This document shows, in pieces, positions 1-58,049 of a DNA stretch of 58,049 bases. The DNA comes from Candidatus Woesearchaeota archaeon. GTDB lineage: Archaea > Nanobdellota > Nanobdellia > Woesearchaeales > UBA10216. Every line of letters begins with the position of its first letter. Position 1 is the first letter of the stretch. The translations under genes were made by a program, and so were the position numbers. The notes under the pieces are model-generated. The model was not told the origin of the DNA, did not search any database, and was given only the letters and a program-made list of their open reading frames with translations. The stretch lies in NCBI GenBank assembly GCA_016192915.1, contig JACPTF010000015.1, positions 1 through 58,049 of the forward strand. Direction: 5' to 3'.

Positions 1-1
1 T

Positions 2-247
2 TCATTTTAGTTGCCATTTTTTCCTCCTGACCGTGTAGCAAGTTACCACCCTTGTTTCTTCCTTTCTTAATGTGTATATCACAACTATCTCCTTGTCTTT
101 CAGCTGCAGTTGCTTTCCGTAGCGCAACTCGCCCTTAACCATTTGCTTTATCACTAGTTCGCCATGTTCCAGGCACGCCTCAGCTTCTTCCTTTGAAATG
201 CCGTCTTTCAGCATCTCCTCCTTAGCATGCTGGGGAAACGTAATCAT
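2..247 (-). CDS. DUF4258 family protein, possible toxin-like
   Basis: About 81 residues. The pattern of an N-terminal FPQHAKEEM segment, a GE(L) turn and a closing VVTCYTVRRKKW strand resembles DUF4258, a small family distantly related to RelE-type nucleases. I prefer the ATG at 247 over a TTG two codons upstream. The stop lies two bases from the window edge, so the gene is complete. No antitoxin partner is visible inside the window; it could lie beyond the edge. Toxin activity is inferred only from the family. Confidence 0.6.
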   Translation of the reverse strand: MITFPQHAKEEMLKDGISKEEAEACLEHGELVIKQMVKGELRYGKQLQLKDKEIVVIYTLRKEETRVVTCYTVRRKKWQLK

Positions 248-299
248 TATCAATCACTTACCAAATAAGTATTTAAAGTTTTCCATCAAGTTGCATTGT

Positions 300-617
300 T
301 CAATCCACAGTGAAAAGCCCGCTGCTGCTGTCAACCTTAAACAGACCTAAACGGGCACCGGCGTCAAGCCAGGCGTGGGCATAGCTCGCAGCAGCAATGG
401 CTGTGAGGACATCGCCTTTCTTTGCGAAGTGCTTTGAGTCGCTCAGGTAATTCTTTGCCATCGCAAGGAAATCAACTGCTGCTTTGTAAGCTTTGGAATT
501 TTTATCGGCAGCTGCAATTTTTACTAACGTTAATGCCTCCCCAGTCATTGACCAGTACCTTTCCAACTTGTTCTCTGCCGCTTCGTTACCTGTTATGTTG
601 TTGCTGTTAGTGAGCAT
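300..617 (-). CDS. DUF357 family archaeal protein
   Basis: About 105 residues ending in a helical segment with AKNYLSDSKHF, SYAHAWLDAGARLGLF and a short tail, which matches the archaeal DUF357 family (function unknown, all-helical). The reading frame extends upstream to a TTG at 680, overlapping the end of the upstream vapC; I chose the internal ATG at 617 because the extension is Phe-rich and unlike the family. It follows vapBC on the same strand and may be co-transcribed. Confidence 0.7.
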   Translation of the reverse strand: MLTNSNNITGNEAAENKLERYWSMTGEALTLVKIAAADKNSKAYKAAVDFLAMAKNYLSDSKHFAKKGDVLTAIAAASYAHAWLDAGARLGLFKVDSSSGLFTVD

Positions 618-663
618 TGCAAAAATGGAACTGCCGCCTTTTAAAAGTGTTTTGGAAAAAAAT

Positions 664-1032
664 TCAATTGAGAAAAACAACTCCGGGCAAGCCCTTCAAG
701 TCCGCGTCACTCGTAAGCAGGTTTTCATTAAGAAACTGTGCAGTGGAGTAAATGACTGAATCAACAAGATAAAGCTTGTGCTTCAGCTTATTATCGGCGC
801 TAAGCAAAGCAATTGCCTGATTTAAGTCCACAATAGCACTTCTGCCCAGCACAAATGCAAGGCGCTCCTTCGTCAACTCAGGTTTTTCCTTCGCATACTT
901 CAGCTTAATCTCTGCAAGGCAAACAGAAGGTGTAAATATTTCCGCATCGGAATTAACGCGGTCCTTAACCGGCAACCCTTTTTTGCTCCCCGCAAAGTAT
1001 TCAATCCATGCGGATGTGTCAAAAACAGTCAT
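664..1032 (-). CDS. vapC: VapC-type PIN-domain toxin
   Basis: 122 residues with the PIN-domain signature: an Asp near the N-terminus in VFDTSAWIEYF, an acidic residue in CLAEIKLKY, an Asp in LVDSVIYSTA and a final TSDADL. These are the residues that bind Mg/Mn in this RNase family. It starts 10 bases after the stop of a small ribbon-helix-helix-like protein, the usual antitoxin-toxin order. The cellular target (tRNA or rRNA in known VapCs) cannot be read from the sequence. Confidence 0.85.
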   Translation of the reverse strand: MTVFDTSAWIEYFAGSKKGLPVKDRVNSDAEIFTPSVCLAEIKLKYAKEKPELTKERLAFVLGRSAIVDLNQAIALLSADNKLKHKLYLVDSVIYSTAQFLNENLLTSDADLKGLPGVVFLN

Positions 1033-1042
1033 TCAAAAAACC

Positions 1043-1243
1043 TCAGTATCTGTCGTGGTGCTCCCTAACGAAAGGCTTCATTCCCTTGTCAACACCAAAC
1101 AGGTCTTTTGTGCGTGGCTTTATAAGCTCCTTAAACATCAGTTCGTTAACTGCACTGGAAAGCCTTCTCTTGCCAAAAACCTGCACCATGGCCTGATAAA
1201 CATCCCGTCTTAGCAACAATGTTGTTTTGACTGCGTTTTCCAT
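1043..1243 (-). CDS. vapB: VapB-type antitoxin
   Basis: 66 residues. A short N-terminal strand (KTTLLLRRDVYQ) followed by two helices looks like a ribbon-helix-helix DNA-binding domain; the C-terminal half would wrap the toxin. It precedes vapC with a 10-base gap. A dyad lies between its TATA box and its start, as expected for autoregulation. Confidence 0.75.
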   Translation of the reverse strand: MENAVKTTLLLRRDVYQAMVQVFGKRRLSSAVNELMFKELIKPRTKDLFGVDKGMKPFVREHHDRY

Positions 1244-1262
1244 AAAACATCACCGTAACCAT

Positions 1263-1285
1263 AAACGTATACGGTTTATTTAAAT
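1263..1285 (-). promoter_or_regulatory. vapBC promoter and operator-like dyad
   Basis: TTTAAATAAA-type TATA element (about 1276-1285, minus strand) roughly 35 bases upstream of vapB. An imperfect palindrome, AAACGTATACGGTTT at 1263-1277, sits directly downstream of it, where an autoregulating antitoxin would bind. Confidence 0.5.
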
Positions 1286-1309
1286 TTTGTGTTTTTTTGC
1301 CATAATTTG

Positions 1310-1555
1310 CTATACAAATTCAGGCGGCCGCTTTTTTCTTATAGTTATTACCAGTTCCATGTCAAGCTGCCTGTTGTAGAAGACAGTCCTCTTCTTCAGC
1401 TCAGAATACCTGCTCACCTTGGCGACTTTAAAATCGTGCTTATCCAAAATTTCGAAAACTTCTGATTTTAGATGGGCGGCAATTGTATGAAAGTATTCCT
1501 TATACTCCTCAAAGTCCAGGATGCTGTGATTCACGAGCACGAATTTCGTTTTCAT
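1310..1555 (-). CDS. hypothetical protein, 81 aa
   Basis: I do not recognise this protein. It is 81 residues, charged, with no signal peptide or membrane segment, and ends in a basic stretch (TIRKKRPPEFV). It is divergent from the phosphatase-like gene at 1606, with a short shared promoter region. The compact alpha/beta pattern and location next to vapBC leave a toxin-like role possible, but nothing in it shows that. Confidence 0.5.
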   Translation of the reverse strand: MKTKFVLVNHSILDFEEYKEYFHTIAAHLKSEVFEILDKHDFKVAKVSRYSELKKRTVFYNRQLDMELVITIRKKRPPEFV

Positions 1556-1605
1556 TTTACCCGCCCTTAGTAAAGTTTATATTGCCTGGATGCGTAATTT
1601 AGTGC

Positions 1606-1929
1606 ATGAAACTGCTCTTTATCTGCAACCAGAACCAAAACCGCAGCAAAACGGCGGAAGAGCTGTTCAGCGACAGGTTTGAAACCAAGTCTGCCGGGCT
1701 TTATAATGAAAAGCCAGTGACTGAAAAACAGCTTAATTGGGCTGATGTTGTGATAGTTATGGGAGAAGAGCAACGGCATGAGCTTTCCAAGAGGTTTCCC
1801 AAGCTGTACATGCGAAAACGCATCCTTTCGTTGGACATTCCAGATGTTTACCATTACAACCAACCCGAATTGATTGAACTTCTGAAAAACAAAGTGAACG
1901 AGCTACTGCCTATTCTAGCCACTCGTTGA
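1606..1929 (+). CDS. low-molecular-weight protein tyrosine phosphatase-like protein
   Basis: 107 residues. The N-terminal FICNQNQNRS matches the C(X)5RS P-loop of LMW phosphatases (Cys8, Arg14), in a version seen in the short COG4551-like group. An Asp in LDIPDVYHY near the C-terminus is the likely general acid. The start is the ATG directly before the first beta strand. The 3' end overlaps the convergent gene at 1910 by 20 bases. Substrate unknown. Confidence 0.75.
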   Translation: MKLLFICNQNQNRSKTAEELFSDRFETKSAGLYNEKPVTEKQLNWADVVIVMGEEQRHELSKRFPKLYMRKRILSLDIPDVYHYNQPELIELLKNKVNELLPILATR

Positions 1930-2116
1930 ACTGCCTTACTGCTTCCTTCTTTGCCCTGAACAGCTTTGTTTCGGCTATGGACATTTCAGGAAGCCTCCTT
2001 GTTACCTTGAACAGTTTCCCAATGCTGTTCTCTAGCTCTGCCAAGGAAATTTCCCACTTTTTGTTAAATGCCTCTTCACTTTTCTCGCCGCAAACATTAA
2101 ATACTAGCCAACACAC
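1910..2116 (-). CDS. hypothetical protein, about 68 aa
   Basis: The open frame runs upstream through the tRNA gene at 2176-2247, so the real start must lie downstream of it. A GTG at 2116 gives 68 residues, mainly two charged helices (SEEAFNKKWEISLAELENS and AKKEAVRQFNEWLE). I do not recognise the family. The 5' edge of the frame is made of a diverged half-copy of the tRNA, so the start is uncertain. Confidence 0.4.
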   Translation of the reverse strand: MCWLVFNVCGEKSEEAFNKKWEISLAELENSIGKLFKVTRRLPEMSIAETKLFRAKKEAVRQFNEWLE

Positions 2117-2127
2117 AGCTTTCTTCG

Positions 2128-2169
2128 CTGAGGTGACAAAGCTTAGTGGCTTTAGTTGAGCTACGGCAG
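2128..2169 (-). repeat. diverged half-copy of the adjacent tRNA
   Basis: This stretch aligns without gaps to tRNA positions 2205-2246, offset by 77 bases, with about two thirds identity. It includes a 13-base exact match (CTGAGGTGACAAA) and the 7-base TGAGCTA. It covers the 5' half of the tRNA (acceptor to anticodon stem) and looks like a remnant of duplication or integration. Confidence 0.5.
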
Positions 2170-2175
2170 TTTGTG

Positions 2176-2247
2176 AGCCGCTATCGGGAGTTGCGCCCGA
2201 ACCTCTGAGGTGACAAATCTCAGCGCTCTCTACTGAGCTATAGCGGC
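2176..2247 (-). tRNA. tRNA or tRNA-like gene, anticodon UGU (Thr) or GUC (Asp)
   Basis: A full cloverleaf folds on the minus strand: 7-bp acceptor (GCCGCTA/TAGCGGC), 4-bp D stem (GCTC/GAGC), 5-bp anticodon stem (CTGAG/CTCAG) and 5-bp T stem (TCGGG/CCCGA), all perfect. The loops are abnormal: the D loop (AGTAGA) lacks the GG pair, the T loop (CGCAACT) lacks TTC, and the anticodon loop has nine bases. Centring the loop gives UGU; matching the 3' side to usual tRNAs gives GUC. The T discriminator favours Thr. It could be a degenerate copy. Confidence 0.6.
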
Positions 2248-2559
2248 TTTTCACATCCTGCCAATTTCTTTTTCTGAAAAGAACTCCCTTAAATACCCAA
2301 GCCGGGCATCTGTCCACTGTCCAGTGCCTTTGCGAAAAAGGCTGTAGTGGCAGAATTCAGGCCCTAGAGGCGCTGCGAAGCCATTGCGCAAAGTTTGCGG
2401 AAATGTCCAGTGCTAATTGCGGAAAAGTTGAAAAGATTTCGGAAAATTAAGTCAAATCAGAATAACTGCCAATGCCGCGAGGCTTCTTTATTACCGATAT
2501 GGCGGCAACGCAACCTTTTCCCAGAAAGGTTTAAATAATCGGCTTGCAACAAAAGCGCC

Positions 2560-3297
2560 ATGGCTTTGGGAGTGAGAAAATTCATTGCTGTAGCGATGTT
2601 TGCGCTTCTTTTGGCAGTAGTGCTTTCTCTGGCTGTAACTGCCGCTTCCGGCCCTTCTGCGGCAAGAACAGTCAAGAAAGAGGAAAAGCCGCAGCCAAAA
2701 GCAGGCGAGGTAACTCCTGAGGAGGCAGCAAAATACAAGTGCAGCACAATAGATACCATGAGGGAGCGCATAAAGTGCAGGCTGCAGCTGAAGGAAGAAA
2801 ACGAGTACGATTACCTGCCGGAGGAGTGCCGAGCCCAAGTAAACGAGTCAAGGGGAAAATGCGTTTCTGACTACCACAAGTCACAAAACTGCTGGAAGTC
2901 ATTGAAAGATGATGAAAGGTTTGACTGCGCAAAGAAATCCTTCGGGCTTGTTGGAACAGTTGCCTCGCAGAAAGCAGTATGCGACGGCTTAACTGGCCAG
3001 AACCGGTCGGACTGCATATTGCAACTCAGGGACAGGGTTGATGCTGTTGTCAAGTTCAGGATTTACAACCTTGAGGAGAAAGCCCAAAGGCTTATCGAAA
3101 AAGGGCTTGCAACTGAAGAGGCCGCCACTAACTTCATTACGCAGATGGAGCAGCAAAAGCAGAATTACAACGATGCCAAGACAGTTGCCGAAAAGAAAGC
3201 AGTCATAAAAGGCGTGCAAAGGCTCTGGAAGGAGTTCATTTCAAACGCCAAAGGAAAAGGACAGGGGCAGAAGAAAAATGAAAGCAATAGCGCGTAG
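2560..3297 (+). CDS. secreted Cys-containing protein
   Basis: 245 residues. A signal peptide or N-terminal anchor is clear: basic start, then a hydrophobic run to about residue 28 ending near TAASG. The mature part has eight cysteines in the first half (KCSTID, KCRLQ, EECRAQ, GKCVSD, NCWKS, DCAKK, VCDGL, DCILQ), then a long charged helical tail rich in Glu, Lys and Gln. A TATA-like TTTAAATAATC lies about 25 bases upstream of the ATG. Function unknown; the paired cysteines suggest disulfides outside the cell. Confidence 0.6.
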   Translation: MALGVRKFIAVAMFALLLAVVLSLAVTAASGPSAARTVKKEEKPQPKAGEVTPEEAAKYKCSTIDTMRERIKCRLQLKEENEYDYLPEECRAQVNESRGKCVSDYHKSQNCWKSLKDDERFDCAKKSFGLVGTVASQKAVCDGLTGQNRSDCILQLRDRVDAVVKFRIYNLEEKAQRLIEKGLATEEAATNFITQMEQQKQNYNDAKTVAEKKAVIKGVQRLWKEFISNAKGKGQGQKKNESNSA

Positions 3298-3544
3298 GGT
3301 TTTAGTTTTAGCAATAATAGCTGCGGTTGCGGCAATTATGCTAATTAGCGGATGCTCCTCACAGCAGCAGCAACCACCGCAGCCAGCCCAGGAAATTACA
3401 CAGCCTCCAGCACCGCAGCAGCAGCCAGCCCAGCAACCTGCAGAGCAGCAAGTTCCAGCCGCAACACCCGTAACTGCCGGAGAGGATGAAATCTACAGCG
3501 ATAACCTCAACCAGTCACTGGATGAATTAGACCAGCTTGGGTAA
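3278..3544 (+). CDS. putative lipoprotein with lipobox
   Basis: 88 residues. A basic N-terminus and hydrophobic helix lead into LISGC, a bacterial-type lipobox with the invariant Cys at about residue 26. The mature chain is a Gln/Pro-rich linker followed by a short acidic end (EDEIYSDNLNQSLDELDQLG). It overlaps the upstream secreted-protein gene by 20 bases and probably shares its mRNA. It matters because an Lgt gene is also present (15810-16607), which would lipidate such a Cys. Confidence 0.7.
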   Translation: MKAIARRVLVLAIIAAVAAIMLISGCSSQQQQPPQPAQEITQPPAPQQQPAQQPAEQQVPAATPVTAGEDEIYSDNLNQSLDELDQLG

Positions 3545-3621
3545 ATAAAAAACCGGCACTGCACCGGATACCTTCTGAAAGATTTAAATAGTCCTGCACT
3601 GCTGTCTGCAAATGCAAAAAA

Positions 3622-4137
3622 ATGAGGTTTTCACCCGTAGAACTAACAAAGGACCTGGCAAGCCTGACTTACCAGGATGTGATCAGGAGAAGGCTGATGA
3701 CGCCCTTTCTTATATTTGCCTCATTCCTGCTGGCTTTTGCCACCACAAGGGCGATAGCGTACTCATTCCCATCAGTAAACCTGATAATAGGCCTTTACCA
3801 CATCCACCACTTCTACTACGGCATTGCGCTGCTTGTTGCATCAAACTGGATAGCCCTGATAACGAACAGGCCATGGCCAAAATACTTTGCAGCAGTGCTG
3901 TTCGGGTTTGGCCTCGGAATCATAGCTGACGAGCTTGGGCTGCTGCTAACGTGCACATCCCCTCAGTTGCTGCAATGCAACTATTACGCAAGAATAACCC
4001 TGGACATATTCATAACGATTGTGGCAGCCTTCCTCTCAGTGCTGTATTTTATGCCGGTGCTCAGAAGGTTCAGGAGGATAACCTATAGGACCCTGATGCT
4101 TATGCTCGGCGTGTTCAGAAGAAGACGCCTATCCTGA
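3622..4137 (+). CDS. polytopic membrane protein, unknown family
   Basis: 171 residues with about four membrane segments: roughly 25-47, 60-75, 85-105 and 128-150. Conserved-looking motifs are LYHIHHFYYG between helices one and two and GIIADELGLLL after helix three; the His and Asp/Glu residues could bind a metal. The C-terminus is very basic (RRFRR, FRRRRLS). A TATA box (ATTTAAATAG) lies about 35 bases upstream. Function unknown. Confidence 0.6.
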   Translation: MRFSPVELTKDLASLTYQDVIRRRLMTPFLIFASFLLAFATTRAIAYSFPSVNLIIGLYHIHHFYYGIALLVASNWIALITNRPWPKYFAAVLFGFGLGIIADELGLLLTCTSPQLLQCNYYARITLDIFITIVAAFLSVLYFMPVLRRFRRITYRTLMLMLGVFRRRRLS

Positions 4138-4165
4138 TTGCTTATTACGCATTTGCCGGATTATT

Positions 4166-4183
4166 ATTCTTTTAGGAATAATT
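4166..4183. promoter_or_regulatory. palindromic operator-like site upstream of metK
   Basis: ATTCTTTTAGGAATAATT, an imperfect palindrome just upstream of the metK TATA box (about 4195-4204, CTTTATAAAAG). A near-identical site (16 of 18 bases) lies at 47526-47543 upstream of the HTH-CBS regulator gene. Confidence 0.5.
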
Positions 4184-4227
4184 TTGTCACGACACTTTAT
4201 AAAAGAGAATATTTTGCAGTAGGTCCA

Positions 4228-4287
4228 ATGGCGGCAGTAACGGTTTTCGCTGCTAAAGCTGAAACAAGAAAAAGGAGGGCATGCTGA
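4228..4287 (+). CDS. possible 19-aa leader peptide of metK
   Basis: A 19-codon frame, [19 protein letters not shown], begins about 28 bases after the TATA box, where a leaderless transcript would start. It ends one base before the metK ATG; its last codons contain the AGGAGGG ribosome site of metK. The layout fits translational coupling or a leader peptide. Its translation is unproven and it could be only a 5' UTR. Confidence 0.35.
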
Positions 4288-4288
4288 A

Positions 4289-5473
4289 ATGGCAAAGGTA
4301 ACTTATGTAACATCTGAATCGGTAACTGAAGGACACCCGGACAAAATCTGCGACCAGATTTCTGACGCAATACTTGACAGCTTACTGGCACAGGACCCGT
4401 ATTCAAGGGTGGCTGTTGAATGCCTGACAACTACAGGAACGGTTGTTGTTGCAGGTGAAGTAACCACGCGTGGCTTCGCGGACGTGCAGACAATCGCCAG
4501 AAGAAAGCTCCGCGAGATAGGATATACAGACCCCCGCTTCGGCATAGACTGCGAGGACGCAGGGGTGTTGGTTGCTATCCACGGGCAGAGCCCTGACATA
4601 TCACAAGGCGTTGACAAGGAAGGAGCAGGAGACCAGGGAATGATGTACGGCTTTGCAACAACAGAAACGCCTGAACTCATGCCGCTGCCAATAATGCTTG
4701 CACACAAGCTTACCAGAAGGCTCGCCGAGGTCAGGAAGACAGGAGTCATAAACCACATAGGCCCGGATGGAAAGTCACAGGTCAGCGTTGAATACCACGA
4801 CGGCGTCCCAAAAAGGGTAAGCACGGTAGTCATCGCAGCCCAGCACACTGACGACAAGGATGAGGACACGCTGAAGCAGGAAATCCTTGAAAAGGTAATA
4901 AAGCCGGTGTGCGGCAAATACTTCGACAGCAGCACAAAAGTCCACATAAACGCAACAGGCAAATTCGTGATAGGAGGTCCTGAAGGCGATACGGGCGTGA
5001 CTGGCAGGAAGATAATCGTTGACACATATGGGGGTGTTGGCAGGCATGGCGGGGGGGCATTTTCCGGGAAAGACGCCACAAAGGTTGACAGGTCTGGTGC
5101 TTACGCTGCAAGATGGGTTGCAAAGAACATAGTCGCTGCCGGGCTGGCTGACAAGTGCGAGGTGCAGCTCTCGTACTGCATTGGAGTGGCAGAGCCGACA
5201 TCAGTCAACGTTGACTGCTTCGGCACAAACAAAGTTGAAGAGGATAAAATTGTTGCTGCAGTCAAGAAGCACTTCAAATTAACGCCAAGATGGATTATTG
5301 AAACGCTCCAGCTGCGCAGGCCAATCTACCAGAAGGCGGCAGCCTACGGCCACTTCGGCAGGAACGACCCGGACTTCACATGGGAAAGGACTGACATGGC
5401 AGAGCTGCTCAGGAAAGAGTGCGGGATGACTGAAAAGAAGGCAACGGTGGCTGCGGTTGTTGGGGAGGATTAG
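4289..5473 (+). CDS. metK: S-adenosylmethionine synthetase, bacterial type
   Basis: 394 residues. It makes SAM from methionine and ATP. Bacterial/eukaryotic MAT hallmarks are present: [12 protein letters not shown] at the N-terminus, the GAGDQG loop, the [15 protein letters not shown] phosphate loop (near residues 250-265) and the C-terminal YGHFGR. Archaea usually carry a different MAT family, so this gene probably came from bacteria. A strong AGGAGGG ribosome site lies nine bases before the ATG. Its product feeds the MTA-salvage genes at 27.4-30.6 kb. Confidence 0.95.
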
Positions 5474-5521
5474 TTTTTACTTTCTTTTGCAACAGCATAT
5501 CCAAAAACTTTAAATATTAAG

Positions 5522-5535
5522 TTCACTATAGTGAA
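5522..5535. promoter_or_regulatory. palindrome TTCACTATAGTGAA
   Basis: A perfect 14-base palindrome just after a TTTAAATATT box (5510-5519), where it would cover a transcription start. A sister site (TTCACTATTGTGAA) lies in the promoter of the iron-transport operon. A second TATA (ATTTAAATAG, about 5573-5582) lies closer to the gene at 5673. Confidence 0.5.
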
Positions 5536-5672
5536 TTAACTGTGCTGTTTGTGGCGAACGGTTAAAAAGAACATTTAAATAGCCACAGAACATCCCCACT
5601 TACCAGAGTTGGGCGTTTGTGGAGTTTAAAGAATAGCCGTTACAGAAATGTTGGAAAGAAAGGTAAACAAAG

Positions 5673-7715
5673 ATGGTTGACGATACTGCAGAAATTGTTA
5701 GCGAGAAAGGTTTAGAAGCCGCGATAAACGGCAATGGTAAGCATCAGCCAACGAGTGACAATGGAGTTAAAAGAAGGGAGTACATACCATTTGTAACTGA
5801 TGATAAAAAAGAATTGCAGGTTGCAGCTGATTATTTGCAAGAAAGATTAGGCCAACAACAAAGAGAAGGGTTAGAGTTAACCGTGCTGCAGTTTCCAGAT
5901 CCACTTTCAGCTGTAAACTTTTGGAAACAACATCCACTTGAAGTGCCTTTGATAATTGCTGACAAAAGGTACCCCGAATCACCAACTGGCACAGCACTCA
6001 AGATTTTCCATTCCGAAATTGATCCAAAACTTTGGACGGCAATTATAAATCCATATACCGTAAGAAATCCAAATGCAAGCCCAGTGGAAACGATTAACTT
6101 AGACCTGTTTGTAGAAACAACTTTAAGAGAGTATGGAGAAATGCAGGCACATAGATCCCAGGGCATGGAAAGTTTAACAGGTGACGAACTCGCTTCCGAA
6201 GCAAAATCATTAGTCGATACTATCGAAGCGTATTTACCAAAGTTTAAAAATTATCTTGTCAGAAGAGAATCAACTTCAACTAAACCTGCAATAGCTCCTG
6301 AATTAATCAGCCACGAACTAAGGCTCACAGCAGTGATAAAGGCTTTGAAAGACAATTATGGAAATAGGGATGCGGTATCAAGCCGAAAGGTTGATTTAGC
6401 AACCGAGTCACTTCACGAACTCTTAAATGAATCATCACCAGGACTTACTTACGTTACTTTTTCAGAAAAGGAAGGAATATTTATACCAACTGATGTTCTC
6501 GAAAATAAGGGCCAAACACAATCACCTGTTTACGCTATTAAGAGATTCCAAACGCTTCAACAGGCTAGGTACGTTCATAGCCTTTCTCAATGGCTGGAGA
6601 ATAGGAGAAAAGAGAGACAAGCGAGGGACGAAGTTGGTTACATGCAAGTGCCACAGACCTACTGGCCATTAAAGGTAAACGGCTTTAGCGTTATTTTCAT
6701 GGACGCAATCCAGGGCCAAGACCTTCTAACTCTATTACCAAAGATAAACAGCGATATAAAAAGTGGTTCAAAGGATGCCGAATCACTGAAGTATAATATA
6801 ATCATAGCAGCACTAGACAATTTAGCTTACTGGCAACACGTTTCGCCACAAGCGGCTAAGGATATAGGCAATTACGAGTTACAGCCAGTACAGATAAGGC
6901 AGTTTAGCAGAAATGCAATAACAGACAGCCGAAGGACCCTTGAAAGAGTCACAGAAACCACACTAAGTGAAACAAGCAGAACAGCTGTAAACGAAGCGGC
7001 AGCCGAATTAGCATCGCTATTAAGTGAAAAACCTGCCTTAGGTCTTGATTCAGGTGTAAAGAATATACGCATGACAAACACAGGAGGCAGTATGCTTTCA
7101 CTAGTAAACGTCGCGAATGCGTTATGGAGTGTTGACTTACCATACGAGTGGAGAACGATACACAAGATGCGTGATGTCGTAAGGCTCTTATTCGCACCAG
7201 CAGCAGGGCTAAACGAAGAAGAAATAAATAGATATGCCGCTTATATATTGCTAAGAGGGGAACATTTGGCCACTACTGCCATAGGCGGTGATGCTGCAGG
7301 GCTTGAGGATCAAATGGGCATGTTGAGAAGTGGAACACAAACGGGCTTATCGGTTGTTACACTTGAAAGGAGGGGAGTCTACCACGACTTGTATGCGGTT
7401 GCTGCGGCAGAAGCTGCCAGAATGACTACAATAATTTCACAGGTGTTCTTGAGCAAGGTCAGGGCTGGCATGAGGGGCGAGCTGAAGACGACGCTGAGCC
7501 AAAAAGATTTAATGGACAAATTTGGAGAATTAACTACAGAATATCAAATGTGGGCGCAAGTCGGCTTGAGGGCCACTCATCAACTTGAGAGAATTTTAGG
7601 GGGAGAGGCTAATGGCAGAATTGTGCCAGGCTTAGAAACTCTTTTTAGCACTTTGGAAAAGACACCCATCAATCCTGACAGATTACCGGCCTATAAACCT
7701 TTTATGAAGGTTTGA
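5673..7715 (+). CDS. large hypothetical protein with kinase-like middle region
   Basis: 680 residues, soluble, not assignable to a family by eye. From about residue 290 it resembles a protein-kinase/APH-type fold: a strand with Lys (VYAIKRF), a helix, then a hinge-like FSVIFMDAIQGQDLL. Further on, GLDSGVKNIRMTNTGG resembles the D...KN catalytic loop, though the usual DFG/DFD metal site reads LVNVAN and looks lost. Base composition is AT-richer than its neighbours, suggesting transfer. It may be a pseudokinase; confidence in that is low. The ATG follows AAAGGT. Confidence 0.55.
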   Translation: MVDDTAEIVSEKGLEAAINGNGKHQPTSDNGVKRREYIPFVTDDKKELQVAADYLQERLGQQQREGLELTVLQFPDPLSAVNFWKQHPLEVPLIIADKRYPESPTGTALKIFHSEIDPKLWTAIINPYTVRNPNASPVETINLDLFVETTLREYGEMQAHRSQGMESLTGDELASEAKSLVDTIEAYLPKFKNYLVRRESTSTKPAIAPELISHELRLTAVIKALKDNYGNRDAVSSRKVDLATESLHELLNESSPGLTYVTFSEKEGIFIPTDVLENKGQTQSPVYAIKRFQTLQQARYVHSLSQWLENRRKERQARDEVGYMQVPQTYWPLKVNGFSVIFMDAIQGQDLLTLLPKINSDIKSGSKDAESLKYNIIIAALDNLAYWQHVSPQAAKDIGNYELQPVQIRQFSRNAITDSRRTLERVTETTLSETSRTAVNEAAAELASLLSEKPALGLDSGVKNIRMTNTGGSMLSLVNVANALWSVDLPYEWRTIHKMRDVVRLLFAPAAGLNEEEINRYAAYILLRGEHLATTAIGGDAAGLEDQMGMLRSGTQTGLSVVTLERRGVYHDLYAVAAAEAARMTTIISQVFLSKVRAGMRGELKTTLSQKDLMDKFGELTTEYQMWAQVGLRATHQLERILGGEANGRIVPGLETLFSTLEKTPINPDRLPAYKPFMKV

Positions 7716-7757
7716 AGAGAAGAGGAATTTTATATTTATTAAGGAGAGCCAACAAAT

Positions 7758-8387
7758 TCATAGCATTTCTTCTAAACCTTGTTGCACACCCTTAGAAATT
7801 ACTAAAGCCTCAGCTTGTGTTTGAGTCCTTGTTACCTTAATGTAAGCGTCATGGGGTATTACTAAAAAGGGCACCCGAGACTCAGGAATAGCTTCACCGA
7901 GTAAGCAGCTCAACAAGGCACGATTGAGGCCCTGATGACCAACAACGCCAACAGCACCATTTTCGTACAGTCTCAACATCTCATCAACGAATGGTCTCAC
8001 TCGCACAATCAGATCAGCGTAGCTTTCTCCGCCGGGGATGCGAAATCCAAACTTATCCTGTTCCCTTTTTGAATAGGCATCGCTGTACATCCGTTTAGCT
8101 TCTTCAGGCATAAGTCCATCAAATATGCCCAGTTCTAACTCGCGCAGTCGCGGGTCACGCAAGATTTCTATTGTAGGATGGTATTTCACTATCTCTAAAG
8201 CAGTTGCGACAGCTCTTACCTGGGAGGAGCTGTATATAGCATTAAGCGGCTCATCTTTAAGCATTTCTGCCAACGATTGAGCCTGCCTTCTCCCCTCATC
8301 CGTAAGGTCTTCTTCCCGCTGTCCTATGTGCCTTCCATCTATATTCGACTGCGTAACTCCGTGCCTCACGAGGTAAAATAGTGTCAA
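7758..8387 (-). CDS. histidine phosphatase family protein (phosphoglycerate mutase-like)
   Basis: 209 residues. The RHG motif is at the N-terminus (FYLVRHGVTQSN; catalytic His9), the second Arg/Ser region is SSSQVRAVATA, the acid is in LRELELGIFDGL, and the second His is in VVGHQG. This is the complete active site of the branch that includes cofactor-dependent phosphoglycerate mutases and small phosphatases. The substrate is not predictable. It is convergent with the gene at 5673. Confidence 0.85.
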   Translation of the reverse strand: MTLFYLVRHGVTQSNIDGRHIGQREEDLTDEGRRQAQSLAEMLKDEPLNAIYSSSQVRAVATALEIVKYHPTIEILRDPRLRELELGIFDGLMPEEAKRMYSDAYSKREQDKFGFRIPGGESYADLIVRVRPFVDEMLRLYENGAVGVVGHQGLNRALLSCLLGEAIPESRVPFLVIPHDAYIKVTRTQTQAEALVISKGVQQGLEEML

Positions 8388-8462
8388 CTTACCATCCCCA
8401 ATGCGCCAGTAAAACCCCTCCCTTTAAGAAGGTTACTATTTTAAAGGAATAAAAATATGAAG

Positions 8463-9383
8463 CTAAAGCCTCAAAACTAAGAGTGAATCAATCATTCCAA
8501 ATGTTTGGTTGGCAATACTTATTGAGTGATGAACAAGCCAAAATTCTGCATAGTTGAGATTCTTCTTGAAAAGATTATGGGCTTCTTCAATAACTTTATT
8601 CCTTTCCTCCTTAATAAAAACAATCTTTTCGCTATCAAGTTTATAATAAACCTCCGAATAAGCACGCACTAGCTTGTTCGCATTTTCAAACACACCAATA
8701 ACTTCCTTTTTCAATTTAACGTTCTCTTTATCAAGCTTAGAAAAGTGTTGGCAAACATACTTGTAGACATCCGCAAGCTGCTCTAGTCCCTCAACAATAT
8801 AGTATATCGGCCCTACTTTCTTCAAACCTTCAGGTGCTCCAACTTTGTTAAGATACCTCATGCACGTTGTCGTAAAGCGATTATTAGCTTCCTCTAAAAA
8901 CGCCAAGTTCTTAAGCAGTGGATAGTTTTCTTTTTTAAAAGCAGAAATGCACTCATCACTCATAGTGTTGAGTAGAAGAAATATCCTTCTAAGGACAGAA
9001 TCGAATTCTGTAGGTGCCCCACCAACATGCTTTATTACACAAAACTGCTCTCCTTGCTCAAGCATTTCAAAACCAGTTGTGTCCTTTGCAAGAGCAGAAT
9101 GTAAAACACCAACTGCCGAAGGGGAGCTATAAGTTACTTTTAAAGAGTCAACTCCCCTCTTATAAAGCGCTGAAACGCAGCGAGGAACCATTGATCCCAA
9201 ATTGCTTACTTCAAGTTCTGCTGTTTCCAAAATCGGTTCGCTGTTAGCATGTATTATGACCTTACTCCCATCCTCCTGCACGTCAATCTCCTGCCCCCTT
9301 TTGACGTTGTTGCGTAAGGCCCACTGCCTTGGCAGCGAAACGAGCTGGGTTGAGCCTGCAATCTGAATTACCTTGCGCTTCAT
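8463..9383 (-). CDS. AbrB-PhoU domain regulator
   Basis: 306 residues. Residues 1-50 form a SpoVT/AbrB-like DNA-binding swapped hairpin (VIQIAGSTQLVSLPRQWA). The rest is all-helical and PhoU-like, with two repeats containing acidic residues. This domain order is typical of archaeal phosphate-uptake regulators. No pst genes are in the window. A long AT-rich region with several TATA-like stretches lies upstream. Confidence 0.75.
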   Translation of the reverse strand: MKRKVIQIAGSTQLVSLPRQWALRNNVKRGQEIDVQEDGSKVIIHANSEPILETAELEVSNLGSMVPRCVSALYKRGVDSLKVTYSSPSAVGVLHSALAKDTTGFEMLEQGEQFCVIKHVGGAPTEFDSVLRRIFLLLNTMSDECISAFKKENYPLLKNLAFLEEANNRFTTTCMRYLNKVGAPEGLKKVGPIYYIVEGLEQLADVYKYVCQHFSKLDKENVKLKKEVIGVFENANKLVRAYSEVYYKLDSEKIVFIKEERNKVIEEAHNLFKKNLNYAEFWLVHHSISIANQTFGMIDSLLVLRL

Positions 9384-9756
9384 TTATAAGACACCCCCGA
9401 TTACATAATTTTACATAATAATTAATAAAACTTTAATGTCCCCCTCGAATTTATAAATAAAGCCGCTGCTTAACAAGCACAGCAGCAAAATATGCAAAAT
9501 ATAATTAAATTATAGAAAAAAGCACCTTTATTTAAAGTTTTCTGTTTTTATGAAAGATTTATACTTTTTATAAAATATAACCGAAAATTATATAAGAGTG
9601 GCTGCTTTTATAAGCCTTATTCACCTGTTAGTGTTACGGCTCCAAACACTTAACGCTGACTTCGCGTCTTGCGTAGAGAACGGCGTTAAGTGCCAAAGAG
9701 CCAAACAAACGCAGTTTTGGGAAATTAGGGGAAAATCTGGGGGTAAAAGGGTTAAA
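9384..9756. other. AT-rich intergenic region with one inverted repeat
   Basis: No gene is convincing here. It holds TATA-like runs for the divergent flanking genes. It also contains a 10-bp perfect inverted repeat, CACTTAACGC (9647-9656) and GCGTTAAGTG (9683-9692), with a 26-base interior that could fold as an RNA or act as an operator. An open frame enters from 9598, but codon content and the ribosome site favour the ATG at 9757. Confidence 0.4.
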
Positions 9757-10101
9757 ATGCATTCAAGCCTATATTCGACAAAGCACGAATGCCTGCTGTG
9801 CGGGGATGTGATAACAAATCCCATCTGCTTCACGTGCCTGGAATCGGAGGTAGAGGAATGGCTGTCCAGCAGGATGCCGAAGATGATACCGAAGCTGAAA
9901 AAGACCGGAGGCATGTTTGCATCATACACCCACCAGGGAACAAGGTGCATACTTTGCGGAAACAACATGAACGTGTGCACGCACTGCTACTGCTATGAGG
10001 TCAACAAGCTGTTCGAGAACTATCCTAGGCTGACGGAAGAGTTTGTTGAGTTCTTTAATTTTGAGCTACGAGGAAGCAGCCACTTGATTGCGCCACAGTG
10101 A
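9757..10101 (+). CDS. small zinc-binding protein with four CxxC-type knuckles
   Basis: About 114 residues. Cysteine pairs CLLCGD, CFTCLE, CILCGNN and CTHCYC give two probable zinc sites. The C-terminus contains EVNKLFENYPRLTEEFVEFFNFEL. I do not recognise a named family. I chose the ATG at 9757 rather than 9598, because the upstream extension lacks family-like features and overlaps the inverted repeat. It is followed by two tiny acidic-protein genes on the same strand. Confidence 0.6.
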   Translation: MHSSLYSTKHECLLCGDVITNPICFTCLESEVEEWLSSRMPKMIPKLKKTGGMFASYTHQGTRCILCGNNMNVCTHCYCYEVNKLFENYPRLTEEFVEFFNFELRGSSHLIAPQ

Positions 10102-10143
10102 ATGACACAGTTTTAGTATTTTGGACAAGCACGGGTGGGAGCC

Positions 10144-10293
10144 ATGAAGAGAAGGGCGTGGTACGTTGACTTCGGGGAAGACAGCCTTGAGCTGTTAGCT
10201 TCAGAAGTAGAAGACCTTGAAAATGACGAGCTGTCAACCAGCGAGGCAGGCTTCATAAGCGGCTATGACGGCTATGATGAGGAAGAATGGTAA
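10144..10293 (+). CDS. small acidic protein, 49 aa
   Basis: MKRRAWYVDFGEDSLELL begins a 49-residue, very acidic peptide ending in YDGYDEEEW. The next gene encodes a shorter relative (MKKTVWYIELGEDELEI). The shared W-Y-hydrophobic-GEDxLEL core, with different codons, supports both as real paralogs. Function unknown; an acidic nucleic-acid mimic or antitoxin-like binder is possible but unsupported. Confidence 0.55.
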   Translation: MKRRAWYVDFGEDSLELLASEVEDLENDELSTSEAGFISGYDGYDEEEW

Positions 10294-10302
10294 CGGAGAC
10301 TG

Positions 10303-10392
10303 ATGAAAAAGACGGTATGGTACATCGAGCTTGGCGAAGACGAGCTTGAAATAGGCTTGGAGGAAACCGAGAATAAGGCTGAAAACGAGTAA
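10303..10392 (+). CDS. small acidic protein, 29 aa, paralog of its neighbour
   Basis: 29 residues beginning MKKTVWYIELGEDELEIG and continuing Glu-rich to the stop. It aligns to the first 29 residues of the protein at 10144-10293. It begins nine bases after that stop, in the same transcription direction. Confidence 0.5.
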   Translation: MKKTVWYIELGEDELEIGLEETENKAENE

Positions 10393-10464
10393 GAGAATTA
10401 CGAGGAATTTTAGAATGTAACATAAAAGATTAGATTTATATTAACTGGTTCGTTATTATAAGAC

Positions 10465-11373
10465 ATGGACTTGGATATTATTAGTTTTAGAAAATTTACT
10501 GAATATTCTTCTAGCAGCACGGTTGATTTTATCAGGAAAGGCACACCCTTCGCTAGATTGCTAGTCCCGAATGAAGGATATGCAGTTATTGAAAATGTAA
10601 CACAGCTTATGGGGCTGAATCTTGAGTGGTTTGACTATACGCTTTTCGCACCAGGCATGGAATCGATAGGTGGCCCTTATGTAGCACCGCAAGAAAAAGT
10701 AAAAAAAGATGTTATCAAGTTTTTTGGAAAAAGCGATCCTTTGCTGGAGCTTCTGTGGGCACCTCAACCTCCAAATGAACATTGGCAAAAAAGATACGTG
10801 GCCCATGTTGAAAACGACCTTTTGGTAGTTGCACAAGCAACTGACAGACCAGAATTATTGTCAATTTTCTTATATAAAGCAGTACCCAACACGCAAAGGG
10901 TTACGGTATCACCGGAATTTCTTGATGAAAGGTTCAGGGGGCATTGGTTCAGAGCGACATGGTATGAGCCTTTCCAAGATGAACCTCTGGATTCTTGTAT
11001 TCAGCGTTACTACCGAGAATACGGATACAGGCAAAGGCTAGACCTAGGTGATGGCTATGCTTCTTTTCAGGATAATGCGCCATATTCTATTGACGGCTTT
11101 CCGTTAAAAGGTATGGCAATTTTACCAGACAGAGCAGGAGAAATAATAATTAAACGCCAAACTTTACTCCGTAACATACCAGATGCGAACTTGGTTGCAC
11201 TTGTAAAAAAGCATATGGGCTTATTAAGAGAGAAGCGTAGTTTCTATCATGAGAACACGGCTGGATTAACAGGGCTGGCTGACAAGGGTTACGTTGAACC
11301 ATTAGTATGGAAAGACCAATTTAAAGATTTGCCAGTTCTACCATTACACGAATGGCCCACAATCGTACAGTAG
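10465..11373 (+). CDS. hypothetical protein, 302 aa
   Basis: I do not recognise this protein. It is soluble, rich in aromatic residues and prolines (YTLFAPGMESIGGPYVAPQ, HWFRATWYEPFQDEP), with no membrane segment, signal or obvious catalytic motif. Its AT-richer coding resembles that of the orphan at 5673. A TATA-like AGATTTATATTAA lies about 35 bases upstream. Confidence 0.6.
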   Translation: MDLDIISFRKFTEYSSSSTVDFIRKGTPFARLLVPNEGYAVIENVTQLMGLNLEWFDYTLFAPGMESIGGPYVAPQEKVKKDVIKFFGKSDPLLELLWAPQPPNEHWQKRYVAHVENDLLVVAQATDRPELLSIFLYKAVPNTQRVTVSPEFLDERFRGHWFRATWYEPFQDEPLDSCIQRYYREYGYRQRLDLGDGYASFQDNAPYSIDGFPLKGMAILPDRAGEIIIKRQTLLRNIPDANLVALVKKHMGLLREKRSFYHENTAGLTGLADKGYVEPLVWKDQFKDLPVLPLHEWPTIVQ

Positions 11374-11387
11374 TTAACAAAAATTGA

Positions 11388-12338
11388 TTAAGAGTTGTTA
11401 CCTTTCTTCTTTAGTGCCAAGGCAGCGGCACCAAAAACCCCTGCATCGTCACCAAGACTGTTCCTCACGATTTTAACGCTGTCTGAAAAAGCGGGATAGG
11501 CGTATTTCTTTGCAGCCGCATTTATTTTACGATAGAACTCGGCCGGGAGGTTGCTGACGCCCCCTCCTAGGACAATTATTTCAGGGTTAAAGGTGTTGAT
11601 AAGGTTGGCAAGGGCCATTCCGAATTTCTCGTATGTTTCACCCATTATCTTCCTAGCCACGGCGTCCTTTGAATGAAAGATTTTTTTCGGGTCAGGATTC
11701 TGAATCCTCCCGCCAGCCGCAATGTACCGCTGCGTGATGTACTTGCCCGAGCACCACGACTCGAAATGGCCATACTGGCCGCAGCCGCACCTTGGCCCAG
11801 AGGGGTCTATGGTTGTGTGGCCAATGTGGCCTGCACCGCCATCCCTGCCCTTGTAAAGCCTGCCATCAAGAATAAGGCCGCCACCGATGCCCGTTCCAAC
11901 AATAATGCCAATAACGTTTCTGCAGCCCTTTGCTGCACCAAACATGAACTCTGCAAGGGCAAAGCAGATGCTGTCGTTTTCGATGAATAACAGAGCTTTG
12001 ATTCCTTTTCGCAGCAGCAGCTTCCGCAAGTACCCCTTCAGTCTCACTCCTTTGATTGCCGGGATGTTCGGGACCATTTCAAGCCTGCCCTTCTTGAGAA
12101 AGCCGGCAGTGCCAATGCCTATGCCGTGAAGCCTGAATCCCCTGACATTTTCCCTGCCGTAGCTGCAGAGGGAAAGGATAACGCCAGTTATGTTGCCGAG
12201 AACCCTGTCCCTGCCAGCGGTTGCTTCGGTTGGCACGCGGATTTTTTTCAAAACACTGGGCAGCAAAGAAACAGAAGTTGCCTTTACAAGAACGCCCTCA
12301 ATCTTTGTCCCGCCAATGTCAAGGCCGATAACGTACAT
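11388..12338 (-). CDS. ROK family sugar kinase (glucokinase-like)
   Basis: 316 residues. The N-terminal phosphate loop is GLDIGGTKIEGV, the sugar-binding acid is in ENDSICFALAE, and the metal site is HIGHTTID followed by CGCGQYGHFES, the ROK zinc signature. It probably phosphorylates glucose or a related hexose. It is the last gene of a tight operon after pfkB-type kinase and class II aldolase, giving entry into glycolysis. Confidence 0.85.
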   Translation of the reverse strand: MYVIGLDIGGTKIEGVLVKATSVSLLPSVLKKIRVPTEATAGRDRVLGNITGVILSLCSYGRENVRGFRLHGIGIGTAGFLKKGRLEMVPNIPAIKGVRLKGYLRKLLLRKGIKALLFIENDSICFALAEFMFGAAKGCRNVIGIIVGTGIGGGLILDGRLYKGRDGGAGHIGHTTIDPSGPRCGCGQYGHFESWCSGKYITQRYIAAGGRIQNPDPKKIFHSKDAVARKIMGETYEKFGMALANLINTFNPEIIVLGGGVSNLPAEFYRKINAAAKKYAYPAFSDSVKIVRNSLGDDAGVFGAAALALKKKGNNS

Positions 12339-12349
12339 GCTTCACTTCC

Positions 12350-13264
12350 TCATGCCCTGTTTTCGCTACCAAGAACCCTAATCCTGCGCATCACAACAGC
12401 TTTCATGGCTTCGGTTGCCGGAGAGAGCACTTCCCTCGGATCATACGCTGACGGATTTTCCTTCAGGAATTTCCTCACTGCCCCAGTAAAGGCTATGCGC
12501 AAATCAGTGTCCTCGTTAACCTTGCACACGCCAAGCTTTACGGCTTTCTTAATTTGCGGCTCAGGAACACCTTGAGCGCTTGAAAGCCTCGCGCCGTAGC
12601 GGTTTGCGGCTGCAACAAGAGAGTGATTAACAGACGAGGCGCCATGAAGCACAAGAGGAACGTCAACGAGTTTCCCTATTTCCTTCAGCCGCTGCAAGTC
12701 AATTTTTGGAGCGCCCTTAAACTTGTAAGCGCCGTGGGAAGTGCCAATGGCAACCGCAAGCGAATCAACATTCGTCAGTTTCACAAACTTTGCTGCTGCG
12801 GAAGGGTCTGTGTAGGTGTGCCTCGCAGAAAAAACCTCATCCTCCCTGCCCTTAAGCTGGCCAAGCTCTGCCTCAACCGCAACATTCCTTTTATGCGCAA
12901 TGGCAACAACCTTTTTCGTGACTGCAATGTTTTTCGCAAATGGAAGGGATGAACCGTCAATCATCACAGAGGAAAAACCGAAGTTTATGCATTCCCTCGC
13001 AAGCTCAAAGCTAAGGCCATGGTCAAGGTGGACAGCAACCGGCACTGGGACTTTTCTTGCAAAGGCAAGCGCAAGCCCTGCAAGCTCAAAGCCGCCGTAC
13101 TTCAGAGCGCCAGATGACAGCTGGAGGAAAACAGGTGAGTTAGTTTCAACTGCTGCAGCGATGACAGCTTTAGTTATCTCAAGATTGTTTGTGTTGAAAG
13201 CGCCAACAGCATAGCAGCCCTTTTTGGCCTTTTGCAAAAGCTTATTTCCTGAAACAAGCACCAT
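12350..13264 (-). CDS. fba: class II fructose-bisphosphate aldolase
   Basis: 304 residues. It cleaves or forms fructose 1,6-bisphosphate. Class II metal ligands are visible: HLDHG (His in the first motif), EAELG, HGAYKFKG and LHGASS. KVNEDTDLRIAF matches the conserved NxDTDxR end motif. Most archaea use class I or bifunctional FBP aldolase/phosphatase enzymes, so bacterial origin is likely. It starts two bases after the pfkB-type stop and ends 11 bases before the ROK kinase. Confidence 0.9.
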   Translation of the reverse strand: MVLVSGNKLLQKAKKGCYAVGAFNTNNLEITKAVIAAAVETNSPVFLQLSSGALKYGGFELAGLALAFARKVPVPVAVHLDHGLSFELARECINFGFSSVMIDGSSLPFAKNIAVTKKVVAIAHKRNVAVEAELGQLKGREDEVFSARHTYTDPSAAAKFVKLTNVDSLAVAIGTSHGAYKFKGAPKIDLQRLKEIGKLVDVPLVLHGASSVNHSLVAAANRYGARLSSAQGVPEPQIKKAVKLGVCKVNEDTDLRIAFTGAVRKFLKENPSAYDPREVLSPATEAMKAVVMRRIRVLGSENRA

Positions 13265-13266
13265 CT

Positions 13267-14295
13267 TTAGAACCTCCTGACAACGAGCTTCGAAGCATTG
13301 CTTTTCATAAAAGATGCAAGGTGCGCCTTGCCGAGCGAAAAATGCGCTCCCTTGTGTGTAAGTTTGAGTGCTGCAGCTGCAGCGGCAGTTTTCAGGGCAT
13401 CGGTGATTGAGTGAGCTGGATAATAAGTGTGCGCGAAAGCGCCGCTAAAGGCGTCACCGGCACCAGTCGTATCCTTTATCTTCACAGGAACAGCAGAAAC
13501 ATGAAAGTATTTTGCGTTTTTGCTGCTTTTTCCGCTTTTGTCAGCAGCGTAAGCGCCTTCAACATCTTTTGTAACAACAGCTATTTTCCCGGGCAGCGAG
13601 CCAAGGATATCCCTGATATTATCTTTGCCGGTGTAATAACGCCCTTCTTCATAGTTCATTATGACCACGTCAAAATGAGGCCTTAGCTTCCTGAGCTGGG
13701 GCATCCAGCTGTGGAGCATCGTGATGCTTGGGGCAAAAACAACGGGCCTGCGGTGCTTCTTCGCAAGTGCAAGGACCTTTTTGAACAGGCCATAATTTTT
13801 TGCCGAGACAAGCGAGGTAATGAGGATGCGCTTCGAATTTTTAATTGCTGATTCAGGAACGTCAGACCGGCCAAGTGCACTGTTTGCCCCGCGATAAACA
13901 AGTATTGATTTCTCTCCGCCTGGGGAGATTATGCCAAGGCCAACCCCTGTGGGGCTGTTGCTGAACACTTTCACGGCTGCTGTATTAATCCTGTTCTTCC
14001 TCAAATCCGCTAGCACAGCTTTGCCAAACTCGTCATTGCCAACAGCCGATAAAAGGCAAACCGAAGAGCCGAGCGTCCTCATCATAATAGCGGAATTTGA
14101 GGCGCTGCCGCCAGGGCTCAGCTCGAGGCTCTCAAGCTCTGATTTTGAAGCGAAGGAGATGCAGACAAGCCTCTCAACATGCCTGCCCCCAATGTCAATG
14201 CGCTCAACATCACTCGTTTTGGCAATGATGTCAAGGGTGGAGCTTCCGACAACAAAAAAATCAGCCCGATTGAGTGACTCACCTTTTTTTGGCAT
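13267..14295 (-). CDS. PfkB family carbohydrate kinase
   Basis: 342 residues. The N-terminal GG motif (LSPGGSASNSA) and the C-terminal DTTGAGDAFSG anion-hole/catalytic motif define the ribokinase family. Position at the head of an operon with FBP aldolase suggests a phosphofructokinase role, but other sugars or nucleosides are possible. A TATA (ATTTATAAATTC, minus strand, about 14316-14326) lies some 22 bases upstream of the ATG, consistent with a nearly leaderless mRNA. Confidence 0.85.
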   Translation of the reverse strand: MPKKGESLNRADFFVVGSSTLDIIAKTSDVERIDIGGRHVERLVCISFASKSELESLELSPGGSASNSAIMMRTLGSSVCLLSAVGNDEFGKAVLADLRKNRINTAAVKVFSNSPTGVGLGIISPGGEKSILVYRGANSALGRSDVPESAIKNSKRILITSLVSAKNYGLFKKVLALAKKHRRPVVFAPSITMLHSWMPQLRKLRPHFDVVIMNYEEGRYYTGKDNIRDILGSLPGKIAVVTKDVEGAYAADKSGKSSKNAKYFHVSAVPVKIKDTTGAGDAFSGAFAHTYYPAHSITDALKTAAAAAALKLTHKGAHFSLGKAHLASFMKSNASKLVVRRF

Positions 14296-14334
14296 AAGGC
14301 ACGACTGGGCTGGAGAATTTATAAATCTTTGCTG

Positions 14335-14727
14335 CTAATAGCTGATTACTTTCAATCCGCTTATGCGCTCAAAGTGCCTCCTGTTTCCCGTAATTATGGT
14401 GCTGACGCCGTTTTCAATAAGTATCCCGGCAACCATACAGTCAAACGGCTCAACCTCCCTCCCCGCTGCCTTAAGCTCCCAGCAGATGCGCGCTGCACGC
14501 TTGCTGGCGGCTTCGGTAAGGCTGAGCATGCTTATTGAGCTGAAAAGCTCGTCATAATACCCCTCCTCAACGCTGCTTTTCACTCTCCTAGGGTCAAGCC
14601 CAAACATAAGCTCAGCGTAGTTTACCTGAGTGGACGCGTACGGCCCCTTTGCCATCAAAAGGGCGCCTTTTACCTCCTTCTTCCCCTTGAACAGGTCTAT
14701 TATAACGGACGTGTCAAGGCCAATCAT
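14335..14727 (-). CDS. vapC: VapC-type PIN-domain toxin
   Basis: 130 residues. PIN signature: IGLDTSVIIDLFKG (Asp5), an acid in QVNYAELMFG, Asp in VEPFDCMVAGI and the closing TIITGNRRHFERI. It overlaps the preceding antitoxin gene by four bases (ATGA-type junction). Its 3' end is close to the promoter of the sugar operon. Confidence 0.85.
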   Translation of the reverse strand: MIGLDTSVIIDLFKGKKEVKGALLMAKGPYASTQVNYAELMFGLDPRRVKSSVEEGYYDELFSSISMLSLTEAASKRAARICWELKAAGREVEPFDCMVAGILIENGVSTIITGNRRHFERISGLKVISY

Positions 14728-14939
14728 CTTAACCTCCTATTAAACGAAGCCCTGAAATCCGACATGCGCCGCTCCCTGTCACCCCAGCTTTCGTTTTTCA
14801 GAACGCCAAAGAAGTCCATAATATTCCTGCGCCTCTCCTTAAACTCAAGTATAACATCGGAAAAGCTCTTGCTATCCGACTTGAGCGACTTCAAAAAATC
14901 ATACGCCTGCCTTTTCAGAGAGATGTTCACACTTGGCAT
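14724..14939 (-). CDS. vapB: VapB-type antitoxin
   Basis: About 71 residues: a short beta strand with MPSVNISLKRQAYDFL, then helices with SFSDVILEFKERRRNIMDFF, matching the VapB antitoxins of archaea. A GTG two codons upstream is the alternative start. The gene lies directly downstream of a five-hairpin array (14984-15088), which would be in its 5' region. Confidence 0.75.
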   Translation of the reverse strand: MPSVNISLKRQAYDFLKSLKSDSKSFSDVILEFKERRRNIMDFFGVLKNESWGDRERRMSDFRASFNRRLR

Positions 14940-14983
14940 GAGCACTCATACTATGCACTCATATAAAAAAGTTTCTATATGCG

Positions 14984-15088
14984 GCACAATTCCGCTGCAA
15001 GCGGAATGTGCTATCGACCTCGGGTCGATACGCATCGGCTGCTGCCGATGCTGAATCGGACTTTGTCCGATTTGCAGCTGTTGCAGCT
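14984..15088. repeat. array of five back-to-back hairpins
   Basis: Almost every base is paired. H1 14984-15011 (arms GCAC+A+ATTCCGC and GCGGAAT+GTGC, with one bulged A), H2 15012-15030 (TATCGACC/GGTCGATA), H3 15032-15051 (GCATCGGC/GCCGATGC), H4 15054-15072 (AATCGGAC/GTCCGATT), and a weaker H5 15076-15088 (AGCTG/CAGCT). Loops are three to five bases. The stems differ in sequence. The array touches the stop of the VIT1-type gene. Confidence 0.8.
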
Positions 15089-15813
15089 CAAAACACCGAG
15101 CCGCCTGTGAGGAGCTTGCCGATAGCGTAGGTGGCGGCTGCCGCGATTGCGCCGATGACTGCCATTTCCAAGCCGCTGACAAGCCAGTTCTTTTTTGTCA
15201 CGTAAGTCCTTGCAGCTCCTGCAGCAAACAAGGAAACAAGGGTAATTACCACAGCCGCAACAACGCCGCTTTGAGCTGTCACGAACGGAAACAGGAACGG
15301 AATTATGGGCAGGACACCACCTGCCACGGAAGCAAGCCCTATGACAGTTCCAACAACTACCGGCTTGTCAGGCTCTTTCGGGAAGCCGAACTCCTCAGCC
15401 CTCATGGTCTCGAGCCAGCGCCCCTTGTCAGAAGTTATAATTTTCACGATGGACTCAAGCTCCCTGCCCCTGAAGCCCTTGGCAGCGTAAAACTCCCTTA
15501 CCTCCTGCCGCTCCCATTCGGGGAATTTCTCGATGTGCTCGCGTTCCTTGCGAAGCTCCTGCTCGTAAAACTCGTTCTGGCTCTTAGTTGAAAGGTAGCC
15601 GCCAAGCGACATTGAGATTGTCTCACCAAGAAGGGCGGCTGCTGCGGAAAGCAGGATGATGCCTTTGTTGCCCAAAACGCTCACGCCAGCAACAACCGCA
15701 ATAACAGTAACTATGCCGTCCTGGATGCCGAAAACAACCTCTCGTATAAGCTTGCCGCTCTTGTCATGCTCCTCCTGAGCCTCAGGCCTTGGAACCTTCT
15801 TTTGGGTTTTCAT
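15088..15813 (-). CDS. VIT1/CCC1 family iron or manganese transporter
   Basis: 241 residues. The first membrane helix carries the family motif VVFGIQDGIVTVIAVVAG, the second carries GETISMSLGGYLS, and a cytosolic helical domain rich in Glu (EQELRKEREHIEKFPEWE) binds metal. Three further membrane helices follow. Family members move Fe2+ or Mn2+ across membranes, often for detoxification. It overlaps the lgt stop by four bases and lies in an operon with FTR1. Confidence 0.85.
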   Translation of the reverse strand: MKTQKKVPRPEAQEEHDKSGKLIREVVFGIQDGIVTVIAVVAGVSVLGNKGIILLSAAAALLGETISMSLGGYLSTKSQNEFYEQELRKEREHIEKFPEWERQEVREFYAAKGFRGRELESIVKIITSDKGRWLETMRAEEFGFPKEPDKPVVVGTVIGLASVAGGVLPIIPFLFPFVTAQSGVVAAVVITLVSLFAAGAARTYVTKKNWLVSGLEMAVIGAIAAAATYAIGKLLTGGSVF

Positions 15814-16607
15814 TTTGACATTGCTTTGGCAGATGATTCTTTTAAACCTTCGCCTTTAGAAAAAGATTTCCACAGCATGTAGCCGCCAAGGGCTACCATC
15901 GGGATGCTCCAGAACTGGCCCCAAGTCAATCCGAGAACGTAAGCTGGCACTACCTTAACGAATTCCAGCACAAAGCGAATTGAGCCGTAAAGGAATACAA
16001 AAAGCCAGAAAAGGAGCCCTTTGGGCAATTTCAATTTCCGCTGCTGAAGCTGCCACAGGACAACAAAAATAAACAGGTTCTTAATAGCCTCGTAGATCTG
16101 GACAGGATGCCTGAATCCATTAACGCCCTGAAACTTCACTCCCCAAGGCAAGCTTGTGGGAGTGCCGTAAAACTCACCGTTGAGGAAATTCGCAACCCTT
16201 CCCAAAGACAGGGCCAATGCAGCAGGGATAACGGCAATGTCAGCAAGGTCGTAAAAGGCGATTTTTTTCTTTTTTGCAAAATAGTAACCAGCGATAACCA
16301 ATCCAATAAAGCCGCCGTGGAAAGCCATGCCGCCATTCCACACAGCGACGATTTGGCCAGGATTCTCAAGGTAGTAGCCCAAAGATGAAATAACGTGGCC
16401 GAGCCTTGCGCCAACAACAACAGCAACTGTGCTGAGCAAAAGCAGCTCATCAAAGTCCTTGCTGCTGAGAGGAAGCTGGCGCTTTTTCGCCAAGTGGCGC
16501 AGGATGAGGAACGAAACGAGGATGCCAGCTGCAAAGATGATGCCGTAATACCGGATGGAGAAAGGCCCTATCTCAGCAAGAACCGGGCTGATGTTGTGGT
16601 AAAACAT
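15810..16607 (-). CDS. lgt: prolipoprotein diacylglyceryl transferase
   Basis: 265 residues with about seven membrane helices. It transfers diacylglycerol from a phospholipid to the lipobox Cys. Hallmarks are SIRYYGIIFA near the N-terminus, FHGGFIG (essential His) and GRVANFLNGEFYG, the Lgt signature. This is a bacterial enzyme; haloarchaea use unrelated proteins for the same step, so it is notable in an archaeon. It sits between ftr1 (26-base gap) and the VIT1-type gene (overlap). A lipobox protein is encoded at 3278-3544. Confidence 0.92.
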   Translation of the reverse strand: MFYHNISPVLAEIGPFSIRYYGIIFAAGILVSFLILRHLAKKRQLPLSSKDFDELLLLSTVAVVVGARLGHVISSLGYYLENPGQIVAVWNGGMAFHGGFIGLVIAGYYFAKKKKIAFYDLADIAVIPAALALSLGRVANFLNGEFYGTPTSLPWGVKFQGVNGFRHPVQIYEAIKNLFIFVVLWQLQQRKLKLPKGLLFWLFVFLYGSIRFVLEFVKVVPAYVLGLTWGQFWSIPMVALGGYMLWKSFSKGEGLKESSAKAMSK

Positions 16608-16633
16608 GCCTCAAAGGAGGAAAACGCTGCTAT

Positions 16634-17473
16634 TTATTGTTTTCCGATTGTTTTTACAATGACAGCATGGTTTGCCGCCTTACTCATCCTGACAAAAACA
16701 TAGCCTATTATTGCGAGGTAGGCTGCGTAGGCCATTATTTCGAGAAGTGAAGGGTCGCCGTTGTAGCCGAACAGAGACTTTGCAAGGCCGCCCAGGAAGC
16801 CCTTCTCGTTAAGGAGCCAGTTGGTGTCCCAGACATGCTCAACCGTCATGGGCAGGACCTGGGCTTCCTGGAACTCATGGACTCCGTGCGCAACCAGGCC
16901 TGCAGCAAAAAGAACAAGGAGCAGGCTTGTGATGTTGAAAAACATTCTCAGATTAACTTTTTTTGCTGCCGTGAAAAAAAGATAGCTCACTCCAAGTGCA
17001 AAAGCGATCCCTAAAGCCCCGCCCACAAACACGTTCTGGCCGCTTGCGAAGGTCGCAGCGCCAAGGAAGATAACAGTCTCAACGCCCTCCCTGAAGACTG
17101 CCACAAAAGAAAGCAGGAAGAGCTCAAGCTTCTCCTGCTTCTCAACTGCCCTGGAAACCTTCTCCTCAACATGGCGCTTTAAGTGCATCCTCTGCCTGAA
17201 CATCCACACAATCATCCATGACAAAAGCATTGCAGCAACGACCATGGTGCTGCCTTCAAACAGCTGCTCAGCCCTGCCCTCAAAGCCGCCAGCGACAGTC
17301 TGGAAAAGAACCGCTGCCGCAATGCTGGCAATAACAGCGAAAAATATGCCCAAATAGACGTAGCGGTTAAACTTCTGCTGCTTAACCCTGTAAAGAAAAA
17401 CAAGCATTATTCCAACAACAAGGGCTGCCTCAAGCGTTTCCCTGAATGTTATGACCGCGCTGGACAAGTCCAT
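16634..17473 (-). CDS. FTR1 family iron permease
   Basis: About 279 residues, seven membrane helices. Two REGLE-type motifs bind iron: FRETLEA near the N-terminus and FREGVET near residue 135. The family imports high-affinity Fe3+/Fe2+, in bacteria as EfeU. I chose the ATG at 17473; a GTG lies three codons upstream. It heads an operon with lgt and the VIT1-type gene. Its promoter contains two TTCAC...GTGAA palindromes. Confidence 0.88.
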   Translation of the reverse strand: MDLSSAVITFRETLEAALVVGIMLVFLYRVKQQKFNRYVYLGIFFAVIASIAAAVLFQTVAGGFEGRAEQLFEGSTMVVAAMLLSWMIVWMFRQRMHLKRHVEEKVSRAVEKQEKLELFLLSFVAVFREGVETVIFLGAATFASGQNVFVGGALGIAFALGVSYLFFTAAKKVNLRMFFNITSLLLVLFAAGLVAHGVHEFQEAQVLPMTVEHVWDTNWLLNEKGFLGGLAKSLFGYNGDPSLLEIMAYAAYLAIIGYVFVRMSKAANHAVIVKTIGKQ

Positions 17474-17532
17474 TAAAGCCACAAAAAAACACCCGCCAAA
17501 TCACTAAATCCACCAATGATATCCATCACTTA

Positions 17533-17593
17533 TTCACTATTGTGAAGATTGCTTGGGCAGCTTTTATTTAAATTTTGCTGTGTTCACTGTGAA
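17533..17593 (-). promoter_or_regulatory. promoter of the iron operon with two TTCAC-GTGAA palindromes
   Basis: TATA element (minus strand, about 17563-17576). TTCACTATTGTGAA at 17533-17546 covers the predicted transcription start, and TTCACTGTGAA at 17583-17593 lies just upstream of the TATA. The arrangement fits a metal-dependent repressor. A matching palindrome lies at 5522-5535. Confidence 0.55.
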
Positions 17594-17607
17594 ATGCCAA
17601 GCGCCGA

Positions 17608-18483
17608 CTAAACGCCAACCGTGCCAGAAAAAACGTAAGTTGCAGGCCCAGTCAGGTAGACGTGGTTGTCCTTTGCCCACTCCACCAGCAAGTCACCGCC
17701 TTTGAGGTGCACCTTGACTTCTCTTCCTGTCTTCTCGTTAAGGACACAGGCAACAACGGAAGCGCAAGAGCCGGTACCGCAGGCAAGCGTCTCGCCCACG
17801 CCACGCTCCCAGACGCGAAGCTCAATCTCGTTCCTGTTTAAGACGCGCACAAACTCAACATTGGCCCTTCCTGGGAAAGCGCTATGGTTCTCAATCTCCC
17901 TCCCAATCTCCTCAATGTCAAAAGCATCAATGTCAATATTGGCGTCATCAGCAAACACGACAGCATGGGGATTGCCCATAGACACGGCAGTAACCTTAAC
18001 CTTCGTATATTTCAGCTGCAGGGACTCGTTAATAGCCTTGGCTGCCGCATTGCCATTCATCGGAATCTCTTTCCTCAACAAGCGAGGCTCACCCATGTCA
18101 ACCCTAAACAAGCCATCCGAGGCAACAATTCTCTTGATGCCGGACATTGTTTCTATTTTCAGCCCTTTGCCCTTGCCACCCTTACTGTAGCCCTTGTTGA
18201 TCAGAAGCTTGGCAGTGCAGCGAATGCCGTTGCCGCACATCTCAGCTTCAGAGCCGTCAGAGTTTATAATCCGCATCCTGCCAGAGTTATTCCTGTCTTC
18301 AGGGGGAGATGCGAGCAGAATTCCGTCAGCACCAATCCCGAAGTGCCGGTCACACACTTTCTTTGCAAAGGATTTCAGGTCCTTTACCATGGCGAAGGCC
18401 TTACTGTTGGTGCGGTCAAAAAGGTCAATAACAATGTAATCGTTGCCTAGCCCGTGCATCTTCACAAACTTCAAATTAGCCAT
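17608..18483 (-). CDS. dapF: diaminopimelate epimerase
   Basis: About 291 residues. Converts LL-DAP to meso-DAP. N-terminal MHGLGNDYIVID, first catalytic Cys in EMCGNGIRC, second in ACGTGSC, spaced as in the family. I chose the ATG at 18483 because GAGGTGA lies five bases before it; the ATG at 18492 overlaps that site. It is the last gene of the lysine operon and follows lysA directly. Confidence 0.92.
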   Translation of the reverse strand: MANLKFVKMHGLGNDYIVIDLFDRTNSKAFAMVKDLKSFAKKVCDRHFGIGADGILLASPPEDRNNSGRMRIINSDGSEAEMCGNGIRCTAKLLINKGYSKGGKGKGLKIETMSGIKRIVASDGLFRVDMGEPRLLRKEIPMNGNAAAKAINESLQLKYTKVKVTAVSMGNPHAVVFADDANIDIDAFDIEEIGREIENHSAFPGRANVEFVRVLNRNEIELRVWERGVGETLACGTGSCASVVACVLNEKTGREVKVHLKGGDLLVEWAKDNHVYLTGPATYVFSGTVGV

Positions 18484-18497
18484 TACATTCACCTCTA

Positions 18498-19763
18498 CTA
18501 CATGCCGTAGATAACATGAGCCAGGTCTTCGCGCTTCCTTATGACTCTGACATCGCTGCCGGAGACGAGCACCTCGGCAGGCCTGGGCCTCGTGTTGTAA
18601 TTGGATGACATTGAAAACCCGTAAGCGCCTGCCACCAGGATTGCAAGAACATCCCCCTCCTTAATAATGGGAAGGCTCCTGTCAACAATTCCGTGCTCAT
18701 CCCTTGTAAAAACATCGCCGGACTCGCACACATTGCCACACACAGCGACCTTTTCTTTCTTTCCGCCGTTGCCGCAATTATCAACGACAACTATCGGATG
18801 ATAAGAGCCGTAAGCCATTGGCCTAATCAGGTGGTGGAAGCCGGTATCAACGCCGACGAATTTGTGCTTAGGGGTCTGCTTTATCGTGTTTACGGTGCAA
18901 AGCAGGGCTCCTGACTCTGCCACAATGAACCTTCCGGGCTCAATCGTTAAAGACAGCTTCTTGCCAAAGCTGCTGCAAAAGGTTTCAAACAGTTTGCTGA
19001 CAGCAGCACCAAACTTGGCAAAGTTGATCGGCTTCTGGCCAGGCCTGTAAGGGACACCGATGCCTCCTCCGAAATCAACAAACTCAAGGTCTCCCAGCCC
19101 GCTTTTGTTCTTTTCAATAATCGAAAGAAGCACCTTCATTGCAGTCAGGAACTTGCCAGTCTCTAAAATTCCGGAGCCAATGTGCTGGTGGATGCCAACA
19201 ATTTTGAGACCGTATTTTGAGGCAATGGCAAACGCCTTTCCAACATCACCCGCCAAGATGCCAAACTTGCTTTCAGGACCGCCGGTAATAACGTGGCCGT
19301 GATGCCCGGCGCCAACGTCAGGGTTAACCCTGAAGCACACCTTTGAACCCGGACTCAGCCTGCCATACCTTTCCAGCTGCGACAGCGAATCGCAATTCAC
19401 AAGAACCTTCCTTGAGATGGCAAACTTCATCTCATCATCAGTAACAGAGGTTGAGGTAAAGATTACCTGCTCGGGCTTGAATCCTGCCTTCAACGCAATT
19501 TCAATCTCACCAGGAGAGACAGCATCAATGCCAATGCTTTGCCCCCCCTCATCCCTTATTATTTTCAGGACGGAGAGGTTTGTGTTTGCCTTGGCAGCAT
19601 AGAAAATCCTAAGCGGGCGATAGGCGATGTTCTGGACAAGGGCACTCACCTTTGAGCGTATTGCTTCCTCATCATAGGCGTAAAGAGGAGTTCCAAACCT
19701 CCTGGCAAGGCCGGAAGCCGCAACCTCCCCAATAAACAGCCTGTTATTTTTTACAGATATCAT
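18498..19763 (-). CDS. lysA: diaminopimelate decarboxylase
   Basis: About 421 residues. PLP enzyme of the alanine-racemase-fold group that makes lysine from meso-DAP. The PLP Lys is in RIFYAAKANTN, the glycine phosphate loop in VDFGGGIGVPY, and substrate residues in EPGRFIV and CGNVCESGD. I start at the internal ATG (SVKNNRLF follows); the 19 codons upstream are Val/Trp-rich and overlap the dapL stop. Last step of the pathway. Confidence 0.9.
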   Translation of the reverse strand: MISVKNNRLFIGEVAASGLARRFGTPLYAYDEEAIRSKVSALVQNIAYRPLRIFYAAKANTNLSVLKIIRDEGGQSIGIDAVSPGEIEIALKAGFKPEQVIFTSTSVTDDEMKFAISRKVLVNCDSLSQLERYGRLSPGSKVCFRVNPDVGAGHHGHVITGGPESKFGILAGDVGKAFAIASKYGLKIVGIHQHIGSGILETGKFLTAMKVLLSIIEKNKSGLGDLEFVDFGGGIGVPYRPGQKPINFAKFGAAVSKLFETFCSSFGKKLSLTIEPGRFIVAESGALLCTVNTIKQTPKHKFVGVDTGFHHLIRPMAYGSYHPIVVVDNCGNGGKKEKVAVCGNVCESGDVFTRDEHGIVDRSLPIIKEGDVLAILVAGAYGFSMSSNYNTRPRPAEVLVSGSDVRVIRKREDLAHVIYGM

Positions 19764-19816
19764 ACTACAAATCCTCCACCACACCACCACTACAGCTGCT
19801 GCAGTTATGCGGCGAT

Positions 19817-20992
19817 TCACTTCTTTAAAGCTTTCTTAATCCTGTCCATTGCCTCAGCCAGCCTTGAATCAGGAACAGTCAGCGAGATTCTGAAGTAGCC
19901 CTCGCCGTAGCTGCCGTAAGCAGCTCCTGGAGTTACAACTACGCCTGCCTTGTCCAGCATGAGGGTTGCAAAGCCCGCAGAGGTGTGACCGTTGGGCACT
20001 TTGCACCACATGTAGAAAGTCGCCTTGGGCCTTATCGCTCTTATGCCAACGCCTGTGAGCGTGTCATACACAAGGTCCCTCCTCTTCTGGTAAACGCTGT
20101 TAAGCTGGTCAATGCGTGAGTCAGGCGTTTTAAGCAGCGCCGTTATCGCGGCATACTGGACAGCGTTGAAAACGCCAGAGTCAACATTGTTTTTTACAGT
20201 AGCCATGGCTGAGATTATTTCAGGATTGCCAACAGCCATGCCAATCCTCCACCCCGTCATGTTGTAGGGCTTGGACAGGGAGTTGAACTCAACGCCAACG
20301 TCCTTGGCGCCGGGAACCTCAAGGAAGCTCAGAGGCCTGTAGCCGTCGAAGGCAATCTCGCTGTAAGGGTTGTCAGAGCAGACAATCAGGGTGTGGTCTT
20401 TTGTAAAGTCAATAACCTCCTTGTAGAAATCCTTTTCTGCCACAGCAGTGGTTGGGTTGTTAGGATAGCTTAGGTATAGTATTTTTGCTTTCTTAACAAC
20501 GTCCTTTGGAATTTTGTCAAGCTGTGGCAGGAAGCTGTTGGCTTCCAGCAATGGAAGGTCATAAACCTGCCCGTTGGCAAGGACTGTGCTTGTCCTGTAA
20601 GGCGTATAGCAGGGGTTGGGAACAAGCGTGTAATCGCCAGGGTTAACGAACGCGAGCGAGAGGTGCAGGCTGCCCTCTTTTGAGCCGATTAATGCCAACA
20701 CTTCGCTAACAGGGTCAAGGGCAACGTTGTGCCTTTTCTTATACCATGCTGCAACAGCCTCCCTGAACGAAAGCATTCCTTCATAGTCAGGGTACTGATG
20801 GTTTTTCGGGTCGTTTGCTGCCCTTTCAAGCTCGGCAATGATGTACTTCGGAGTGGGCATGTCCGGATCACCGATGCCCAGGCTTATGACATCAACCCCT
20901 TTCTTCCTGGCATGCTCAATCTTCTTGCTGATTTCAGCAAAAAGGTAAGGCGGAATCTGCTGAAGGCGGCCTGAACGGGTGTGTTTTGTCAT
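19817..20992 (-). CDS. dapL: LL-diaminopimelate aminotransferase
   Basis: 391 residues. Class I aminotransferase making LL-DAP directly from tetrahydrodipicolinate, bypassing the acyl routes. Visible: SLGIGDPDMPTP, the PNNPT motif, SDNPYSEIAFDG, and the PLP Lys in SLSKPYNMTGWRIG. Presence between asd and lysA, and absence of dapD/dapE, support the DapL assignment over a general aspartate aminotransferase. Confidence 0.85.
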   Translation of the reverse strand: MTKHTRSGRLQQIPPYLFAEISKKIEHARKKGVDVISLGIGDPDMPTPKYIIAELERAANDPKNHQYPDYEGMLSFREAVAAWYKKRHNVALDPVSEVLALIGSKEGSLHLSLAFVNPGDYTLVPNPCYTPYRTSTVLANGQVYDLPLLEANSFLPQLDKIPKDVVKKAKILYLSYPNNPTTAVAEKDFYKEVIDFTKDHTLIVCSDNPYSEIAFDGYRPLSFLEVPGAKDVGVEFNSLSKPYNMTGWRIGMAVGNPEIISAMATVKNNVDSGVFNAVQYAAITALLKTPDSRIDQLNSVYQKRRDLVYDTLTGVGIRAIRPKATFYMWCKVPNGHTSAGFATLMLDKAGVVVTPGAAYGSYGEGYFRISLTVPDSRLAEAMDRIKKALKK

Positions 20993-21010
20993 TTTTTAAC
21001 GCCCACTAAA

Positions 21011-21706
21011 CTATCTGTGATTTATCGGTCTATTAACCGGTCTATAATTCATCATTGAGCTAACAAGCTCGCTTGTTGGTGGCATATAAACCCTTTCCAA
21101 TGCCCTTGCACTCAGCGCCTGTATAAACAGCTTGTTAAAAATATCCTCAGCATGAGCAAGCCTGCGCCAGCCTTCGTTAAACGCCAATGTGAGATCCTCG
21201 CTAAAGAGATATGTCCTAGAGGCAAATTCGCGCATCATAAGTGCACGCTGCACAACTGCAGCGCCAACAGCAGGAAGCAGGGAAGACTGCGGGGAAAACG
21301 CCACTCTTCCATTGCTGCCGTTGCTAACACTGCCCATGGCGGGCTGGTGGTGCTTCATATAGATTCCCAGCTCAGCAAGGGAGTCCGCAACTGCCCCCAA
21401 TTCGGAATTTGGCCAACTGTAAGCGCCGTAAGACGGTGCAATGGCGAGTGAAATCAGAAAACCGCGCAAATGCGCAAGGGTTTCATGCATTATAGGCAGA
21501 TAATCCTCAACCTGCACAATCCCTCCATTAACAGCGGCTGCAGCCATGTAAATGGCAGTTTCCTGCACAACGCCAAAACAGGAAATAACACTCAATTCCA
21601 ACTTGCTTAATGAACCAGCGGGTTTCCCCCCAAGCAAGCACTGCCTGCTTCCCTGCGCCTGCCTGAAATATTGCGCCGGTGAAGGAGGATTGACCATTTT
21701 ACCCAA
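21011..21706 (-). CDS. orphan protein inside the lysine operon, 231 aa
   Basis: I do not recognise this protein. 231 residues, mostly helical and Ala-rich, no signal peptide. There is a conserved-looking MHETLAHLRGFLISLAIAPS segment and an Arg-rich tail (MMNYRPVNRPINHR). It overlaps the asd stop by eight bases and ends 18 bases before dapL, so it is translated with the pathway. A regulatory or carrier role would fit the place but nothing in the sequence shows it. Confidence 0.55.
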   Translation of the reverse strand: MGKMVNPPSPAQYFRQAQGSRQCLLGGKPAGSLSKLELSVISCFGVVQETAIYMAAAAVNGGIVQVEDYLPIMHETLAHLRGFLISLAIAPSYGAYSWPNSELGAVADSLAELGIYMKHHQPAMGSVSNGSNGRVAFSPQSSLLPAVGAAVVQRALMMREFASRTYLFSEDLTLAFNEGWRRLAHAEDIFNKLFIQALSARALERVYMPPTSELVSSMMNYRPVNRPINHR

Positions 21707-22751
21707 TCAGCCCCTTTGCCTTCATGAGCTCAGCGTTGAGGATTGCCGCGCCTGCAGCTCCCCTTATCGTGTTGTGGCCAAGCACAACGAACTTGTAGTC
21801 AAGCACGCTGCACGGCCTGATTCTGCCGACAACAGATGCCATGCCCTTCTCTGCCATGCGGTCAATCCTTGGCTGGGGCCTGTCCGCTTCCTTCCTGACT
21901 ACTATTGGATGCTGCGGGGATGATGGAAGCTTCAGCTGTTTCAGAGGGTTGAAATTCTCAAAAGCGTTGATAATGTCTTTTTCTGTTGCCGCTTTGGATA
22001 GCTTGACAGAAACGCATTCAGTATGGCCGTCAGAAACATTAACGCGGTTGCACTGCGCGCTTACTGCGACTTTAGCATCCTCCACTCGGTTGCTGCCGAG
22101 TTTTCCAAGCAGCTTAAGTGTTTCTGTCTGCACCTTCTCCTCTTCCATCCCTATGTAAGGGTAAACGTTGTCGATGATGTCCATAGAAGCAACTCCGGGA
22201 TAGCCAGCCCCGCTAAGCGCCTGCATTGTTGTAACCAGGACTTTCTCAATGCCGAACCTGTCCATCAAGGGCTTAAGCGCCAGCACCATGTGGATAGTGC
22301 TGCAGTTCGGATTGGTAACTATGAAGCCCTTCCATTTCCGCTGCTGCTGTTGCCTTTTTATCAAGGCAAGGTGTTCAGAATTAACTTCAGGGATGAGAAG
22401 CGGAACGTCAGAGTCCATGCGGTGATTGCGGCTGTTGCTGCTAACAACGTAACCAGCCCTTGCAAACTCTTCCTCAATCGGGCCGGCAACAGCGGCATCG
22501 AGCGCAGAAAAAACCAGCTTGCAGCCAAGATTGGGCCTGCATTCCTTTACCTTCATCCTCCTGGCGTAAGCTGGGATATCCGCGCTTATCTTCCACCTGC
22601 CGGCAACCGCGTCCTCATAAGCCTTTCCGGCAGACTGCTCAGAAGCAGCAAGCCCTGTAACTTCAAACCACGGATGGCCTTCAAGCAGCTGCACGAAGCG
22701 CTGCCCAACCATGCCGGTTGCCCCCAAAATTCCAACTTTGATTTTTCTCAT
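21699..22751 (-). CDS. asd: aspartate-semialdehyde dehydrogenase
   Basis: About 350 residues. Reduces aspartyl phosphate to the semialdehyde. NADP-binding GILGATGMVGQRF at the N-terminus, SNSRNHRM, catalytic Cys in TNPNCSTIHM, ALSGAGYPG, and a His in SDGHTECVSV. This is the archaeal/fungal-type Asd. I chose the ATG directly before RKIKVGILG; 13 upstream codons are Gly/Val-rich and atypical. Confidence 0.92.
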   Translation of the reverse strand: MRKIKVGILGATGMVGQRFVQLLEGHPWFEVTGLAASEQSAGKAYEDAVAGRWKISADIPAYARRMKVKECRPNLGCKLVFSALDAAVAGPIEEEFARAGYVVSSNSRNHRMDSDVPLLIPEVNSEHLALIKRQQQQRKWKGFIVTNPNCSTIHMVLALKPLMDRFGIEKVLVTTMQALSGAGYPGVASMDIIDNVYPYIGMEEEKVQTETLKLLGKLGSNRVEDAKVAVSAQCNRVNVSDGHTECVSVKLSKAATEKDIINAFENFNPLKQLKLPSSPQHPIVVRKEADRPQPRIDRMAEKGMASVVGRIRPCSVLDYKFVVLGHNTIRGAAGAAILNAELMKAKGLIG

Positions 22752-22866
22752 CGCCGCTCTCCCAACTCCACTCAATCCAACCCCAGTCAATGCCGGTGCT
22801 GCCGCTGCGGCTGCAGCTACTATTAAAAGTTATTGCTGCTGCCGCGAAAAGAACCTCATTTCAACT

Positions 22867-23619
22867 TCACCTGAAAAAGTCGCTTATGAAGTCGTTCATG
22901 GTGAAGAAGCCCTTCCTGCCCCTGAGCCACTCGGCAGCCATTACCGCGCCCAAGGCAAACCCTGCCCTGCTCCTTGCGGTGTGCTTAAGCTCAATCGTGT
23001 CTGCTTCGCTGTCAAAGCCCACAACGTGAGTGCCCGGAATCCAGCCAGCCCTGACACTTGCAAAGTGCAGCTCCTCAGGATTAATCTTGCGGTCCAACTT
23101 ATCATACTGTGGCTGCTTTTTTCTGCTGATATTTTTCAAAAGTATCTCAGCAATGCTCTTTGCAGTCCCTGAAGGGCTGTCAAGCTTCTGGTTATGATGG
23201 AGTTCGTATCCAAATGCGTCATATTCTGGAACTTTATTAATTAGTTTGGCAGCTGCCTCTATGACTCTATAAAAAACATTTACCCCGACTGAAAAGTTTG
23301 AGCTGTAGATGAACCCTGTGCCGGCTGCGCCAACAAGCTGCTTTGCCTCGGTCATGCCGTCATACCATCCTGTGGTACCGACAACCATGTTCTTTTTTGC
23401 GGCCGTAACCCTGCGGATGTTGCCAACGACAGCAGAAGGGACTGTGAAGTCGATGACAATGTCAGCGTCTTTAAGGCAGCTGCCTGAACTGTCAATTTCT
23501 TTATGAGTTGCGCCAGCATCAGTTTTGTCAACAATGGCGCAGACAGTATGGCCGCGGAGCTTCGCAACCCTGTCAACCTCCTTCCCCATCTTTCCATAAC
23601 CAATCAGAGCTATTTTCAT
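22867..23619 (-). CDS. dapB: 4-hydroxy-tetrahydrodipicolinate reductase
   Basis: 250 residues. N-terminal nucleotide fold ALIGYGKMGKEV, VVGTTGW, YSSNFSVGVN, and the signature ELHHNQKLDSPSGTA containing the catalytic His pair and Lys. Ends in AAEWLRGRKGFFTMNDF. Overlaps the dapA stop by four bases. Complete length for the family. Confidence 0.93.
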   Translation of the reverse strand: MKIALIGYGKMGKEVDRVAKLRGHTVCAIVDKTDAGATHKEIDSSGSCLKDADIVIDFTVPSAVVGNIRRVTAAKKNMVVGTTGWYDGMTEAKQLVGAAGTGFIYSSNFSVGVNVFYRVIEAAAKLINKVPEYDAFGYELHHNQKLDSPSGTAKSIAEILLKNISRKKQPQYDKLDRKINPEELHFASVRAGWIPGTHVVGFDSEADTIELKHTARSRAGFALGAVMAAEWLRGRKGFFTMNDFISDFFR

Positions 23620-24515
23620 CTTATCAACCCCATCTTTTGAATTACAGCCCTGAGCTTGTCAACGTTTGCTGGCTGCATCTCGCACAAAGGCATCCTCACA
23701 GGGCCAGCAGGCATTCCTGCAAGGTTCATAGCAGTCTTTATCGGAATCGGGTTTGTTTCAAAAAATGCCGCTTTGAAAATTGGCAACATTTCGAAATGAA
23801 GCCTTCTTGCAGTGGCAAAATCGCCCTTTGCTGCAGCAGCGCACATGTCACTGACTTTTCTTGGAATTAAGTTGCTGACTACAGAGATTACACCCCTGCC
23901 TCCAAGAGCCATCAACGGGAGGGTGAGGTTGTCATCACCGCTCACAACGCTGAACGCCTTAGGGAGCTGCTCAAGCACATCCATCATCTGCGCGAGGTTG
24001 CCAGATGCCTCCTTAACTGCGATAATGTTTGGCACCTGCGCCATCCTCGCAAGCGTAGCTGTCTCAATGTTAACTGCAGTCCTGCCCTGAATGTTGTAAA
24101 CCACAACAGGAATGCTGATTGACTCTGCAATGGCCTTGAAGTGCCTGAAAAGCCCTTCCTGGGTTGGCTTGTTGTAGTAAGGCGAGACAACAAGCACGGC
24201 ATCAGCTCCGAGCTCCTCTGCCTGCCTTGACAACTCTATCGAATGTTCTGTTGAGTTTGTCCCTGTCCCAACAATTACGTTCACTTTACCAGCTGCAGCA
24301 GCAACAACGGTTTTGATTACTGTTTCCCTTTCCTCATCGCTGACTGTTGGACTTTCTCCTGTTGTTCCAAGAGGAATAAGCCCGGAAATTCCATTCTCAA
24401 TCTGAAAACGGACGTTCCTCTTCAGCCCTTCAACGTCAAGCTCGTTGCTGTCAGTAAACGGCGTAACCATGGCCGTCATTGCGCCTTCAATCCCAACAGT
24501 TTTTCCGTATCCCAT
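23616..24515 (-). CDS. dapA: 4-hydroxy-tetrahydrodipicolinate synthase
   Basis: 299 residues. Condenses pyruvate with aspartate semialdehyde. TIM-barrel aldolase with LIPLGTTGESPTV, VSPYYNKPTQEGL (Tyr of the triad), the Schiff-base Lys in IAVKEASGN, and GDD in VSGDDNLTLP. Normal length. Second gene of the lysine operon. Confidence 0.93.
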   Translation of the reverse strand: MGYGKTVGIEGAMTAMVTPFTDSNELDVEGLKRNVRFQIENGISGLIPLGTTGESPTVSDEERETVIKTVVAAAAGKVNVIVGTGTNSTEHSIELSRQAEELGADAVLVVSPYYNKPTQEGLFRHFKAIAESISIPVVVYNIQGRTAVNIETATLARMAQVPNIIAVKEASGNLAQMMDVLEQLPKAFSVVSGDDNLTLPLMALGGRGVISVVSNLIPRKVSDMCAAAAKGDFATARRLHFEMLPIFKAAFFETNPIPIKTAMNLAGMPAGPVRMPLCEMQPANVDKLRAVIQKMGLIR

Positions 24516-24573
24516 AAGCCCTCACCCTCAACATGCCTTGTTTGTTTCTCGCTTTTTAATTCTTATTCAATTT

Positions 24574-25995
24574 TCAATTTTTCTGCCTTGACCGCAAATA
24601 TGCCCCTTTAGGCGCTGCAGCCACAGCCGATGCGACGGCCTCGGCAGCTAAACCATTTCCTGCACCGAAAAACTCGCTATGCAGAGCGCGCACAGCCTCT
24701 TCAAGCTGGTCCTCCTTCACAACCACGCTCAGGTTAACATCCGAATAGCTCTGGGACGCCATTTCAACGTTAATCCCCCTGTTGCCAAGCGTTGAAAACA
24801 TCCTCCCGCCAACGCCAGGCACCGACTTTATCCCCCTGCCAACTAAGCTTATCGACGCCCTGTCTGACATGACCCTAACGTCCGCAAACTCCTTAAGCCT
24901 CTCAACCAGCTGTGAAATATCAAAATTCTTCTCAATAGTCATTGAAACGTTCACTTCAGAGGTCGCTATAAGGTCAACAGGAACACTGAACTCCTCAAAA
25001 AGCCTGAACACCCTGTTAAGGAAGCCGTAAGCCAAAAGCATCCTGAGCGAGTTGATGTTGACAACGTACACATCCTTCTTGCACGTGATTGCCGTAACAT
25101 CCCTTTTGGCATCAACTTCCCTCAATATCAAAGTTCCCCCATTATGCGGGTTGAACGTGTTAAGCACCCTTACCGGTATGTTCCTGCTCATTGCCGGCAG
25201 GATTGTTTTTGGGTGCAGGACCTTTGCCCCAAAGTACGCAAGCTCGCTTGCTTCCTCAAACGAAACTACAGGGACAGTACTTGCGCCAGGAACCAGTTTT
25301 GGGTCAGCGGTCATTACCCCGTCAGCATCGGTCCAAATCTGGATTTCCTCAGCACCAAGTGCTGCGCCAAAGATTGAGGCAGTATAATCGCTGCCGCCCC
25401 TCCCGAGCGTTGTTACCTCGCCTTCTGATGTCTTGCCTACGAACCCGGTCACGACAGGAATAGTGCCAGAAGGCATTTTTTCAACAGCGGCCGCAATAGC
25501 CTCATAAGTAGATGGAAGAATCTCGGCACTGCCAAAGTTGCTGTCGGTAATCATGCCAAGATCGTAGGCGTTAAACTCCTTTGCGTTGAGGCCGCACTTT
25601 TTAGCATACGCAGCAACTATCCTTGAGGACATGCACTCACCAAAGGAAGCAACGTAATCTGTTGTGCGGGCAGTAATCTCCCTGACTAGCCAGATGCCGT
25701 ACAGCACCTTCTCAAGCTCTGCCAAGTCCTCAAGAAGTATATCCGGAGCAATGCCGAGGCCTGAGATTATGTCAGCATGCTTTCTCTCAATCCCGCCAAC
25801 AATGCCCTTAACTGAAGAGCCTTTGCCCAAAGAGCTCCTGGCTGCTGCCAGGAGCATGTCGGTAACGCCTGAAACAGCAGAAACAACAACAAAAGGGTCC
25901 TTTCCTGAATTTGCCGCCTGCCTGATTATGTCAATCACGCCACGAATGCTCCCGGCACTACCAACCGAAGTGCCCCCGAATTTCATGACAATCAT
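24574..25995 (-). CDS. lysC: aspartate kinase
   Basis: About 473 residues. Phosphorylates aspartate, the entry to the pathway. VMKFGGTSVGS at the N-terminus, GFVGKTSEGEVTTLGRGGSD in the kinase domain, and two ACT domains (from about residues 315 and 395) with SLVGRGIKSVPGV that likely sense lysine. I place the start at 25995; two other ATGs lie up to 45 bases upstream, but the TATA at about 26053-26063 favours a start downstream of 26033. First gene of the operon. Confidence 0.92.
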   Translation of the reverse strand: MIVMKFGGTSVGSAGSIRGVIDIIRQAANSGKDPFVVVSAVSGVTDMLLAAARSSLGKGSSVKGIVGGIERKHADIISGLGIAPDILLEDLAELEKVLYGIWLVREITARTTDYVASFGECMSSRIVAAYAKKCGLNAKEFNAYDLGMITDSNFGSAEILPSTYEAIAAAVEKMPSGTIPVVTGFVGKTSEGEVTTLGRGGSDYTASIFGAALGAEEIQIWTDADGVMTADPKLVPGASTVPVVSFEEASELAYFGAKVLHPKTILPAMSRNIPVRVLNTFNPHNGGTLILREVDAKRDVTAITCKKDVYVVNINSLRMLLAYGFLNRVFRLFEEFSVPVDLIATSEVNVSMTIEKNFDISQLVERLKEFADVRVMSDRASISLVGRGIKSVPGVGGRMFSTLGNRGINVEMASQSYSDVNLSVVVKEDQLEEAVRALHSEFFGAGNGLAAEAVASAVAAAPKGAYLRSRQKN

Positions 25996-26142
25996 TCCTT
26001 GCATCCCCCAAGCTGAAAAGCCGCCTGCCGACAAGAGCATGATAGCTAATCAGCGTATTTAAAGCTTATCCGTGTGTCCGACTATAACAGGACAGACAAT
26101 AACCAAAATCATGAATCAGCTATGCCAACTATTAAAACTTAA

Positions 26143-26180
26143 TGTTATTAAAATAACAAAATTTAAATACTAATGTTATT
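26143..26180. promoter_or_regulatory. operator-like palindrome and half-site between lysC and the ACT regulator
   Basis: TGTTATTAAAATAACA at 26143-26158 is a palindrome with a two-base centre, and AATGTTATT repeats one half at 26172-26180. Between them is the TATA (AATTTAAATAC) of the plus-strand gene at 26196, whose mRNA would be almost leaderless. The site could also reach the lysC promoter on the other strand. Confidence 0.55.
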
Positions 26181-26195
26181 CCTTATGCGGCTGCA

Positions 26196-26891
26196 ATGGT
26201 GACTGTCAGCGCAATAGCCAAGAAGCTCGTTAATGAAAAGCCGCTGCTGCAGGAAGGGCTGCGGCAGGGCATAATAAGCTTCGCAGCCCTTGCCGAAATA
26301 ATAAAGCCGCAGGTGGCGCAGCAGCTTGGAAAAGAGGCAAGCCTGGCTGCCGTAATCATGGCTTTGAGAAGGCACAGCGAAAATCTCAGGGCCAGCGATG
26401 TCAAAAGGATAAAGTTCGAGCCGAATGCGCAGCTGACGCTCAAAACCAATCTCATCTATTTTTCTGTGAAAAGGTCGCGGGAACTGTTCAGGAAGCTTGA
26501 AGGGCTGTACAAGTCGTTCGATTACGAAACAGGCGATACCTTCAATGTAATACACGGCAACTATGAGGTCTCAATAATAACTAACGGCAAATATGAGAAA
26601 AAGGTTGCGGCCATGCTTGCGGAGGAGAGAATAACAACCAAGGAAAAGAATCTCGTCTCAATATCCCTGAGCCTCGCGAAGGATTTCGTGTACACCCCAG
26701 GCATTATTTTCGCTGTGACGAGAAAGCTTTACTGGGACAACATCAATGTCTTTGAGCTCGTAACAACAGCCACAGAGCTGACGTTCATTTTCCAGAAAAA
26801 AGACTCGATGAGGGCTTACTCATCAATGCAGGAACTGATAGAGGAGAAAACTGAAGAGAAAAATGCTGCAGCGAATCATTCCGAATCATAA
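26196..26891 (+). CDS. archaeal regulator with C-terminal ACT-like domain
   Basis: 231 residues. An N-terminal helical part (residues 1-75: VSAIAKKLVNEKPLL, GIISFAALAEIIKPQV) resembles a small archaeal helix-turn-helix family. The rest looks like two ACT-type units (VHGNYEVSIITNGKYEK, SISLSLAKDFVYTPGIIF, FELVTTATELTFIF). Divergent from lysC across a palindrome, so it probably controls lysine synthesis in response to an amino acid. That role is inferred from position. Confidence 0.65.
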   Translation: MVTVSAIAKKLVNEKPLLQEGLRQGIISFAALAEIIKPQVAQQLGKEASLAAVIMALRRHSENLRASDVKRIKFEPNAQLTLKTNLIYFSVKRSRELFRKLEGLYKSFDYETGDTFNVIHGNYEVSIITNGKYEKKVAAMLAEERITTKEKNLVSISLSLAKDFVYTPGIIFAVTRKLYWDNINVFELVTTATELTFIFQKKDSMRAYSSMQELIEEKTEEKNAAANHSES

Positions 26892-27412
26892 TTAACTATG
26901 CTGAAGACGTCGTAGCCCTTCAATTTCTCCCTGCCGTGCAGGAAAGAAAGCTCGATTAGGAAAGCGAAACCAACAACCCTGCCGCCAAGCTTTTCAATGA
27001 GTCCGGCTGCTGCCTTTGCCGTTCCCGCTGTAGCAACAAGGTCGTCTACAATCAGGACGCGGTCGCCGGGCCTGATTGCGTCCTCATGAATCTCAAAAGC
27101 GTCGGTGCTGTACTCTGTCCGGAACTCCTGCCTTATCTTCCTGTAAGGGAGCTTGCCAGGCTTCCTCAGAGGAACAAATGAGACGCCAAGCTCATAAGCA
27201 AGCACAGAGCCGAAAATAAAGCCTCGGCTTTCCGCAGAAGCAACAACATTTATGCCTTTACCTTTGCAATAGTTAAGAAACTGCAGGATAACGTACCTGA
27301 ACGCGGCAGCATCAGCAAGAACAGGAGTAATGTCCCTGAACATTATGCCCTTCTTCGGAAAGTCAGGCACTGTGCGGATGATTGACTTGAGGTTCACGTT
27401 CACATCACACAA
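26876..27412 (-). CDS. apt: adenine phosphoribosyltransferase
   Basis: 178 residues. Makes AMP from adenine and [43 protein letters not shown], and the PRPP loop [14 protein letters not shown]. The first codon of the frame is TTG at 27412; GTGs at 27403 and 27397 are alternatives. Overlaps the MTAP stop by eight bases. Recycles the adenine released by MTAP. Confidence 0.92.
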
Positions 27413-28190
27413 TTGCTGTTTTTATTGCATCTCTGCAGCTGCATTCCTTGTGCCCTATTTTTGGAACTAAGGCAAACAGCAGCTTCTTCACGTTGTCTGC
27501 ATTCCTTTTCATCGTCTTGACAATCATTTCCCATGTTACGGCTTCTTCTGATTCCAGCCAGCAGTCATAATCCGTATTCATGGCAATCGTCGCATAGCAG
27601 ATCGCAGCCTCCCTTGCCAGAACAGCTTCGGGAACAGTGCTCATGTTTATCACGTCTGCATTCCAGCTCCTGAACAAATGAGACTCTGCCTTTGTTGAGA
27701 ACCTTGGCCCTTCTATTGTCACCACAGTGCCTTTTTCATGAAAGCTTAAATGCATCTCCTTTGCAGTTTCTGCAAGAAGCTTCCTCAGTTTTCCGCAGAA
27801 TGGCTCTGCCATTGATATATGACAAACCTTGTCCTTATCATGGAATGTGCTTTTTCTCTTTGTAGTCCTGTCTATAAACTGGTCAACAAAGACGAAGTCA
27901 CCGGGCTTTATGTTACCCCTTAAAGAGCCGCAAGCCGTTGTTGCTATTATATGTGTGCAGCCTTGTTCCTTCAACGCATAAATGTTTGCCTGGAATGGGA
28001 CGTTTGTCGGCATTATCGAGTGCTTTATTCCATGCCTTGCAAGTATGACAACATCTACCCCTTTCATCTTTCCCACAGTCAGTGGGCTGGATGGCTTGCC
28101 AAAAGGCGTATCTGCTTCAATTTTTCTTGCAGCTTCAAGAAGATTAGGGTCATCTAAGCCGCTGCCCCCGATAATCCCGACTTTGACCAT
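27405..28190 (-). CDS. mtnP: S-methyl-5'-thioadenosine phosphorylase
   Basis: 261 residues. Splits MTA into adenine and methylthioribose-1-phosphate. Phosphate sites GIIGGSGL and RHG in [45 protein letters not shown], and TDYDCW near the base site, typical of MTAP rather than inosine phosphorylase. Translationally coupled to apt. Confidence 0.92.
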
Positions 28191-28205
28191 TTTAGAAACA
28201 AGTTT

Positions 28206-28814
28206 TTATTCTTCAGCTGCTGCGCTTGCTTTTCCCGCCAGCTTCTGCACGACCGCCTTATCGCTGATTATGGCGCTGTTGCCCGTAGGGTCCTCGATTA
28301 TTATCTTCAGCTTTTCCTCGCCCCAAACGCACCTGTTAATCTTCTTGATAAGGTTCTTTGCCTTCTGGACAGCGTCCTCGTCCTCGTCCGTATCGCGGAT
28401 AGCCTCAACTTGGTGCTTAACCCTCTGAAGAAGGCCCTCAATGTTGGTAACGTAGCCGTTGGACGCCTCGCCCGGCTCAATATCGGCAACGTAAGGAATC
28501 CTGACAGTCCCCTGGCCTGACTTAACCACCCTGATTGACATGTCATCAGGGCCTGAAACCTCAATTGAATAGCGGGCAGGCTCTCTTTCCTCAGCGCATT
28601 CCACATCGGCCTTGTGGAACTTGCAGCTGTTGCAAGTCATTGAAAAAAGAAAAACTTTCCCAAAATAAGGAATCTCCTGCTCCCTTTCAGCCAAGGCAAG
28701 GGATTTCCGGCTGCAGACAGGGCAAATTTCGCCAGTAACAACATCAACCTTGGCATCATTCGCAGAATTATCAGAAACTTTCCCCTTCGCGGCCTTCCCA
28801 TTCCCATTTGCCAT
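28206..28814 (-). CDS. ZPR1-type zinc-finger protein
   Basis: 202 residues. A four-Cys zinc finger (CPVC...CNSC at about residues 33-65) with the FLFSMTCNSCKFHKADV stretch is diagnostic of ZPR1. The following beta domain has GPDDMSIRVVKSGQGTVRIP. In eukaryotes ZPR1 binds EF1A; the archaeal single-module form is less studied. A TATA (TTTAAATAG) about 25 bases upstream implies a leaderless mRNA with mtnP and apt behind it. Confidence 0.88.
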   Translation of the reverse strand: MANGNGKAAKGKVSDNSANDAKVDVVTGEICPVCSRKSLALAEREQEIPYFGKVFLFSMTCNSCKFHKADVECAEEREPARYSIEVSGPDDMSIRVVKSGQGTVRIPYVADIEPGEASNGYVTNIEGLLQRVKHQVEAIRDTDEDEDAVQKAKNLIKKINRCVWGEEKLKIIIEDPTGNSAIISDKAVVQKLAGKASAAAEE

Positions 28815-28891
28815 GATGGGCGATACCGCAAAAGAAGTTTAAATAGTTTTTGGTGGGCAAAATTCAAGATTGATTCAACAAAGTATGAGAA

Positions 28892-29503
28892 TCATAGCTG
28901 CCCGAAATAATGCAAAAGAACTTCACCAGCATCCCCGATAGTGTTTCCGAAAGTAAGCACGCCTTCCTCATGGCCGCCCATCACGATAAACCTGACTTCC
29001 CTTGTTTTTCCGCTCAACATAAGCCGCATCACCTCGGCAGCCATTTCAGGAGTGCCGTGCTCAACTTTTTTTGAGGTAGTCGGAAACTTGCCCATCATTC
29101 TCTCCCACAACGCCTTGTGGTGGACATGTATAATGCCATTTACGGCTGCGTCAGCTTCATATATTGCAGCATGCGTAAGTGACTCTGACGATGCCTTGAC
29201 AGGCCCCTCGCACGCCAGCATATTACCGGCAAAGTCCCATCCCGTAACTTTTGCATAGTGGCTTCCGTCTGTCTTTGGGACCTTACCGGTGGCAGAGCCG
29301 CTGACAAAAAAATTGTTTGATTTCACAATTCTGACGCTAACATTTCCGAATCCTATCCCGTTCGGATAGACTCCAATCAAGCCAAGGCCATAAAGCTTAT
29401 TTCTCCAATTGTTAAGCAGTTCAATCTCTGATTCCGGGAAAGGCTTTGTCTCTTTCCACTTGCAGTCAAATTTAATGACACCTTTCTCATCCATTGCCCC
29501 CAC
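28892..29503 (-). CDS. class II aldolase/adducin family protein, probable MTRu-1-P aldolase
   Basis: 203 residues. Zinc ligands HVHH and a later His in VMGGHEEGV; family motif GFGNVSVRI and SGSATGK. Related to fuculose-phosphate aldolase and to MtnB dehydratase. Because it overlaps mtnA by 17 bases, I infer cleavage of methylthioribulose-1-phosphate to DHAP and methylthioacetaldehyde (the DHAP shunt), rather than the MtnB route, since no mtnC/mtnD is nearby. The choice between the two is uncertain. Confidence 0.75.
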   Translation of the reverse strand: MGAMDEKGVIKFDCKWKETKPFPESEIELLNNWRNKLYGLGLIGVYPNGIGFGNVSVRIVKSNNFFVSGSATGKVPKTDGSHYAKVTGWDFAGNMLACEGPVKASSESLTHAAIYEADAAVNGIIHVHHKALWERMMGKFPTTSKKVEHGTPEMAAEVMRLMLSGKTREVRFIVMGGHEEGVLTFGNTIGDAGEVLLHYFGQL

Positions 29504-30596
29504 GCTCCGGGAACAGTTTTAAAATTCCCTTTTCACTGGCTTGGCAAATGCCTCTCTCCGTAATTAGCCCTGTAACAAGGCGCGCTGGTGTGACGTCAAA
29601 GCCGTAATTTGCGGCGCGGCTGCTACTTGGAGTTAGCAAAATCTTCCTTATCTTTCCATCAGAAAGCCCTTGCGCAAACTTAACCTCTTCCTCTCCGCGC
29701 TGCTCAATAGGAATGTCACTTCCGCTTCGAGTATTCCAGTCAATCGATGACGATGGAAGAGCAACATAAAAGGGCACGTTATTATCCTTTGCCGCCAGCG
29801 CTTTAAGGTATGTACCAATCTTATTGGCAACGTCTCCAGTGCGGGTTGTCCTGTCTGATCCGACAATCACAAGGTCAACCAAACCGCTCTGCATGAGATG
29901 CCCCCCAGTATTATCTGCAATGACTGTGTGAGGTATGCCCTGCTGCCCAAGTTCCCAGGCAGTCAGCCTGGAGCCCTGGTTCCATGGCCTGGTCTCATCT
30001 ACCCAAACGTGAACCTTAATTCCTTTCCCGAAAGCCAAGTAGATGGGGGCAGTTGCGGAACCATAGTCTACAAAAGCAAGCCACCCTGCATTGCAATGCG
30101 TAAGGATATTTACGACCTTGCCTTTTTTCTTCTTGCTTATATCACGTATCATCTTCAGGCCGTGCTCGCCTATTCTCATGCAATAATCAGAATCCTCATC
30201 AGCTATTTCCTTTGCTGTTTCTAATGCTGCAGAAATTTTTCCTCCAGTAGAACTCACTGCTGCCATGGCTTTAAGCTGCCTTTCAACAGAAACGGCCAGG
30301 TTAACTGCGGTCGGCCTTGTGCCCTTCAGCTTTTCTGCGGCCATGAGCATAAAATCGTCAAATCTATGCTTCGGTGCTTCCAGCGCTGCCAGATACATTC
30401 CAAAGCCGGCAGCCGCTCCTATCAGCCCAGCACCGCGAACATGCATTTCCTTAATAGCCCGAGCAACATCATCCAAGGACTTCAAATCCTCAACCACAAA
30501 CTTATGGGGCAATTGCCGCTGATCAATGACCTGTATAACCTTGTCGTGGCCTGGCCTGGCCCATATTGTCCTGTAACGCCTGCCGTTGACATTCAT
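29487..30596 (-). CDS. mtnA: S-methyl-5-thioribose-1-phosphate isomerase
   Basis: 369 residues. Converts methylthioribose-1-phosphate to methylthioribulose-1-phosphate. RGAGLIGAAAGFGMYL near residue 55, NILTHCNAGWLAF (catalytic Cys), IVGSDRTTRTGDVANKIGTY (catalytic Asp), and a C-terminal NYGFDVTPARLVTGLITE. It starts eight bases after the MetRS stop, so MetRS, MtnA and the aldolase form one unit. Confidence 0.92.
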   Translation of the reverse strand: MNVNGRRYRTIWARPGHDKVIQVIDQRQLPHKFVVEDLKSLDDVARAIKEMHVRGAGLIGAAAGFGMYLAALEAPKHRFDDFMLMAAEKLKGTRPTAVNLAVSVERQLKAMAAVSSTGGKISAALETAKEIADEDSDYCMRIGEHGLKMIRDISKKKKGKVVNILTHCNAGWLAFVDYGSATAPIYLAFGKGIKVHVWVDETRPWNQGSRLTAWELGQQGIPHTVIADNTGGHLMQSGLVDLVIVGSDRTTRTGDVANKIGTYLKALAAKDNNVPFYVALPSSSIDWNTRSGSDIPIEQRGEEEVKFAQGLSDGKIRKILLTPSSSRAANYGFDVTPARLVTGLITERGICQASEKGILKLFPERGGNG

Positions 30597-30603
30597 TGTA
30601 TGC

Positions 30604-32742
30604 TCATCTCACAACCGCATCGTCTGCGGCATCAACGGAAATAATCTCTTTTGCGGTCCTCAGCGGCTTGGTTCCATAAACAATTTTTTCGTCCTTAACA
30701 CTGAGGTTAAGCCTGTAAAACTCTTCGATAGCAAGCTGCTTCCTGCTTGACGCTATCTTTTCCTGGTCTGAGCCTTCAGGATAAACCAGATCGCCGGGCT
30801 GGGAACGCTCAGGCGAAACTACGACAACCCTGCCGCCGTCATCGGCGGCGAGAAGCATGCCCTGGCTCTCAAAGCCGCGAAGCTTCGCATGCTTAAGGTT
30901 TGAAACAACAACAATGTTCCTGCCGAGAAGCTCGGCCTTCTTGTAATGAGGCCTCAAGCCGGCAACAAGCTGGATTATTTTCTGCTTACCACTTCCAATA
31001 TCAACCTTCAGAACGTAAAGCTTGTCAGCATCAGGATGCTCTGATATCTCCTCAATCCTGCCAACTTTCAAAACGGCAGGGAAAACATGCGCTATTGAGA
31101 TGGTTTCCTCAATGGGTGCAAAAATGATTCTGGCAGCGAGAATCTTCTTTGCAGGAACTGGCTTGTCCAATTCGCCAAGGCCAAGATTTTTAGTGCTCTC
31201 GTAGCCCAGGAGCCTCAGAATCTTCTCAGAATATTTTGGAAGAACAGGGAAGGACAAAATGGCAAGGTTCCTCACAATTGCAGCCGCAACCGAAACAACC
31301 TTATGGCACTTCTTCTTATCAGTCTTCACAAGCTGCCAGGGCTGGTTCTCCTGAAAGTAGCGGTTGCCAATGCTGCCCAATTCCAAAATTCCTTTTACGG
31401 CTTCCTTGAAATTGCAATCGCCGTAGTGCTTAATCACGGCATCGCACTTTGGCTGAAGCTGCTGCAGGAAAAATTTCTCTTCATTGCCGAGAGATTCCAG
31501 CTTTGAGTCGAAGTTGTTGTTGAGGAACACAAGCGAGCGGTGCACAAAGTTGGCTATGTTGCTGACCAGGTCGCCGTTGATTTTTTCCCTGAAGTCTCCA
31601 AAGTCAAGGTTTATGTCGCTTACCGCCTTCGTAAGGTGGGAGGCGTAGTAAAACCTGAGGAACTCAGGCTCATGGCCGGCAACAGCAAGATAATCCTTGG
31701 CAGTAAGGAAGTTGCCCCTTGACTTGGACATCTTCTCCCCGTTAATGGTCAGGTGGCCGTGAACGACAATGTCAGAGGGGAGATTGAAGCCTGCAGCCAA
31801 AAGCATCGAAGGCCAGAAGAGCAGGTGGAAGTAGATGATGTCCTTGCCAATGAAATGAATTATTTTTGCATTCTGATTTTGCCAATACGCCTCAACTGCT
31901 GATTTGTCAAGCCTGTCCCTGCAATACTTTTCAGTAGCTGCTATGTAGCCGATAGGCGCGTCAAGCCAGACATAGTAGTACTTGTTAAGCTCCCCGGGGA
32001 TTTTAAAGCCGAAGTATGGCCCATCACGGGAGATGTCCCAATCCTGCAATTCGCCTTTAATCCATTCAGAAACAAAGTTTTTCACATCCGCCTGTAAATT
32101 CCTGTTGCTGTCAAGCCACTGCTGCAACTGCTGTGAGAAGCCGCTGAGCTTGAAAAAGTAATGCAACGACTGCTTTCTGACAGGAACAGTGCCGCAGATG
32201 GAGCAGTGAGGCTCAACAAGGTCCACTGGCTGGTAGATTGAGTTGCAGCGCTCGCACTGGTCGCCATACTGGTCCTCGGCGCCGCACTTTGGGCATTTGC
32301 CTTTTACATACCTGTCAGGCAGATATCTCTTGTCATTTTCACAATAAGTCAGCTCAACAAGACGCTCGTAAATGAAGCCCTTTTCAGTGAGCTTCTTAAA
32401 AAAAAGGTCGCTGTAAAACTTGTTCTCAGAGCTGTTTGTTGAATGATAAACGTCAAAGTCTACGTGAAAGGCTGAAAAATCCGCCGTGTGCTCGCCGTAA
32501 TACTTCTGGATCAGCTCTTCCGGCTTGACCTTTTCCTTGGCAGCTGCCAGCTCAATTGGAGTGCCGTGCGTGTCGTCAGCGCAGACGAACACGACATCCC
32601 TGCCTGAAAGCTTCAGAAACCTTACAAATATGTCTGCCTCGATGTACTCGACAAGGTGCCCAAGGTGAATGGGGCCATTCGCGTAAGGCAGAGCTGCCGT
32701 GACGAGTATTTTCTCCTTCGGTTTAGATTCGGGCTTTGCCAT
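30604..32742 (-). CDS. metG: methionyl-tRNA synthetase
   Basis: 712 residues. Class I synthetase: HIGH-type PIHLGHLVEYIEAD, four-Cys knuckle region CPKCG/CERC/CSICG, KMSKS in GEKMSKSRGNF, then an anticodon-binding helical domain. From about residue 570 there is an EMAPII-type tRNA-binding domain (LKVGRIEEISEHPDADKLYVLKVDIG). A short C-terminal tail follows. TATA TTTAAATAG lies about 25 bases upstream. Confidence 0.95.
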   Translation of the reverse strand: MAKPESKPKEKILVTAALPYANGPIHLGHLVEYIEADIFVRFLKLSGRDVVFVCADDTHGTPIELAAAKEKVKPEELIQKYYGEHTADFSAFHVDFDVYHSTNSSENKFYSDLFFKKLTEKGFIYERLVELTYCENDKRYLPDRYVKGKCPKCGAEDQYGDQCERCNSIYQPVDLVEPHCSICGTVPVRKQSLHYFFKLSGFSQQLQQWLDSNRNLQADVKNFVSEWIKGELQDWDISRDGPYFGFKIPGELNKYYYVWLDAPIGYIAATEKYCRDRLDKSAVEAYWQNQNAKIIHFIGKDIIYFHLLFWPSMLLAAGFNLPSDIVVHGHLTINGEKMSKSRGNFLTAKDYLAVAGHEPEFLRFYYASHLTKAVSDINLDFGDFREKINGDLVSNIANFVHRSLVFLNNNFDSKLESLGNEEKFFLQQLQPKCDAVIKHYGDCNFKEAVKGILELGSIGNRYFQENQPWQLVKTDKKKCHKVVSVAAAIVRNLAILSFPVLPKYSEKILRLLGYESTKNLGLGELDKPVPAKKILAARIIFAPIEETISIAHVFPAVLKVGRIEEISEHPDADKLYVLKVDIGSGKQKIIQLVAGLRPHYKKAELLGRNIVVVSNLKHAKLRGFESQGMLLAADDGGRVVVVSPERSQPGDLVYPEGSDQEKIASSRKQLAIEEFYRLNLSVKDEKIVYGTKPLRTAKEIISVDAADDAVVR

Positions 32743-32798
32743 GCGAGAAAAAGGAAATCGGATTGTTTAAATAGTTTGCCACAATGCGGTAAATGTTC

Positions 32799-33215
32799 TT
32801 ATCCCGGCACCATGCGGTTTTCGCCGTGTTCGCGAAGTTCGATTGAGTAACCGCCTTCCTGAGGCCCCCCGCCAAACACAACGTACGACTGGCCTGTTTC
32901 CGGGTCATGCCACATTCCTGGCTCTGCATCCGAAGCGGTTATTGGAATTGGTTTTCTCCGCAGTTCTTTTTCAAGCATAGACTGGGCAAATGCTAATCTT
33001 GTTGTGTGCTCTTGGACTATTGAAACTAATCCTCGCCCTTCTGCAACTTCCCTAAGCCCCTTCAACACGCTTATTGCAGAACGATAGAAGTCTGCACCAC
33101 CAATTCGCCCATACATTTCGTTTATAGTTGGCACTTGAAGAAGGGCTTGTAAACTTATTCTTTGGTTCGTGCCAGAAATCATTTCCGAAGCAGCTTCTTC
33201 TAACCAGTCACTCAT
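32799..33215 (-). CDS. hypothetical protein, about 138 aa
   Basis: I do not recognise this protein. A helical N-terminal two thirds (LQALLQVPTINEMYGRIGG, AISVLKGLREVAEGRG) is followed by a short beta-rich tail containing MWHDPETGQSYVVFGGGPQEG. No signal or membrane segment. ATG at 33215 or GTG three codons upstream. It lies between MetRS and another orphan, in the same direction. Confidence 0.5.
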   Translation of the reverse strand: MSDWLEEAASEMISGTNQRISLQALLQVPTINEMYGRIGGADFYRSAISVLKGLREVAEGRGLVSIVQEHTTRLAFAQSMLEKELRRKPIPITASDAEPGMWHDPETGQSYVVFGGGPQEGGYSIELREHGENRMVPG

Positions 33216-33268
33216 GCAATTCACGTGGGATGGAAAAATCTGCTGTTATATAAATCTTGCGGCAAAAA

Positions 33269-34315
33269 TTAGCCAACAATCTCAGCGAGCCCTATCGCGT
33301 CGGAGTAGGGCTTGTCTTTGTCTTCCACAGCGAATTTGCCTGTTCTTACAGTGTCTAACAGTTTGGTAAGCCTTAAAACATTTAGAACGTATTTCAAATC
33401 TCGAAAAGACTCAGCAGAGCCTGCAGTGAGAATGAGTTGTTCTACGCCCTTATGAAGGCTAACCTTATCAAGCAGGTCAGCTATGCTTTGCAAGTTTGAG
33501 TCGTCAGCCAAATAAGCTGCAGGGATATTGCTGGAAAGGCCTTGTGCGTCGGCGGCTGCGACAACCTTTGTCCTCAATTCGGGCAAGTTTGTAATTGGCT
33601 GCCCCAAGACTGCAGTTGCTGCAAGGTAAATCAGCCTTAGACTGAGCACAACGTTAAGCAACGAAGGTGCCTTATCTGTGATATTGAAAGTTAAAAAGGA
33701 TAACTTTCCATCTTCTGTGTGGTCAAAGCCTTGCTGATGTGGCGATATTCTGATTTTGTGGAGCTCAACTAATGCTGCAAGCTGTTCGATAAATTCACTG
33801 CCTTCAACACCTTGGTAGTGGCTGATGGCTATTCCCAGCGCAAACTGCAAATCCCCCTGTGTGGTGGGTTTCTGTTTTAAAAAAGTGCCATAATCAAATG
33901 CAAAGAACAGCCTGCTAAAGCTGTCACGACTCATTGCTGCAACATCACCGCTATCTGCCAATACTGATAGCTCGTTTAGTGCGGCAGAAACGCAGTCTTC
34001 CAGCAAACTGTTGTTTGCAGAAACTGTTCGTTGATTTATCTTACCACCGGTTGCCACATATAGCATATGGCCAGATGTTGGACTTTGACCAGGCGCATAT
34101 AGTTTTGGGGCGGGATTAGTGTTGGCCACATTCAACGACGCAAGTCTACCGCTTACCGAAGCACGGGTTTCTGGAGTAAGGGCTGAATGCCAAGCATTTA
34201 CGCCTTTGATTGCCCTGGCCGCGATTGATTTATAACCATGCCTTACCAAAGGCGCTAATGGCTCAAGAACATAATGATTTACCAGCTGGCTTTGCACATC
34301 AGACACCTTCTTCAA
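33269..34315 (-). CDS. hypothetical protein, 348 aa
   Basis: I do not recognise this protein. Soluble, mostly helical, Ala/Leu-rich, without obvious catalytic motifs. Its start overlaps the end of a zinc-ribbon gene by 17 bases, so the two may be co-expressed. Composition is close to the window average. Confidence 0.55.
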   Translation of the reverse strand: MKKVSDVQSQLVNHYVLEPLAPLVRHGYKSIAARAIKGVNAWHSALTPETRASVSGRLASLNVANTNPAPKLYAPGQSPTSGHMLYVATGGKINQRTVSANNSLLEDCVSAALNELSVLADSGDVAAMSRDSFSRLFFAFDYGTFLKQKPTTQGDLQFALGIAISHYQGVEGSEFIEQLAALVELHKIRISPHQQGFDHTEDGKLSFLTFNITDKAPSLLNVVLSLRLIYLAATAVLGQPITNLPELRTKVVAAADAQGLSSNIPAAYLADDSNLQSIADLLDKVSLHKGVEQLILTAGSAESFRDLKYVLNVLRLTKLLDTVRTGKFAVEDKDKPYSDAIGLAEIVG

Positions 34316-34736
34316 GGCCCTCTCCCACCGAGCCCTTGCCCTTCCTCTCCTTCATCTTCTTCGTAACGTCAATGCTGGCATGGCATTTGCCGCACTGGAA
34401 CCGCAAAGTAGGAATGCCCTCAATGTTTTTCCTCTTATACGGAATCTGCGCTTCACCGCTACCGCCACAACTGGGGCATTTATATTCTGCAGTTGCAGTC
34501 AGTGAATCCTCATAAGCTTTCTTTTCAACGCTGTGGCCGCAGCTTGGGCAGACGTATTCGCTGGCTCGCGTCTTGACCTTGCCTTTGCTGTCCCTGGGCT
34601 TTCCCATCACGGCTTTCTTGCACTTGGGGCAGGCCTGCTTGAACACCCATACCTTAACAGAGCCCTTCCCGCCTTCAAGGGAGCGCTGCGTGAAGTAAAC
34701 GCACTCGTCCATTGATTCGGGCTGTCTTAGCGCCAT
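34299..34736 (-). CDS. zinc-ribbon protein, 145 aa
   Basis: Three CxxC-type knuckle sets: CPKCKK, CPSCGH, then CPSCGG and CGKCHA, enough for two zinc ribbons. The C-terminal KKMKERKGKGSVGEGLEEGV is charged. No enzyme motif. Probably a nucleic-acid or protein-binding adaptor. Starts with the ATG before ALRQPES. Confidence 0.65.
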   Translation of the reverse strand: MALRQPESMDECVYFTQRSLEGGKGSVKVWVFKQACPKCKKAVMGKPRDSKGKVKTRASEYVCPSCGHSVEKKAYEDSLTATAEYKCPSCGGSGEAQIPYKRKNIEGIPTLRFQCGKCHASIDVTKKMKERKGKGSVGEGLEEGV

Positions 34737-34850
34737 ATAATGAGAAACCGCCGCAAGGGTTATTTAAAGTTTTCTTTAGCTACCGCAGCTGCTAAAACGA
34801 AAACAATTTAAATGATAAAAATAGTGTTTGCAGAGTAGAGGTGATAACCA

Positions 34851-34889
34851 ATGTGTGGCACATGCGCAAAGCACAAGAAGCCGAAGTAA
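34851..34889 (+). CDS. 12-aa CxxC microprotein
   Basis: ATG to TAA encodes MCGTCAKHKKPK. A strong GAGGTGAT ribosome site lies five bases before the ATG, better than those of most genes here, and a TATA (AATTTAAATG) lies at about 34805. The CxxC and basic tail could bind a metal or thiol partner. It precedes ccdA, a thiol-redox gene. Confidence 0.4.
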   Translation: MCGTCAKHKKPK

Positions 34890-34914
34890 TTTGGCAGGAT
34901 TATTTTTTCTAGTA

Positions 34915-34953
34915 ATGCCAATAATCACAGCAGTAGAAACGCTACGGAGCTAA
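34915..34953 (+). CDS. possible 12-aa leader frame before ccdA
   Basis: MPIITAVETLRS ends four bases before the ccdA ATG. There is no clear ribosome site in front. Included because the same layout (short frame ending at the next ATG) occurs before metK; it may be chance. Confidence 0.2.
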   Translation: MPIITAVETLRS

Positions 34954-34957
34954 AATA

Positions 34958-35674
34958 ATGGCTGAGCTGACAGTATTCATAGCATTCGCCGCAGGGCTCG
35001 CATCGTTCCTGTCACCATGCGTGCTGCCACTTGTACCGGCATTTATCGCTTATTTGTCTGGCACAACCGCAACAGAGATAAAACAGGACAGTAAAAAAGC
35101 AAAGGCAGCTATTTTCATAAACACCATCCTATTTGTGGCTGGCTTCACGCTCATATTCGCGCTTCTTGGAGCGCTGATTAACAGCGTTCTCATAAACGTA
35201 TCCTACACGGTAAAAGACGTCCTTGGGAAGATAGGCGGCATAGTAATAATACTGCTCGGCCTAGTACTGCTGGGCATAATAAAGCCAGCTTTCCTGCAGC
35301 ATGAGCACAAACTCAAGCTCAAAGGCCTAAAACCAAGCTATGCTGCGTCGTTCCTGTTCGGAGCAGCTTTCGCCGTAGGATGGACACCCTGCGTTGGGGC
35401 CATACTTGGGGCAATACTCACGCTGGCACTCACAAAGCCGGCAATTGCGTTCGGGATGCTGTTTGCCTATGCGCTTGGATTGGGAGTGCCGTTCCTCGCC
35501 GTAGGGCTTTTTACTTCACAAGCAACAGCACTAATCAAAAAGTACCAGAACGTGATGAAATATGCAAGCATAGCGGCAGGAATAATACTGATAATACTGG
35601 GGATTCTTGTTTTCACGAACAACCTTGCAAAAGTGGCGAATTTGACGTTTGCCGGCCAATTCCTTGGGCCATAG
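34958..35674 (+). CDS. ccdA: CcdA/DsbD-type thiol-disulfide membrane transporter
   Basis: 238 residues with six membrane helices. Passes reducing equivalents across the membrane through two cysteines: FLSPCVLPLVPAF in helix one and GWTPCVGAILG in helix four, both with the Pro-Cys context of the family. Likely serves the Cys-rich exported proteins encoded at 36.2-40.3 kb. Confidence 0.9.
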   Translation: MAELTVFIAFAAGLASFLSPCVLPLVPAFIAYLSGTTATEIKQDSKKAKAAIFINTILFVAGFTLIFALLGALINSVLINVSYTVKDVLGKIGGIVIILLGLVLLGIIKPAFLQHEHKLKLKGLKPSYAASFLFGAAFAVGWTPCVGAILGAILTLALTKPAIAFGMLFAYALGLGVPFLAVGLFTSQATALIKKYQNVMKYASIAAGIILIILGILVFTNNLAKVANLTFAGQFLGP

Positions 35675-35713
35675 CCAAAAATAATATAAATAAGTGCGCT
35701 AAAGCTTGTTTTT

Positions 35714-35938
35714 ATGGGCAAGAGAAAAAAGGAAAAGAAAATAAGCGCAAAGGCGCTCCGCTATGCCAAGTTCCAGAAGGACAAGCCGGCAGTGGTTGAC
35801 ATCACCATGCCAGACCTGAGCGAGGAAGCAAACAAGCAAAAGCAGCTTGACCAGGACAGAATCGACCGATTCCTAAGAAACAACAGGAACCCGCCAACAA
35901 AAGAGCTGTCAGAGCGAAGAATGAGAAGCAAGAGATAA
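35714..35938 (+). CDS. small basic hypothetical protein, 74 aa
   Basis: Lys/Arg-rich at both ends (GKRKKEKKISAKALRYAKF, ELSERRMRSKR), with an acidic middle. No recognised domain; probably binds nucleic acid or ribosome. TATA-like AATATAAATAAG about 25 bases upstream. Same direction as ccdA. Confidence 0.5.
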   Translation: MGKRKKEKKISAKALRYAKFQKDKPAVVDITMPDLSEEANKQKQLDQDRIDRFLRNNRNPPTKELSERRMRSKR

Positions 35939-35988
35939 AAGAAGCAGGTTCAAGTTATTCTTCTTTCAGTCTTTTTTGGAAAATAAAA

Positions 35989-36141
35989 TAGCCCTGCCCG
36001 GACTTTCGCGCCTTTTCGTTTTTTGGTTGAGCTTTTTGTGAGCTCCGCGAACAAAAAGGTCATTCGAACCGAGGTTACCGGAGCCAGAGTCCGATGTGCC
36101 TAGTCGCTGGCCATCAGCTTTGACCGCTACACTACAGGGCT
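35989..36141 (-). tRNA. tRNA-Gln (CUG) with two insertions
   Basis: Acceptor AGCCCTG/CAGGGCT, D stem GTGT/GCAC, anticodon stem TCGGA/TCCGG with loop CTCTGGC (anticodon CTG at 36087-36085), and T stem CTCGG/CCGGG with a canonical TTCGAAT loop. The D loop (36128-36100) has 29 bases, about 20 too many, including a small hairpin GCTG/CAGC. About 60 bases (36061-36002) separate the T loop from the 3' T-stem strand. Both look like introns at non-canonical places; A1 and A73 fit archaeal tRNA-Gln. Confidence 0.8.
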
Positions 36142-36193
36142 ATGAGATGGCAAGAAAAGGCAGCTGTTTAAAAAAATTTGGGTTATTCTCTGG

Positions 36194-37372
36194 CTATTTT
36201 CTGCCAAACCACAATGAGAACATGCTGACGCACTTGTGGTCCTTGGCTTTTTTGAGGAAGCCGCACTTCAGCTTCTGGCAGCCATTCGTTTCAAAGCTTA
36301 GGGATTCGTCGTCGTTGCAGGTGATGTCTTTGCAGATGTGGTTAACAGCGTTTTGCCCTTTTGCGCAGTTGAGCTTGCTGCAAGAGCTGTTGAATATGTA
36401 TTCGTCTTCTGCGCACTCAAGCGTTTCGCAGCTATGGCCAGCAACATACTCATTGAATTCGCAGCTTAATGGCTGGCAATTTCTGCTGCTGCCGCAGACA
36501 AATCCTGAGTCGCAATCCAAATCGGTACAGCAGTCATAATCAACGCAGGTGTGGTTGGATTGGTACTGGCAGGCTGCGCAGCTAATGGGGGTGCAGATGC
36601 TGCCGTCACAGCGCTCTGACTGAAGGCATTCGCTGTCTTTGCTGCATGAAGGCCTGTCAGTGCACACAAACGAATCGTAGAACTTGTATCGTGCTGTATC
36701 GCAATCATCATACCGTATCATTAACTTTGAAACGTTAAGAGGCGTCTGCCACTTCAATGTGTAGGTGTTTGAGCCAACGCGCTTAATCCTGGTGATGTTG
36801 ATGTCCTCAAAATCAGGGCTTTTAATGTTTGGAGCACGTGTAAGCTCCTTTTTCTTGCCGCCAACAAGAGCTGTTGCATCATACCTCAGCATAAACGGCT
36901 TCTCAAAACGAAATTCATTTTTCTTATCGTAGCGGTAGCTGTAAGCAGTATATTTCCCGAAAAATGTATCGTTGCGCTTATAGCAGCTGTTTATCGTTAG
37001 GTTTATGAGCTTGCAGCTGAACTCAAAAGGCGGGCACGTTACCCCATAACTCTTCTTATCCACAGTAATGGTGTAGTAGCCGCCCTTGACATCAACAACA
37101 GCCATGTCATCGGAAGTGAACTTGTACAAGCCGTTAGCCATCTCGCGCCAGGAGCCAGCTGGTGAGGAAGAAGAGCCGCCGCTCTTCTTTATAGAAACAG
37201 AGATGCCCCTTTTGTCAAGGTTGGAAATGCTGAACGCGCCATTGTCATGGCACTGCGTCTCTGGAGAAGGCTTTACCATCTGCGCTTGGACTGACACGGC
37301 AATCATAGTAGCTATAAGAATAGATAACAAAAAGAAAAACACGGGTAGCGTTGCTGCTGCCTCTTTTTTCAT
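36194..37372 (-). CDS. secreted Cys-rich surface protein
   Basis: About 392 residues. N-terminal signal or anchor (FFFLLSILIATMIAVSV), then a beta-rich domain, then from about residue 240 a run of short Cys modules (CSKDSECLQSERC, CCTDLDCDSGFVCG, then LxC....E.....HxC repeats). The pattern resembles disulfide-knotted EB/EGF-like repeats. A TATA (GGATTTAAAAAC, minus strand) about 27 bases before the ATG implies a leaderless mRNA. Likely a cell-surface protein. Confidence 0.65.
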   Translation of the reverse strand: MKKEAAATLPVFFFLLSILIATMIAVSVQAQMVKPSPETQCHDNGAFSISNLDKRGISVSIKKSGGSSSSPAGSWREMANGLYKFTSDDMAVVDVKGGYYTITVDKKSYGVTCPPFEFSCKLINLTINSCYKRNDTFFGKYTAYSYRYDKKNEFRFEKPFMLRYDATALVGGKKKELTRAPNIKSPDFEDINITRIKRVGSNTYTLKWQTPLNVSKLMIRYDDCDTARYKFYDSFVCTDRPSCSKDSECLQSERCDGSICTPISCAACQYQSNHTCVDYDCCTDLDCDSGFVCGSSRNCQPLSCEFNEYVAGHSCETLECAEDEYIFNSSCSKLNCAKGQNAVNHICKDITCNDDESLSFETNGCQKLKCGFLKKAKDHKCVSMFSLWFGRK

Positions 37373-37489
37373 AAACAACAAAACCGCTGTCAGGATTTAA
37401 AAACTTTTAGACTGCTGCCGCTACTGTTGGCAAAGAGAATCCAAGCCCGCAGAAACCTTTAAATAGTATACGTTTTAAGATACTAGTAT

Positions 37490-40321
37490 ATGAGAAAAGA
37501 GGTAACCATTTCTTACTCGGTAACAGCTTTAGTGGTTTTAGCAGCGATTGCCCTGTCTTTTAGCCTGCTGATGGTTGTTGTGCTTGCCCAGGAAGAAGAT
37601 GAACAAGAAGAACTGCTGGTTGAGGAGGAGATTGTCCCTGAGGAAAGCGCAGGCGTTACCCCCGACAGCCCACTTTACGTATTTGACAAGATTGTTGACG
37701 ACGTGCAGCTGGCACTGGCCCAAGGGGACGACAAAACAAGGAAAGCCCTTGAGATAAAGGAAGAAAGGCTAGCCGAAGCTTCGGTAATGGTGGACAAGAA
37801 AAAGCCGGACCAGGCAAAAAGCGCGCTTGAGCTCGCAACAAAGGCGGCAGGACAGGCGCAGAAGGAACTCTCGCCCGACCTTGAAAAAGAAACCAATGAA
37901 AATGTGAGAAGGGCTGCAAGGCTCCTGAGCGGCTTGGAAAAAAAGCTGTCTGACAAGGAATGGGAAGAAGCGAAGAAAGCGTTTGATGCCCAACTGAGCG
38001 AGGAGGAAAAAGTCAGGGTAGCGCTGCTTGTCTCAAAAAGCAGGCTCTCATACTGCGATTCCATCGCAAAGGAAGACTTTGACCTGATGAAGGGCGATGA
38101 TCTGTGCCAGATAGAAAAGGCTCCGGAATGGCTCAGGGGCAAGGTTGAAGGAGAGTTCAGGGCAAGGGAGGAAAATGCCAGAAAGCAGATACTGGACTCT
38201 GTGAGCACGTGCATAGTTGACCCGAAGAAGTGCGACTGCAGCCAGATACCGGTAGGGAAGCACAGCCAGACATGCGAAGTCAAAAAGGCGCTGGCGATAA
38301 GGTGCGAATACGAGAACGATAACGCAGCTTGTGCAGAGCTGGACTCTGAAAGCATTGAAGACTTCCTGCCGGAATTCATCGGCGAGGAAGGCAAGGAAAC
38401 ACTTCTGGAAGTATTAAGGAAAAAGGAAGATCAGATGTTTGAAAGGTTCAAGCCGCCAGAGTGCGAAAATGTGCAAACGTTCCAGGAATGCTTCGCTGTA
38501 ATGAAAGACCTCTACGGTACACCACCGGAATGCGAAGGCTTGAGCGATGACGAGTGCATGGAGCTCATGAAGAGCATGCCTCCGGAAACCGAAGAAGACA
38601 GAAAAAAACATTTCCCGACAGAATGCCAAGAAGCAGGAGTAACAAAGCCAATTGAGTGCGCAGAGCTCATGTTTAAAAAATACGGAAAGCCCCCACAGTG
38701 CGAAGGGCTTGACACAAGGGAATGCATGAAGCTTATGAGGCATGAAAGGCCTGATGCGATGCAAAATGCAATGCCGAAGGAGTGTCAGGATGCAGGAGCA
38801 ACCCAGCCAAGGCAGTGCTTCGACATAATGACTGCCAAATACGGCTTCCCGCCGGAATGCGAAGGGCTAAGCACTGACGATTGCTTTAAGGAAATGATGA
38901 AGCGGGGCCCTGGAGAAGGGCCTCCAAGTGGCATGATGGGGCAGGAGCCGCCGGAATGCATTGAAAAGGGAGCCAAGGGCAAAGACTGCTTCTTGTTAAT
39001 GATGGAGCTTTACGGAACCCCACCCGAGTGCGAAGGATTGAGCACTGACGATTGCTTTAAGGAAATGATGAAAAGACCTCCACAAGGTGGAGGAGGGGAA
39101 TGTGTAGGGTTAAGCCCTGAAGAGTGCAGGGCAAAAATGCAGGAACGACACGGGCTGCCGCCGGAATGCGCGCAGAATCCTGAGCAGTGCCAGCACGCGT
39201 TTGAAGGCAGGGGAGTGCCTGGAGGGATGCCTGCAGAATGCGCGGGCCTTGAGAGGAAACAATGCGAGCGGGTAATGATGCAAAAGTTTGGGCCTCCTGA
39301 ATGCAAAGAAGTCAGCAGCAGGGAAGAGTGCGAGGCAATAATGAAGGAGAAATATGGTTCGGAAGGCGGCTTTGGAGGAGGCCCTGGCGGAGGTCCGGGC
39401 CCACGCGGTGAAGGCGGATTCGAATCTGGAGGATTTGGAGGAACAGGCGGACAAGGCGGTTTCAGGAATGAGTGCGAAGGGCTGTCAAGAGAGGAATGCG
39501 AGGGAAAAATGTTTGAAAAGTACGCGCCTCCAGAATGCAGAGGGATGTCAAGGGAGGAGTGCGACACGACAATGAGGGAAAGGTTCGAGCAGCATGAGCA
39601 GCAGGGAGAAAGAAGCGGAGAAGGGTCTGAGGGGGGATTCGGAGGAGGCTTTGAGGACCGCGGCAGGTCAGGCATGCCGCAAGAATGCCAAGGGCTCAGC
39701 ACGGAAGAATGCAGAAGCAAGTTCTTTGAAGGCAAAGGGCAAGGCGACATAAGAGGCGAGGGCGAAAGGCGCGAAATGCCGCCGGGCTTTGAAGGCGAAC
39801 ACCGCGAAGGCAGCCGCGAACAGTTCACAGGAGAGTTCCCAAGGGAAGGAGGAGAGGCAGGCAAAGGAGTGCCGCCGTCAGGATTACCGGCAGACAGGCA
39901 AGGACTAGGATCCAGGCGAACAGAAAGGGCCCCGCTGGGAGAGCCGGTAAGCGGAGAACAGCACCAGCAGCAGCCATACCCGTCAGGCGACTACCCCTCA
40001 GGCTCGTACCCAAAACCGGAAGGAGTGTACCCGAGGGACTATCCGCAAGCATCAGGAAGTTATCCTGAGAAGGATTATCCGCAGCCAAGCAGCAGCGGAA
40101 GTTACCCAAGCGGCTCATACCCCAGCAGTTCTGGCTCATACCCCTCAGGCAGCGGCGATGGCGGAAGCGGCGGAGGTTCTTATCCCGGCAGCGGAAGCGG
40201 CACTAGTGACAGTGGAAGCTCAAGCGGCAGCGGTGGAGGCGGCTCAGGCGGCGAGCAAAGCACCGCGGCTACAATAACAGGACAGATAATCAAGGCGCTG
40301 AAGTGGATAGGCGGAAGATGA
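37490..40321 (+). CDS. giant secreted Cys-repeat protein with DUF5667-like N-terminus
   Basis: 943 residues. A signal/anchor helix (8-30), then GVTPDSPLYVFDKIVDDVQLAL and a long charged helical hairpin as in DUF5667. From about residue 320 there are ten or so modules of about 45 residues built on PPECEGLS..EC..MM...YG with paired cysteines. The C-terminal 180 residues are Gly, Ser, Tyr and Pro-rich (repeated SGSYP) and end in ATITGQIIKALKWIGGR. Probably a disulfide-linked surface fibre or matrix protein. Confidence 0.7.
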   Translation: MRKEVTISYSVTALVVLAAIALSFSLLMVVVLAQEEDEQEELLVEEEIVPEESAGVTPDSPLYVFDKIVDDVQLALAQGDDKTRKALEIKEERLAEASVMVDKKKPDQAKSALELATKAAGQAQKELSPDLEKETNENVRRAARLLSGLEKKLSDKEWEEAKKAFDAQLSEEEKVRVALLVSKSRLSYCDSIAKEDFDLMKGDDLCQIEKAPEWLRGKVEGEFRAREENARKQILDSVSTCIVDPKKCDCSQIPVGKHSQTCEVKKALAIRCEYENDNAACAELDSESIEDFLPEFIGEEGKETLLEVLRKKEDQMFERFKPPECENVQTFQECFAVMKDLYGTPPECEGLSDDECMELMKSMPPETEEDRKKHFPTECQEAGVTKPIECAELMFKKYGKPPQCEGLDTRECMKLMRHERPDAMQNAMPKECQDAGATQPRQCFDIMTAKYGFPPECEGLSTDDCFKEMMKRGPGEGPPSGMMGQEPPECIEKGAKGKDCFLLMMELYGTPPECEGLSTDDCFKEMMKRPPQGGGGECVGLSPEECRAKMQERHGLPPECAQNPEQCQHAFEGRGVPGGMPAECAGLERKQCERVMMQKFGPPECKEVSSREECEAIMKEKYGSEGGFGGGPGGGPGPRGEGGFESGGFGGTGGQGGFRNECEGLSREECEGKMFEKYAPPECRGMSREECDTTMRERFEQHEQQGERSGEGSEGGFGGGFEDRGRSGMPQECQGLSTEECRSKFFEGKGQGDIRGEGERREMPPGFEGEHREGSREQFTGEFPREGGEAGKGVPPSGLPADRQGLGSRRTERAPLGEPVSGEQHQQQPYPSGDYPSGSYPKPEGVYPRDYPQASGSYPEKDYPQPSSSGSYPSGSYPSSSGSYPSGSGDGGSGGGSYPGSGSGTSDSGSSSGSGGGGSGGEQSTAATITGQIIKALKWIGGR

Positions 40322-40328
40322 GTTGCCA

Positions 40329-40628
40329 CTACTTCTTCAATTTGTTTTTGCTGCTGTAGTAATGTCTCATTGCAAAGAAAACAGCGGCTGCAGTGATAAC
40401 AGAACCACCCACAAGACCTTCCAGCCCTGCGGTGTAAACCGGATGCTGGTCAATGAACTGCCTAACGCCTTCAGGTGCCGCAGATTTAACACTATGGTAA
40501 GCAAAATCAACAGTCTTAAAGAACCAGCCATCAGGCGGAGGCAGGCCTGTATAAGCGGCAGCCGCTACTCCTACCACCAGCGCAGCAATGCTTCCTGTAA
40601 TTGCGACAGGCCTTGAAACCTTAACCAT
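40329..40628 (-). CDS. small membrane protein, 99 aa
   Basis: Two hydrophobic helices (about 8-27 and 72-88: GGSVITAAAVFFAM) flank a soluble middle with PPPDGWFFKTVDFAYHS. Basic C-terminus. Unknown family. Convergent with the giant Cys-repeat gene, seven bases apart. Confidence 0.5.
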   Translation of the reverse strand: MVKVSRPVAITGSIAALVVGVAAAAYTGLPPPDGWFFKTVDFAYHSVKSAAPEGVRQFIDQHPVYTAGLEGLVGGSVITAAAVFFAMRHYYSSKNKLKK

Positions 40629-40737
40629 AACACGATGCTGTAACTTCAGACTATTTAAACTTTACTATTTTTACCATTATAGAGTAACTACTTTTTATGG
40701 AGAAATTAATTAAAGACACCAATAACTCTTTTGCAGT

Positions 40738-41442
40738 ATGAAAACGCTGGCGATAGGCGCGGAAGCCGTTGTATACGCGGATGACAGCAGAAAGGCGGTA
40801 ATCAAGCAGCGGCAGCCAAAGAAATACCGCGCCAAAGAGCTGGATGAAAAGCTGCGGCTTCACCGGATGCGAAGGGAGGCAAAGGTAATTGAATCGCTGC
40901 GGCAGCTTGGAATTCCAGTTCCAAAGCTCATGGAGGTTGACGAGAAGACGGCAACGATAACGATGCAGCTCGTTGAAGGGCAAAAAGTAAAGGATATTTT
41001 AAGCAGCGGTAATCATATCAGCATCTGCGGGGAAATCGGGAAGTACGTTGGAATGATGCACAGCAGCAACACAGTACACGGCGACTTAACTACGTCAAAC
41101 ATGATTCGCAGCAGCGATAAGGGCACAAATCGGGATGCACCCGATTGTGCATTCGGCCAAATGCCGAATTGCACTGCTGCGCCCTTATCAACCCTTGGCA
41201 GCGGCAATAAAGTCTACTTCATTGACTTCGGGCTCAGCTTATTTTCGAACAAGGACGAGGACAAGGCTGTTGACCTGCACCTCTTCAGGCAGGCGCTCAG
41301 CAGCAGCCACAGCAAAATAGCTGAAAAATGTTTCGCTGTTGCAATAGCGGCTTACAAAGAAGCCAATAGCAGCGGCTGGAAGGCAGTTCTAAATAGGCTT
41401 GAAAAAGTAGAGGGAAGGGGAAGGAACAAGGGAAAAGGTTGA
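40738..41442 (+). CDS. bud32: Bud32/PRPK-type kinase of the KEOPS complex, with in-frame insertion
   Basis: 234 residues. Atypical small kinase/ATPase needed for t6A tRNA modification by KEOPS. N-lobe IGAEAVVYADDSRKAVIKQRQPKKYR with the catalytic Lys, then the loop HGDLTTSNMI and VYFIDFGLS, and DKAVDLHLFRQAL. Between the HGD loop and DFG sits a 29-residue insert, Cys-containing, absent from relatives and encoded by a palindromic element at 41117-41203. Whether the protein carries the insert or the mRNA is spliced cannot be seen. Confidence 0.92.
   Translation: MKTLAIGAEAVVYADDSRKAVIKQRQPKKYRAKELDEKLRLHRMRREAKVIESLRQLGIPVPKLMEVDEKTATITMQLVEGQKVKDILSSGNHISICGEIGKYVGMMHSSNTVHGDLTTSNMIRSSDKGTNRDAPDCAFGQMPNCTAAPLSTLGSGNKVYFIDFGLSLFSNKDEDKAVDLHLFRQALSSSHSKIAEKCFAVAIAAYKEANSSGWKAVLNRLEKVEGRGRNKGKG
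41117..41203. mobile_element. 87-bp palindromic mini-element inside bud32
   Basis: Bounded by a 6-base direct repeat GCAGCG (41111-41116 and 41198-41203). Inverted ends GATAAGGGC (41116-41124) and GCCCTTATC (41181-41189), followed by AACCCT. Inside lie two hairpins (41123-41174) with GCAC/GTGC clamps and bulged A/T. The length is exactly 29 codons and the frame is kept. The 15-base end GCCCTTATCAACCCT recurs four times at 56987-57101. Confidence 0.85.
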
Positions 41443-41448
41443 AAGAAG

Positions 41449-41817
41449 ATGTTTAGAGAGTGGTGGAAAAAATCAGGTTATTGGCAAAAAGGCGGCTTTA
41501 TTGGAGGAATAATATACTCCATTGTTGGATTGTTAACTATCATTCTGGCCTTGAATTGTAACGATGGATGGGTAGGATTAGGATGTTTAGGTTTGTTTGC
41601 TCCAATATATCCTGCTGTTATACTCATTAACCTGATCGAACCTTTTATGGGCTGGATTAACGCTTTTCCAGATGTAATCGCAACAATAATTGCAGGATTA
41701 TCAATTGTTCTTTCAACTTTTATTATTGGTTTTCTGGCAGGAGCTGTAATTGGGCTTATAATTGGGAGAATAAGGAAAATAAGCGGAAAAATATATAAAG
41801 GCGAAAGGAACAATTAA
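41449..41817 (+). CDS. small membrane protein, 122 aa
   Basis: Three hydrophobic segments (about 17-36, 45-65 and 78-108) with Gly-rich helix contacts (GFLAGAVIGLIIGRI). Starts seven bases after the bud32 stop and ends five bases before an antitoxin gene. Unknown family. Confidence 0.5.
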   Translation: MFREWWKKSGYWQKGGFIGGIIYSIVGLLTIILALNCNDGWVGLGCLGLFAPIYPAVILINLIEPFMGWINAFPDVIATIIAGLSIVLSTFIIGFLAGAVIGLIIGRIRKISGKIYKGERNN

Positions 41818-41821
41818 AACC

Positions 41822-41962
41822 ATGACACAAGAAACAGTAACTATCCCGAAGGAAGAGTACCAGAAGCTCAAAAGACAGTCCCAGCTAGACATGGACATAC
41901 TGCACCAACTCATGAGCAGCTTTAAAGACATGAAAGAAGGAAAGGTAAGGAGAGTGAAATAG
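41822..41962 (+). CDS. RelB-like antitoxin, 46 aa
   Basis: 46 residues: TQETVTIPKEEYQKLKRQ, then LDMDILHQLMSSFKDMKEG and KVRRVK. This is the archaeal short-antitoxin pattern (IPKEEYxxLK...ED(I/M)KxGKxRR) that wraps RelE toxins. The toxin gene at 41969 is on the opposite strand, tail to tail with a six-base gap, which is unusual. Confidence 0.6.
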   Translation: MTQETVTIPKEEYQKLKRQSQLDMDILHQLMSSFKDMKEGKVRRVK

Positions 41963-41968
41963 CCACCC

Positions 41969-42286
41969 TCACCGGCTTTTTACCAAGTTTCTTATCTCAT
42001 CCTTAAAATAATCAAGCAATAGCCAGATTGTGTTAATTACCCTCTGCTGGTCCTTCTTAGCGCTTATGCCAACCAAATAGACTGCCTTCAACTCGTCATA
42101 AATCAGGTAGTAAATGCGGTACTTGTCCTTCTTCTTTTCACGAAACCATGGAACTCTTACAGGGTCGCCAACATAGGGGTTTACAATAAGTTGATACTCT
42201 ATTTTATCAACCCAAAGCTTAAAGTCATGCGGAAAGTCGGCTAACGCCTTATCAAAAGTTTGTGAGTGGAAGATTGCAAAGCCCAT
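41969..42286 (-). CDS. RelE/ParE family toxin
   Basis: 105 residues: FHSQTFDKALADFP helix, NPYVGDPVRVPWFREKKKDKYRIYYLI core with the REKK...YRIYY signature, then VGISAKKDQQRVI. Matches RelE-type mRNA interferases. It has its own promoter with two copies of a palindrome (42319-42360). Confidence 0.8.
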   Translation of the reverse strand: MGFAIFHSQTFDKALADFPHDFKLWVDKIEYQLIVNPYVGDPVRVPWFREKKKDKYRIYYLIYDELKAVYLVGISAKKDQQRVINTIWLLLDYFKDEIRNLVKSR

Positions 42287-42318
42287 GAAAGCTGCTTAAC
42301 AAAAACCTGTATTAAATG

Positions 42319-42360
42319 TTTCTATTGACAATAGACAATAGTTTCTATTGACAATAGAAA
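42319..42360. promoter_or_regulatory. two-copy palindromic operator upstream of relE-like toxin
   Basis: TTTCTATTGACAATAGACA (42319-42337) and TTTCTATTGACAATAGAAA (42342-42360), 23 bases apart, the second a perfect palindrome around one base. They lie next to the toxin TATA (ATTTAATAC, about 42310-42318, minus strand). Confidence 0.65.
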
Positions 42361-42567
42361 GAAACCGGAACAGCGGCAGAACCACCCAACGACAGATGAT
42401 GGAATAGCAATGCTGAACGGCTGGGGAAGGGAAATAATAAAGGGATACTACATATTCACGCCCGCCTCCCACTATAACATAGGTTACAGAATTGAAACTA
42501 ACCGTTTATATCCGCAAATCCGGCCAACATGTCCGTATAAAGCATTAAAATTTGCCTTGCTTTTTCT

Positions 42568-42816
42568 TCACTCTTTCGAAGCCGAAGAATCTAAAGAAGC
42601 CGAAGGCCTCTTCACAGCTATCGGCATCACGCCCTTCTCGAACTCAAGCTTGGCAATCTCAACAGGGTTGTAATGCAGCTTCTCAAGGTCTTCCTTCTCA
42701 AGCTTGACCATGAAAGGAGCACCCATTGAAATCTGCAATGCGCGAGCACCAATCATCCTGGCCATCTCGTACTTGTTGACCCTCTGAACCTTCTCAGTCT
42801 TATCCTCAGCCACCAT
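42568..42816 (-). CDS. rpoK: RNA polymerase subunit K
   Basis: 82 residues from the ATG at 42816 (the TTG 15 bases upstream is less likely). Rpb6/omega family: [20 protein letters not shown], then [24 protein letters not shown] (CTTAAATAG, minus strand) gives it its own promoter behind the exosome operon. Archaeal polymerase assembly subunit. Confidence 0.92.
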
Positions 42817-42875
42817 GAAATTCAACTCCAAAACGTGTAATGAAAAAGCAAACCCAACCTCTATTTAAGCTTTGC

Positions 42876-43649
42876 CTAAAGCTGTTTTGAAAGCTCAGCT
42901 GCCTTTGCTACAGCAAGGTCAATCATCCTGCCAATTTCATCAATTGACAGAGGCGAGTTCCCGCCCTTCTGCATGGCACAGATTCTACCGCCATCAGTAA
43001 TGGCAACAGTAAGCCTGGAGTCAACAACCTTCTCCTCCTCAACAGTCGGGTCAACAAAAATGGAATCCCCAATCTTCGTAACAGTAACAGACACGGGAAA
43101 CCTCGCTATAGGAAGCTTCTTGTCAGTCATGCTCTTGTAATCAACAGTCTTGCCATCGTATTCTGGGAAACGAGCGTTCTTGAGCGCAGCAACAGCAGCC
43201 AGGGCAGAGGCATCAAGCAGGTTGCCGGCTGCGTTAATCGTGCAGATATCAATGCTCACAGCCCACACCTTCTCACCTTCCTGAACGCAAAGCTTCCTGA
43301 TGTCAATGGCCTTGGACTCCCGCAAGCCCCTGTCAACAACCCTTGCAACCTCAATGGCCTCCTCACCCGGAGGACCGGCCTCGAAGTCAGGGCTGGAAAG
43401 CGGAAGAAGTTCAACATTAACAAGCAGGTTGCCATCCTTTGGAGTGTCAGGGTAAGGCTTCTCAACAGAAAGCTTAACGCCGGCAATAACCTCAGTATCA
43501 CCCACCTTGACGCGGGCAGAGCCCTCAGCGTTCTTGGTAACACCTTGCTCTATGACAACAGCCCTGAACTCATCCAGGCCGCGGCCATCATAACGCTTAC
43601 CCTTGCCAAACCACTTCAAAATGTTGGCCTTCAAAAGCTCGTTCATCAA
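42876..43649 (-). CDS. rrp42: exosome subunit Rrp42
   Basis: 257 residues. RNase PH fold, structural half of the hexameric archaeal exosome ring with Rrp41. GKRYDGRGLDEFRAV at the start, EVIAGVKLSVEKPYPDTP, and SFxD-type segment SIFVDPTVEEEKVVDSRLTVA. Lacks catalytic residues, as expected for Rrp42. Next gene after rrp41 in the operon. Confidence 0.93.
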   Translation of the reverse strand: MMNELLKANILKWFGKGKRYDGRGLDEFRAVVIEQGVTKNAEGSARVKVGDTEVIAGVKLSVEKPYPDTPKDGNLLVNVELLPLSSPDFEAGPPGEEAIEVARVVDRGLRESKAIDIRKLCVQEGEKVWAVSIDICTINAAGNLLDASALAAVAALKNARFPEYDGKTVDYKSMTDKKLPIARFPVSVTVTKIGDSIFVDPTVEEEKVVDSRLTVAITDGGRICAMQKGGNSPLSIDEIGRMIDLAVAKAAELSKQL

Positions 43650-43662
43650 ACATTCACCTTCA

Positions 43663-44358
43663 TCAAAACTTTTCCTTCAAAGCTTTCTTCTGGATTTCGG
43701 AAATCTGCATGCACGCCTTCCTGCCCATCTCCAAGGCCCTCTTCAGGCTCTCGCCGTCAATCAAGCCATCCATCTGAAGAAGCGAAATCTGGCCAGTCCT
43801 TGGAATGAATGCGACAGGCACGTCCGCAACATCGCCTCCCTCATAAGATTCCTCTGCATAATTCAGGTCAACAGCAACCATGTTGTCAACCTTGCCAACC
43901 GAAACAGAGGCAACCATGTCCTTCATCGACAAGCCCGCATCAGCCAAGGCAATTGCGGCCGCGCAAATCCCCGCACATCTTGTGCCCGCATCCGTCTGCG
44001 GAAGCTCAATGAAAACGTCAACGACAGCATTAGGAAAATCCTCAAGGTTAAGCACAGGCAACAGTGCCTTCTCAGTAACCATTGAAATCTCCTTGCTTCT
44101 GCGGGAGCCGCCAGGCCTGACCCTGTCACCAGCGCCGGAGAAAGGCATCATGTTGTACTTGCAGCGCAGAATGCCGCGCTGGGGGTCCTGCAAAAATTTC
44201 GGGAACAGGTCCCTGGGGCCGTAAACCGCCGCGTAAGCAACAGTATCGCCAATCTTGAACATCGCAGAGCCGTCAGCCCTCTTAATCACGCCGGCTTTCG
44301 CAACAATAGGCCTGAGTTCATCCGGTTTCCTGCCATCAACACGCTTATCATAACCCAT
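43663..44358 (-). CDS. rrp41: exosome catalytic subunit Rrp41
   Basis: About 231 residues. RNase PH-type 3'-5' exonuclease. KRVDGRKPDELRPI, YGPRDLFPKFLQDP, RSKEISMVTEKAL, and catalytic PQTDAGTRCAGICAA with the phosphate-binding Arg/Ser and active Asp in EESYEGGDVADVP. ATG at 44358 is preceded by GGTGA at good spacing; a TTG two codons earlier is the alternative. Confidence 0.94.
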   Translation of the reverse strand: MGYDKRVDGRKPDELRPIVAKAGVIKRADGSAMFKIGDTVAYAAVYGPRDLFPKFLQDPQRGILRCKYNMMPFSGAGDRVRPGGSRRSKEISMVTEKALLPVLNLEDFPNAVVDVFIELPQTDAGTRCAGICAAAIALADAGLSMKDMVASVSVGKVDNMVAVDLNYAEESYEGGDVADVPVAFIPRTGQISLLQMDGLIDGESLKRALEMGRKACMQISEIQKKALKEKF

Positions 44359-44384
44359 AAACAATCACCTGCACAAACTCAAAC

Positions 44385-45170
44385 TCACTGCTGAAATTCC
44401 CTCTCGCTGAACTCGCTTCTGCCACCCTCACTGCCGCCGTCATTGCCTGCATTCATGCTTGGAGCAAGGTGAAGCCGCTTAACTTCCCCATCAAGAAACA
44501 CCTTAATCCTGTCAGTTAGGCCTGAGATGTGGCTCTCATTCTCAATCTTCCTCAAGGCAGAAACCGCAACAAGCTCCTGGTCAGGGTCGCCCTGAAGCCA
44601 CACAATGCCATTCTGGCCGACAATAATCCTGCAGCCGGTCGCATCCTTAATCATACTGACCATGCTGCCCTGCTTGCCAATAATCCTCGGAACCTTATTT
44701 GGCGCAACAGCAATAATCCTGCCCTCCGAAAGCTTCCTGAGTCCAGGGCCTTTCATTGTAAGGTCAACAAGGTTCTGTGACGTAACATTAACGATTTTTG
44801 TAACGAGATAATCGCCAAAGGTAAAATACCTCGTAAGGTCAGCGCCCCTTGCAATGAACTCAGACGTAGCATCCTTCATTGAAAGCATAGCCGTGTAAGC
44901 AGAGTTGATGTCAGTGCGCCAGCCAGAGATTGTAACATCAGTAACCTTGCCAATTATGACATCGCCGCGCTTAGGGAGGTATTTTCCCGACAGCGGGATA
45001 AGCTTAACAAGCCTGCCATCAACCGCAAGCAAGCCAAGGCGGGAAGCAACAAGCTTATCGCCATCCCTGTAAACGCCCTCAGTAGGCAGGAAATCCATGC
45101 CTGCGGCTACCTCCTCGCCAGGCACCACAATGCTCTTATCAGCCACTAGCAATTCACCCATAATCGTCAC
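44385..45170 (-). CDS. rrp4: exosome RNA-binding cap Rrp4
   Basis: 261 residues. N-terminal VVPGE domain (KSIVVPGEEVAAGMDFLP), S1 domain (GDVIIGKVTDVTISGWRTDIN), and KH domain with IIGKQGSMVSMIK. Feeds RNA to the Rrp41/42 ring. A Gly/Ser/Glu-rich tail of about 25 residues ends it. Overlaps the SBDS stop by four bases. Confidence 0.94.
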   Translation of the reverse strand: MTIMGELLVADKSIVVPGEEVAAGMDFLPTEGVYRDGDKLVASRLGLLAVDGRLVKLIPLSGKYLPKRGDVIIGKVTDVTISGWRTDINSAYTAMLSMKDATSEFIARGADLTRYFTFGDYLVTKIVNVTSQNLVDLTMKGPGLRKLSEGRIIAVAPNKVPRIIGKQGSMVSMIKDATGCRIIVGQNGIVWLQGDPDQELVAVSALRKIENESHISGLTDRIKVFLDGEVKRLHLAPSMNAGNDGGSEGGRSEFSEREFQQ

Positions 45171-45889
45171 CTTGTTCCTACAATCTTGCTCTCAACATCG
45201 CCATGAGTCAGCCTGTTCAGCTCGGCAAAAAGGTCCTGCTGCAAGCCAGCTGGAATCTCAACGACCGCAACCAAACTGCCATCATTCTGCCATGAATCCT
45301 TTTGCAGCGAGCCAAAGCTCTTCAAAATCGGATAAGCCCTGGCTGCAAACTGGGCCGGTATGCGAAACTCAACCTGCCGCACCTCAAACTTAATCGGAAG
45401 CACAGGCATCAGCTTCTTAACAATCTCGTGAACCTGGTCCTCTGCCTTAACGTGCTCGTCAACCCTCACCTTGGCTTCATCCATTGCAGCCTCAATCCTG
45501 TTTGGAGGATGAGGGAAGCCAGTCCTTGGGTCAACAGCTGTCCTGTGAATGATCTCAATTATCGCCTTAAGCTTCGCTTCCCGAAGCCTGTCCTTGTATT
45601 CTACCGTGAGCTGAATCTCACCCTTCTGAATTATCTGCTTGGCAACCTCGACACTGTCAGATGTCTTGAACACATTCTTCATGATACGCTCTGAAGCTGC
45701 CAAGCCTTTCTTTGCATCAGCAAATATGTGATCGTAGACAAGGGCATCCCTGATGTCTGCCAGGCCTGACCTGAAGGCCATTGCTTTGTCCGGGTGGACG
45801 ACAACCTCAAAGTTCTCCCCGCCGGCCTTTAATCGAGCGAGATTAAAGTGGACCTTTTCCTTGCTGAACTTATCCTTGAATGTCTCCAT
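45167..45889 (-). CDS. sbds: SBDS ribosome maturation protein
   Basis: 240 residues. Three domains of the Shwachman-Bodian-Diamond family: N-terminal RNA-binding (HFNLARLKAGGENFEVVVHPDKA, VYDHIFADAKKGLAAS), helical middle (ELTVEYKDRLRE-like region), and ferredoxin-like C-terminus. Acts in large-subunit maturation. Classical archaeal linkage with psmA and the exosome. Confidence 0.94.
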   Translation of the reverse strand: METFKDKFSKEKVHFNLARLKAGGENFEVVVHPDKAMAFRSGLADIRDALVYDHIFADAKKGLAASERIMKNVFKTSDSVEVAKQIIQKGEIQLTVEYKDRLREAKLKAIIEIIHRTAVDPRTGFPHPPNRIEAAMDEAKVRVDEHVKAEDQVHEIVKKLMPVLPIKFEVRQVEFRIPAQFAARAYPILKSFGSLQKDSWQNDGSLVAVVEIPAGLQQDLFAELNRLTHGDVESKIVGTR

Positions 45890-45893
45890 ATTA

Positions 45894-46652
45894 TTATTTG
45901 TCTTCCTTCTTCTTAGGGGATGATTTTCTTATGTCATCCACGTACTTCTCAATCTCAGCCCTCTTAAGCTTCGTAAACCTTTTCTCGGAATGTGTAATGT
46001 AAGCCCCCGCAATCCTGTCGTAATTGAAGTCCTTTTCAATAACCTTGTAAAGAGCCCTGAGGCCGAGCTTTATGGCCTCATCCATGCTCATGTCCTCCCT
46101 GTATTCCTTCTTGAGCATCTCCTCAATGTCGGGCTCGCCCTCGCCAATTACCGAAGCCCTGTACTGGAAGTAGATGCCAGTCGGGTCGGTCTCAAAAAGC
46201 TTGGCACCGGTGTCATCAATGCCCGCAATGAGGAGCGAAACGCCAAAAGGCCTCAGGCCCCCGGACTGGGTGCAGAACTGCTTAAGGTTGGAAACGTCCT
46301 TGACAATGCTCAGGACATCAATGGGCGAGTCATAAGTTACCTTGTGCTGCTGCGCCCTCAACTGGGCTCTTTCAATCAAAACCCTCGCGTCAGACAAGAT
46401 GCCCGAGGCAGTTGCTCCTATGTGGTCATCAACCTGCCAAATCTTCTCAACAGCCTCGGCAACAACCAAGGTGTCAACAATGCGCTTGTCAGTAATGAAC
46501 ACAATGCCTTCCTTGCAAACCATTCCAATGGCCGTGCTGCCCTGCCTGACGGTCTTCTTGGCATACTCGACCTGTAACAGCCTGCCATCAGGACTGAACA
46601 TGGTAATGGCCCTATCATAACCCATAATCTGATGAGGCATAGGCTGCTGCAT
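45894..46652 (-). CDS. psmA: proteasome alpha subunit
   Basis: About 252 residues. N-terminal gate MGYDRAITMFSPDGRLLQVEYA is the alpha-subunit signature; no catalytic Thr, as expected. The C-terminus is Lys-rich (SSPKKKEDK). The ATG at 46652 follows GGAGGGGTGA; the frame upstream runs into hairpin elements and is not used. First gene of the exosome operon. Confidence 0.94.
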   Translation of the reverse strand: MQQPMPHQIMGYDRAITMFSPDGRLLQVEYAKKTVRQGSTAIGMVCKEGIVFITDKRIVDTLVVAEAVEKIWQVDDHIGATASGILSDARVLIERAQLRAQQHKVTYDSPIDVLSIVKDVSNLKQFCTQSGGLRPFGVSLLIAGIDDTGAKLFETDPTGIYFQYRASVIGEGEPDIEEMLKKEYREDMSMDEAIKLGLRALYKVIEKDFNYDRIAGAYITHSEKRFTKLKRAEIEKYVDDIRKSSPKKKEDK

Positions 46653-46668
46653 TTTCAAATCACCCCTC

Positions 46669-46740
46669 CATGACCCTTTTCGCAAAAGGGTCAATCCAAA
46701 AACGGATAAGCCCTTTGCTAAAAAGGTCTATCAAAAACGT
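46669..46740. repeat. two tandem GACC hairpins upstream of psmA
   Basis: Copy one 46669-46705: perfect stem TGACCCTTTT/AAAAGGGTCA with loop CGC, then ATCCAAAAACGG. Copy two 46706-46740 is a diverged version with the same order (AAGCCCTTT, GCTAAAAAGGTCT, ATCAAAAACG). Same family as the hairpins at 49949-50036 and 55180-55220. Confidence 0.7.
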
Positions 46741-46900
46741 ACTGCTAACTAAATGAAGCTTGCTTTCAACTGTCGTCATTTTATTATTCATAATCATTTT
46801 TTCCGCTGGCACAAAGCCAGTATTTGAAGAATCTAGTTCAGGTTCTTCTTTCACGCACAGCTGAAGAATAGAGCGGCACTATTTAAAACTTTCGCAAAAG

Positions 46901-46950
46901 CCCAAATCGAGGCGAGCTCTATTGGGCCCAGTCACAGAAGGCGACTTGGG
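46901..46950. repeat. paired bulged hairpins, CCCA-clamp type, degenerate copy
   Basis: Begins CCCAAATCGAG and ends GGCGACTTGGG with an internal TTGGG/CCCA junction. It has the same layout as 49966-50014, with mismatches in the stems. It lies in a 220-base intergenic region between psmA and the divergent zinc-protein gene. Confidence 0.6.
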
Positions 46951-47078
46951 TGTTCTGCCTTAGCTGCGGCCGTGCAATGCGGCTCTTGCAAAGCAAATGT
47001 CACAACTGGCCCGGACAACACGACGAGGCTTGAATTTGACAAACTTTAAAAATACGCCAAGCGGAGAGAGGAAGCAAG

Positions 47079-47507
47079 ATGCCACTGAGCGGGATGCTGA
47101 CGTGCGGAACATGCGGGGCAAGGACCCAGATGAACACCATGAGGTATAACCTCAGCGGAAGCAAGCTCATATGCCAGAGCTGCGTGGACAAGGAGCGAAG
47201 CTCGATAAAGCCCGGAACAACACACGCAACCTCCATGAGGCTGCAACGTGAACAGATCCAGCGCGACGTCAACGAGAAGACGGGGCGCTCAGAAGCCTCT
47301 GAACAGTTCCACACTGGCAGAACAGCAGGAAGCAACGACATGATAAGATACCACTGCAGAAGCTGCCACTTCAAATTCGCAAGAAAAAGGGACATGGAAA
47401 TAACAAGCTGTCCCTACTGCGGAAGGCAAACAGTCACAACAGCCTTCGAAGGAGGAGCGCAGGACCTCATTGAGGAAGCAACAAGGGCAGAAGAAGAAAT
47501 GTTTTAA
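47079..47507 (+). CDS. zinc-ribbon protein, 142 aa
   Basis: Two zinc modules: CGTCGARTQM...CQSCVD near the N-terminus and CRSCHFKFARK...CPYCGRQT near the C-terminus, with a charged linker. Ends in an acidic helix (DLIEEATRAEEEMF). No named family recognised. TATA-like CTTTAAAAATAC about 27 bases upstream. Confidence 0.65.
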   Translation: MPLSGMLTCGTCGARTQMNTMRYNLSGSKLICQSCVDKERSSIKPGTTHATSMRLQREQIQRDVNEKTGRSEASEQFHTGRTAGSNDMIRYHCRSCHFKFARKRDMEITSCPYCGRQTVTTAFEGGAQDLIEEATRAEEEMF

Positions 47508-47525
47508 CTGATTCCTATTGTTCCT

Positions 47526-47543
47526 ATTCCTTTAAGAATAATT
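47526..47543. promoter_or_regulatory. palindromic site upstream of HTH-CBS gene
   Basis: ATTCCTTTAAGAATAATT, matching the site upstream of metK (4166-4183) at 16 of 18 positions. TATA (TAATTTAAAC) follows at about 47571-47580. Confidence 0.5.
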
Positions 47544-47602
47544 CTAAAAATTTTTATTATTCAACCGAAAGTAATTTAAACTAATTCTGCAGCTGCGGCC
47601 TT

Positions 47603-48184
47603 ATGGGGCAAAAAACCGCCATAAGCTACCTAAACGAGGAGCTGCAGGAGATAAAGCGCCTGAGGAAAAAGCACAACCTTACACAGGCGGAGCTGGCAAA
47701 GCTCGCAGGCGTTTCACAGAGCCTGATTGCAAAGATTGAGGCTGGAACAGTTGACCCGACTTTCAGCCACGTAAGGAAAATTCTCGAAGTCCTGCACGGC
47801 ATGGAAAGGGAAAAGGAGCAGAAGGCGGAGCAATTAATAACTGGCAAAATAATTTCAGTAAGCAAAAACGAGCCCATGCCTGAAGCCATCAGGAAGATGA
47901 AAAGCCACGGCATATCGCAGCTACCAGTAACAGACGGCAAAGCCATAGTCGGGCTGGTATCAGAAACAAACATCATAGAAAAGATAGCAGAGGGCGCCAG
48001 CCCTGCAAAGCTTCAGGTAAAGGACGTCATGGAAGACGCCCCTCCCATAATCGCCAAAACAACGCCGCTCACAGCAGTCATGGAACTTCTAAGGCATTCT
48101 CCGCTCGTAGTGGTCGCGGAAAACGGAAAGCCGAAAGGGGTCATAACGAAGGCGGACATACTGAAGAAAATAGCCGTGCTCTAA
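47603..48184 (+). CDS. HTH (XRE-type) regulator with CBS pair
   Basis: 193 residues. N-terminal helix-turn-helix (IKRLRKKHNLTQAELAKLAG, SQSLIAKIEAGTVDPT), then two CBS motifs (SVSKNEPMPEAIRKMKSHGI, LQVKDVMEDAPPIIAKTTPL) forming a Bateman module that binds adenosyl ligands. Archaeal CBS proteins are known to bind SAM, MTA or AMP. TATA lies about 27 bases upstream, leaderless. Probably autoregulated through the site at 47526. Confidence 0.85.
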   Translation: MGQKTAISYLNEELQEIKRLRKKHNLTQAELAKLAGVSQSLIAKIEAGTVDPTFSHVRKILEVLHGMEREKEQKAEQLITGKIISVSKNEPMPEAIRKMKSHGISQLPVTDGKAIVGLVSETNIIEKIAEGASPAKLQVKDVMEDAPPIIAKTTPLTAVMELLRHSPLVVVAENGKPKGVITKADILKKIAVL

Positions 48185-49008
48185 AGCTTTTCCCCAAAGA
48201 CTTTGATTTTAGCCAGCGATAACTGCCCGAGGCCAGCCCTGCTGCACATCCCAAGATATTCCTGCTTTGGGATTTTCCTGTTCAGCTCTTTCCCCAACGC
48301 TGCTGCCACAACTACATCGGCGGCAACAGCATCCGCAGAGGCAACACAGAAAAAGGTTTCAGGGGTTCTATTGCCAACCACAGAGTAAAAGCCGTCAACA
48401 ACTGCCAAGGATGGCTTCGCAACTTTCGTAAGCTCGGCAACAGCCGCATCGTAGTTTTTGCTTGAGATAAGCTTCCGCTTATCATCGGTTGCGGCGGATT
48501 TGCCTGTTCTCAGGACGCTTCCCACTGCTGCGTTGGCAACGGCACCGGAGAAACGGGAGCCGGCAAGCTTGGGAACTGCGACAGAAACGATAAAGTCCGA
48601 ATTGAGGATTGTTTTTGCAACTCGAAGCCGGAGCGTTTTTGAGACGGCTATTGTAACATAATCGTCCTTGTTGAGGTCAACAAACCTCAGGCCGTAATCG
48701 TCTGCAAGCTCGTGAAAACCTGCCTGGTGAAATACTGGCCGACTATCGCTGCCAGTGGGAAGGCCTTCTGCCACCGTAATCTTCTTGTTTGTGAAATCCA
48801 AGATAAAATCAAGGACAGCTTTCATGGCATCCACAGAAGTGGACGTTCCCCGCTTTTGGAAAAAGAAGTCGGGCTTGATTACAATGCGCATGCTGTTTGA
48901 GAGCTCATCACTAATCGAGTCAGCAACCATCTCAAAGGATTTCAAAATGTTGTCGTAGCGGACAGCTCCCTTAACTAATGCAACACCTGCTTTTGGCTTT
49001 AACGGCAT
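48181..49008 (-). CDS. DUF362 family protein
   Basis: 275 residues. RIVIKPDFFFQKRGTSTSVDAM, VAEGLPTGSDSRPVF, SVAVPKLAGSRFSGAVANA, VVDGFYSVVGNRTPE match DUF362, a family often fused to ferredoxin domains and of unknown function. No Fe-S domain here. Overlaps the HTH-CBS stop by four bases, convergent. TATA (TTTTTATAAC, minus strand) about 25 bases upstream. Confidence 0.8.
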   Translation of the reverse strand: MPLKPKAGVALVKGAVRYDNILKSFEMVADSISDELSNSMRIVIKPDFFFQKRGTSTSVDAMKAVLDFILDFTNKKITVAEGLPTGSDSRPVFHQAGFHELADDYGLRFVDLNKDDYVTIAVSKTLRLRVAKTILNSDFIVSVAVPKLAGSRFSGAVANAAVGSVLRTGKSAATDDKRKLISSKNYDAAVAELTKVAKPSLAVVDGFYSVVGNRTPETFFCVASADAVAADVVVAAALGKELNRKIPKQEYLGMCSRAGLGQLSLAKIKVFGEKL

Positions 49009-49047
49009 ACTAGAAATTCGGGATTTGAGTTATAAAAACTTTGCTAA

Positions 49048-49128
49048 AGACAACTTTGATTAACTACCATATTTGTCAAAGTTGTCTAAGAGAACTTTGA
49101 AGAAAAACAAGGTTATTCAAAGTTCTCT
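49048..49128. repeat. two tandem 12-bp hairpins with compensatory change
   Basis: Hairpin one: AGACAACTTTGA (49048-49059) and TCAAAGTTGTCT (49076-49087). Hairpin two: AGAGAACTTTGA (49089-49100) and TCAAAGTTCTCT (49117-49128). Both have perfect 12-bp stems and 16-base loops. They differ by one base pair changed on both strands (C-G to G-C). Located between the phosphoesterase stop and the DUF362 promoter. Confidence 0.75.
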
Positions 49129-49133
49129 AAAGT

Positions 49134-49874
49134 TCATGCGACATTCTTAAACTTCCCAAAATGATAAGTCTTATCCCCAACAACAAAAACATCAAATCTG
49201 CTGAGGTTCTGCTGCATGAAAGGGCTTATGAACTTCTCCTTGAGGATATCAGTGCCTATTGTTACCTGGTTGAATGAGGGCATCACAATCATCTTCTTGC
49301 CCTTCCACTTTCCAAGCAGGAAGCACTTGTAAAGCTCTGTTCTGGCTCCGTCCCTCAGCGAGACTGCCGGGTGCTCGTTTCCGACAATAACTATTATTGA
49401 CTTTTTGAACTCACTGCTTGACGGAACAACATGGCCGTGGCAGATGAACATGTCGTTGATGGCGACGTTTTCCACAACAACGATGTTTCTTTTTCTAGCA
49501 ATTGGCGCTAATTTTATGTCGTGGTTGCCCTTCACAAGTATGACCTGCTCGGAATGCTGCAGAAGAAAATCAAGGAATTTCAAGATGTCACGCCACTCCT
49601 GCTCAGAAATGGTGCCAAAGTCATGCTTCAGGTCGCCGTTTACAACTACGGCTTCTAATTTCTCGTTTTTTAGATGCGGTTGCACCGATGAAAAAATCTT
49701 CTCTAGCCTTTCAATCGTGTCCTTGAACTGGAATCTCGGGAGGAAAATGCCCTGCTTGCTCATCGCATCCTCGTAGCCGAGGTGCACGTCGCCTATCACA
49801 AGGATGTTCTCATTTTTGAGGTAAAGGGCAAGGTCGGCTATTTCAATGCCTGGAAGGATTTCAACAAGTGTCAT
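49134..49874 (-). CDS. ICC-like metallophosphoesterase paired with Lhr
   Basis: About 246 residues. Calcineurin-like metal sites: VIGDVHLGYED, VVVNGDLKHDFG, LVKGNHDIKL, and ICHGHVVPSS. Matches the COG1407 group commonly encoded near Lhr helicases. The upstream in-frame extension crosses the hairpin element at 49949-50036 and is not used; ATG at 49874 starts TLVEILPG. Likely a nuclease or phosphodiesterase in DNA repair. Confidence 0.85.
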   Translation of the reverse strand: MTLVEILPGIEIADLALYLKNENILVIGDVHLGYEDAMSKQGIFLPRFQFKDTIERLEKIFSSVQPHLKNEKLEAVVVNGDLKHDFGTISEQEWRDILKFLDFLLQHSEQVILVKGNHDIKLAPIARKRNIVVVENVAINDMFICHGHVVPSSSEFKKSIIVIVGNEHPAVSLRDGARTELYKCFLLGKWKGKKMIVMPSFNQVTIGTDILKEKFISPFMQQNLSRFDVFVVGDKTYHFGKFKNVA

Positions 49875-49921
49875 GCGAAAAAGGAAGCTGGACGGGTATA
49901 AATTGGTTGCTGAGAAAATGC

Positions 49922-49948
49922 CTAACCAAAACTCTCCGGCAACTCCAT
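49922..49948 (-). pseudogene. recoded copy of the last codons of the neighbouring zinc-protein gene
   Basis: Encodes MELPESFG and TAG, the same end as the gene at 50038-50469, from which it is separated by an 88-base hairpin element. Seven base differences between the copies, all synonymous. It has no start of its own in frame with the gene. Confidence 0.75.
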
Positions 49949-50036
49949 CATGACCCCTTTGCGAACCCAAGTCGAGCATAGCTCGACTGGGCCCAGTCGC
50001 AACAGCGACTTGGGAGCGGTCAATCGGAAAACGAAA
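49949..50036. mobile_element. nested hairpin element (GACC hairpin with inserted hairpin pair)
   Basis: Outer arms TGACCCCTTTGCGAA (49951-49965) and AGCGGTCA (50015-50022), followed by ATCGGAAAACGAAAA as in the copy at 55180. Between the arms lies a 49-base hairpin pair, 49966-50014, with CCCA/TGGG clamps, one bulged A in the first hairpin and one bulged T in the second. Confidence 0.75.
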
Positions 50037-50037
50037 A

Positions 50038-50469
50038 CTATCCGAAACTTTCAGGAAGTTCCATCTCGCCAAGGCTGCATCGCTGGCAGATAGTGCCCTC
50101 CAGGCTAAGGCCTTTCAGCTTTAGAACCTTGAACGGCCTGCCGCAATTGGCACAGGTAATAATGACCTGTTCCAGCGTGGGAACCTCGTCTGCTGCCTTC
50201 CTAAATTGAGATGGGGCGGCTACGACCGAGGGCTTTGACTGCCCGACAGCGTGAGGCTTGTGCAGTCGTTGGAGTGACCTTCCAGACTTAGCAGACTTTG
50301 CAGTCTTTCTGGATGCCTTAGAAACATGTGACTTTCTAATTCCAGCCTTACGTGCCTTATGCACCTTACGATGTTTCCTGCCGGAACGGGTTCCAGAACG
50401 TGCTGAAGAACGGGCAGAAGAACGGCCTGCTCTTCCCTTTTTAGCCTTAGCGTGCTTCCTCATCGTCAT
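50038..50469 (-). CDS. basic protein with C-terminal zinc knuckle
   Basis: About 143 residues. The N-terminal 90 are Arg/Ser/Lys-rich repeats (SSARSSARSGTRSGRKHRK), followed by a four-Cys module: CANCGRPFKVLKLK and CQRCSLGEMELPESFG. Likely binds nucleic acid. ATG at 50469 (or 50463); the upstream part of the frame is intergenic. TATA TTTAAATAG about 25 bases upstream. Its last eight codons recur in recoded form at 49922-49948. Confidence 0.65.
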   Translation of the reverse strand: MTMRKHAKAKKGRAGRSSARSSARSGTRSGRKHRKVHKARKAGIRKSHVSKASRKTAKSAKSGRSLQRLHKPHAVGQSKPSVVAAPSQFRKAADEVPTLEQVIITCANCGRPFKVLKLKGLSLEGTICQRCSLGEMELPESFG

Positions 50470-50550
50470 CGCGCACCAGATTTTACCCCTGACAGGCTTT
50501 AAATAGTTTTTGGTGAAAGCATTTAAAGGAAAGCCCAAACAAAAAGGAAT

Positions 50551-50754
50551 ATGAAAAGGCTCAAAATTGAGAAAGCAATAGAAGCGTACGGGGAAGGAAC
50601 AAAAACCATAAGTGAATGCGCAGAGCTTTGCAGGGTGGATTACAGGGATTTTCTTAACGAGCTGGCTAAAAGAGGGCTGATAGGGGGAAACGCAAAGCTC
50701 CAGCAGATAATGCTCAAAGACACAAGCGAGCAATTAGGCACTGACTCAAGTTGA
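50551..50754 (+). CDS. UPF0175-like small HTH protein
   Basis: 67 residues: KAIEAYGEGTKTISECAELC, then RVDYRDFLNELAKRGL, the UPF0175 helix-turn-helix pattern. Members often act as antitoxin-like regulators beside nucleases. Divergent from the basic zinc-protein gene. No toxin neighbour is evident. Confidence 0.65.
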   Translation: MKRLKIEKAIEAYGEGTKTISECAELCRVDYRDFLNELAKRGLIGGNAKLQQIMLKDTSEQLGTDSS

Positions 50755-50799
50755 GGCGGAAGTCGAGGGAAGAGATTCTGAGCCAATGGCTGCAACACC

Positions 50800-51212
50800 C
50801 TATATAATTTTAAATAAATTGCCGTTAATAATTATTGGTTTGACCGCTTCTATTTCTGATTTATAATATTCAATTTCAGGAATAGAATTCATCAAGAATA
50901 TCTTTTTATTCAAAACATGGGCAAAACCAATTTCCATTAAAGTATTACCACCAACGTAATTTTTAACGCGTTTTCTATCGAGGTTTAAAACAAGGATTGC
51001 GTCACTTTTCTAATCTTTTCCCAAAATTCCCTAATAGCGTCTTTTGCATTTTTATGGAATAATTTGAGTTTTTCTATCTCGTTTTCTGTCTTGCCTACAT
51101 AACTATCCGCAAATCCAGAAACAAAGCACTCATGCCCCATCTTTTCTAGCTCTTTCTTAATTTCTAGCATTCTTTCAGTGAATACCATGCTTGCACAAAT
51201 GGCAATTTTCAT
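50800..51212 (-). pseudogene. frameshifted nucleoside 2-deoxyribosyltransferase-like gene
   Basis: The N-terminal part (KIAICASMVFTERMLEI to FWEKIRK) ends early in this frame. A single missing A in a run near 51005 restores the frame: SDAILVLNLDRKR, then NYVGGNTLMEIGFAHVLNKK, and a stop at 50800. The joined 137 residues look like a 2-deoxyribosyltransferase-fold protein. It may be a true pseudogene, a sequencing error, or programmed slippage. Confidence 0.65.
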
Positions 51213-51280
51213 GAAGGACTGATGGAAAATTCTGACATTATAAATTTTTATATCATTTTCTGGCGAGACTGAAATTTGGG

Positions 51281-53968
51281 CTAGGCAGAAACAGCTTCCG
51301 ATGCGGCAGAAGCAGAATCGGTGGCTTTGGCGCCCTTCTCGCCAATCTTTTCAAGGATGCGCTGGTGCATCCTCTTGAGGAACTCCATCTTGTCCTCGAT
51401 GCGCATCACATCGGTATGGGCTTCAAGCACGATGTTGAAAGCGAATGGGGAAGGCATTGAAGTGCTGATTGTTTTGACTTTAACCTTGCCATCCTCCACA
51501 AGCTTGAGCACTGCCGCAGCTGCAGGCATGTCCATGAGGTCCTCAAGTACCTCCCTCCTGGCTTCCTTAAGGATGCTGAAGTCAGGGCTGATGCGCCGAA
51601 CAGCATTGATCAGAATCTGCGAGGAGACCTGCTGCCGGCCAACGCGCCTGGTGTGGCCCATGTATTCGCGCAGAATCATTAAAGCGCGAGCTGCACAGTG
51701 CCTGAACCTCCTGCGGAGAACTTCAGCCTGCTCTATCGCTGCAGACAAGACCTGGGGGATTTTATCAGACTTCAAAAGCTTCAGGGCTGCTGCGGCGTTA
51801 AAGGGCTTGCCGCAGGCAACGTAAAAGCCGTTGTCTGTAATGCCAACCTCAACGTCATGATGCTGAGTCCTTGATATTGCAAAGGCAACAGCCCTTGAAA
51901 TGCAATCATTAACCCTCCTGCCGAAAAGGGCGTGGAAGACGGCGTAGTGCCTCCTGTTTTCAGTGTAGGCTTCAATGACTATCTTCTTATCATGGGGAAT
52001 CTCGGCAAAAAGGAACTGCTCCCTGAAATAGCTGTAGATGGACTCTGCAGAGTTTGCGTCAACGTAAAGGTACTCGTTGATGAAATCTATAATTTCGGGC
52101 TTGCTGCGGTTGTGGTTGAACTTCTCCTCCATCAAGCGGCGAAACCTGCCAATGCTGCAGGCAAGGTCAAAGCTCAGCGGCAGCATCTCGGAAAACCATG
52201 AAGGGATGGTAGGAGGGCGGTCAACCGAGGCGTGAACATAAGCAACCATGCCCTTGGCGTGGCCAAACTGGTACTTGTCACCGCCCAGCACAAACACATC
52301 GCTTTTTTTCAGGCGTTCAAGGAAGGACTCGTCAATCTTGCCAACAACCTGCTCTGTACCTGATATTTTGACTGTAACAAACATTTCGTCAGGAATGGTG
52401 CCGATGTTGGTCATGTAAATCACCCGGCTCATTTTCCCGCGGCGGCCAATCATGCCTGTGGACTCATCGTACCATATCTTTGCGTAGATGTGCCTGTCCT
52501 CAAGCGAGATGAACTTGCCAGCGAGGTAGTCAAGAACCTCCTTAAAATCCTTAAAGCTCAGGTTCTTGTAACAGTAGCTGCCGCGGATAAGGCTGAACAG
52601 GTCATTAACGCTGATTTTATCCGCAATTGCAATGCCAAAAATCTGCTGCGCCAAAACGTCAAGGCAGTTTGTAGGCAGGTGGATTCTATCGATATTCTTT
52701 TCAATGACAGATTTAAGGATTACAGCACACTCAACAAGGTCATCCCTGTCCAGGACAATAATCCTGCCAACTGATGTTTCGTGAAGCCGATGCCCGCTCC
52801 TGCCAATCCTTTGAATGGCACGGGCAACAGACTTCGGGCTGCCAAGAAGAATCACCAAATCGATGTAGCCAATGTCAATGCCAAGCTCCAGGCTTGTTGA
52901 GCTGACAACGCATTTCAGCTTGCCAGAGCGGAGAGCGCTCTCAATGCCATAACGATAGCTCTTGCTGAGAGAGCCGTGATGGGCACCAATCGTCTGCTCG
53001 GCCGCGGCATAATGCCTGGGAAATTTTTCCTTGAGGTGGTTTATCACTCTCTCTGTTGCTGAGCGCGTGTTGGTGAAAATGAGCGTAGTCCTGTGAGTCT
53101 GGATTAAGTCATCAATGAGGCCGTACATGGCATCACGCATATGGCCCTGGCTGGCATCAATAAGGTCAGGAACAGGGCTCATCACCTTCAAGTCCATCTT
53201 CTTGACAAACTGAACATCACAAATCTTGCAGCTGCGGAACCTCCCGCTGCCAACATCAGCAACCCCTACGAGGAACTTTGCTATCTCATCCAGAGGAGCT
53301 ATGGTAGCAGAGAGGCCAACCCTCATCATTGCCTGGGACAAGCGCTGAAGGCGCTCCAGGCTAAGCGATAAGTGGACGCCCCTCTTGTTCTCGGCGAGGG
53401 CATGAATCTCGTCAACAATGCACCAGTCAACGTTTTTGAGATGATCAACAAACTTTGATGAAGACAGCACAATCGCGAGAGACTCAGGCGTAGTGATAAG
53501 GATGTGAGGGGGCTTGCTGAGCATCTTTGACTTTTCAGCTGCGGTGGTATCGCCTGTCCTCACGGCAACGCGAATGCCCAACTTCCTGCCTGCAAGCTTT
53601 TCAATCTCCTCAAGGGGCTCTTTCAGGTTCTTCCCAATGTCATTGTTAAGGGCTTTCAAAGGGGAGACGTAAACGCAGTAAATCTTGTCCTCAAGTATTC
53701 CTTTTTCGCTGCAATCAACCAGCTCATTAAGAATGGAAAGAAATGCTGTCAGGGTCTTTGTTGCGCCTGTGGGGGCCGAAACAAGGATATTGCTGCGGCT
53801 GTGGATTTCCATCACGCCAAAAAGCTGCGGCAGGCTGAACTCCTTAAACCTTGAAAAGAACCATTTCTTGACAAGCGGATTCAGCACGCCAAGTATCTCA
53901 TCAGGAGTGTTCGGCACTTCCTTCCTGGCAATTTCGCCGCCATCCGCAGAAGACGTTACAGCAACCAT
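51281..53968 (-). CDS. lhr: Lhr-type SF2 DNA helicase
   Basis: 895 residues. Helicase motifs in order: SAPTGATKTLTAFL (motif I, with Thr replacing the second Gly of GxGKT), SPLKALNNDI (Ia), TTPESLAI, DEIHAL (II), GLSATIAP (III), TNTRSATERVI (IV), SSTSLELGIDIG (V), QRIGRSGHR (VI), then winged-helix and beta domains typical of Lhr core. 3'-5' DNA translocase in repair. The C-terminus is Ala/Ser-rich. Complete length for the family. Confidence 0.93.
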   Translation of the reverse strand: MVAVTSSADGGEIARKEVPNTPDEILGVLNPLVKKWFFSRFKEFSLPQLFGVMEIHSRSNILVSAPTGATKTLTAFLSILNELVDCSEKGILEDKIYCVYVSPLKALNNDIGKNLKEPLEEIEKLAGRKLGIRVAVRTGDTTAAEKSKMLSKPPHILITTPESLAIVLSSSKFVDHLKNVDWCIVDEIHALAENKRGVHLSLSLERLQRLSQAMMRVGLSATIAPLDEIAKFLVGVADVGSGRFRSCKICDVQFVKKMDLKVMSPVPDLIDASQGHMRDAMYGLIDDLIQTHRTTLIFTNTRSATERVINHLKEKFPRHYAAAEQTIGAHHGSLSKSYRYGIESALRSGKLKCVVSSTSLELGIDIGYIDLVILLGSPKSVARAIQRIGRSGHRLHETSVGRIIVLDRDDLVECAVILKSVIEKNIDRIHLPTNCLDVLAQQIFGIAIADKISVNDLFSLIRGSYCYKNLSFKDFKEVLDYLAGKFISLEDRHIYAKIWYDESTGMIGRRGKMSRVIYMTNIGTIPDEMFVTVKISGTEQVVGKIDESFLERLKKSDVFVLGGDKYQFGHAKGMVAYVHASVDRPPTIPSWFSEMLPLSFDLACSIGRFRRLMEEKFNHNRSKPEIIDFINEYLYVDANSAESIYSYFREQFLFAEIPHDKKIVIEAYTENRRHYAVFHALFGRRVNDCISRAVAFAISRTQHHDVEVGITDNGFYVACGKPFNAAAALKLLKSDKIPQVLSAAIEQAEVLRRRFRHCAARALMILREYMGHTRRVGRQQVSSQILINAVRRISPDFSILKEARREVLEDLMDMPAAAAVLKLVEDGKVKVKTISTSMPSPFAFNIVLEAHTDVMRIEDKMEFLKRMHQRILEKIGEKGAKATDSASAASEAVSA

Positions 53969-54022
53969 GAGCTGCTGGAATGGAAAGAGTGTTTAAAAGG
54001 GTTACTCACGCATATGATGGTG

Positions 54023-54134
54023 CGCCGGGAGCGGGACAGTCATCCTGCCTAGGCAGGATTTTGAACCCGCATGACTGGTGGGACCAATCACTCGCTCAGG
54101 AGGCGAGCGCGCATACCCATTGCGCTTTCCCGGC
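54023..54134 (-). tRNA. tRNA-Arg (CCU) with extra hairpins in variable and T loops
   Basis: Acceptor GCCGGGA/TCCCGGC, D stem GCGC/GCGC with GG in the loop, anticodon stem CTCGC/GCGAG with loop CTCCTGA (anticodon CCT), T stem GCGGG/CCCGC. The variable region has about 20 bases forming TGATTGGT/ACCAGTCA, where five are normal. The T loop TTCAAAA is followed by the perfect palindrome ATCCTGCCTAGGCAGGAT and a few bases before the T-stem 3' strand. Both extras look like introns or inserted hairpins. Confidence 0.75.
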
Positions 54135-54138
54135 ACAT

Positions 54139-54423
54139 CAGTAAAAGAATGAACTTTCTAATTATGCCTTTCGCCCATTTTTCCAAAAATCTTCCAGACT
54201 TTGTGTAAAATTTCCTCTTTTCTGACCATATTTTACGCTTTTTTGGCAAATTCCTGAAATGTTTCCGGTTTTGTTGAATTATCTGCGCTGGCGTTTTTAG
54301 TTTTTAGCAAAAAGTTTATTAAGTAGTTCAAACTTATGATATCCAGACAGGTGGGACCAGTTTAAGCGTATACCTTTTACGCCATTTTCTTTTTGTTTTT
54401 TATTATTGTTTTACTAGGATGAA
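54139..54423. other. intergenic region, no gene seen
   Basis: AT-rich, with T-runs and a TTTATTAAGTAG stretch. A 10-mer GGTGGGACCA at about 54350 repeats part of the tRNA-Arg variable hairpin. I see no coding frame of note and no clear promoter for a neighbour. Confidence 0.4.
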
Positions 54424-55140
54424 TTAAGCTGGTTGCAGAAGCCAAAGCCCAAATAGGCTTATTGTTCCAAAAACTACGACTATAAGCTCCATAAGCCAAA
54501 TCCTTGAAGGCTTTGCAAGCACTTTCCATCTCAAATGCCCGAAAGCAGCTATGCTGTCAAGCAGGCTTTTAAATCCGAAAGAATACCAAAACAGCATATA
54601 GCTGCTCTGCTGCACAGCCAATATAACCAAAACAGTGGTAAAAGCATGCACAAACAAAGAGAAAATTCTTTCAATTACCGGTGCAGTTATAGCAAGAATA
54701 AGCTCTGAAGCTTTTTTTTGTTTTTCTTCAGACGCTTGGGAGAGCGAGAAAAGGCCTAGAACCCATGCTTCGGCTGCTCCGAAACCAACTCCGAAAACCA
54801 AAGCTTCAGGCCAATTGGCTGCACGAAGCATAGGCTGCAAGAGAACAAACAGCAGCACAGTTCCGCATTCAAATATTCCTGTGAGAAGCCCGATGTAAGC
54901 CCAGCTGGCAGGACCTGATAAAGTTCTTGGAAATTTCTTCTCAAGAAAATCTATCACTGGTGTGTTAGTGGGAACACTCCAAGCAAATTTTAGGCCAACT
55001 GATATAAGCCACGCCAAAGCGCCAAATGCTAAAAATGGCAAAGTGGAAGAACCAAAGAGGGCTATAACTCCTATGGCAGCCACTATAGCTACACCACCCA
55101 TGCCAAAACGACCGACATAAGAGAAAATTGGAGGTGCCAT
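54424..55140 (-). CDS. YhfC/DUF2324-like membrane protein, possible intramembrane protease
   Basis: 238 residues with seven or eight membrane helices. GVGFGAAEAWVLGLFSL, then ERIFSLFVHAFTTVLVILA, and SLLDSIAAFGHL carry the Glu, His and Asp/His expected at the active site of glutamic-type intramembrane proteases of this group. Activity is inferred only from these motifs. A recoded copy of the upstream gene's end lies in the gap before it. Confidence 0.65.
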   Translation of the reverse strand: MAPPIFSYVGRFGMGGVAIVAAIGVIALFGSSTLPFLAFGALAWLISVGLKFAWSVPTNTPVIDFLEKKFPRTLSGPASWAYIGLLTGIFECGTVLLFVLLQPMLRAANWPEALVFGVGFGAAEAWVLGLFSLSQASEEKQKKASELILAITAPVIERIFSLFVHAFTTVLVILAVQQSSYMLFWYSFGFKSLLDSIAAFGHLRWKVLAKPSRIWLMELIVVVFGTISLFGLWLLQPA

Positions 55141-55155
55141 TATAATATCACAACA

Positions 55156-55182
55156 TCAGCGGAACGGCTTATCCTTCATCAT
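55156..55182 (-). pseudogene. recoded copy of the last codons of the surface-protein gene
   Basis: Encodes MMKDKPFR and TGA, identical in protein to the end of the gene at 55231-56874, with six base differences, all synonymous including the stop. It is separated from the gene by a GACC hairpin (55180-55220). Confidence 0.75.
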
Positions 55183-55220
55183 GACCCCTTTTGCGAAAAG
55201 CGGTCAATCGGAAAAACGAA
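55180..55220. mobile_element. GACC hairpin element
   Basis: Arms around the loop GCG: TGACCCCTTTT (55182-55192) and AAAAGCGGTCA (55196-55206), with one C-C mismatch, then ATCGGAAAAACGAA. Same family as 46669-46740 and 49949-50036; here without a nested insert. Confidence 0.75.
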
Positions 55221-55230
55221 TATTAAAAGG

Positions 55231-56874
55231 TTATCTAAACGGCTTGTCTTTCATCATATCGCGAACGAATTTCTGGGCGTTGGGATCGTTCCTCAAGCTG
55301 GCAGGCTTTTCAGGCTGCCTCTGCAGCTGCTGCTTCCTCTTTTCCTCAATAATGCGCCTAATCCTCTCCTCTTCAAGAAGCTGAGCAGTGGCAACCTGCT
55401 GGCTCTGGCCTTTATCACCACTGCTGCCACTGCTGCCAAAATCAGCACTTCCAAAACTGCTGCCATCGCTTCTGCCGCTTCGGCTGCCTTGGTTACCGCC
55501 GCCACTTTTACGGTTCTTCACAAAAAAGAAGGTTACCATGCCAATTATCACCAACAGAAGCAGCGGTGCAAACTTGACCTGAACCTTGCCAGAACCGGTG
55601 CTTGTGACCTTAACTGCCCTGCCTGTCAGACCAAGGAAATCAGACGTCTTCTTAATGAGGGGCCTGTCATCAGGAACAAAGACGTTCTCAACCACAGCAG
55701 AGTTCGCAACTGTGGGAAAATCTACAGAGTATGTACCTTCGGAAACCTTGTTAGTCAAGTCAACTTCAAACACCTGGCCGGGAGCAAGCTCAACATCCTG
55801 CACTATGACGTAGCTTTTCGTCGCCCCAGAAAGGCTTATATTGAACGACTTTGCATAGTTCACGTTGCCGATATTCCTCAAAACAACAGTCCTGTTGTTG
55901 AAGCTCACGGCTGCTTCCTCAACCTCCTCAACCACTAGCGGGCTGCTTTCATTCAAGCCAAGCGCTGAGAAGGTAACTGTGTAGCGACCGGGCTTTTGCC
56001 CAGCCGGAAAAGCAAATGTGACATTAAAGCCCGTATCGTTGGATGCTGACAGGACGACAGCGCCTGTTTCATCTGTCACTGCAAATTCAACTGATGACTT
56101 CATAAAATCGCCAGCCTGGTCATAAACAACAGCGGAAACATCAAAAGGCTGCTGCGGCTTGACACTCTGCTGGCTAAGGGCAGGCACCAGCCTTGTTGGA
56201 ACTGCCTCAACCGCAAACACCCCAGAAACCGAGCCTGAGTTGCCGTAGGAATCGTTAACAAGGAAATCAAGCGCATGCCTGCCAGACCTAATGCTCTTCG
56301 AAAGCTTTATGCTATAAGCAAAAGAGTTATTCACCACATTTGACGTGTAATCGGTTTCAAGGAACCTCATCATTACCTTTGCAGGAAACTCATGGCTTTT
56401 CCCAACAAGGCCTGAGACCTCAACAGACTCTGCCGGAAGATAGAAAACCTTGTCCGTATCAACGGCAACAGACAAAGCGTTGGTAACGTTAAAGAAACCG
56501 GATACACCGCTCTCGTTAACAGCCTTATCGTAAGAGGTTGCGTTCGCAGCAACATAGCACCTTCCGAGCATTGCAGGGGATACGCTTAAAGGAGGAACAG
56601 TAACCTCCTGCCTCGCGCCAGCGAAGATGTTAGTTGGCAGGGTGTAAAAGTCAAGGTCAAAATTGTGGCAGAACAGTGAGAGCTTCATAAGGCCGCTGAA
56701 GTCCTGGTCCCTTGAAAAAGCATAGTTCAAGACAATCTCATCCCCAAAGTTATAAACGCCCTTATCGGTTGTTATGGCGAGCTCAGCAGAAACTGAAAAA
56801 GCTCCAGCCAAAAGCGCAACAGCAACCCAGATAAAGAGAAACGCCTTGAGAGGAATGCACCTTATTTTAGCCAT
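55231..56874 (-). CDS. single-pass surface protein with Ig-like/MG-type domains
   Basis: About 547 residues. Signal peptide (FLFIWVAVALLAGAFSVSA), then beta domains with ITTDKGVYNFGDEIVL and TDKVFYLPAESVEVSG, as in macroglobulin or bacterial Ig-like folds. LGLTGRAVKV precedes a membrane helix (LLLLVIIGMVTFFFV). A Ser/Gly-rich linker and a basic helix end in MMKDKPFR. TATA (AAATATTTAAG) places the transcription start close to the ATG at 56874. Confidence 0.65.
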   Translation of the reverse strand: MAKIRCIPLKAFLFIWVAVALLAGAFSVSAELAITTDKGVYNFGDEIVLNYAFSRDQDFSGLMKLSLFCHNFDLDFYTLPTNIFAGARQEVTVPPLSVSPAMLGRCYVAANATSYDKAVNESGVSGFFNVTNALSVAVDTDKVFYLPAESVEVSGLVGKSHEFPAKVMMRFLETDYTSNVVNNSFAYSIKLSKSIRSGRHALDFLVNDSYGNSGSVSGVFAVEAVPTRLVPALSQQSVKPQQPFDVSAVVYDQAGDFMKSSVEFAVTDETGAVVLSASNDTGFNVTFAFPAGQKPGRYTVTFSALGLNESSPLVVEEVEEAAVSFNNRTVVLRNIGNVNYAKSFNISLSGATKSYVIVQDVELAPGQVFEVDLTNKVSEGTYSVDFPTVANSAVVENVFVPDDRPLIKKTSDFLGLTGRAVKVTSTGSGKVQVKFAPLLLLVIIGMVTFFFVKNRKSGGGNQGSRSGRSDGSSFGSADFGSSGSSGDKGQSQQVATAQLLEEERIRRIIEEKRKQQLQRQPEKPASLRNDPNAQKFVRDMMKDKPFR

Positions 56875-56970
56875 TTTGCCTGTCACTCGGCTTTTTGCAG
56901 GCGCCACTTAAATATTTTGCTATTTAGCGTTTTGAAATTTTGTTTGTTTTTGTTTATTCCAGTAGTAGCA

Positions 56971-57101
56971 ATAAGGGCAGTAGCCTGCCCTTATCAACCC
57001 TCGCTTGAAGGCAACAGGACAAGGCCCTTATCAACCCTCGCTTGAAGGCAACAGGACAAGGCCCTTATCAACCCTACGGAAGCGGCGCCCTTATCAACCC
57101 T
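56971..57101. repeat. hairpin plus 37-bp tandem repeats
   Basis: Starts with a perfect 10-bp hairpin (ATAAGGGCAG/CTGCCCTTAT, 56971-56994). Two exact 37-base units follow at 56987-57023 and 57024-57060, each beginning GCCCTTATCAACCCT. Two more copies of that 15-mer lie at 57061 and 57087. The same 15-mer closes the insertion in bud32. Confidence 0.85.
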
Positions 57102-57120
57102 GCGAAAATGATGTGAAGGC

Positions 57121-57978
57121 TTATCCAAACAAGACAGGCGTAACGAACACCTCAACTATAGCTGCGAGGAATAAAGTCCCAACAGAAAGGGCAACAAGGT
57201 CAACAGAGTCCCAAAGCACCCTGCGAAAGCTCGGGCTGTTAAAGCTGTGCCTTGTGACAGCTACTGAGACTATGCCACCGGCAAGGGCAACAAGGAAATA
57301 AGCCAATATCTCAAGGCCACCATGAGTGAGGTAGCGAAGCAGGCCTAGTGAGTAAGAGGAAAAGTAATTGGCAAGGGCTGGAAGGCCGAGGCTGGAAGCA
57401 GCACTGCTAATGACATTACGGACGAAAATCCCGATAGCCGCAGCTACGACAGTAGCGTTCCAGGCAAGGATAAAAACAGAGCCTGCACCGTAAAAAAAGG
57501 CGAAAAGAAGGACAAACATCGACACCTTAATGTTATTCAGGAAAATCTTGACAAAAGACTCTGTAGGAGCGGACAGGCAGCCCTCGACACCAACAGAATT
57601 GATGCACCTGATTGTCTCTTCCTGAATGGCAAACACCTGGCTAGAAAACCCATGAGGCAGCACGATATACCACAGCGAAAAAGAAACCACAAAGCCAAGG
57701 AAAAGGAACATGAAGTAAGACAAGGCACGGCCGTGCTCCTTAAGCAAGGCAAGCTCATGACTGATAAAAACGTCCTTCTTTTCCTCCCTCCTCAAAGTGC
57801 CTTCAATGAGGTAAGTGCACGCCAAAGTGGTAAGGAAAACCATAACTATGCCAACATACTGCTTGAAAATGTAAAGGCTCAGGAAAATCGCTGCAGAACT
57901 GTAAACAATGCCTACGAAGAACAGCTCCCACGGCTCACGCTCGGCCTTTTTGGGATTGATAAGCAGCTCCAGGACCAT
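57121..57978 (-). CDS. SpoIIM/DUF95 family membrane protein
   Basis: About 285 residues with six to seven membrane helices. The C-terminal half has NNIKVSMFVLLFAFFYGAGS, ILAWNATVVAAAIG, and THGGLEILAYFLVALAGG, the signature of stage II sporulation protein M relatives. In archaea the role is unknown, possibly membrane shape. ATG at 57978 chosen because the TATA (CTATTTAAATGG, minus strand) overlaps the earlier ATG at 58002, giving a leaderless mRNA. Confidence 0.82.
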   Translation of the reverse strand: MVLELLINPKKAEREPWELFFVGIVYSSAAIFLSLYIFKQYVGIVMVFLTTLACTYLIEGTLRREEKKDVFISHELALLKEHGRALSYFMFLFLGFVVSFSLWYIVLPHGFSSQVFAIQEETIRCINSVGVEGCLSAPTESFVKIFLNNIKVSMFVLLFAFFYGAGSVFILAWNATVVAAAIGIFVRNVISSAASSLGLPALANYFSSYSLGLLRYLTHGGLEILAYFLVALAGGIVSVAVTRHSFNSPSFRRVLWDSVDLVALSVGTLFLAAIVEVFVTPVLFG

Positions 57979-57999
57979 ACCCGCAGAAATGGCGCAGAC

Positions 58000-58012
58000 C
58001 ATTTAAATAGCT
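58000..58012 (-). promoter_or_regulatory. promoter of the SpoIIM-like gene
   Basis: TATA-like CTATTTAAATGG on the minus strand, about 27 bases before the ATG at 57978. Typical of the TTTAAATA boxes found upstream of many genes in this window. Confidence 0.55.
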
Positions 58013-58049
58013 TTCCAAAAACTTTAATAACAAACAACAACAAGGCAAA

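Follow-up and report, generated by a model that had tools for sequence, protein, structure and literature searches.

The window, by which we mean the whole 58,049-nt stretch of DNA analysed here, forms part of a 1.2-Mb assembly and encodes the KEOPS kinase Bud32, with the reading frame of the kinase remaining open straight across an 87-nt insert (Table 1). The product runs from HGDLTTSNMIRSS through the insert to GNKVYFIDFGL, and removal of the segment restores an ordinary Bud32, as stated in a preliminary description of this locus, which had proposed an 87-base segment bounded by GCAGCG with inverted ends and two internal hairpins, all of which are found among the computed repeat and hairpin positions. 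The ends of the insert are ambiguous owing to the 6-nt direct repeat. Its inverted ends span 41116–41127 and 41178–41189 (12 nt, 92% complementary), and its strand has a more stable predicted fold than any of 200 shuffles (z = −3.6). This structure lies beyond chance, since the same DNA is found elsewhere in the genome, with a 76-nt stretch at C20:7117 matching at 97% identity (E = 2e-31), in addition to partial copies. The preliminary description had also placed the insert in the catalytic loop; it does lie between HGDLTTSNMI and the DFG strand, but occupies the turn after the loop rather than the loop itself, namely the β7–β8 turn, six residues beyond Asn121, with the DFG motif at residues 163–165. 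Most of the kinase core of the Bud32 AlphaFold model has pLDDT values above 90, with residues 129–155 falling below 50, and the insert is accordingly modelled as a disordered loop hanging off an intact kinase. The gene upstream of Bud32 (window positions 37490–40321) encodes a protein of 943 residues that combines a DUF5667 domain with long repeats rich in Cys, Gly, and Ser.

Table 1. Features of the Bud32 insert and further element copies in the window.
Feature	Position	Strand	Remarks
Bud32 (KEOPS kinase), insert host	40738..41442	+	ORF; Pfam RIO1/Kdo/Pkinase; PDB KEOPS/Bud32 by sequence and fold
87-nt in-frame insert	41117..41203 (= 41111-41197)	+	relatives without insert have a 10-11 residue turn
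GCAGCG direct repeat, left	41111..41116	+	
GCAGCG direct repeat, right	41198..41203	+	87 nt from left copy
Element A left arm (G)ATAAGGGC	41116..41124	+	
Element B, 48-nt (16-codon) two-hairpin cassette in A loop	41125..41172	+	covariance model match 41123-41174
B hairpin 1 (AATCGGG/CCCGATT)	41128..41146	+	
B hairpin 2 (ATTCGGC/GCCGAAT)	41151..41169	+	
Element A right arm and tail GCCCTTATCAACCCT	41181..41195	+	14 perfect copies in own genome
Further B copy	14984..15035	-	47.4 bits
Further, more diverged B copy	49965..50015	+	30.1 bits
Second A locus	56970..57101	+	A hairpin, then tandem 37-nt units carrying the A tail; apparently intergenic

The nearest named relatives of this genome are Woesearchaeota, and the genus was represented by eight genomes including our own, with every genome compared being a metagenome assembly. 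An alignment of Bud32 from relatives, as suggested in the preliminary description, reveals four with an empty site (G002, G003, G004, and G007) and a fifth, G001, in which the same turn carries a 29-nt A core without B (NSNKGSARPYQPSP); no Bud32 match was obtained in the remaining two of the eight genus members, G005 and G006. Loop length at this position thus differs among relatives and, with four empty sites and the shorter G001 copy, the insert is not a conserved feature of Bud32. Two species therefore hold different fillings at one site (A with B in our genome, A in G001). A comparable situation is seen in Hel308, where our genome holds A and B plus more and G004 a short A; the further insertion after the B cassette of our Hel308 led us to leave this gene out of exact boundary calls. 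Of the two Hel308-like genes of G004 (loci L173 and L182), one carries an A insert, whereas in the other the A site is empty and a B insert lies close by.

The insert in Bud32 is a composite, with one palindrome, element B, nested in the loop of another, element A. The consensus of A is a hairpin of the form GC-AATAAGGGC-(variable tip)-GCCCTTATCAACCCT, the copies of which were catalogued by retrieving the surroundings of pattern matches; A measures ~30–37 nt alone, with a catalogue range of about 30–81 nt. The 15-base right end is found 15 times in our genome when one mismatch is allowed (14 of these being perfect) and at 3–19 places in six of the seven other genus members, so that A is present in seven of the eight genomes, compared with 0–2 isolated matches per genome outside the genus. 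The reversed A pattern, used as a control, gave no match in any of the eight. Most copies, including those within genes, have GC directly after them on the side that adjoins tRNA genes (see below), with the adjoining GC of the Kae1 copy being host sequence. The preliminary description would have been refuted had other copies in the genome not shared the flanking repeat and inverted ends; it largely withstands this check, in that the inverted ends are common to many copies, although the GCAGCG repeat is not general. Flanking duplications of the elements measure 6 nt in Bud32 and in the isoleucyl-tRNA synthetase IleRS, ~3 nt in Kae1, and 11 nt in one Hel308, with none obvious at tRNAs. End repeats at element sites average 4.7 nt against 3.9 nt for shuffled pairing, a slight excess that stems partly from tandem copies. 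A target-site duplication of fixed length was not seen, with the lengths differing between sites (3–11 nt). At locus L122 (1474–1511) an A copy seems to provide the stop codon (CAA TAA) of an upstream open frame, and A insertions may also reset gene ends. A separate locus of G007 (L108, 1451–1600) carries three to four tandem A-derived units within a 390-residue opposite-strand open frame, giving the repeated peptide VDKGGSAATAFVASG.

Element B is found in either orientation inside A (locus L086 compared with L098, L115, and L132) and also alone. In an alignment of 16 copies its stems are paired in 97–99% of cells, with compensatory changes at 11 pairs, and the covariation score was reached by none of 500 shuffles. 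The resulting covariance model gives 95 matches in our genome (E ≤ 0.001, both strands counted) and 11–72 in each of the seven other genus genomes, placing B in all eight; G002, which has no A match, nevertheless holds 27 B matches. Across 41 loci, mostly from outside the genus, the model gave no match.

Approximately 20 A copies lie directly upstream of tRNA genes, with A ending at position −1 and the tRNA starting with GC at +1. The A/tRNA +1 junction of locus L204 is placed with the Rfam tRNA boundary, some of the intron-bearing tRNAs at such junctions were recognised by eye, and an Rfam scan of the tested intergenic loci returned tRNAs only. We take GC to be the target and attribute the precise placement at tRNAs to target choice plus selection. 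These junctions could also be viewed as a trace of RNA, with the 5′ leader of a pre-tRNA, freed by RNase P with the 3′ end ...CCCTTATT, being copied or joined into DNA beside GC. Such a route would suit the ~20 copies that end exactly at tRNA +1, as well as the genic copies, which have the same end, with the Kae1 segment beside the host GGC being exactly that leader. However, B moves too, without such leader geometry, and DNA insertion at GC together with selection against broken tRNA promoters would give the same pattern at tRNAs. Spread of A via RNA is therefore considered unlikely, and it is similarly improbable that A originated as a tRNA 5′ leader and became a parasite mobilised through RNA, reinserting at tRNA genes and in frame in protein genes; a leader origin, if true, would make A a SINE-like retro-element in an archaeon.

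Movement of A and B as palindromic elements that are translated where they enter genes is the reading best suited to their copies in host proteins, the identities of which were confirmed by Pfam. In our genome A lies in frame in Bud32, Kae1, IleRS, ValRS (in the opposite orientation), Hel308, a DHH-family protein, and an NFACT-R protein, and in relatives it lies in frame in RtcA, a thioredoxin-reductase-like protein, Elp3, a polyprenyl synthase, ThiF, signal peptidase II, a mannosyltransferase, MatE, and others. Element B lies in frame in SufS, ABCE1, GatA, a radical SAM protein, a phosphodiesterase, and Hel308, and also near the end of S19e. Comparison with empty orthologs gives an insert of exactly 33 nt after the host GGC in Kae1 and of 36 nt with CGACAA at both ends in IleRS, and the B copies of ABCE1 and SufS each correspond to a clean 16-residue gap against PDB structures 3bk7 and 5xt5 respectively. 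The A-encoded peptide NKGTAAPLSTL is common to IleRS, Kae1, and others. Two species share the B-encoded peptide HNSATSGMCNRTSSDL in SufS, and a third has a near-identical version of it in a protein resembling a DNA glycosylase (named by eye).

Where an element is bordered directly on both sides by 80 or more open codons, the flanks share one frame with no intervening stop in 12 of 14 A copies and 17 of 24 B copies, where chance would give at most one third; the "other frame" cases are partly artefacts, with the in-frame Kae1 copy assigned to a spurious long opposite-strand frame. The length of B is constrained likewise, with all 23 coding copies measuring 52 nt by the model, compared with frame-shifting lengths (48, 50, 51, or 53 nt, against 52) in 20 of the 69 other copies. 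The hypergeometric probability of no frame-shifting length among the 23 is ~0.001 by hand calculation. These constraints on frame and length point to ordinary translation, since neither splicing nor bypass would need them, and copies of A and B within genes are thus probably translated with their hosts.

The same constraints bear on the intron offered as an alternative by the preliminary description, in which the tRNA-splicing endonuclease would cut the insert from the mRNA at a bulge-helix-bulge (BHB), followed by ligation of the exons. Removal of the segment does give an ordinary Bud32, and the machinery is probably present given the many tRNA introns of the genus. However, no BHB flanks the 87-nt segment, and in each of six loci scanned BHB-like arrangements are about as frequent as in shuffled sequence or rarer. 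Splicing would also work without an insert that is frame-neutral and stop-free, yet both properties are preserved in coding copies, including the uniform length of B. With the other inserts also in frame, stop-free, and frame-neutral in length, and no excising BHB, we regard this alternative as very unlikely. Translational bypassing, in which ribosomes hop across a hairpin as in phage T4 gene 60 and the mitochondrial byps, finds some encouragement in the stable hairpins within these coding sequences. Bypassing does not require the skipped segment to be in frame or free of stops, however, and the retention of both properties in many genes and in both orientations (e.g. in ValRS) argues for ordinary translation, leaving bypassing highly improbable. 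That the insert is an ordinary lineage-specific loop, as the varying loop length of Bud32 among relatives might suggest, or an assembly artefact, is refuted by the dispersed copies, the same DNA being found at unrelated sites and in seven (A) or eight (B) of the eight genus genomes, and has next to no probability left.

The insert is very probably a non-autonomous mobile palindromic element, A carrying a nested B, and would be transcribed and translated together with the gene that contains it. The other alternative of the preliminary description, a mobile insert tolerated by an essential kinase, is strongly supported in this respect by the empty sites, the many copies with the same ends, and the in-frame copies in unrelated essential genes. 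Under the mechanism we propose, a putative trans-acting activity would mobilise the hairpin DNA (or RNA), and A would insert beside a GC dinucleotide. Both elements are open in several frames and of frame-neutral length in genes, so that copies at surface turns of essential proteins could survive as flexible loops of 10–30 residues; frame-breaking copies would be lost by selection, with in-frame ones persisting, and the insert is probably neutral to, or tolerated by, its host protein. Outside genes, copies would last mainly as hairpins at tRNA 5′ ends or in tRNA introns. No element-linked transposase was noticed in a search covering the Y1 family, with no Y1 member in our genome, two in G002, and one in G004.

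Rickettsia and Wolbachia are known to harbour protein-coding palindromes, with the units of the Rickettsia palindromic elements (RPE) measuring 100–150 nt. Like these, A and B are small palindromes of several families that lie in frame in many unrelated conserved genes and encode a conserved peptide, with some sites common to relatives and others not. RPE are in-frame palindromes in conserved genes, with the gmk case of R. conorii translated and active, and have copies in the genes for tmRNA and M1 RNA (PMC2229807), to which the A and B copies in tRNA leaders and introns would correspond. Different RPE groups may also occupy the same gene in different species (PMC3767692), much as A and A with B do in Bud32 and Hel308. 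The RPE are therefore probably the closest analogue of A and B, which would be their archaeal counterpart in form. A and B differ from RPE in having an archaeal host, in the way B nests within A, in inserting precisely at tRNA +1, and in their shorter units, with A (about 30–81 nt) and B (48 nt) both falling below the ~100–150 nt of an RPE; the shorter units and archaeal host are the reasons that we do not file them as RPE.

As far as searched, A and B appear confined to one Woesearchaeota genus and to be a separate archaeal invention. The open-access literature yielded nothing relevant on palindromic elements of Woesearchaeota or DPANN archaea, and the lack of earlier archaeal reports is provisional, as the literature covered was open-access. 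The same strategy in a small-genome DPANN archaeon suggests an independent origin. It further suggests that new loops of highly conserved enzymes can originate from very short hairpins (10–16 codons), and that such loops are tolerated by essential proteins of translation and tRNA modification, with the shared sites of different filling (Bud32, Hel308) and the exact tRNA junctions making movement of the elements testable.

Miniature inverted-repeat transposable elements (MITEs) are known in the archaea Sulfolobus, Halobacterium, and Haloquadratum, with frequent in-frame fusions singled out for Rickettsia (PMC10969869). A and B resemble MITEs in being short, multicopy, inverted-repeat elements without an encoded transposase, with terminal inverted repeats in A. 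They differ in their inconsistent target duplications, in that no parent transposon was noticed (Y1 family searched), and in their frequent in-frame fusion to conserved genes, which is unusual for MITEs except RPE. REP/BIME elements, which go with RAYT transposases, are likewise dispersed small hairpins with paired hairpin units; in contrast, A and B are frequent in coding sequence and have no apparent GTAG/CGTC tag in their consensus. Identity with REP/RAYT was rejected, the RAYT-type Y1 transposase being absent from our genome. Archaeal BHB introns share with A and B the hairpin-forming insert in a conserved gene, and tRNA introns are abundant in the same genus, whereas the A and B inserts are frame-neutral, open, and without a BHB motif.

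Several further observations concern the tRNA genes of this genus. Palindromes of B type or similar lie in tRNA introns or tRNA-adjacent stretches at loci L045 (1637–1755), L104, L121, L123, and L134, and elements of the A/B type seem to build up tRNA introns in the genus. Several tRNA genes (L017 1170–1420, L206, L021, and upstream in L191) appear interrupted in the T-loop by ~55 nt, which separate ...GGGTTCAAA from GTCCCGG..., possibly representing non-canonical introns overlooked by ordinary tRNA finders. At L196 and L197, and downstream in L194 and L202, tRNA genes lie between the inverted repeats GCGTTTGTGCAA...CACAAAACGC, which would extend the acceptor stem.

Follow-up and report, generated by a model that had tools for sequence, protein, structure and literature searches.

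In fungal mitochondria, mobile open reading frames (mORFs) carry the 3′ end of a foreign gene, as described for atp6 of Allomyces and for atp6, atp9, cox2 and nad3 of Glomus (PMC3630166). In these cases, the incoming C-terminal sequence is inserted in phase, and the native one is displaced beyond the element, where it is the copy closest to that of related organisms (PMC3630166). The two termini differ mostly at synonymous positions, and transfer between species has been inferred from such genes (PMC3630166). The mORFs encode an endonuclease of the LAGLIDADG or GIY-YIG type and measure from hundreds of bases to approximately 1 kb (PMC3630166). Integration into the 3′ end of a gene is also known for SSV1, which uses a tRNA-Arg gene (summarised in PMC3293823). 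Here, we describe a 36-nt element, E, for which mORFs are, judged by analogy, the closest precedent, closer than phage-type integration. As in mORFs, the replacement terminus is in frame, the native terminus is displaced and the differences between them are mostly synonymous. Unlike mORFs, E has neither an ORF nor a homing endonuclease, resides in archaeal chromosomes and is also associated with replaced gene starts.

Other described systems share some of these characteristics. For instance, e14 reportedly integrates into icd, bringing a replacement gene end and displacing the old one. E resembles such phage or island integration in both respects but differs from it in the lack of an integrase, the lack of a fixed core that is identical everywhere, the use of gene starts and its very small size. 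REP, BIME and REPIN sequences, together with other small palindromic repeats, are, like E, short dispersed hairpins with nested and tandem copies. By contrast with REPs and REPINs, E has a link with displaced termini of genes, a feature that to our knowledge has not been reported for REPs, and the genome studied here (G000) has no match to the Y1/RAYT transposase family (PF01797), one being present in 5 of the 20 searched genomes. Additionally, mitochondrial double-hairpin elements (DHEs) and Rickettsia palindromic elements may be compared: the repeat N, which is nested in E at the locus described below, resembles DHEs, and single copies of E and N lie in frame inside genes, a likeness at the level of description; the hosts differ from those of both comparators.

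Two doubled gene ends in one window

The window, that is, the whole stretch of DNA analysed, comprises positions 1 to 58,049 of contig JACPTF010000015.1 of Candidatus Woesearchaeota archaeon (GCA_016192915.1). Site A includes the following features:

50038..50469, minus strand: gene of a basic zinc-ribbon protein (MTMRKHAKAKKGRAG...CQRCSLGEMELPESFG and stop), with a replaced 3′ end (ORF listing; the start ATG is our choice)
50038..50064, minus strand: proximal, functional (replacement) copy of MELPESFG and stop (sequence comparison)
49950..50034, minus strand: element E (TCGTTTTCCGATTGACCGCT...TTCGCAAAGGGGTCAT), 36 nt, split by N (match of covariance model R1)
49966..50014, strand unassigned: nested repeat N, a 49-nt double hairpin (CCCAAGTCG..CGACT-GGGCCC-AGTCG..CGACTTGGG; genome matches)
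49922..49948, minus strand: distal, displaced native end, MELPESFG and stop (3′ flank and likeness to G004)
49134..49874, minus strand: downstream metallophosphoesterase gene, used as anchor for the orthologous locus (Pfam PF00149, 8.5e-11)

The zinc-ribbon protein has no Pfam match, and its orthologues in G001, G003, G004 and G007 have the common end CQRCSLGEME(L/M)PESFG. On the minus strand, the proximal copy (50064-50038) reads ATG GAA CTT CCT GAA AGT TTC GGA TAG and the distal copy (49948-49922) reads ATG GAG TTG CCG GAG AGT TTT GGT TAG. A preliminary description of this DNA had reported that the last eight residues and the stop codon are encoded twice with seven base changes, all of them synonymous, and this is confirmed (7 of 27 bases, 7/7 synonymous; peptide match score 47, the 99th percentile of mispaired flanks being 32). 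The two copies are separated by a 3-nt spacer (TTT) followed by an 85-nt element, and folding of the DNA between them predicts a markedly stable hairpin (z = -5.7 for DNA folding). The 88-base hairpin element of the preliminary description is composite, consisting of E with N nested in its stem plus the spacer.

The downstream phosphoesterase gene, which has a match in 49 of 59 genomes, was used to locate the orthologous loci in relatives. In three congeners without E at this position, the gene end directly adjoins a short intergenic region (G007, ...GGATAATTCAGCAACCAATTTATACC; G004, ...GGTTAGGCGTTTTCTCAGCAACCAATTTATACC; G003, ...GGGTAGCTGCGCAGCAACCAATAAATA). In the window, GCATTTTCTCAGCAACCAATTTATACC follows the distal copy and not the proximal one, and the 3′ flank of the distal copy, GCATTTTCTCAGCAACCAATTTATAC, lies directly 3′ of the gene end in the congeners lacking E (GCGTTTTCTCAGCAACCAATTTATAC in G004). 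As the displaced copy of mORFs is closest to that of relatives, so the distal copy has only 3 differences from G004 in 27 positions, with a downstream flank that also matches, whereas the proximal copy has 8 in 27 and finds its nearest counterparts in G007 and in the proximal copy of G005 (4/27 differences each). Since the congeners without E join the gene end to the flank of the distal copy, this alignment of loci shows the distal copy to be the native end of site A and the insert to be the proximal terminus plus E. The native order seen in G003, G004 and G007, a comparison with hairpin-less relatives that had been proposed beforehand, bears out the claim that a replacement end was brought in and the old end displaced. 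No donor allele was found for the proximal end, and the part of the gene that precedes the junction shows no clear switch of affinity.

E is also present at the same gene in G005 (L062), with its own synonymous pair of PESFG and stop. Upstream of the junction, this gene is shortened and frame-shifted, the zinc ribbon is absent (L033:397-640), and the sequence jumps from a basic region like that of G004 to GGTGCAGC...TAG-E. The jump agrees with a short incoming piece, although it may also derive from misassembly or from a deletion that came afterwards.

Site B, an independent case in the same window, lies at the end of a 558-aa gene:

55231..55254, minus strand: functional end of the 558-aa gene, MKDKPFR and stop (sequence comparison)
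55181..55218, minus strand: element E, 38 nt, uninterrupted (R1 match, 52 bits)
55156..55179, minus strand: displaced end, ATG AAG GAT AAG CCG TTC CGC TGA, MKDKPFR and stop (sequence comparison)

Its two copies have six base differences, 6/6 synonymous. In G001, the locus of site B exists in two forms, L103 (contig C114) and L113 (contig C6), one of them with an extra membrane-protein gene and a tRNA between the 558-aa gene and the Lhr helicase, so this assembly mixes strains.

The element family and its insertion sites

Element E (TCGTTTTCCGATTGACCGCTTTCGCAAAGGGGTCAT) has no ORF, and there is no room for one in the insert. A covariance model with a lax threshold gave approximately 285 matches in eight genomes of one Woesearchaeota genus, and a search for close relatives of the query copy was positive for 6 of these 8 genomes, whereas 12 genomes from outside the genus yielded none. 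The congeners named here are groundwater Candidatus Woesearchaeota metagenome-assembled genomes (MAGs). Comparison of copies indicates that paired positions of the stem change together (31 double-change cells vs 5.8 in shuffles, 98.5% paired), in an alignment that was itself fitted to the structure and is, consequently, biased in favour of a hairpin. A genome search with N gave 34 matches at E<=0.001; N is nested in the stem of E at site A and occupies an identical or a different position in other copies of E.

Both flanks were tested at 179 E sites. A working terminus, E and a displaced terminus were found, in that arrangement, at 10 of them, in six genomes and eight genes:

Window: sites A and B
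G005: L062 (the site A gene)
G001: L082, L171, L182 and L255
G007, G002 and G006: L073, L166 and L191, respectively

In nine of the ten, the right end of E (GGTCAT) is followed by the displaced copy with no base in between; in the remaining one, that of G005, the DNA alignment is below threshold and the reading frame places the displaced copy at this same end. The working gene lies to the left of E in all ten. Five are gene 3′ ends, and the other five (L073, L166, L171, L191 and L255) are gene starts, where E is antisense to the gene. The replacement terminus is in frame with the resident gene, with the exception of the zinc-protein gene of G005. L073 and L166 are one gene in two species, with an identical junction and differing E subfamilies. 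At L182 (640-850), three tandem 53-bp units follow each other at the end of one gene, each with the last codons YRFFD and stop plus a copy of E with an identical 17-nt repeat, apparently a result of repeated insertion at one junction. Taken together, the aligned sites show the insertion of a terminus with E, the displacement of the native terminus and a fixed right end of E.

No target sequence common to E sites was found beyond a leading G. Additionally, no duplication was detected at approximately 169 of the 179 sites, one of which lies in the window:

46670..46705, minus strand: further copy of E, upstream of a proteasome-like gene, without detected duplication (R1 match, 37.3 bits)

As most E sites show no duplication, E would also arrive by other routes, an example being the copy in the CTP synthase gene of G006 described below.

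Divergence of the paired termini and its possible origins

In the ten pairs, 34 differences fall in synonymous codons vs 8 that are non-synonymous. Free drift of the displaced copy predicts 32% synonymous differences, and the observed 34/42 (P = 8e-11) rules out drift of a non-coding duplicate, in line with the earlier argument that drift should not have spared the protein. For sites A, A-G005 and B alone, 19/19 differences are synonymous. None of the displaced copies has lost its frame, the displaced start codon of L191 being two codons upstream (MKRKKYLVTGGTGFI), and the copies of L166 have differences at 1/27 coding positions vs approximately 5/11 in the adjoining non-coding part. The prevalence of synonymous differences, the intact displaced frames and the contrast within L166 show statistically, at the level of sequence, that each copy was still coding, in a functional gene, during their divergence, which preceded their meeting. 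The copies of L171, L255, L182 and L073 are nearly identical, and these cases could by themselves be explained by a simple duplication of the target.

We consider it probable, although by no means certain, that E, as a short, gene-less and dispersed hairpin element, can enter a gene close to its start or its stop and does so joined, as one unit, to a replacement terminus from the orthologue of a related species or strain. In every case, the product would be, in order, the working gene, the replacement terminus, E, the displaced native terminus and the native flank. The pattern of differences points to transfer between related lineages, in which case recombination between lineages would have brought both copies together. 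The gene side would be joined by sequence homology, and on the other side the fixed right end of E, one base beyond the base of the hairpin, would be joined within the terminal codons of the recipient. The most likely route, which is speculative, is that a donor strand is trimmed back to the E hairpin and pairs with the gene of the recipient over the coding sequence common to both, after which ligation at the end of the hairpin might leave the terminus of the recipient outside. Insertion would be tolerated because the gene is restored. All of this evidence comes from MAGs, of which at least one assembly (G001) contains two strains.

A more conventional possibility, which we regard as unlikely, is that E is an ordinary small insertion element with a variable target-site duplication of 15-41 nt, the copies being identical at insertion and drifting later. 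E is directly flanked by the duplications, several pairs are identical or nearly so, and the tandem copies of L182, each with its 17-nt repeat, would agree with such an element. Nevertheless, the synonymous differences, both in the three sites mentioned above and overall, strongly disfavour duplication followed by drift, as do the varying length of the duplication and the finding that 0/179 sites show a non-coding duplication of this kind. An explanation of similarly low probability invokes a tyrosine recombinase, as in phages or integrons, with a small circle whose attP is a gene end plus E recombining with the chromosomal gene end. A reconstituted gene end followed by a displaced one is the classic product of such a reaction; moreover, tyrosine recombinases are present in 8/8 genomes, an identical junction was used in G007 and G002, and the first six bases of diverged pairs agree at approximately 27/30 positions vs approximately 69% elsewhere (our own count). 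These six bases are identical at sites A and B but not in G005 or L191, so 2/5 diverged cases lack a crossover core of strict identity. Furthermore, the insert is a terminus plus E (with or without N), the recombinase found throughout the genus is probably of the chromosomal XerA type, and every E would require a gene-specific attP when there is no common attB beyond the leading G. The preliminary description had favoured phage-type integration into gene 3′ ends and suggested looking for integrase genes; with none in the insert, tyrosine recombinases only elsewhere in each genome, and half of the cases at gene starts, that proposal is not upheld.

The same description had named recombination between strains as an alternative. 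Plain homologous recombination, one strain carrying E and the chimeric junctions arising without any special property of E, is in our opinion very improbable. It would account for copies that stem from diverged lineages, and two strain versions of one locus do coexist in the G001 assembly; however, ordinary homologous exchange replaces a terminus and does not duplicate it, and the exact start of the duplication at the right end of E is left unexplained. Still harder to sustain is an assembly artefact, in which the repeated E would have joined two strain variants. Repeats and strain mixture in MAG data make such errors conceivable, but the junction between E and the displaced end requires overlapping sequence in some real genome, and misassembly is hardly credible because the same architecture and exact element boundary recur in six assemblies at eight genes, twice within 6 kb in G000.

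Returning to entry as a unit with a replacement terminus, E might represent a previously undescribed class of gene-less archaeal mobile hairpins of 36 nt, which would spread between species with a recoded terminus of the invaded gene, at starts and ends alike, so that insertion is harmless and the old terminus is a fossil of the transfer. We propose this class tentatively, as a serious possibility that falls a little short of being probable. If correct, the spare terminus that accompanies so short a hairpin makes its invasion of gene ends free of cost, and every displaced terminus is a record of transfer between lineages. A principle known from fungal mitochondria, where it is tied to homing endonucleases, would then extend to ORF-less elements in cellular chromosomes and provide a readable marker of gene flow among uncultured DPANN archaea.

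Several candidates for the machinery behind E were rejected. An IS200/IS605 Y1 transposase as its mover and a reverse transcriptase acting through an RNA route both lack a match in G000, reverse transcriptases being present in 3/8 genomes. ComEC was found in no member of the genus, and viral contigs contain no exact-pattern match to E. TnpB elements are present in G000 and G001, and some copies of E abut their left ends, but the sequence of E is not that of a TnpB end.

Copies of E and N beside TnpB, tRNA and other genes

The TnpB elements (L290, L291 and L292; L071, L074, L080 and L287) have a common left end, CACTGGACACTGGACATGTGCCCGGC, and several copies of E directly adjoin it on its left side, whether a TnpB gene is present or not. 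In other loci, the right end of E adjoins the 5′ end of a mature tRNA with zero bases between them (L064:1501-1636, L081:1500-1665, L170:1145-1301 and L199:549-700), as judged from Rfam tRNA matches that begin at the base after E; L063, L069, L075 and L091 look alike by sequence.

Copies of E and N also occur within tRNA genes (L148:666-775; L066, approximately 1500-1540; and the tRNA region of L103, on contig C114 of G001), where they apparently sit as introns, D-loop and T-loop positions included. ARAGORN reported no tRNA at the E-flanked tRNA loci, whereas Rfam found several, and the intragenic D-loop and T-loop positions go unrecognised by the former.

Finally, both repeats can be found in frame in protein-coding genes. 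In G006 (L068:1460-1560), a CTP synthase gene contains the 36-nt E within its N-terminal region (SRFPIDRFRKGVM) and gains 12 residues from it, and in L017 (approximately 2000-2050) a nuclease-like gene carries, as read by eye, an in-frame insertion of N (QN-PNRAGTIGPSRSSDLG-DDKDKYGR).
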